A stretch of 22,637 nt of DNA, from positions 1 through 22,637 of the IMG/VR virus record IMGVR_UViG_3300006810_000433; one strand, 5' to 3'. Made by a program: the position numbers and the translations under genes. This DNA comes from a virus. Below the pieces are notes generated by a model that was not told the DNA's origin, searched no databases, and worked only from the letters and a program-made list of their open reading frames with translations. Positions 1 to 22,637 of the stretch are shown here, one piece after another; within the stretch, counting starts at the first letter, position 1; each line of letters starts with the position of its first letter.

Positions 1-146
1 AGTTCGTTCACTTCGCAATAGTGAACGATAGCATCAATATAATTGATTTTTTCTTCGGCAACAATTTTTTCAATTTCTAATGCAAATTTAGAAGGTGTGA
101 GAAATTTTTTCTCAATCGCCTGTTCTAGTTCTTTATTCGGTTCCAT
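1..146 (-). CDS. 33: gp33-type late transcription coactivator (3' end cut by window)
   Basis: The first 48 residues are visible, starting MEPNKELEQAIEKKF and including EKINYIDAIVHYCE; the frame is open to the window edge. This matches my recollection of the phage late-transcription coactivator family (T4 gp33 type), which in T4 bridges RNA polymerase and the sliding clamp to activate late promoters. The start ATG lies 11 nt before the stop codon of the exonuclease, giving a 14-nt overlap and suggesting translational coupling as the last visible gene of the thyX-phoH operon. A weak GGAA Shine-Dalgarno precedes the start. Late-promoter octamers elsewhere in the window fit the presence of this factor. 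The family call is from motif memory, not a search. Confidence 0.72.
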   Translation of the reverse strand, partial: MEPNKELEQAIEKKFLTPSKFALEIEKIVAEEKINYIDAIVHYCEVNE

Positions 147-813
147 AGAGTTCCAGTTTATCTCTAACAAACTTTCTAATGTATTCGGTGAGAAGTTTGA
201 TGTACTTTGATTTGTCTCGTTCTTCATAGACGACGCATTCTCCATTTTCGCAAGCCATAATAATTACAAGTTTTTTAACTGAAATACCAGTCAGTTCGTA
301 CAGCATACAACCATATGCCATGCACTGCACAAAATAGTGATCGATCCACTCCCGTGGTTTTGGTTTCTTGGATGTTTTGAAATCAATTATTGCTAGTTCG
401 CCTTCATATTCGGCAATACAATCAACCGTTCCGGCAATACCAAGTTGTTTACTATATAGGGAACCCTCAAGTGCATGGATATTATCAATCTTGTTTAGTT
501 TAGATTTAGAGATCTTAAAAAGAAAATCTGAAATAGGTTGAACCTTTGGCAGTTCTTCATTCTTTAAAAAGTGTTCAGTTAGAGTATGCATATCCGTACC
601 ACGACTTGTAGCAGCTTTAGTGATACGATCTGCCTCCTCGTTTCCTACTTTCTTTCGCCATTTTACAAAGATCTCTTTATTAAAATGACTAGTCACCGAA
701 GTGATGGAGACCAGTCGGAGGAGTTCTTCTGCATCAGGAACAGAGTAGTATCTTACTCCATCAATAGTCTCCCTCTCAAGTTGAGGGAGGTTAATATCAA
801 CATGATTAAACAT
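133..813 (-). CDS. PD-(D/E)XK (RecB/Cas4-like) exonuclease
   Basis: This 226-aa protein has the RecB-type nuclease signature in order: RGTDMH at about 71-76, GTVD at 128-131 (first metal-binding Asp), IIDFKTSK at 142-149 (the D-x-K pair of motif III), and Q163-CMA-Y167, the QxxxY motif typical of RecB/Cas4/AddB nucleases. Such proteins are Mg-dependent DNA exonucleases acting in phage recombination or host DNA degradation. No iron-sulphur cysteine cluster is evident, so it is not a classical Cas4. Start and upstream stop share a base (TAATG with phoH), pointing to coupled translation. The fold assignment is good; the exact substrate is inferred. Confidence 0.82.
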   Translation of the reverse strand: MFNHVDINLPQLERETIDGVRYYSVPDAEELLRLVSITSVTSHFNKEIFVKWRKKVGNEEADRITKAATSRGTDMHTLTEHFLKNEELPKVQPISDFLFKISKSKLNKIDNIHALEGSLYSKQLGIAGTVDCIAEYEGELAIIDFKTSKKPKPREWIDHYFVQCMAYGCMLYELTGISVKKLVIIMACENGECVVYEERDKSKYIKLLTEYIRKFVRDKLELYGTE

Positions 814-1574
814 TAAAAACCAGAATCAATTTTTGCAGTTAGGTATTCTTTGACAAGACCGGAACGAACAATATCATCAATATCAAATTCAATAATACCA
901 AAAGATGGCATTTTACGCAAGATGTTCATGAAATCAACGATACCATTTCTTTCATTTGACTTATTCAAATCAGACTGGCGAGCATCACCACAGAAACAAA
1001 TTTTTGTATTTTCACCAACACGAGTGATAATAGAATCTAGTTCATGGAAGTTAAGATTCTGAAACTCGTCAACAATGATAATCGAATTATCGAGAGTAGT
1101 TCCACGAAGAAATGATGTACTCCAGAACTTAATTGTTTCTTGTGCTTTGAGATTGCCATAGAGCATCTCAAAATCTGCATCACTTGGCATCTGGAACATA
1201 TACTTCACCATATTCTTATAAGGAATTTGGTAAATATCTGCCTTATCGTCATGATCTCCAGGAAGAAAACCAATTTCTCTCGTAGCAACAAGTGATCTTA
1301 CAAGATAAATTCTCTCATAAGGTGTTCTTTCATCAAGAACATCTCGTAGTGCATTAAAAAGAGTGATGAAAGTTTTTCCAGTCCCAGCACAACCATATGC
1401 AACTATATGTTTTCCTTCACCATACTCTTTAAATAGATTTTTTTGATTTTCTGTAAGAGGTTCTATATCAACCAAATATTCCGAACTTAAGGGTTTTTTC
1501 CTTTTCATCTGCTTGGTTGTAAGACCAACTCCAATTGGTTGGTCATTTGCAGATGCTCTTTTTCTTCTTGCCAT
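813..1574 (-). CDS. phoH: PhoH-like P-loop ATPase
   Basis: This 253-aa protein has a Walker A motif GCAGTGKT at 61-68, IGFLPGD at 101-107, Walker B IIIVDE at 165-170 followed by FQN, and CGDARQSD at 195-202, ending with the family-like segment DIVRSGLVKEYL at 234-245. This is the single-domain PhoH ATPase found in most T4-like cyanophages. The family is related to helicase-type ATPases, but its phage role is unsettled; the phosphate-starvation link comes from E. coli. The basic N-terminus (about 30 residues rich in K/R) may contact nucleic acid. It lies 2 nt after the FmdB-like gene and overlaps the exonuclease start by one base, so it is an operon member. The Shine-Dalgarno is weak. Confidence 0.95.
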   Translation of the reverse strand: MARRKRASANDQPIGVGLTTKQMKRKKPLSSEYLVDIEPLTENQKNLFKEYGEGKHIVAYGCAGTGKTFITLFNALRDVLDERTPYERIYLVRSLVATREIGFLPGDHDDKADIYQIPYKNMVKYMFQMPSDADFEMLYGNLKAQETIKFWSTSFLRGTTLDNSIIIVDEFQNLNFHELDSIITRVGENTKICFCGDARQSDLNKSNERNGIVDFMNILRKMPSFGIIEFDIDDIVRSGLVKEYLTAKIDSGF

Positions 1575-1576
1575 AC

Positions 1577-1822
1577 TTAGATTTTTGAAATATTTGATCC
1601 GGGAACTGATGCAGCTTTAGAAAGAACATCGTTCCATCCTGGGTTTTTCTTACGAAGTTTATCTTTCCACTCTCCAACTTCACCAATAGAAGGTGCGTTT
1701 TCTGGAGTATAGTATCTCTCCCAATCAGGATTATCTTCTCTCCACTGATCCCAAGCATGAACGCTCATTACAACGTCTTTGGTTTCACCAGTTTCTTTAT
1801 GTTTTACAGGATATGTTGCCAT
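1577..1822 (-). CDS. Small FmdB-like protein, cysteine-free
   Basis: This 81-aa protein starts MATYPVKHKETGE and carries DNPDWERYYTPENAPSIGE in the middle and KNPGWNDVLSKA near the end. The pattern of a short beta start (MxTYxxxxxxTGE), a D/NPDxER motif, an APSIG segment and a C-terminal WxxVLxK helix resembles phage FmdB-like proteins. The zinc-binding cysteines of bacterial FmdB are absent, so zinc binding is unlikely here. Function is unknown. It lies 2 nt upstream of phoH and 24 nt after the oxygenase stop, with a CTAAATA late-type motif in that gap. There is no obvious Shine-Dalgarno before the ATG. The family link is tentative. Confidence 0.75.
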   Translation of the reverse strand: MATYPVKHKETGETKDVVMSVHAWDQWREDNPDWERYYTPENAPSIGEVGEWKDKLRKKNPGWNDVLSKAASVPGSNISKI

Positions 1823-1843
1823 AGTTATAAATTCAATTAAATG

Positions 1844-1850
1844 TATTTAG
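1844..1850 (-). promoter_or_regulatory. Candidate late promoter CTAAATA
   Basis: CTAAATA overlaps the stop codon of the 2OG oxygenase gene and sits 22 nt before the ATG of the FmdB-like gene. It resembles the T4-type late box TATAAATA and could give phoH, exonuclease and gp33 their own late transcript. The motif is short, so chance is possible. Confidence 0.4.
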
Positions 1851-2356
1851 AAGTAGTTTATGATGACATTAAATCTAAATTTTTGATCCGTACATGAATA
1901 AGAACGATGAGGAACAGAAGGATCAAATAAAATTAGACGATTTGCTTTACTTTCAATTTTACCATAACCCATAATTTCAGTAGATCCATTGCAATCATTC
2001 AAACTAAAAAGTACTCCTTTGTGAGGAAAATCTGCATCCTGGTGCCAACGATGAGCAACATTATGTGAAGTTTGTGGATAGCAATTTATTTTTGAGCGGA
2101 TTATTGCTTTAACATAAAATTCTTCATGAAACTTGGAGAATAATTTTTCTCCAAAATCTTTAAAAAACTCACTTTTCGGAACAAAATTGTCATATATCAT
2201 ATGCCCAAACAAAATGTGATTATTTGGTTCTGGTGTATTTAATTTTACGATACTTTCTGGTATTATATAATGAGCTTTTCTAGCAATATTTGCAAGATAT
2301 GAAAGATCATTATAATCTAAAAAATCATCAATAATAACGGGATCTTTAGAGTCCAT
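1847..2356 (-). CDS. 2OG-Fe(II) oxygenase-like protein
   Basis: This 169-aa protein has the double-stranded beta-helix metal site: HQD (H105, D107) within AHRWHQDADF, a distal His at 150 in DPSVPHRSY, and R161 in KFRFNVIINY, the expected 2-oxoglutarate anchor. Proteins of this fold use 2OG, O2 and Fe(II) to hydroxylate or demethylate proteins, nucleic acids or small molecules; the substrate here is unknown. A GTG start six bases upstream is possible, but the ATG at 2356 forms TAATG with the thyX stop and is preferred. It sits between thyX and the FmdB-like gene. Base composition is more AT-rich than thyX, hinting at a separate origin. Confidence 0.8.
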   Translation of the reverse strand: MDSKDPVIIDDFLDYNDLSYLANIARKAHYIIPESIVKLNTPEPNNHILFGHMIYDNFVPKSEFFKDFGEKLFSKFHEEFYVKAIIRSKINCYPQTSHNVAHRWHQDADFPHKGVLFSLNDCNGSTEIMGYGKIESKANRLILFDPSVPHRSYSCTDQKFRFNVIINYF

Positions 2357-2988
2357 TACCACTCCATTGCTTCTGCAACAGCGGGAAACTGTTCAATAAA
2401 GATTTCCTTAGCGCCTAGTGCAATATCCATGTGCTCCTTCTGTGTGCCATTTGCAGAACGCAAATCGATATAATGAATCCATGAGCGCACAGAACCCGTC
2501 ATGTAGATTCTTGTTGGTGTTGCCAAAGGAAGCACAAACCGAGCACACTCCTTTGCAATTGATGCATCAAGCATCTCTTTATAGAGTTTCATTCCTTCTT
2601 CAAAGTGCTTTTGCATTTTGATTTGGAACTCCTGACGGACAAACGGATCAATATCATCAATAGAATTCTGACGATTCTTGGTGTCTTGCCTGCGTAGTTC
2701 AGGTAGAGGGATCGTCTCCGCGAGTAGGGAAGAATCAGCATACCGTTGTGAAAATTCTTGATATGTAAAGGATCTATGACGAAGCACTTGAGCTGCCACA
2801 CCCCTGGTGGTATTGATTTCCAGGGTCATAAATGCCTGCTCAAAAATGCTCCAGTGTTGGTGCTTCACACAATACTTAAGGAGTCCAGAGAACTTCTCAT
2901 TCTCCTGGTTATTGGGGTTGGAGACACGGGCACAATATGCCATGTGTTTTTCTGCATCAGGAGTTACACTAATCAGTTTTACGCTCAT
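2356..2988 (-). CDS. thyX: Flavin-dependent thymidylate synthase ThyX
   Basis: This 210-aa protein has the ThyX signature RHR-x7-S: R70, H71, R72 followed by SFTYQEF and S80, then QRYA. The C-terminal half has the SVRSWIHYIDLR helix typical of the family. ThyX makes dTMP from dUMP with methylene-tetrahydrofolate, FAD and NADPH as a homotetramer, feeding phage DNA synthesis. The length is normal for the family. The start overlaps the preceding stop as ATGA, and the stop forms TAATG with the next ATG, so the gene is embedded in a coupled operon. The usual AQ.EIR end of the substrate motif appears altered (TQKEHMDIA), which is a mild deviation. Confidence 0.97.
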   Translation of the reverse strand: MSVKLISVTPDAEKHMAYCARVSNPNNQENEKFSGLLKYCVKHQHWSIFEQAFMTLEINTTRGVAAQVLRHRSFTYQEFSQRYADSSLLAETIPLPELRRQDTKNRQNSIDDIDPFVRQEFQIKMQKHFEEGMKLYKEMLDASIAKECARFVLPLATPTRIYMTGSVRSWIHYIDLRSANGTQKEHMDIALGAKEIFIEQFPAVAEAMEW

Positions 2989-3170
2989 TTCTTACCAAAT
3001 CCTTTGAATGTTTTTGCATCAATTCTATCAATTTCTTCTTTGATAGATTTAATATTTTTCCTGTATTCCAAAATCTCTTCATCAGAATACAAGTGTTCTT
3101 GCTTAATCAATCTATTAAGCAATTTTAGAAGTTTCTTCGCTCTATTTGTGTTACTAATCCGGGTATCCAT
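2985..3170 (-). CDS. Small helical protein of unknown function
   Basis: This 61-aa protein starts MDTRISNTNRAKKLLKLL and is rich in charged, heptad-like residues (RKNIKSIKEEIDRIDAK), so it is probably all-helical or a coiled coil. Several in-frame starts exist (TTG 3182, ATG 3176, 3173 and 3170). The GAGG just before the ATG run lies six bases upstream of the ATG at 3170, which gives the best Shine-Dalgarno spacing, so that start was chosen. It overlaps the upstream gene's end by 17 nt and thyX's start by 4 nt (ATGA). I do not recognise a family. Confidence 0.7.
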   Translation of the reverse strand: MDTRISNTNRAKKLLKLLNRLIKQEHLYSDEEILEYRKNIKSIKEEIDRIDAKTFKGFGKK

Positions 3171-3321
3171 CATCATCCTCAAAAATTTCGTCGTAATCTT
3201 GTAAGATTGTTTTTGGAGATTCTTTTACATAAGCATCAACATCAGAATACACTTCTGCTTTCAAACCATCAACAAGTAATTCTAAATTACGAACAATTAG
3301 TTTTAGTCGTTCTCTGTCCAT
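3154..3321 (-). CDS. Small acidic protein of unknown function
   Basis: This 55-aa protein begins MDRERLKLIVRNLELLVDGL and ends in a strongly acidic tail (DYDEIFEDDDGYPD). The first half is a predicted amphipathic helix. A GTG at 3339 would add six residues, but it falls at the expected transcription start of the promoter at 3345-3373, leaving no leader, so the ATG at 3321 is preferred. This is the first gene of the operon running through thyX to gp33. It resembles small conserved hypotheticals I associate with cyanophages; the function is unknown. Confidence 0.7.
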   Translation of the reverse strand: MDRERLKLIVRNLELLVDGLKAEVYSDVDAYVKESPKTILQDYDEIFEDDDGYPD

Positions 3322-3344
3322 ACATAATTGATATTCCACAATTA

Positions 3345-3373
3345 ATTATAACACAAAAAAGAGGGGTGATCAA
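3345..3373 (-). promoter_or_regulatory. Host-type promoter overlapping a terminator
   Basis: A -10 box TATAAT (3345-3350) is preceded, at exactly 17 bp, by TTGATC (3368-3373). The -35 lies in the loop of the upstream intrinsic terminator, and the right stem arm plus T-tract form the spacer. Expected start of transcription is near 3338, just ahead of the small acidic gene and the thyX operon. Confidence 0.75.
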
Positions 3374-3381
3374 TCCCCTCT
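3354..3381 (-). terminator. Rho-independent terminator
   Basis: On the minus strand AGAGGGG (3375-3381) pairs with CCCCTCT (3360-3366) around an 8-nt loop, followed by T6 overlapping the stem end (3355-3360). It lies 19 nt after the stop of the 56-aa gene and should end that transcript. Confidence 0.88.
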
Positions 3382-3399
3382 ACATTTTATATTTTAGTA

Positions 3400-3570
3400 C
3401 TAATTTAGAATTTTGCGACAAATACGTTTACATGTTGCCTGATCATCATCGCACTCAATTAGACAGTCAAAATAATCATTAACAAGATCGAGTTCCTCAT
3501 TACATCGGGTTAAGGTACACTCAATATGCATCCACTCTGCTAATTGATTGCGAGAAATGATATTGTGCAT
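3400..3570 (-). CDS. Small Cys-rich protein of unknown function
   Basis: This 56-aa protein starts MHNIISRNQLAEWMHIEC and has five cysteines (IEC, TRC, FDC, IEC, TCKRIC region), with an acidic stretch (ECDDDQ) and a basic end (CKRICRKILN). The cysteines are not in a clear zinc-finger spacing. A near-consensus Shine-Dalgarno GGAGGTGAT directly before the ATG at 3570 fixes the start over the TTG at 3585. It stands alone between two terminators and may be read from the CTAAATA motif at 3654-3660. No family is recognised with confidence. Confidence 0.72.
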   Translation of the reverse strand: MHNIISRNQLAEWMHIECTLTRCNEELDLVNDYFDCLIECDDDQATCKRICRKILN

Positions 3571-3653
3571 ATCACCTCCATGCAATTTTACACATTACAA
3601 AAATGACAAAAGAATTTGATCTCAGGTCATAACTGTACCTCTGAATTCTACCA

Positions 3654-3660
3654 TATTTAG
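3654..3660 (-). promoter_or_regulatory. Candidate late promoter in 3571-3723 gap
   Basis: CTAAATA lies 84 nt before the ATG of the 56-aa gene in an otherwise gene-free AT-rich gap (3571-3723). It is the only promoter-like motif I can see there; no well-spaced -35/-10 pair was found. The gap also holds a small GAGT/ACTC hairpin and no convincing gene. Confidence 0.35.
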
Positions 3661-3723
3661 AACGATTGTGTGTAAATTAATACAGTCAGGTAATAAAAAT
3701 TTATGCCTACGAGTTTATACTCA

Positions 3724-3754
3724 TAAAAAAAAGAGAGGTTAATTAACCTCTCTT
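3724..3754 (-). terminator. Strong Rho-independent terminator
   Basis: A perfect 10-bp stem, AAGAGAGGTT (3745-3754) with AACCTCTCTT (3731-3740), and an AATT loop are followed by a minus-strand T-tract. The stop codon of the 31-aa microprotein lies inside the stem and loop, so the terminator ends the three-gene cassette directly. Confidence 0.93.
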
Positions 3755-3838
3755 AATTAGTAAGATTTCTCCATATATGATAGTTATAAATGCAATACAA
3801 AATAGAGATAGAATTCCTGCTACTTGTAGTGCTTCCAC
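3743..3838 (-). CDS. 31-aa single-pass membrane microprotein
   Basis: The predicted product starts MEALQVAGILSLFCIAFI and has one strongly hydrophobic span (about residues 5-28) ending in LLIKRG, so it would be an inner-membrane or thylakoid-associated peptide. The start is GTG, with a weak AGAAG upstream, only 4 nt after the DUF4278-like gene's stop. Its TAA lies within the terminator hairpin, so the reading frame uses all the space left in the transcript. Single-span phage microproteins often act on host membranes or as accessory holins, but nothing here shows a function. Confidence 0.6.
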   Translation of the reverse strand: MEALQVAGILSLFCIAFITIIYGEILLIKRG

Positions 3839-3842
3839 AACA

Positions 3843-4007
3843 TCACTTCTGATAAGTATGACCGCGATAGCAAAATGTTCCATGAACTTCATCAACATTT
3901 TGCTTGCACTCAAACTTTACACCACGATATGTGGTCATAGCAATTTGTGCATCGTGCAGTGCTGCTGCTTTTTGAATCTGCTTTTTGATCAGAGAAAGTC
4001 TGTTCAT
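3843..4007 (-). CDS. DUF4278-like small protein
   Basis: This 54-aa protein starts MNRLSLIKKQIQKAAALH and ends with TTYRGVKFECKQ followed by a second YRGHTYQK. The paired YRG motifs resemble DUF4278, a short domain common in cyanobacteria and their phages, with no known function. The N-terminal 24 residues form a probable helix. A good Shine-Dalgarno (AGGAG, 8 nt before ATG) supports the start. It is the middle gene of a promoter-to-terminator cassette, 46 nt after the 53-aa gene and 4 nt before the membrane microprotein. The family link is by motif only. Confidence 0.78.
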   Translation of the reverse strand: MNRLSLIKKQIQKAAALHDAQIAMTTYRGVKFECKQNVDEVHGTFCYRGHTYQK

Positions 4008-4042
4008 TGTAGGTTCTCCTGAAAGAGTAGGGTGAATTTAAT

Positions 4043-4070
4043 CTCCCGTTCCTTCAGTCGTTTGCGTCCC
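4043..4070 (-). repeat. GGGACGCAA-N9-GGAACGGGAG element, copy 2
   Basis: Minus-strand GGGACGCAA, 9 nt, then GGAACGGGAG. It spans the last codons of the 53-aa gene (WDAND and stop) and runs into the following gap. It matches copy 1 at 4226-4252 in both blocks and in spacing. Confidence 0.75.
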
Positions 4071-4215
4071 ATGGACATTCAGGTGTTGCTTCTTGAATTA
4101 CTTCAATAAGCTCAACCTTAACTTGATTATTTAAATTTTCATTAGCATTAATGCGACTAATCATGTCAGCAGCATCAGTACAATGAATACTCGAATAAAA
4201 TAATAAATCAAACAT
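4054..4215 (-). CDS. 53-aa small protein, first gene of early-type cassette
   Basis: The product starts MFDLLFYSSIHCTDAADM and continues with ISRINANENL and VKVELIEVIQEATPE, ending CPWDAND. It is probably helical, with two cysteines. The ATG at 4215 follows GGAACGGAG by 10 nt, a usable Shine-Dalgarno. It is the first gene after the TTGACT-17-TATAAT promoter, with a structured leader of about 55 nt. I associate similar small proteins with cyanophages but know no function. Position behind a host-type promoter suggests early expression. Confidence 0.75.
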   Translation of the reverse strand: MFDLLFYSSIHCTDAADMISRINANENLNNQVKVELIEVIQEATPECPWDAND

Positions 4216-4266
4216 GGGATGAACGCTCCGTTCCGCGACTTACTTGCGTCCCCGAAGGGATGAACG
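4216..4266 (-). promoter_or_regulatory. Structured 5' leader with UUCG hairpin and direct repeats
   Basis: The leader of the cassette has CGTTCATCCC twice (4257-4266 and 4216-4225, 41 bp apart), the second touching the ATG. The first forms UCCC-UUCG-GGGA (4249-4260), a compact tetraloop hairpin. The Shine-Dalgarno GGAACGGAG lies between the copies. Confidence 0.6.
4226..4252 (-). repeat. GGGACGCAA-N9-GGAACGGAG element, copy 1
   Basis: Minus-strand GGGACGCAA, 9 nt, then GGAACGGAG in the leader of the 53-aa gene, where the last block serves as Shine-Dalgarno. The second copy is 182 bp further along the transcript at 4043-4070. Confidence 0.75.
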
Positions 4267-4276
4267 ACCTGTGTAT

Positions 4277-4305
4277 ATTATAACTTATACATTCTATCTA
4301 GTCAA
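4277..4305 (-). promoter_or_regulatory. Strong host-type (sigma-70) promoter
   Basis: TTGACT (4300-4305), a 17-bp spacer and a perfect TATAAT (4277-4282) precede the three-gene cassette. Expected start is near 4270. The same hexamers and spacing occur at 7751-7779. Confidence 0.88.
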
Positions 4306-4371
4306 GTTCTTTTGTAACATATGATACAATTTTATAAAATCTTTACAGATCAAAATTTTTGGCGAATTTTT

Positions 4372-4389
4372 TTTCCCCGATCTGGGAAA
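4372..4389 (-). other. Hairpin abutting a stop codon
   Basis: Minus-strand TTTCCC pairs with GGGAAA around a 6-nt loop directly after the stop of the 84-aa gene. It is followed by an A-run, not a T-run, so it is not a standard intrinsic terminator; it might protect the 3' end. The rest of 4306-4371 holds nothing I can identify. Confidence 0.4.
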
Positions 4390-4644
4390 TCACTTTCGCT
4401 TTTTGGTTTCGGGTGGTTTAACGCCCCACAACTTAGGATTGATTCTTCCTTCAGTCTGATTCATGGTCACAAAATCTTTCCTATACTTATCATAATAATG
4501 GTCAAAGATTTCTACTTGTTTTGCTGCAGCAGCAATGTCATAATGTGACACTCCATCAATTTTATATTCTACTAGAAATGAGTTGTTAGGAAGTGTTCGA
4601 TCTTCTGCAGGTTCTTTACCACAATCTTCAAAAAGTAGTTTCAT
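4390..4644 (-). CDS. Small protein of unknown function
   Basis: This 84-aa protein starts MKLLFEDCGKEPAED, with EYKIDGVSHYDIAAAAKQ in the middle and a basic end (PPETKKRK). The ATG at 4644 lies 5 nt after the DUF6433-like stop; the TTG at 4653 has better Shine-Dalgarno spacing from GGGGAGG, so the start is not certain. Composition suggests a soluble alpha/beta protein. It ends the operon that begins near 5623. I recognise it only as a cyanophage-type hypothetical protein. Confidence 0.72.
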   Translation of the reverse strand: MKLLFEDCGKEPAEDRTLPNNSFLVEYKIDGVSHYDIAAAAKQVEIFDHYYDKYRKDFVTMNQTEGRINPKLWGVKPPETKKRK

Positions 4645-4649
4645 AAGTT

Positions 4650-5249
4650 TCAAGAACGACCTCCCCAATTAATGTCAGGATATGCTTCACTAACAACATC
4701 TTTTGTAATTTTATATCTTTCAGAAAGTTTTTTATCTTTAACCAAACAAATAATTTCTGCTTCAAGTGGATGCAATCCTTCAAGAAGATTAATAAACATA
4801 GATTCACGTCTAATTGAAGACAAATTTTGATTACCACCTTTAACAAAATGATAAAAGTTTTTTGCTTCTCTACGAATTGTAGTTCTTGCTTGAGTATCAC
4901 TCACTCCCATCGAAAAAGAACCCTTCTCATACATTAAACGAGTTGCTTCATCAATTTTTGTTGAAAGAGTTCCACTATAAGAAGTTTGGTCCGCATATCC
5001 AGAATACGGAACTTCTCCATCAGGAAGAAGCGAAATAACAGTTTCATCAAAGTTCCAAATAAACAGTGAAACTAGTGAATCATGCCTATACTTTTTAAGT
5101 ACCTCTATTTTTTTTGCTTTTGTCCTTTGTTTAGAAGTTAAATCAAATACCTCAAACGCAAGGGGATTATTTGGAAGATCTTGAATTGGTGTAGAGGTAC
5201 TTCTCTTTTTAGTCGTTGTTGTCGTCTTCTTCGATTTGGTTGTCGTCAT
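4650..5249 (-). CDS. DUF6433-like cyanophage protein
   Basis: This 199-aa protein has a Thr/Lys-rich low-complexity start (MTTTKSKKTTTTTKKRST), then a folded part with NNPLAFEVFDLTSKQRTKAKK, LVSLFIWNFDETVISLLPDG and ESMFINLLEGLHPLEAEII near the end, closing on AYPDINWGGRS. I recall these blocks from the DUF6433 family of T4-like cyanophages; no function is known. The ATG at 5249 is preferred to 5282 because relatives start with a Thr-rich tail and it reduces overlap, but it still overlaps the membrane-protein gene by 41 nt in another frame. The basic tail could bind nucleic acid. Confidence 0.82.
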   Translation of the reverse strand: MTTTKSKKTTTTTKKRSTSTPIQDLPNNPLAFEVFDLTSKQRTKAKKIEVLKKYRHDSLVSLFIWNFDETVISLLPDGEVPYSGYADQTSYSGTLSTKIDEATRLMYEKGSFSMGVSDTQARTTIRREAKNFYHFVKGGNQNLSSIRRESMFINLLEGLHPLEAEIICLVKDKKLSERYKITKDVVSEAYPDINWGGRS

Positions 5250-5442
5250 AATAGTTTTCAAAATTAAATGCAATGACCTCATCAGGAATCAGGTTACCCT
5301 GATTATCAAACATTTCGGGGTGAGGTCTTGGTACTTCCCGATAGTTCATCATATATTCTCTTGCAGTCCAACCTCCTATAAGTCCCACGATTAAAAACAA
5401 TACGGTCATGAATGAACCGAAAACTAAACTAACTGCTAACAT
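5209..5442 (-). CDS. 77-aa single-pass membrane protein
   Basis: It begins MLAVSLVFGSFMTVLFLIVG and stays hydrophobic to about residue 24, then GGWTAREYMMNY and a polar acidic tail (NFENYYDDNQIEEDDNND). This is a signal-anchor layout with no cleavage motif, so a membrane-anchored protein with a soluble C-terminal tail is likely. The ATG at 5442 has GAGGTAAG at good distance; the longer frame lacks a proper start. Its acidic 3' end overlaps the Thr-rich start of the next gene for 41 nt. It looks like a conserved cyanophage hypothetical; the function is unknown. Confidence 0.78.
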   Translation of the reverse strand: MLAVSLVFGSFMTVLFLIVGLIGGWTAREYMMNYREVPRPHPEMFDNQGNLIPDEVIAFNFENYYDDNQIEEDDNND

Positions 5443-5505
5443 TTTTCTTACCTCGGGAAACTCGTTTCTTCTTTTTTGAATTAAAGGAAAACTCAAAATA
5501 GATGT

Positions 5506-5583
5506 TTACTTCCCGATTGAGAAAGCAAACCATCTTTTCAAAAATGATATGAAATGGTTGTGTCTGCTTTCTCTTACCTCCAT
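5506..5583 (-). CDS. Possible 25-aa microprotein
   Basis: ATG to TAA reads MEVRESRHNHFISFLKRWF and six further residues. It is basic and aromatic with an amphipathic helix pattern. It fills the gap between nrdC and the membrane protein, 40 nt after the late promoter octamer. No Shine-Dalgarno precedes the ATG, so translation is uncertain. Without it 5443-5630 holds only the promoter and hairpin. Confidence 0.42.
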   Translation of the reverse strand: MEVRESRHNHFISFLKRWFAFSIGK

Positions 5584-5592
5584 TAAGTATAA

Positions 5593-5623
5593 AATCAACA
5601 CCACGATTTCTGTGGTTTTGATT
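5593..5623 (-). terminator. Long hairpin after nrdC, possible terminator
   Basis: Twelve-base arms (5612-5623 and 5593-5604) pair with one mismatch around a 7-nt loop. The stem is followed by TTATACTT, a weak T-rich tail. It could end the oxygenase-nrdC transcript while the overlapping late promoter starts a new one. Confidence 0.5.
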
Positions 5624-5630
5624 ATTTATA
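5623..5630 (-). promoter_or_regulatory. T4-type late promoter TATAAATA
   Basis: An exact TATAAATA octamer directly follows the TAA of nrdC and touches the hairpin at 5593-5623. It would drive the 25-aa ORF, the membrane protein, the DUF6433-like gene and the 84-aa gene late in infection. Confidence 0.65.
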
Positions 5631-5873
5631 TTAGGATTTGATAACTTGTCGTTCTCTGAGGAATTTGATTGTGTCAACGCAACCTCCCAATTTTTCATCA
5701 TTACAAATTACCTGAGGAAAAGTAGATTCCTCCCCAAACTTCATATAAAACTCATCTTTAGTAAAATCTTTATCAAGTTTGTAAATAGTAAAATTACTTC
5801 CGGTAAGTTCTAAAACTTGCTTAACCTTATAACAATAAGGACAATCATCTTTCGAATAAACTTTAAAATTCAT
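5631..5873 (-). CDS. nrdC: Glutaredoxin (NrdC-like)
   Basis: This 80-aa protein begins MNFKVYSKDDCPYCYKVKQV. The redox motif CPYC is at 11-14, the cis-proline segment TFPQV is in the middle, and GGC follows near the C-terminus, so this is a complete dithiol glutaredoxin. Such proteins reduce ribonucleotide reductase or protein disulphides with electrons from glutathione. The ATG at 5873 was chosen over a TTG two codons upstream. It follows the first 2OG oxygenase-like gene by 24 nt and is the last gene of the block driven by the promoter at 7751-7779. It could support ribonucleotide reductase encoded elsewhere or the redox state of the oxygenases. Confidence 0.93.
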   Translation of the reverse strand: MNFKVYSKDDCPYCYKVKQVLELTGSNFTIYKLDKDFTKDEFYMKFGEESTFPQVICNDEKLGGCVDTIKFLRERQVIKS

Positions 5874-5897
5874 AACCAAAAAAATAAAAACTACTTG

Positions 5898-6590
5898 TTA
5901 TTTTGCCATGTCATTTGCACACTGAACTCTATTTCCATTAGCAAGGACATAGTGAAAAAATACCTGATGGTAGTATACATCATTATCCTTTATTCGTCTA
6001 CCATACCAAGTTTTTTTAAACTTTTCTGGCATTTTATTTCTCCAGTGAGGTCTTTCACATCCTTTATATATCATTCCATCACCCGGAGATAAGGTAACAG
6101 AACGTTCTTCTCCTATTTTTTCTTCACTATTTGGTGTTTTAATCCAAATAGGCCATGGTTGTTCAAGATTAGAACTGATATGAATAGTCACAGAAATTTC
6201 GCAAGCATCTCTATCAGTATGAATTGTTAGTTCTTGATCTGTAAAATAAAATCTATCATAATAATAAGTATTATATAACTTACTACCAATTATTTTTTCC
6301 AGTTTCAAACGAATCCCAGAATGAATTTGCCTGTACTGAGGATGCCAATAAGTTGAAAAAGAACCTTCTACCTGAGATTCTACAGGGTCATACTTAAATT
6401 GATCTAACTGCTTTCCCCAATAATTTGCTGAACCTCTAAGTTCAGGAATAGGACGAAAAAGTTCTTCAGAATTCCACAAGTCTCTAACTACCAGATAACC
6501 ATCCTTTTCAAACTGATCATTATTAGTTTTGGATGATCCACTATTTAAAAATTCTTGCCTCTTTACGTCTTCTAAGGTCATGTTTTCCAT
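5898..6590 (-). CDS. 2OG-Fe(II) oxygenase-like protein
   Basis: This 230-aa protein has a DSBH-like core: FYFTDQELTIHTDRDACE with H124 and D126 as the HxD pair, VTLSPGDGMIYKGCERPHWR with distal H182, then VYYHQVFFHYVLANG. The GDGMIYKG...H block resembles phage PhyH/2OG dioxygenase-like proteins. The N-terminal 100 residues carry YWHPQYRQIH of unknown role. It would use 2OG, O2 and Fe(II); the substrate is unknown. GGAAGTAA ahead of the ATG supports the start, 3 nt after the previous stop. Metal ligands are complete, but the 2OG-binding Arg is not obvious. Confidence 0.72.
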   Translation of the reverse strand: MENMTLEDVKRQEFLNSGSSKTNNDQFEKDGYLVVRDLWNSEELFRPIPELRGSANYWGKQLDQFKYDPVESQVEGSFSTYWHPQYRQIHSGIRLKLEKIIGSKLYNTYYYDRFYFTDQELTIHTDRDACEISVTIHISSNLEQPWPIWIKTPNSEEKIGEERSVTLSPGDGMIYKGCERPHWRNKMPEKFKKTWYGRRIKDNDVYYHQVFFHYVLANGNRVQCANDMAK

Positions 6591-6593
6591 AAT

Positions 6594-7112
6594 TTACTTC
6601 CCATTAAAGATTTCATCAACAGATTGTGTTGTAATAATTTCCATGTTTATAGAATATCTATACTTATTTCCCACTGGTTTATTTGGTTTATGAATTAGAT
6701 GGCAAGGAAATATCAGTAATTCATTTTTATCAGGATAATATATGTGCTCTTTACCATTATGTAAAAAAGAAATACTATCACCCTTTTCAACATCATAATA
6801 GTAAACTCCATTTATGATAGATGTTCTTTCATGATCATGAAAGACTGATCTGTAATCATCATTTTTACTTCTATAACAGTGACAAGTTTTTTTATTTCTT
6901 GGAGATAAATCAAAATCACCAAATAATAATTTACATTCTTTCAAAAACAATTCATACAATTTTTCAAAAACTTTTGTATTATCATAGATTGGATAATTAT
7001 ATCCATCTTTATCATTATAATATTTTTTATAGTTTTTATTTAAAATAAAATTGAGTGATATTCTATCAAAAAAATTAGGTGTATAGAAGTTTTTAATCGA
7101 TTTTATTTCCAT
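6594..7112 (-). CDS. 2OG-Fe(II) oxygenase-like protein, AT-rich
   Basis: This 172-aa protein begins MEIKSIKNFYTPNFF. The core reads VFHDHERTSIINGVYYYD (H92, H94), SISFLHNG, LLIFPCHLIHKP (distal H141) and NKYRYSINMEI (R152). The strand order and the xSGVYY-like and FPCHLIH motifs match the putative 2OG-Fe(II) oxygenase family PF13759, in which HxH replaces HxD. The substrate is unknown. ATG 7112 overlaps the upstream stop by 10 nt; ATG 7130 is an alternative. The gene is markedly more AT-rich than its neighbours (runs such as 7015-7080 are nearly all A/T), with Asn/Lys/Tyr-rich protein, suggesting a separate origin. Confidence 0.68.
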   Translation of the reverse strand: MEIKSIKNFYTPNFFDRISLNFILNKNYKKYYNDKDGYNYPIYDNTKVFEKLYELFLKECKLLFGDFDLSPRNKKTCHCYRSKNDDYRSVFHDHERTSIINGVYYYDVEKGDSISFLHNGKEHIYYPDKNELLIFPCHLIHKPNKPVGNKYRYSINMEIITTQSVDEIFNGK

Positions 7113-7723
7113 CTCGGACCAACAACCCATCCAACAAGAGACTTACGTTTACCTTTAGTTACTTTAAGAACACGATGAGATGTACGTGAATCAAAAACAA
7201 TTACCGTGCCTTTTTTTCTTGGTGCAAAATAACTCTTACCATCCTCTGCTATCAATTGAAGATTACCTCCTTCATAATCTTCAGGATCAGAAAGTTGAAC
7301 AACAAAAGAAAGTTTTCTCACAAGTTCCAAATTTTCTTGAATGAAATCTTGCTGTCTTCCTTCATGATGATTACCAACACTTACTGGTTTATAATGACAA
7401 GAAATTCCAGCATCATTATGCCAAGTGTAAAATTCTCCTACACCATATTCAGTATATTGCATACTTTCTCCATCAATATTACGAATATCATAGAGAAAAT
7501 TTTCGCGATTTGCTCTTTCAATATAATGCCAAACAAGTCCTGCAGTCCAATGTGTGGTTGGAATCCAAGCATTTTTTGAATTTCTCTTATCTTTATTCAG
7601 AGCATCTCCCATTAATCTGGAGTCGCCCATTTGATCACCAAAATTACTTTCCAGATCTTCTTCAAGCGATTCTATAACTTTATCGGGTAGTCCACTGAAA
7701 TACCAAGTGCTTTGATATGCCAC
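7103..7723 (-). CDS. Prolyl-hydroxylase-type 2OG-Fe(II) oxygenase
   Basis: This 206-aa protein has the complete catalytic set: FYTWHNDAG with H102 and D104, distal H183 in VFDSRTSHRV, and R193 in KGKRKSLVGWV for 2OG. Domain order and the GGNLQL strand match the prolyl 4-hydroxylase / PKHD group (2OG-FeII_Oxy_3). It hydroxylates an unknown protein or small-molecule substrate. The start is GTG, fixed by AGGAG a few bases upstream. It is the first gene after the strong promoter at 7751-7779, leading the block of three oxygenases and nrdC, and lies directly beside Gly/Pro-rich fibre genes. Confidence 0.88.
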   Translation of the reverse strand: MAYQSTWYFSGLPDKVIESLEEDLESNFGDQMGDSRLMGDALNKDKRNSKNAWIPTTHWTAGLVWHYIERANRENFLYDIRNIDGESMQYTEYGVGEFYTWHNDAGISCHYKPVSVGNHHEGRQQDFIQENLELVRKLSFVVQLSDPEDYEGGNLQLIAEDGKSYFAPRKKGTVIVFDSRTSHRVLKVTKGKRKSLVGWVVGPRWK

Positions 7724-7750
7724 TCAAGTCTCCTATTAATATATTCACAA

Positions 7751-7779
7751 ATTATATATCATCACAAAAAAATAGTCAA
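7751..7779 (-). promoter_or_regulatory. Strong host-type (sigma-70) promoter
   Basis: TTGACT (7774-7779), 17 bp, TATAAT (7751-7756). Expected start is near 7744, about 21 nt before the GTG of the prolyl-hydroxylase-type gene. It separates the structural genes from the oxygenase block. Confidence 0.88.
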
Positions 7780-7781
7780 TT

Positions 7782-8804
7782 TTACTCTGCAAACACAATC
7801 GGTATTCTAATAATTAAAATTCCACTGCCACCATTACCAGAAACATAACCACCTGATCCGCCACTTCCGCCAGACCCAGTATTTGGATCTCCATCATATA
7901 TGTGGCGAGAAGGACTATCAATTAACTTCCAGGGTCCTGATCCAGCAACGGCACCGCCTCCACCAGGATTTCTCAAATATCCATTATAAGATGCACCCGG
8001 AGTGTCCCCTCCTCCACCTCCACCAGCAAAATGCCTACCATTAGCAGCATATGGAGTATTGGGAGTGTTATATCCATAATTTTCAGGAATTCCTAAATCT
8101 CCACCAAACATGGCTTTTCCATGTCCTCCCATCATTCCAAGATTAGAGGGAGATCCAATTGGATTGGTAACAGGTGGAGATATAAGAACGTTACTCGGAT
8201 CATAAAGGCTTCCAACACTACCAGCACCGCCACCTCCACCACCACCGGCTTGTTTGGCACCACCACCAGGACTTCCATGAGCAAGGTCTGTTGCATTCGA
8301 TTTCCCGCTATATGGAGATCCTCCACCACCAGAACCTGTTCCAGGGGGTCCTGCGGTATTTGATGATCCAGCACCATAGGCTCCACCCACTGCTGTTATA
8401 TCAGTAAAATTAGAAGGACCAACTAGTTTACTAGCACCCCCAGCTGTAGCAAAGTATGCAGATCTTGTACCAATCCCACCACGGCCTATAAAAACATCAT
8501 ACTTACCTATTGGAAACGTTACATTATAATTTTCGACAAATGCACCAGCGCCACCACCGCCGCCGTTATCATCGCCACCACCTGCTCCGCCGCCGCCAAT
8601 GATTGCAACATCTATAGGTCCAGAGCGAAGAATTTCAAAAAATCCATCATCGGTAAATGAATAGTACTTATAATTACCATAGGTCCAAGTTTCAAAAGCA
8701 TTATTTCGACCAACAGATGCACCTAAAGTATCTCTACCCTCAACTGCACGAACAGAAGAAGATGAACTTGTTATATTATTTTTTGAACTTCTAAATGGTG
8801 ACAT
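7782..8804 (-). CDS. Glycine-rich virion/fibre protein, paralog A
   Basis: This 340-aa protein starts MSPFRSSKNN and has an N-terminal non-repetitive part with WTYGNYKYYSFT and FFEILRSGPIDVAIIGGGGAGG, then a long glycine-rich stretch (GGGG runs alternating with Ser, Asn, Pro) and ends with GNGGSGILIIRIPIV. The pattern (TFxxxGxFxVxxxGxxDVxxVGGGGAGG ... GGxGxVVIRY) is the glycine-rich domain found in phage tail-fibre and adhesin proteins, where poly-Gly II sandwiches are known in some adhesin tips. It begins 2 nt after paralog B (8807-9910), with the same MSPF start. Likely a virion surface protein; role in host binding is inferred. Confidence 0.75.
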   Translation of the reverse strand: MSPFRSSKNNITSSSSSVRAVEGRDTLGASVGRNNAFETWTYGNYKYYSFTDDGFFEILRSGPIDVAIIGGGGAGGGDDNGGGGGAGAFVENYNVTFPIGKYDVFIGRGGIGTRSAYFATAGGASKLVGPSNFTDITAVGGAYGAGSSNTAGPPGTGSGGGGSPYSGKSNATDLAHGSPGGGAKQAGGGGGGGAGSVGSLYDPSNVLISPPVTNPIGSPSNLGMMGGHGKAMFGGDLGIPENYGYNTPNTPYAANGRHFAGGGGGGDTPGASYNGYLRNPGGGGAVAGSGPWKLIDSPSRHIYDGDPNTGSGGSGGSGGYVSGNGGSGILIIRIPIVFAE

Positions 8805-8806
8805 GT

Positions 8807-9910
8807 TTAACCTGCATCAACGATTCTTAAATATCTTACAACAACTAATCCAGGACCACCTTGACCACCAGGATTACCTCCAGGTTCAGATCCACCTGCA
8901 CCTCCACCCCCTGTGTTCACCGTTCCAGGATATCCACTTTGATAATTATTTTGGGAACCGCCGCCACCAAGTCCGCCACCATCCTGAGTAGTCTGAGGTG
9001 AGTATGAACTTCCTCCCATACCTCCACCACCAACATAACGTCCAGGAGACACATTGGAAGGTGATGCTTCACCCAAATCAAAATTTGCCGGAGTTGCTGG
9101 AGGATTAACTCCCGCATCACCCGCAAATATTCTTACGCCAGGACCACCTTGACCACCATAATCACCAGGTGCTCCTACAGATCCAGCACCACCAGCACCG
9201 CCGCCTCCGCCGCCACCAAGATAATTTGATCCACTAGATCCTTCATAACCTTGAACAACTCCATTAGGTTGAAATGGTGCTAATGGAGTTGTTGTATATT
9301 CAATAAAATTAGCATAATTTGAAACTGCCGACCCTGAAACACCAGTTTTTCCTCCACCAGATGCACCATAACTCTTAGGCTGACTAGGACCGGTATATGG
9401 TGTTGCAGTATCGCCACCAATTCCACCACCGCCGCCTGCAGCATAAAATTCATAATTTGCAGGATTAATATGTGGAGATGTTATCTTGGATGCAGAACCT
9501 GCATAACCCCAAGTAGATTGATTTTTAGGGGCATATCCCCCTGGATCGCCTGTTGCACCACCAGTACCTATAGTAACAGTGTATGTGCCAATCTGTGCTT
9601 TATAATCATAAATGTGGAGAACTCCTCCGGCTCCACCACCTCCACCTCCACCTTGCTGTCCGGTAAATGGTGGACCAATAACTCCGTTTGCGCCAGCACC
9701 ACCTCCACCAACTAAGCAAAAATCCATATATCCAGATCTTTGCACTTCAAAAATCCCAGGTCCAGTGAAAGCTATGTAATTATAATCACCATAGGTCCAT
9801 TCGTGCTGTCCAGTATGAGTAACTGCTGCACCAACTTCATTGTCTCTTTGAAGAATGTATTGTGCAGAATTACTAAGAAATCCCAGTTTTGTACTTTTAA
9901 ATGGACTCAT
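8807..9910 (-). CDS. Glycine-rich virion/fibre protein, paralog B
   Basis: This 367-aa protein starts MSPFKSTKLGF and shares the layout of paralog A: WTYGDYNYIAFTGPGIFEVQRSG, then DFCLVGGGGAGANG, a glycine-rich body with YTVTIGTGG, and an ending GGPGLVVVRYLRIVDAG. A perfect AAGGAGG Shine-Dalgarno inside the end of the preceding gene fixes the ATG. It follows the 126-aa gene by 3 nt and precedes paralog A by 2 nt, a tandem pair probably from duplication. It probably forms part of the distal tail or fibre tip; no enzyme motif is present. Confidence 0.77.
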   Translation of the reverse strand: MSPFKSTKLGFLSNSAQYILQRDNEVGAAVTHTGQHEWTYGDYNYIAFTGPGIFEVQRSGYMDFCLVGGGGAGANGVIGPPFTGQQGGGGGGGAGGVLHIYDYKAQIGTYTVTIGTGGATGDPGGYAPKNQSTWGYAGSASKITSPHINPANYEFYAAGGGGGIGGDTATPYTGPSQPKSYGASGGGKTGVSGSAVSNYANFIEYTTTPLAPFQPNGVVQGYEGSSGSNYLGGGGGGGAGGAGSVGAPGDYGGQGGPGVRIFAGDAGVNPPATPANFDLGEASPSNVSPGRYVGGGGMGGSSYSPQTTQDGGGLGGGGSQNNYQSGYPGTVNTGGGGAGGSEPGGNPGGQGGPGLVVVRYLRIVDAG

Positions 9911-9913
9911 AAA

Positions 9914-10294
9914 TCATGCCTCCTTATCACCAAGAACTAGTACAGTAACTGAATTTGTTGCTGTTCCTCCGTTATTAGTTCCCTCATTAAATACAGATAT
10001 TTTATCTCCCGTTGTTGATAATGTAATTGGATAGTTTGGTTCAAATAAGAAAGTATCGTCTGGTTCTAATGCCCCTCTAAAAATTCTATTGGTGGCATCA
10101 GCAGTGCCTCCATTGGGAACCATATAAATTTGAACTGTCTGTGTTAAATCAGTATTTGCAGTTCCAACATTAGCATTGTGGATTGCAATTGATTTCACAT
10201 ACATTTTTTTACTATTAGCAACTGTCACAATACCAACAGTAGTTCCAGCGCCAACAACTACTGGAAACCTTAATGTACCTCTTTCTAATGCCAT
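9914..10294 (-). CDS. Probable beta-sandwich virion protein
   Basis: This 126-aa protein begins MALERGTLRFPVVVGAGT, with SKKMYVKSIAIHNAN, VQIYMVPNGG and PITLSTTGDKISVFNEG, ending VTVLVLGDKEA. Alternating hydrophobic residues and Gly/Asn turns predict an all-beta jelly-roll or sandwich. Phages often place such proteins between fibre genes as decoration or attachment proteins. It lies after the 68-aa gene, 38 nt apart, with a late-type box in the gap, and its stop is 3 nt before paralog B. I do not recognise the family. Confidence 0.68.
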   Translation of the reverse strand: MALERGTLRFPVVVGAGTTVGIVTVANSKKMYVKSIAIHNANVGTANTDLTQTVQIYMVPNGGTADATNRIFRGALEPDDTFLFEPNYPITLSTTGDKISVFNEGTNNGGTATNSVTVLVLGDKEA

Positions 10295-10326
10295 TGTATG
10301 TTCTTATAAAGTTCCTTTTTTGTATT

Positions 10327-10334
10327 TATTTATC
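10327..10334 (-). promoter_or_regulatory. Candidate late promoter GATAAATA
   Basis: GATAAATA overlaps the TGA of the 68-aa gene and lies 32 nt before the ATG of the 126-aa gene. Seven of eight bases match TATAAATA. Confidence 0.55.
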
Positions 10335-10539
10335 AAGTAAAAAGCATGTTATCCAGAACATGATCTGTAGTAACAACACCACTCAATCCAGAACCATCGC
10401 CAGTATAGGAAGTAGCATTAATATTACCAGAAGATGCAGTGAATGTAATTGCAGTTCCAACATTAACTGTGTTTGCAGACGGATCTGCAGACATTAATCC
10501 AGTAGATGCCAATTCACCATTTTCTCTAGTCTTTCCCAT
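10333..10539 (-). CDS. Miniature fibre protein (head and tail modules only)
   Basis: This 68-aa protein starts MGKTRENGELAS and runs through VGTAITFTASSG, SYTGDGSGLSGV and ends TTDHVLDNMLFT. Its first 55 residues align with the start of the 384-aa protein (MGRTRQTGNLTA ... VGTGITFYGG ... FYGDGSNLSGV), and its last residues with that protein's end (ATDVTLDCMLFGGI). It therefore keeps the two terminal modules without the repeat shaft. Both starts and stops are intact and a late box precedes it, so it looks like a gene, not a remnant. Role unknown; possible cap or attachment piece. Confidence 0.72.
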   Translation of the reverse strand: MGKTRENGELASTGLMSADPSANTVNVGTAITFTASSGNINATSYTGDGSGLSGVVTTDHVLDNMLFT

Positions 10540-10561
10540 GTGGAAACATATGATTTATTTT

Positions 10562-10569
10562 TATTTATA
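10562..10569 (-). promoter_or_regulatory. T4-type late promoter TATAAATA
   Basis: An exact TATAAATA lies 1 nt after the TGA of the 384-aa gene and 22 nt before the ATG of the 68-aa gene. Confidence 0.68.
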
Positions 10570-10570
10570 A

Positions 10571-11725
10571 TCAAATACCACCAAATAACATACAATCAAG
10601 AGTCACATCTGTTGCTGTTATTGATGTCAGAAGTTGACCATCTCCAGAGAACTTAGTGGCATATAAAGTTCCAGTTGCTGGATCATACTTTAAAGTATTT
10701 GAATGTGTTTTTGGAGGTTCATTTCCAGAAGCATTATTCACAAATAAGATATGATATCCAGTTCCACTTGTTTGGGATGCAACAGTAATGTTTGTTGCAT
10801 TTGTTGCTGTTGGTGTTGATGTTGCAGTATCTGCATTACCAGTCACATTACCAGTTAAATTACCAGTAACATTACCAGTCACGTTGCCAGTCACATCACC
10901 GGTTAAATCACCAGTCACATTACCTGTGACGTTTCCTGTAAGGGTAGTGGCAGTAAGTTCTCCAGTGCTTGGGTTAAATGTAAGATTTGATGATGAAGTT
11001 CTTACAGTACTAATACTTCCAGAAGTTGCTTCGGTAAGTACAACATTTCGAGTTGCATTTGTTGTTTCATTTACAACTGTAACATCAAGAGTATTAACTG
11101 AAAGAGATGTATAAGAAACAAATTCTAATACATCACCAGCATCAGCACCACTATTTAATATGACATCGCTACCAGAAGATGCCGTAAATTCTGTGGAATC
11201 TAGTTTAGATCCATTAAAGAAAACATCAACATAACCAACAGTATAAGAAACACTGAATGTTGTTTGTCCTGCTCCTGCAACAATTCTCGATGTTGATCTT
11301 GTAGTTCTAAAATTTGGATTTGTTGGTACATTTAGTTCAAAAGCAACAATATCTACAATATCACCATTATCAGGAGCAGGTTCAATTACAACAGTACTGC
11401 CATCGTCTGCTGTAAACTCAGCATCTTTTTGTAATTTAGAACCATTTAAATATACATCAATATATCCAGTAGTATATCCATTATCAACTGTAAATGAAGT
11501 CGTAACACCATTTGCAGTATATGTATTATTTCTTCTTAACGTTCCTCCACCAGTTGCAACACCACTTAAGTTTGATCCATCACCATAAAATGATAGAGCA
11601 CTAACAATACCGACAGCTCCACCATAAAATGTAATACCAGTTCCAACCTTTACAAGGTCATTGGCAATATCATTAACAAGTAGTGCATCTGCCGTTAAAT
11701 TTCCAGTCTGTCTGGTTCTTCCCAT
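10571..11725 (-). CDS. Modular tail-fibre-like protein, 384 aa
   Basis: From the N-terminus: a GDGSNLSGV-type module (1-56), two copies of a beta domain built around GYIDVYLNGSKL and GYVDVFFNGSKL, each followed by D/S-xEFTA and a GD-I/L-V-D/E end, a knob-like segment (RNVVLTEATSG, LTFNPSTGELTATT), a shaft of TGNVTG repeats (about 250-300), a second knob (ASGNEPPKTHSN, LKYDPATG), and a C-terminal LDCMLFGGI. The NGSKL and YNPSTG modules recur in the 2708-aa protein. These are usual tail-fibre and structural repeats in cyanophages. Probably a minor fibre; receptor specificity cannot be judged. Confidence 0.75.
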   Translation of the reverse strand: MGRTRQTGNLTADALLVNDIANDLVKVGTGITFYGGAVGIVSALSFYGDGSNLSGVATGGGTLRRNNTYTANGVTTSFTVDNGYTTGYIDVYLNGSKLQKDAEFTADDGSTVVIEPAPDNGDIVDIVAFELNVPTNPNFRTTRSTSRIVAGAGQTTFSVSYTVGYVDVFFNGSKLDSTEFTASSGSDVILNSGADAGDVLEFVSYTSLSVNTLDVTVVNETTNATRNVVLTEATSGSISTVRTSSSNLTFNPSTGELTATTLTGNVTGNVTGDLTGDVTGNVTGNVTGNLTGNVTGNADTATSTPTATNATNITVASQTSGTGYHILFVNNASGNEPPKTHSNTLKYDPATGTLYATKFSGDGQLLTSITATDVTLDCMLFGGI

Positions 11726-11741
11726 GACTTATGTTTTTAGT

Positions 11742-11748
11742 TATTTAG
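11742..11748 (-). promoter_or_regulatory. Candidate late promoter CTAAATA
   Basis: AACTAAATA begins right after the TAA of the third glycine-rich gene, 16 nt before the ATG of the 384-aa gene. It is followed by CTAAAAAC, as at 20781-20787. Confidence 0.5.
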
Positions 11749-11749
11749 T

Positions 11750-12610
11750 TTATACATCGGCAGTATTTGTTGATGGATACTGTCTATTGTCACCCCAAAT
11801 AATTCTTCCAGCACCTTGAGCACCAGAACCACCAGTCCTGACTGTATCGTCATCATCAGAACCGCCACCACCACCATAAGCACCGCCAGGACCATTATAA
11901 GATCCGCTTCCGCCACCAGATCCTCCAGCACCTCTACCACCACTACCTCCTTCTCCAAGTATTCCGACTCCGCCGCCGCCTTGACACTGCGTGGTGGAAG
12001 TATTACCGCCGCCACCGCCGCCGCCTGCACCGTTGCTTCCGCCTGTACCAGAATTGCTATATTCTCCATTACCACCATTACCACTATATCCAGCAGCACC
12101 GCCGCCGCCACCTCCGGCATTGTTATATTGAGAATTACCACCATTTCCACCACTTCCACCACCATCTCTTTCAGTTCCGCTACTGGTGCCGCCGCTGCCA
12201 TAGAAATAGCGTCCTCCACCACCTCCACCAGTTGCCTGAAGTAAAACTGTACTACCTCTTTTTATTTGTGAAATGCCACCAGCAGATCCAGTTCCACCAC
12301 TTGACGAACCACCGCCACCTCCAGCACCTATAACAACAGTTAAAGTTTCTCCAGGTGTTACGGTAAATGTTCCATATGAAAGAGCGCCACCGCCACCGCC
12401 GCCAGAACCTGCATTACCACCAGTACCACCAGCACCGCCTCCGCCGCCAACAACAACGGCAGAAACTGAAGTTACTCCAGCAGGTACAGTCCAATTAGTA
12501 GTTCCTGTTGTTGTAAATGCCTGCTGTCCAGGTTCTGCCGCTGCTGCACTAGAACCAGATAGTAAAGTACTAACAGGACCAGACATTCCTAGAGTTGATA
12601 ATGGAGTCAT
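11750..12610 (-). CDS. Glycine-rich virion/fibre protein, third member
   Basis: This 286-aa protein starts MTPLSTLGMSGPVSTLL, then TGTTNWTVPAGVTSVSAVVVGGGGG, a body of glycine runs with Ser, Asn and Thr, including TVTPGETLTVVIGAGGGGG, and ends RIIWGDNRQYPST. The NWTVPAGVTSV...VVVGGGGG start is the classic glycine-rich domain of phage tail fibres. It differs from paralogs A and B at both ends, so it is a more distant relative. It begins 4 nt after the giant gene's stop and has no clear Shine-Dalgarno; translation may be coupled. Likely a distal fibre or adhesin component. Confidence 0.77.
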   Translation of the reverse strand: MTPLSTLGMSGPVSTLLSGSSAAAAEPGQQAFTTTGTTNWTVPAGVTSVSAVVVGGGGGAGGTGGNAGSGGGGGGALSYGTFTVTPGETLTVVIGAGGGGGSSSGGTGSAGGISQIKRGSTVLLQATGGGGGGRYFYGSGGTSSGTERDGGGSGGNGGNSQYNNAGGGGGGAAGYSGNGGNGEYSNSGTGGSNGAGGGGGGGNTSTTQCQGGGGVGILGEGGSGGRGAGGSGGGSGSYNGPGGAYGGGGGSDDDDTVRTGGSGAQGAGRIIWGDNRQYPSTNTADV

Positions 12611-12614
12611 ATTA

Positions 12615-15600
12615 TTATGCGAAGTTTACTACGTTTGCTAATACAGACCAAATTGGCGTTGATGAATATTTAATAATATTATATGTATAAACATCAACGC
12701 CACTAGATCCACCTGTAGATGGTGCAGATCCGCCTAACCATTTTTCAGTAACTGCTGCACCATCAATTGTCAATTGTGCAGAATATCCTGCTGCAGCAGC
12801 GGAAGAAATAAGAACAACTGTAATTGCTTCACCAACATTCATGGAAGAATTAAGTGTCGTTGAAGCATCAACTCTTATATTTGGTGTTGATGTTGTTGAT
12901 TCTACCGTGTCAAAGTAATGAACCATACCATTCGCAAGATCAATATTTGTATTGTCACTCAGTTTTCCAGTTACAATATTTACACCCTCTTTGAGTAATC
13001 CAGCAACATCAAGATTACCTTGGAATGTAGTTGCACCCAGAATTCCTGCAGAGGAATTGAATGTTAGATTACTTCCAGATTTAGGTGGCAAATTTCCAGT
13101 TGCCGCAGTAGCAAATAATGGGAAACAAGTAGTATCTGAAGATTCATCTGCAACTGTTACGTTAGTTGCTGTGGTTGCAGTTCCAGTTACATTACCGGTT
13201 ACATTACCGGTTACATCGCCAACTACGTTTCCAGTTATATTGCCAGTAAAAGATGTTGCAGTGATAATACCAGTAACGTTCATGTTACCAGTACCAGTAA
13301 TATTCTTACTATTAAGATCTAAATTGCCACCAAGTTGTGGTGTTGTGTCACCTACAATGTCAGTTGAAATACCCGTCAGAGAAGTATATGGGTAATTGGT
13401 AGCATCAGAGAGATTAAAAGCAGGTGTTGTGTCAGTACCACCCAAATTAAATGTAACACCACCAACAGAAATAGTAGAATTATCTAATGCACTATTAGGA
13501 ATACCAGTAAGATTAGCACCAGAACCAGAGAATGATGTAGCAGTAGCAATTCCAGTAATATTAATACCACCAGTGCCTTGAATTAATCTACTATTAAGGT
13601 CTAAATTGCCACCAAGTTGTGGAGAAGTATCATCAACAACATCAGATAACCCAACCAGATTTAATTCAACTCCAATTTGAAATCCAACTACTTCAATAAT
13701 ATCACCAACAGATGCTCCCGTAGTAAGAGTAATTGAAGTTCCGTTAGTTGCCGTATATTCTGTAGAGTCTAACTTAGATCCGTTCAGATATACATCACAA
13801 TGCCCAACAGTATATTCTACCGTTCCACTAGCAGGAACGACAGTTTGTCCTTCTGTAGCAACTTCTCTATGTACATTTTTATCACTTGTTGGAATTGTAA
13901 TGTCTGCTTGTCCTCCAGTAATGGAAACAGTTATTCCAGTTCCAACAAAGTTAATTGTCGTAACTCCAGTTCCAACAATTTCTCCATCAGAACTAACTCC
14001 AGTTACAGTTCCCGAACCACCACCACCTCCACCACCTGCTGTTGCGGCAGTTGTAATACCAGTGATTCTACCACTGGAATCTACAGTAATTATAGGTGTT
14101 ACAGTAGAACTACCATAAGTCGCTGCAGAAGCACCAGTGAGTCCGGTTAAACTTGAACCAGAACCAGAGAATGATGTTGCACTTGCGGTTCCGGTTATTG
14201 TAACTCCAGTGGTTACGGTTTTTATCTTTTCAGATCCATAGTAGAAAAGTTTTGCCTCACCAGTGCTACCATCGGCACGGAAATAATCCGTAGTATTACC
14301 AGAACCATCATCAGTCTGAATAATAACATCATTGTCATCATTCAAACTAACAATATAAAGATCACCAACATCAGATTGTTGACTGACATAACTGTCAGAA
14401 CCGTCATGATAAATTTGCAAGTCATTACCTGCACCAAATCTCAGTCTGTCATCAGTAGAACCAGAACTATCACCAAACTGAATTAGGTTTCCATTGGTAT
14501 CTAATGTTCCACCAAGTTGTGGTGTGGTGTCTTCGGAAATACTAGATATTCCACTACCACTACCAGATCCTGCGGTTGCAACTGTAGAAATGCCAGTAAT
14601 TCTTCCATTAGAATCTACAACAATAACAGGTGTTGCGTTAGCAGATCCATAAGTTGCAGCAGAAGCACCAGTAAGATCAGTCAGTGCAGAACCATCAAGT
14701 GCAGGTAATGCACCACTCAATTTAGATGAAGATACTGTAGATAATCTTGCGTCTGCAACTGTTCCTGTTAGTTGCCCAGCAGGTATTGATGTTAATGATG
14801 CGCCAGAACCAGAGAAAGTAGTACCGGTTATAATTCCACTAATATTAATACCACCAGTTCCGTTTATAAGATTAGCATTAAGATCTAAGTCGCCACCTAA
14901 CTGAGGTGTTGTATCACCCACAATATGGGTGACAATTCCTGTTAAAGAAGTGAAAGGATAGTTGGTGGCATCAGTAAGATCAAATGCTGGTGTTGCATCA
15001 GTAGCACCTAATGCAATATTTACGCCACCAAGATAAATGGTAGTGTTAACTAAAGCACTGTTAGGAACAGAAGATTCTGATATTATATTACCGCTAAATG
15101 ATGTTGCAGTGATAATACCAGTAACGTTCATGTTACCAGTACCAGTAATATCATTAGAGTTAAGATCTAAGTCTCCACCAAGTTGTGGAGTTGTATCATC
15201 AGAAACTTGAGCAAGTCCACCACCAGATCCGGCAGTAGTAACAGTTGTAATACCAGTAATTCTACCATTAGCATCAACCGTAATAACGGGTGTCAGTCCA
15301 GTACTTCCATAAGATCCAGCAGAAGCACCAGTCAATCCGGTCATATTTGATGCCGAACCAGAGAATGATGTTGCAGTTATAACACCAGTGATATTAACGT
15401 CACCAGTACCAGTAATATCATTACTATTAAGATCCAAGTTTCCACCAAGTTGCGGAGTTGTATCACCTACAATATGAGTTACAATTCCTGTTAAAGAAGT
15501 AAATGGATAATTAGTAGCATCACTTAAATCAAATGCAGGTGTTGTATCACTTTGTCCCAGTGATAATGTTACACCACCAAAATTAACACTAGAGTTATCT

Positions 15601-18600
15601 AATGCACTGTTAGGAATTGATGTTAATGATGCACCAGAACCAGAGAACGTGGTGGCAGTAGCAATTCCAGTTACATTCAGAGTTCCATCTGGTCTTATAA
15701 CAACACCAGTAGTCGCTGTTCCGACAGTAATGGTTTGAGTCGTAGCAGAACCCAATCCAACTACATCATCCAAAGTTTGAGTTTCAGTATACGAAGTTAA
15801 ATATGACTGAAGGTCACTGATTTGAGATTCAGTGATACTCAGTGCTGCCTGATGCTGTGTTACAGAACTTTCAGTGATGTTAGCATTGGGTACATTTGCC
15901 CAAGTAACAGCAGAACTTAGATCATTAGTTTCGGTAAAACTAGTAAGATAAGTAGAACTATCAACAGAACCATCTGCTTTTAAGAATTGAGATGATGTTC
16001 CGGTAGCAGTTGCAAATCCAGTAGCAGTTGCAACACCAGTGATGTTAATTCCACCAGTTCCATCAATTAGTTTCGAATTAAGATCTAAATTACCACCAAG
16101 TTGTGGTGTAGTATCTTCTACAACATTAGAGATTCCACCAGATCCTGTGGATGTAACTGTAGAAATTGAAGTGATTCTACCATTAGAATCAACAGTAATT
16201 ATAGGTGTTAAACTAGCAGATCCATAAGTTCCTACACCAACACCAGTTAAATTAGTCAGATTTGCTCCACTGACGGCAGGTAATGTTGAAGGAAATCTAT
16301 CATCAGGAACAGTTCCAGAACCTAAATTAGATGCATTTAGTGAAGTCAGATTTGCTCCACTAACAGTAGGTAATGTTGAAGGGAATCTAGCATCAGGAAC
16401 TGTTCCAGAACCTAAATTAGATGCATTTAGTGAAGTCAGATTTGCTCCGCTACCATTAGTAAGAAGAAGTGTTCCACTTGATGATGGTAATGTTACTGTA
16501 GCATTACCAGAGTAGTCTGCATGTGCTGCTGCTTGAAGTCTTGTGTAATGAGCATTACTAACTTCACAATAGAAGTCAATTCTACCTTGAGAACCATCAT
16601 CACTACGAACTTCTGCTTGATTAGTGAGTGTACTAATACCAGATACATTTAATTCAGTTAAAGTACCAACACTTGTCAATGAAGAATTAACAACATTAGA
16701 TCCAAGTGTTGTTGCAGAAAGAACATCAGTTCCATTAATTTTATAAGTTTTGCCAGTTGCTAAATTTAAATTTTCACTAGATTTGAGTGAAGTATTGCTA
16801 TGATCATAAAGTAAAGTATTATCAGGACCAATTGTAATACCAGCACCATCAGCTAAAAGATCACTAGTTGCAGTTGTAGCAATGCCAACTATAAAATCCG
16901 CAAGTTCAATCGTCGTAGAGTTGATCTGAGTCGTCGTACCATCAACATAAAGATCACCCTTAATTCTTACTGCACCAGTATCGTCTCCAACTGCAGCCGG
17001 ATCGATGAATAACTCTGCTGGACCACTAATTGTATTACTAGTAACTCTAATAGCAGAACCTTCTGCTCCAGTATGTAATGCAGTAGCAGTTAAGATTCCA
17101 ACTTGAATGTTATTTGATGTGGTGTTTCCTCTTCCAACTACAGAATCTAATGTATCTGTTTCAGCATAAGAAGTTAAATATGTAGAACTATCAACAGACC
17201 CATCTGCTTTTAAAAACTGAGATGATGTTCCACCAGATTTGACAAAAGATGTAGCAGTTATGATACCAGTAACATTTATGTTACCAGTTCCAGTAATATC
17301 ATTACTATTGAGATCTAAATTACCGCCAAGTTGTGGAGTAGTATCACCTACAATATGAGTTGCAATTCCTGTTAAAGAAGTGTAAGGATAATTAGTAGCA
17401 TCACTTAAGTCAAATGCAGGTGTTGTATCACTTTGTCCCAGTGATAATGTTACACCACCAAAGTTAACACTAGAGTTATCTAATGCACTGTTAGGAATTG
17501 ATGTTAATGAAGCACCAGAACCACTAAATGTAGTGGCAGTTATGATACCAGTGATATTAACGTTACCAGTTCCAGTAATATCATTACTATTGAGATCTAA
17601 ATTACCGCCAAGTTGAGGTGTAGTATCTTCCACAATAGATGCAATTGCTCCAGATCCACTAATAGGAGCAGTCGTAATACCAGTGATTCTACCATTAGCA
17701 TCAACCGTAATAACTGGTGCTATGTCAGAACTACCATAAGTTGCTGCAGAAGCACCGGTTAATCCAGTCAAAGAAGATCCAGAACCAGAGAAAGTACCAG
17801 CAGTTAATGTATTAGTACTTGGATTATAATTTAATGTATTATCAGTTTCTAAAGTTTGTGATCCACTTTGCCCATCAGCAAAAGTTAGATATACAGTTTC
17901 ATCAGTACTAACGTTAGAAGCAAGACTTATACTAGTTACAGTAGTAGTCAGTAAATTTGCAGAAGGATTATAAGTTAAGTTAGTGTCAGTTTCTAGTCTT
18001 TGTGATCCTGTAGCACCATCAGCAAAAGTTAGATATACAGTTTCATCATTAGTATTATTAGCAAGAAGATTTACATTAGTTGATTCTATTGCATTAGAAA
18101 TAGTACCACTAATGGTATTTGTAGAAGGATTGTAAGTTAATGAACTGTCAGTTTCTAAACGTTGTGATCCATTTTGTCCATCAGCAAAAGTTAGATATAC
18201 AGTTTCATCAGTAATGTTATTGATAGCAAGATTTAAAAAGTCGACAGTAGTATTCAATATGTTCGTAGAAGGATTATAAGTTAATCCAGTGTCAGTTTCT
18301 AAACGTTGTGATCCTGTAGCACCATCAGCAAACGTTAAATATACAGTTTCATTATTAGTATTATTAGCAAGAAGATTTACATTATTAGCGATATCTACAG
18401 TAGTATTAAGTGTATTGGTGCTTGGATTATAAGTTAATCCAGTGTCAGTATAAACATCGGAATTTGTATGATTTGTTCCTGGACTACTAGTAAGACTACT
18501 AAAAGGTATTAGATAATTAGAATTATCTGAGTTTGCTGTTAGTTTTAATCCAAAAGAATGGTTTGAAGTAGTAGCAGCAGCATTAAGTGTATTCGTATAA

Positions 18601-20741
18601 GGATTGTAAGTTAATCCAGTGTCAGTATAAACATCAGAATTTGTATGGGTTGTTCCTGGACTACTAGTAAGACTACTAAAAGGTATTAGATAATTAGAAT
18701 TATCTGAGTTTGCTGTTAGTTTTAATCCAAAAGAATGGTTTGAAGTAGTAGCAGCAGCATTAAGTGTATTGGTGCTTGGATTATAAGTTAATCCAGTGTC
18801 AGTATAAACATCGGAATTTGTATGGGTTGTTCCTGGACTACTAGAAAGACTACTAAAAGGTATTAGATAATTAACATTATCTGAGTTTGCTGTTAGTTTT
18901 AATCCATAAGAATGGTTTGAAGTAGTAGCAGCAGCATTAAGTGTATTGGTACTTGGATTATAACTTAATGCAGTGTCAACATGAATATCAGAATTTGTAT
19001 GGGTTGTTCCTGGACTACTAGTAAGATCACTAAAAGGTATTAGATAATTAGAATTATCCGAGTTTGCTGTTAGTTTTAATCCATAAGAATGAGTAGATTC
19101 AGAAGATCTAGCACCAATTACATTCGTAGAAGGATTATAGGTTAATGCAGTATCAGTTTCTAGTGCTTGCGTCCCTGTAGCACCATCAGCAAACGTTAAA
19201 TATACAGTTTCATTATTGCTATTATTTGCATTAAGATTTACATTATATGCTAATGAAGATTCAGAAGATCTAGCACCAATTATATTCGTAGAAGGATTAT
19301 AAGTTAAGTTAGTGTCAGTTTCTAGTCTTTGTGATCCTGTAGCACCATCAGCAAAAGTTAGATATACAGTTTCATCATTAGTATTATTAGCAAGAAGATT
19401 TACATTATTAGCGTTATCTGCAGTAGCACCAATTATATTCGTAGAAGGATTATAAGTTAATGAAATGTCAGTTTCTAGTCTTTGTGATCCACTTTGTCCA
19501 TCGGCAAAAGTTAGATATACAGTTTCATTAGTACTGTCATTAGTAAGAAGATTTACATTAGTTGCTTCTGTTGCAGTATCTGCATTACCTGTAAGATCAC
19601 CATCAAATGAAGTAGCAGTTACAATACCAGTAACATTTAATTTTACTAAAGTTCCAACACTCGTTAATGAAGAATTGACAACATTAGATTCAAGTGTTGT
19701 CGCAGAAAGAACATCAGTTCCATTAATTTTATAAGTTTTACCGGTTGCTAGATTTAGATTTTCACTAGATTTAAGTGCAGTGTTGGTGTGATCATAAAGT
19801 AAACTGTTATTAGGACCAATCGTAATACCAGCACCATCAGCTAACAAATCAGTAGTTGCAGTTGTAGCGATGCCAACTATAAAATCCGCAAGTTGAATGG
19901 TGGTTGAATTGATTTGTGTTGTAGTTCCATCAACATAAAGATCACCCTTAATTCTTACTGCACCAGTATCGTCTCCAACTGCAGCCGGATCGATGAATAA
20001 CTCTGCTGGACCACTGATAGTATTAGAAGTAATTCTGACAGCAGAACCTTCTGCTCCAGTATGGAATGCTGTTGCTGTAGCAACACCAGTGATATTAATT
20101 CCACCAGTTCCATTAATAAGTTTCGAATTGAGATCTAAATTACCACCAAGTTGTGGGTTAGTATCATAAACTATTTCGGTACTGATACCTGTTAATGATG
20201 TATAAGGATAATTAGTAGCATCACTTAAATCAAATGCAGGTGTTGTATCACTTTGTCCTAGTGATAATGTTACACCACCAAAATTGACACTAGAATTATC
20301 TAATGCACTATTAGGAATTGATGTTAATGATGCACCAGAACCAGAAAAAGTAGTGCCGGTTATAATTCCACTAATATTAATTCCACCAGTTCCATTAATA
20401 AGTTTCGAATTGAGATCTAAATTACCACCAAGTTGTGGGTTAGTATCTTCCGAAACAGATGCAATTGCATCTGTTCCACTAATGGAAGCAGTTGTAATAC
20501 CAGTAATTCTACCATTAGCATCAACCGTAATAATTGGTGCTACGTTATTACTACCGTAAGTTCCTACACTGGCACCAGTCAAATCAGTCAGATTTGATCC
20601 ATCACCAAAGTAAGTAACAACACCACTAACTGATGTTACTATTCCAGAATCTACTTTTACAGAACCTAATGTACTTATTCCAGTGACGCTTAACTGTCTA
20701 CTGTCATCAATGACAGTTGTGCCTTGTACCTTAATTGCCAT
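12615..20741 (-). CDS. Giant modular tail-fibre/structural protein, 2708 aa
   Basis: It starts MAIKVQGTTVIDDSRQLSVT, a start I associate with cyanophage virion proteins. Modules seen: eleven PQLGG-L-D-N units mostly followed by GTG-NITG-ATSFSGSG; seven ETVYLTFADG/YNPSTN knobs (about 395-975); four tandem 59-residue GLKLTANSDN units (about 551-786); a 139-residue block repeated at about 226-364 and 1222-1360; LQIYHDGSDSY (about 2110); an NGSKLDSTEYT domain (about 2310); a VTGNVTG shaft (about 2500); and a C-terminal domain with NGMVHYFDTVEST and VYTYNIIKYS. No enzyme motif or S74 domain is present. Likely a long trimeric fibre whose C-terminus may face the host. GAGGAC before the ATG supports the start. 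Confidence 0.82.
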   Translation of the reverse strand: MAIKVQGTTVIDDSRQLSVTGISTLGSVKVDSGIVTSVSGVVTYFGDGSNLTDLTGASVGTYGSNNVAPIITVDANGRITGITTASISGTDAIASVSEDTNPQLGGNLDLNSKLINGTGGINISGIITGTTFSGSGASLTSIPNSALDNSSVNFGGVTLSLGQSDTTPAFDLSDATNYPYTSLTGISTEIVYDTNPQLGGNLDLNSKLINGTGGINITGVATATAFHTGAEGSAVRITSNTISGPAELFIDPAAVGDDTGAVRIKGDLYVDGTTTQINSTTIQLADFIVGIATTATTDLLADGAGITIGPNNSLLYDHTNTALKSSENLNLATGKTYKINGTDVLSATTLESNVVNSSLTSVGTLVKLNVTGIVTATSFDGDLTGNADTATEATNVNLLTNDSTNETVYLTFADGQSGSQRLETDISLTYNPSTNIIGATADNANNVNLLANNTNDETVYLTFADGATGSQRLETDTNLTYNPSTNIIGARSSESSLAYNVNLNANNSNNETVYLTFADGATGTQALETDTALTYNPSTNVIGARSSESTHSYGLKLTANSDNSNYLIPFSDLTSSPGTTHTNSDIHVDTALSYNPSTNTLNAAATTSNHSYGLKLTANSDNVNYLIPFSSLSSSPGTTHTNSDVYTDTGLTYNPSTNTLNAAATTSNHSFGLKLTANSDNSNYLIPFSSLTSSPGTTHTNSDVYTDTGLTYNPYTNTLNAAATTSNHSFGLKLTANSDNSNYLIPFSSLTSSPGTNHTNSDVYTDTGLTYNPSTNTLNTTVDIANNVNLLANNTNNETVYLTFADGATGSQRLETDTGLTYNPSTNILNTTVDFLNLAINNITDETVYLTFADGQNGSQRLETDSSLTYNPSTNTISGTISNAIESTNVNLLANNTNDETVYLTFADGATGSQRLETDTNLTYNPSANLLTTTVTSISLASNVSTDETVYLTFADGQSGSQTLETDNTLNYNPSTNTLTAGTFSGSGSSLTGLTGASAATYGSSDIAPVITVDANGRITGITTAPISGSGAIASIVEDTTPQLGGNLDLNSNDITGTGNVNITGIITATTFSGSGASLTSIPNSALDNSSVNFGGVTLSLGQSDTTPAFDLSDATNYPYTSLTGIATHIVGDTTPQLGGNLDLNSNDITGTGNINVTGIITATSFVKSGGTSSQFLKADGSVDSSTYLTSYAETDTLDSVVGRGNTTSNNIQVGILTATALHTGAEGSAIRVTSNTISGPAELFIDPAAVGDDTGAVRIKGDLYVDGTTTQINSTTIELADFIVGIATTATSDLLADGAGITIGPDNTLLYDHSNTSLKSSENLNLATGKTYKINGTDVLSATTLGSNVVNSSLTSVGTLTELNVSGISTLTNQAEVRSDDGSQGRIDFYCEVSNAHYTRLQAAAHADYSGNATVTLPSSSGTLLLTNGSGANLTSLNASNLGSGTVPDARFPSTLPTVSGANLTSLNASNLGSGTVPDDRFPSTLPAVSGANLTNLTGVGVGTYGSASLTPIITVDSNGRITSISTVTSTGSGGISNVVEDTTPQLGGNLDLNSKLIDGTGGINITGVATATGFATATGTSSQFLKADGSVDSSTYLTSFTETNDLSSAVTWANVPNANITESSVTQHQAALSITESQISDLQSYLTSYTETQTLDDVVGLGSATTQTITVGTATTGVVIRPDGTLNVTGIATATTFSGSGASLTSIPNSALDNSSVNFGGVTLSLGQSDTTPAFDLSDATNYPFTSLTGIVTHIVGDTTPQLGGNLDLNSNDITGTGDVNITGVITATSFSGSASNMTGLTGASAGSYGSTGLTPVITVDANGRITGITTVTTAGSGGGLAQVSDDTTPQLGGDLDLNSNDITGTGNMNVTGIITATSFSGNIISESSVPNSALVNTTIYLGGVNIALGATDATPAFDLTDATNYPFTSLTGIVTHIVGDTTPQLGGDLDLNANLINGTGGINISGIITGTTFSGSGASLTSIPAGQLTGTVADARLSTVSSSKLSGALPALDGSALTDLTGASAATYGSANATPVIVVDSNGRITGISTVATAGSGSGSGISSISEDTTPQLGGTLDTNGNLIQFGDSSGSTDDRLRFGAGNDLQIYHDGSDSYVSQQSDVGDLYIVSLNDDNDVIIQTDDGSGNTTDYFRADGSTGEAKLFYYGSEKIKTVTTGVTITGTASATSFSGSGSSLTGLTGASAATYGSSTVTPIITVDSSGRITGITTAATAGGGGGGGSGTVTGVSSDGEIVGTGVTTINFVGTGITVSITGGQADITIPTSDKNVHREVATEGQTVVPASGTVEYTVGHCDVYLNGSKLDSTEYTATNGTSITLTTGASVGDIIEVVGFQIGVELNLVGLSDVVDDTSPQLGGNLDLNSRLIQGTGGINITGIATATSFSGSGANLTGIPNSALDNSTISVGGVTFNLGGTDTTPAFNLSDATNYPYTSLTGISTDIVGDTTPQLGGNLDLNSKNITGTGNMNVTGIITATSFTGNITGNVVGDVTGNVTGNVTGTATTATNVTVADESSDTTCFPLFATAATGNLPPKSGSNLTFNSSAGILGATTFQGNLDVAGLLKEGVNIVTGKLSDNTNIDLANGMVHYFDTVESTTSTPNIRVDASTTLNSSMNVGEAITVVLISSAAAAGYSAQLTIDGAAVTEKWLGGSAPSTGGSSGVDVYTYNIIKYSSTPIWSVLANVVNFA
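16662..17078. repeat. 417-bp direct repeat, copy A
   Basis: This stretch encodes the block GPAELFIDPAAVGDDTG to NGTDVLSATTLGSNVV. A near-identical copy lies exactly 2988 bp away at 19650-20066, a whole number of codons (996), so the frame is kept. Confidence 0.85.
18384..19091. repeat. Four tandem 177-bp repeats
   Basis: Four units of exactly 177 bp (59 codons) with boundaries at 19091, 18914, 18737 and 18560. Each encodes HS(Y/F)GLKLTANSDN ... YLIPFSSL ... HTNSD ... YNPSTNTLN. Units 2-4 differ by few bases, pointing to recent expansion. Confidence 0.92.
19650..20066. repeat. 417-bp direct repeat, copy B
   Basis: Second copy of the block at 16662-17078, with scattered, mostly silent or conservative differences (for example QLADF for ELADF, LESNVV for LGSNVV). 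Confidence 0.85.
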
Positions 20742-20780
20742 CTACCGTCCTCGTATACACTAGGTAGTTTTTAGTACAAG

Positions 20781-20787
20781 TATTTAG
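20781..20787 (-). promoter_or_regulatory. Candidate late promoter CTAAATA
   Basis: AACTAAATA lies 4 nt after the TGA of the S74 fibre gene and 40 nt before the giant gene's ATG, again followed by CTAAAAAC. The rest of the gap holds only the GAGG Shine-Dalgarno. Confidence 0.5.
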
Positions 20788-20791
20788 TTGA

Positions 20792-22637
20792 TCACTCAAG
20801 TTTAGAAAGTCTAGTATTTAAATTATCAATTTGTTTTTGCTGTTCCTTAACTGTCTCAATTAATAGACCGATTAAACCATTGTAATTAACTGTTTTAGTG
20901 TCATTTCCATTAACAAGTTGAGGAAGAACTTTTTCAACCTCTTGAGCAATGACACCTGCGGACGGTTTATTATTCTCCTTCCATTCAAAGTTAACACCAC
21001 GAATCTGAACAATCTTTTCAAGTGGATCTTCAATAGTCCGAATATTAGTCTTAAGATTTTGATCAGAAGTTGTGTTGAAATCAGTTGAAGTAGTAACACC
21101 AGTGATAGTAATACCACCTGTACCATTAATAAGTTTAGAATTAAGGTCTAAATTCCCACCAAGTTGTGGTGTAGTATCAGTTGAAACTTCTACTATACCA
21201 TCAAATGAAGTAGCAGTTACAACACCAGTGATATTAATTCCACCAGTTCCATTAATAAGTTTAGAATTAAGGTATAAATTACCGCCAAGTTGAGGTGTAG
21301 TATCATAAAGTATTTCTGTCGAAATACCCGTCAGAGAAGTATAAGGATAATTAGTAGCATCACTTAAGTCAAATGCAGGTGTTGCATCAGTGTCACCTAA
21401 GTTAAATGTAACTCCACCAATAGCAATACTAGAATTATCTAATGCATTGTTAGGAATACTAGTAAGAGAAGCACCAGAACCAGAGAATGTCGTAGCAGTG
21501 ATAACACCAGTGATATTAATTCCACCAGTTCCATTAATAAGTTTCGAATTGAGATCTAAGTTTCCACCAAGTTGTGGAGTTGTATCATAAAGTATTTCTG
21601 TCGAAATACCTGTTAACGATGTATAAGGATAATTAGTTGCATCACTTAAATCAAATGCTGGTGTTGCATCAGTGTCACCTAAGTTAAATGTAACTCCACC
21701 AATAGCAATACTAGAATTATCTAATGCACTATTAGGAATATTAGTAAGAGAAGCACCTGATCCAGAGAATGTAGTAGCAGTTGCAATACCAGTTATTGTG
21801 ACACCAGCATTCGTAGTCTCAAGTTTCTTGGAGTTATCATAGTAAAGTTCAACAGCACCATCATCATGAATAATAATTCCCTCTTCAGCATTACGAGGTC
21901 TAAGGTAAATGTTACCTCCCACATCAGTGGAAGCATTGGTACGAATATAAAGATGTCCAGTCTTATTGTCTAAGTAGGTATTAGATCCAGTATGGTAAAT
22001 ATCAAAATCTTTATCGGCACCACATGTAAACTTACCATTAACAGGACCAGACTGGTCACCTACACTAAATGTAGTAGCAGTTACAAAACCAGTAATATTA
22101 ATTCCACCAGTCCCATTAATAAGTTTCGAATTGAGATCTAAATTACCACCAAGTTGTGGTGTAGTGTCGCCTAAAATGTTAGTTGAAATACCTGTCAAAG
22201 AAGTATAAGGATAATTAGTAGCATCCTGAAGATCAAATGCAGGTGTTGTATCACTTTGTCCCAGTGATAATGTTACACCACCAAAGTTAACACTAGAGTT
22301 ATCTAATGCACTATTAGGAATACTAGTAAGAGAAGCACCAGAACCAGAAAAAGTAGTGCCGGTTATAATTCCACTAATATTAATTCCACCAGTTCCATTA
22401 ATAAGTTTAGAATTAAGGTCTAAATTCCCGCCAAGTTGAGGTGTAGTATCATAAAGTATTTCTGTCGAAATACCTGTCAAAGAAGTATAAGGATAATTAG
22501 TAGCATCACTTAAGTCAAATGCAGGTGTTGTATCACTTTGTCCTAGTGATAATGTTACACCACCAAAATTGACACTAGAATTATCTAATGCACTATTAGG
22601 AATTGATGTTAATGAAGCACCAGAACCACTAAATGTA
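20792..22637 (-). CDS. Repetitive fibre protein with C-terminal Peptidase_S74 autochaperone (5' end outside window)
   Basis: 614 codons are visible and the frame is open to the window edge; the ATG at 22480 is internal because the same repeat continues above it. Five PQLGGNL-LNSKLINGTGG units alternate with SFSGSGASLT and FNLGDTDATPAFDL modules, plus an insert with FDIYHTGSNTYLDN and AVELYYDNSKKLE. The last 91 residues are a Peptidase_S74 intramolecular chaperone: SDQNLKTNI (Ser codon 21065-21067, Lys three residues later), GVNFEWKENN, AGVIAQEVEKVLPQLV, then a C-terminal coiled coil. In this family the Ser-Lys dyad cleaves the chaperone off after it trimerises the fibre. Cleavage is expected just before that Ser. 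Confidence 0.88.
   Translation of the reverse strand, partial: TFSGSGASLTSIPNSALDNSSVNFGGVTLSLGQSDTTPAFDLSDATNYPYTSLTGISTEILYDTTPQLGGNLDLNSKLINGTGGINISGIITGTTFSGSGASLTSIPNSALDNSSVNFGGVTLSLGQSDTTPAFDLQDATNYPYTSLTGISTNILGDTTPQLGGNLDLNSKLINGTGGINITGFVTATTFSVGDQSGPVNGKFTCGADKDFDIYHTGSNTYLDNKTGHLYIRTNASTDVGGNIYLRPRNAEEGIIIHDDGAVELYYDNSKKLETTNAGVTITGIATATTFSGSGASLTNIPNSALDNSSIAIGGVTFNLGDTDATPAFDLSDATNYPYTSLTGISTEILYDTTPQLGGNLDLNSKLINGTGGINITGVITATTFSGSGASLTSIPNNALDNSSIAIGGVTFNLGDTDATPAFDLSDATNYPYTSLTGISTEILYDTTPQLGGNLYLNSKLINGTGGINITGVVTATSFDGIVEVSTDTTPQLGGNLDLNSKLINGTGGITITGVTTSTDFNTTSDQNLKTNIRTIEDPLEKIVQIRGVNFEWKENNKPSAGVIAQEVEKVLPQLVNGNDTKTVNYNGLIGLLIETVKEQQKQIDNLNTRLSKLE

Follow-up and report, generated by a model that had tools for sequence, protein, structure and literature searches.

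A glutamine-riboswitch-type RNA in cyanophages with a small gene in a predicted aptamer hairpin loop

In the virus record analyzed here, three very small genes lie between a promoter and a terminator. The window, by which we mean the whole stretch of DNA analyzed (22,637 nucleotides), is a 22.6-kb virus record whose matches are cyanophages. A sequence-only reading had described a self-contained cassette in which a host-type promoter and a terminator enclose ORFs of 53, 54, and 31 aa, and this layout was recovered in full, with all of the following features on the minus strand.

4277–4305, minus strand: sigma70-type promoter, TTGACT-17-TATAAT (11/12 match), with the -10 element at 4277–4282
4054–4215, minus strand: ORF1, 53 aa, phrog_504, T4-GC_430, lying within the P2′ loop described below
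3843–4007, minus strand: ORF2, 54 aa, DUF4278-like YRG protein, phrog_545, T4-GC_937
3743–3838, minus strand: ORF3, 31-aa hydrophobic peptide with a GTG start, conserved and usually unannotated
3723–3754, minus strand: intrinsic terminator, a 10-bp stem (3754–3731) followed by a T run

As had been claimed, the last stop codon (3743–3745, that of ORF3) falls inside the terminator stem. The cassette matched 422 records in the phage collection, nearly all of them Synechococcus phages, and the gene order p53-p54-p31, which had been proposed as something to look for in relatives, was seen again in many loci. Further, the pN/pS ratios of the 53-, 54-, and 31-aa ORFs (0.32, 0.19, and 0.35, respectively) reveal purifying selection, and thus all three ORFs behave as coding genes, which answers the refuting condition set out with the sequence-only reading, namely that changes in relatives would reveal the ORFs to be unconserved. 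The 31-aa peptide recurs at the same place in relatives and is without annotation in the phages examined. The promoter is also present in relatives, 7–9 nt upstream of the aptamer, and a promoter matching at least 10 of 12 positions was found in 140 of 182 short-loop loci compared with 4 in shuffled sequence; it is compatible with early expression. Elsewhere in the window, a terminator-like 7-bp hairpin that fits both strands lies at 3360–3381, just downstream of a small ORF (phrog_665) at 3400–3585, and a repetitive and very long ORF (2708 aa) that by eye resembles a tail fibre occupies 12615–20741 on the minus strand, adjoined by a 562-aa ORF (20792–22480) with similar repeats.

The sequence-only reading was right that the ORFs are real, but it overlooked a structured leader that continues across ORF1. 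The ∼35 nt right before the 53-aa ORF, GACGCAAGTAAGTCGCGGAACGGAGCGTTCATCCC, are near-invariant even where the protein is only 40–60% identical. This leader was considered as a repeat standing before many genes and rejected, as it occurs once per genome in five carriers and is absent from S-SRM01. Nearly all first ORFs, even unrelated-looking ones, end in DAND, encoded as GACGCAAACGAC, followed by the stop codon and AGGAACGG. Together these constitute the 3′ half of a motif in its second copy, and the corresponding 5′ half, CGTTCATCCC, runs up to the ATG; because the 5′ half stops at the start codon and the 3′ half lies at the end of the ORF, the whole of ORF1 stands between two hairpin arms. 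The element is thus built from two half-repeats, each of the form CGUUCAUCC-loop-GGACGCAA...GGAACGG, and its predicted parts in the window are as follows.

4262–4266, minus strand: P1 5′ strand CGUUC of unit 1
4249–4260, minus strand: P2 hairpin of unit 1, UCCC-UUCG-GGGA, the loop of which holds a further gene, ORF0, in 89 relatives
4236–4248, minus strand: J2/3, CGCAAGUA, and the proposed P3 5′ strand AGUCG
4226–4233, minus strand: GAACG strand of unit 1 together with the ORF1 Shine-Dalgarno sequence GGAG (4226–4229)
4221–4225, minus strand: CGUUC strand of unit 2, which may pair elsewhere or with the unit 1 GAACG, in the latter case concealing the Shine-Dalgarno sequence
4213–4219, minus strand: P2′ 5′ strand UCCC, here extended to UCCCAUG
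4044–4073, minus strand: 3′ half of the element, with the P2′ 3′ strand (CAU)GGGA and then CGCAAA, encoding WDAND-stop
Within this half, minus strand: P3 3′ strand CGACU (4056–4060), GAAG (4052–4055), and P1 3′ strand GAACG (4047–4051)
4052–4057, minus strand: anti-Shine-Dalgarno strand CUGAAG, which includes the ORF1 stop codon UGA (4054–4056)
4016–4024, minus strand: Shine-Dalgarno arm UUUCAGGAG of the 54-aa gene, in which UUCAG (4019–4023) may pair with 4053–4057

The 5′ arm of P2′ (CGUUCAUCCC) runs as far as the ORF1 start codon, and in the window the helix reads UCCCAUG/CAUGGGA, start codon included, whereas the 3′ arm codes for the final ORF1 residues WDAND and carries the stop codon. 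Among 280 distinct cassettes, 119 contain ORF1 only, 74 contain ORF0 and ORF1, 15 contain ORF0 only, and 68 contain neither; the remaining 4 contain ORF1, with the first loop unassigned. Hence ORF1 is present in 197 copies and ORF0 in 89, and the ORF1 loop is a short hairpin in 83. The UGA or UAA triplet that is the stop codon of ORF1 is retained in copies without ORF1.

Pairing across the nested genes was then assessed by covariation. In the 197 copies with ORF1, the first four pairs closing P2′ are formed in 99.7% of cells; when one partner was slid by 1–3 bases, only 29–72% were paired, and the number of double-changed cells fell to 0–8 compared with 45 unslid. Similarly, in the 89 copies with ORF0, four P2 pairs are formed in 90.2% of cells (32–59% when slid by 1–3 bases), with 67 double-changed cells compared with 0–18 when slid. 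The closing pairs across ORF1 take the forms UCCC/GGGA, UCCU/AGGA, CCCC/GGGG, and UCUA/UAGA. For the varying pairs over both ORFs, pairing exceeded that in all shuffles: pair 4 of P2′ over ORF1 is formed in 99.5% of copies compared with 84% (maximum 88%) after shuffling, and pair 3 of P2 over ORF0 in 100% compared with 76%. Copies without ORFs behave in the same way in the closed fold (99.9% paired, 73 double-changed cells compared with 16.7 after shuffling), and in these the first P2 pair of unit 1 is UA, AU, GC, or CG. On the p54 tree, independent pairs have the loop arms changing together by 4:0, 3:0, 5:0, and 5:0, a tree on which branches are short and each test has 3–5 informative pairs, none reaching 0.05 alone. 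The constraint extends to the protein: the ORF1 C terminus uses the codons GACGCAAACGAC in 160 of 170 cases, where codon usage elsewhere in the ORF would predict 0.5%, and the CCCC/GGGG form turns DAND into GAND, so that RNA pairing alters the protein.

The covariation across ORF1 rules out a simple conserved leader or Shine-Dalgarno sequence. It also bears on the sequence-only reading of the locus as a plain early host-takeover cassette, that is, three microproteins behind a conserved leader without any sensing RNA. The host-type promoter, small genes, and terminator fit that account, as do the two protein families without assigned function; however, covariation across both ORF1 and ORF0, the codon constraint at the C terminus, and matches to Rfam in homologues lacking ORFs all speak against it, and we consider it very improbable.

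Those matches suggest that the element is of the glutamine-riboswitch type, with ORF-less homologues qualifying as members by Rfam score and the window copy scoring below it. The gathering score of RF01739 (35 bits) was reached by 13 of 20 ORF-less loci (35.6–45.9 bits), and that of RF01704 (Glutamine-II, 33 bits) was also passed by two of these 13, L292 and L276, with unit 2 alone. Conversely, none of 20 gene-loaded loci reached the Rfam glutamine-riboswitch cut-off. The window copy gave 25.7 bits against RF01739 and 23.2 bits against RF01704, below both cut-offs, as expected when a loop carries ∼160 nt. This copy (L144) scored 95 bits against a profile built from ORF-less copies once UUCG, an artificial addition, had been substituted in silico for its ORF1 loop; the ORF-less copies themselves range from 84 to 117 bits, and shuffled sequences reach at most 1.1. 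The sequence CGCAAGTAAGTCGCGGAACGG of the J2/3-P3 region is unchanged in 270 of the 280 copies. A search of the contigs of ∼85,000 genomes for the exact core pattern returned three matches, none of them cyanobacterial. As the exact core is in no cyanobacterial genome searched, this form of the element looks phage-specific. A host origin was considered and set aside: one of the three matches may be due to chance, and two are in a marine MAG. The exact 21-nt core occurs in Nonlabens xiamenensis (L389, 7820–7840), where we estimate that about half a match would be expected by chance in so large a collection.

Other structured RNAs were seen in the course of these searches. Locus L284 carries a manA RNA (RF01745, 173 bits; 1351–1540) and, ∼84 nt downstream of it, an ORF-less glutamine element (1624–1732), making two different structured RNAs in a row, and a contig bearing a gene-loaded element (L159) has a PhotoRC-II RNA at 164–265 on the minus strand (61.9 bits). 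A match to the SurA sRNA at 5498–5706 of the window (minus strand; 24.9 bits against an Rfam cut-off of 100, E 0.004) is probably due to chance.

How the two units combine is indicated by locus L248, in which the best Rfam alignment (46.4 bits) spans both, taking the P1 5′ strand, P2, and AAGUA from unit 1, P3 from between the units, and GAAG and GAACG from unit 2. The ligand-bound form would most likely be one glnA-type aptamer made from both half-repeats, in which P1 consists of the unit 1 CGUUC and the unit 2 GAACG, unit 1 supplies P2, AGUCG and CGACU form P3, and GAAG bridges P3 to P1, serving in the junction. The P2′ hairpin of unit 2 would then sit inside P3, with an entire gene, the 53-aa ORF1, in place of its loop, and in related phages a second gene, ORF0, would occupy the P2 loop of unit 1. 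Alternatively, each unit could pair its own CGUUC and GAACG to give two separate tandem aptamers that sense glutamine cooperatively, with ORF1 (or ORF0) housed by the P2 loop of one of them. The same order of motifs in each unit, the reported occurrence of tandem glnA RNAs (PMC2864571), and the passing of the Glutamine-II cut-off by unit 2 alone in L292 and L276 would all agree with such an arrangement, and the P1 strands CGUUC/GAACG and the P3 strands, although complementary, are near-invariant and give no covariation by which to choose. Yet GAAG is missing before GGAACG in unit 1, and AAGUA is missing from unit 2, so that every part of the consensus is found only in the composite; the L248 alignment covers both units, and AGUCG/CGACU connects them. 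We therefore regard two tandem aptamers as unlikely and favor the single composite aptamer.

A putative expression platform lies between the element and the 54-aa gene. There, a strand reading CUGAAG or CUAAAG is able to pair with one reading CUUCAG or CUUUAG, which directly precedes GGAG, and the two strands covary: copies with UAA all have CUUUAG (87/87), whereas copies with UGA have CUUCAG (118) or a G-U form (52). Independent pairs on the p54 tree agree (7:0, p 0.016), and RNAalifold predicts the helix closing the Shine-Dalgarno sequence unprompted in ORF-less copies. This helix overlaps the ORF1 stop codon and adjoins the Shine-Dalgarno sequence of the 54-aa gene. Covariation and conservation together show the pairing of P2, of P2′, and of the anti-Shine-Dalgarno helix.

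A Shine-Dalgarno sequence also accompanies ORF1. The spacer between GAACG and CGUUC is GAG in 193 and GAGC in 4 of the 197 ORF1-bearing copies and is GAG in 3 of the 83 short-loop copies; GAG was part of the pattern in one collection scan, and in loci from the protein or similarity search the counts are 79 GAG and 4 GAGC of 83. The spacer makes GGAG, a Shine-Dalgarno sequence 10 nt from the ORF1 ATG, which goes with ORF1 in 8–9:0 independent pairs (p 0.008). The flanking GAACG and CGUUC can form a hairpin with this sequence in the loop, in competition with their other pairings.

We propose, as the probable explanation, that the element is a glutamine ON switch for the DUF4278-like protein to which the nested microprotein genes are coupled. 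The host-type promoter would start the transcript at, or a few bases before, the RNA element. In the absence of glutamine, CUGAAG at the ORF1 terminus would pair with UUCAG by the Shine-Dalgarno sequence and keep the 54-aa gene closed; with glutamine bound, the strand would be occupied, leaving the site free for translation of the 54- and 31-aa proteins. In addition, a ribosome terminating ORF1 at the UGA within the anti-Shine-Dalgarno strand would displace CUGAAG and open the same site, coupling the genes. Folding with ViennaRNA gave -73.3 kcal/mol for the closed fold compared with -65.8 kcal/mol for the bound fold without ligand, and this gap of 7.5 kcal/mol is large for one ligand and counts against our explanation.

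A rival account, itself improbable, is that the gene-loaded leader is structured but no longer binds glutamine, its pairs serving only to couple translation of ORF1 to that of the 54-aa gene through the anti-Shine-Dalgarno helix. Such a leader would account for the covariation of a helix containing the stop codon and for the scores of gene-loaded copies under the Rfam cut-offs. The core letters, however, are equal in loaded and empty copies, as the conservation of CGCAAGTAAGTCGCGGAACGG attests, and the 5′ half, P2, and CGCAAGUA would be needless for coupling alone; we give this account slightly less credence than tandem aptamers. A glutamine switch coupled to the nested genes is thus retained as the preferred explanation.

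What the switch would control is a YRG-type ORF, found downstream of the element in 270 of 280 cassettes, gene-loaded or not. The sequence-only reading had assigned unknown functions to at least two of the products. This stands insofar as neither phrog_504 nor phrog_545, the PHROG matches of the 53- and 54-aa proteins, has an assigned function, but it needs amending for the 54-aa protein, which is DUF4278-like, and the glutamine-riboswitch-type RNA in the unit points to nitrogen metabolism. The window protein scored 20.5 bits against DUF4278 (PF14105), below the Pfam gathering score of 25.3, and 48 of 51 aligned phage relatives matched the family at E ≤0.01 (best E 1.7e-7). Its likeliest role, which we hold as possible though doubtful, would be to act on host nitrogen assimilation, as cyanobacterial DUF4278 proteins are thought to do. 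The model of this protein has a helix and two beta hairpins (pTM 0.33, too weak for a structure search). In L248, L149, L193, and L206, the 31-aa peptide is followed or replaced by another YRG-type ORF (...FLTYRGVHYAKW... or similar).

The 53-aa protein is predicted to form three helices (AlphaFold2, pLDDT 86), and the model had no match in the PDB (best E 3.1). ORF0 corresponds to phrog_6471. The proteins of ORF0 and ORF1 have a Cys-helix-helix-Cys pattern in common, and a profile comparison of the two (92% probability over 38 columns) suggests a distant common origin.

A wider proposal, to which we lend somewhat less than even credence, is that marine T4-like cyanophages widely house one or two microprotein genes in glutamine aptamer hairpin loops and that translation of the nested genes and glutamine binding compete for the RNA, so that the phage would sense the supply of ribosomes as well as the nitrogen state ahead of producing a DUF4278-like regulator of nitrogen assimilation in its host. 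Glutamine riboswitches in cyanophages have already been mentioned (PMC9964418, PMC9602691), and a case of a riboswitch and tmRNA is on record in a methylophage (PMC9004378). In a literature search of incomplete coverage, we found no earlier description of ORFs inside riboswitch aptamer loops, nor of a complete small gene in an aptamer hairpin loop ahead of a DUF4278-like gene. Aptamer loops are usually seen as passive spacers; those described here contain protein-coding genes, and the pairs closing the loop covary across an entire ORF. A gene and a sensor controlling its neighbor would share one RNA, giving a concrete, testable connection between phage infection and host glutamine sensing. Rfam at its cut-off detected none of the 20 loaded loci, so that current counts of phage riboswitches are probably too low.

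Group I introns carry ORFs in their peripheral loops. The phage element resembles them in having a gene in a loop of a structured RNA with the core undisturbed but differs in that no splicing core was seen in it, and the nested proteins matched no endonuclease family in the libraries searched. PirA (Ssr0692), like the 54-aa protein as we picture it, is a small cyanobacterial nitrogen-control protein, one that interacts with PII (PMC8092223); it was rejected as a relative, being reported absent from marine picocyanobacteria and having no DUF4278 link in the papers examined. Closer at hand are the cyanobacterial glutamine riboswitches, which are found mainly with DUF4278 genes (gifB, for IF17, and Prochlorococcus PMM1846 among them) and of which both types switch expression on with glutamine (PMC6316151). 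The IF17/GifB N terminus and PMM1846 share with the phage locus a small YRG-motif protein behind a glutamine-riboswitch-type RNA. The window protein falls below the Pfam cut-off and, at only 54 aa, is without the remainder of IF17, a glutamine synthetase inactivating factor. With type 1 (glnA RNA, RF01739), the phage element has in common a predicted P1 (CGUUC/GAACG), P2, a J2/3 with AAGUA, a predicted P3, the GAAG junction, and a DUF4278-type gene downstream, as in cyanobacteria (PMC6316151). It differs from type 1 in being phage-borne, split into two half-repeats, and missed by Rfam when loaded, in holding a whole ORF in an inner loop and often another in P2, and in its J2/3, which is CGCAAGUA rather than CGGAAGUA. 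Unit 2 resembles type 2 (Downstream-peptide, RF01704; CGCA.., GGAACGGG), which is likewise associated with small ORFs in marine picocyanobacteria; in type 2, however, the peptide gene lies downstream of the aptamer, whereas in the phage element it lies inside.
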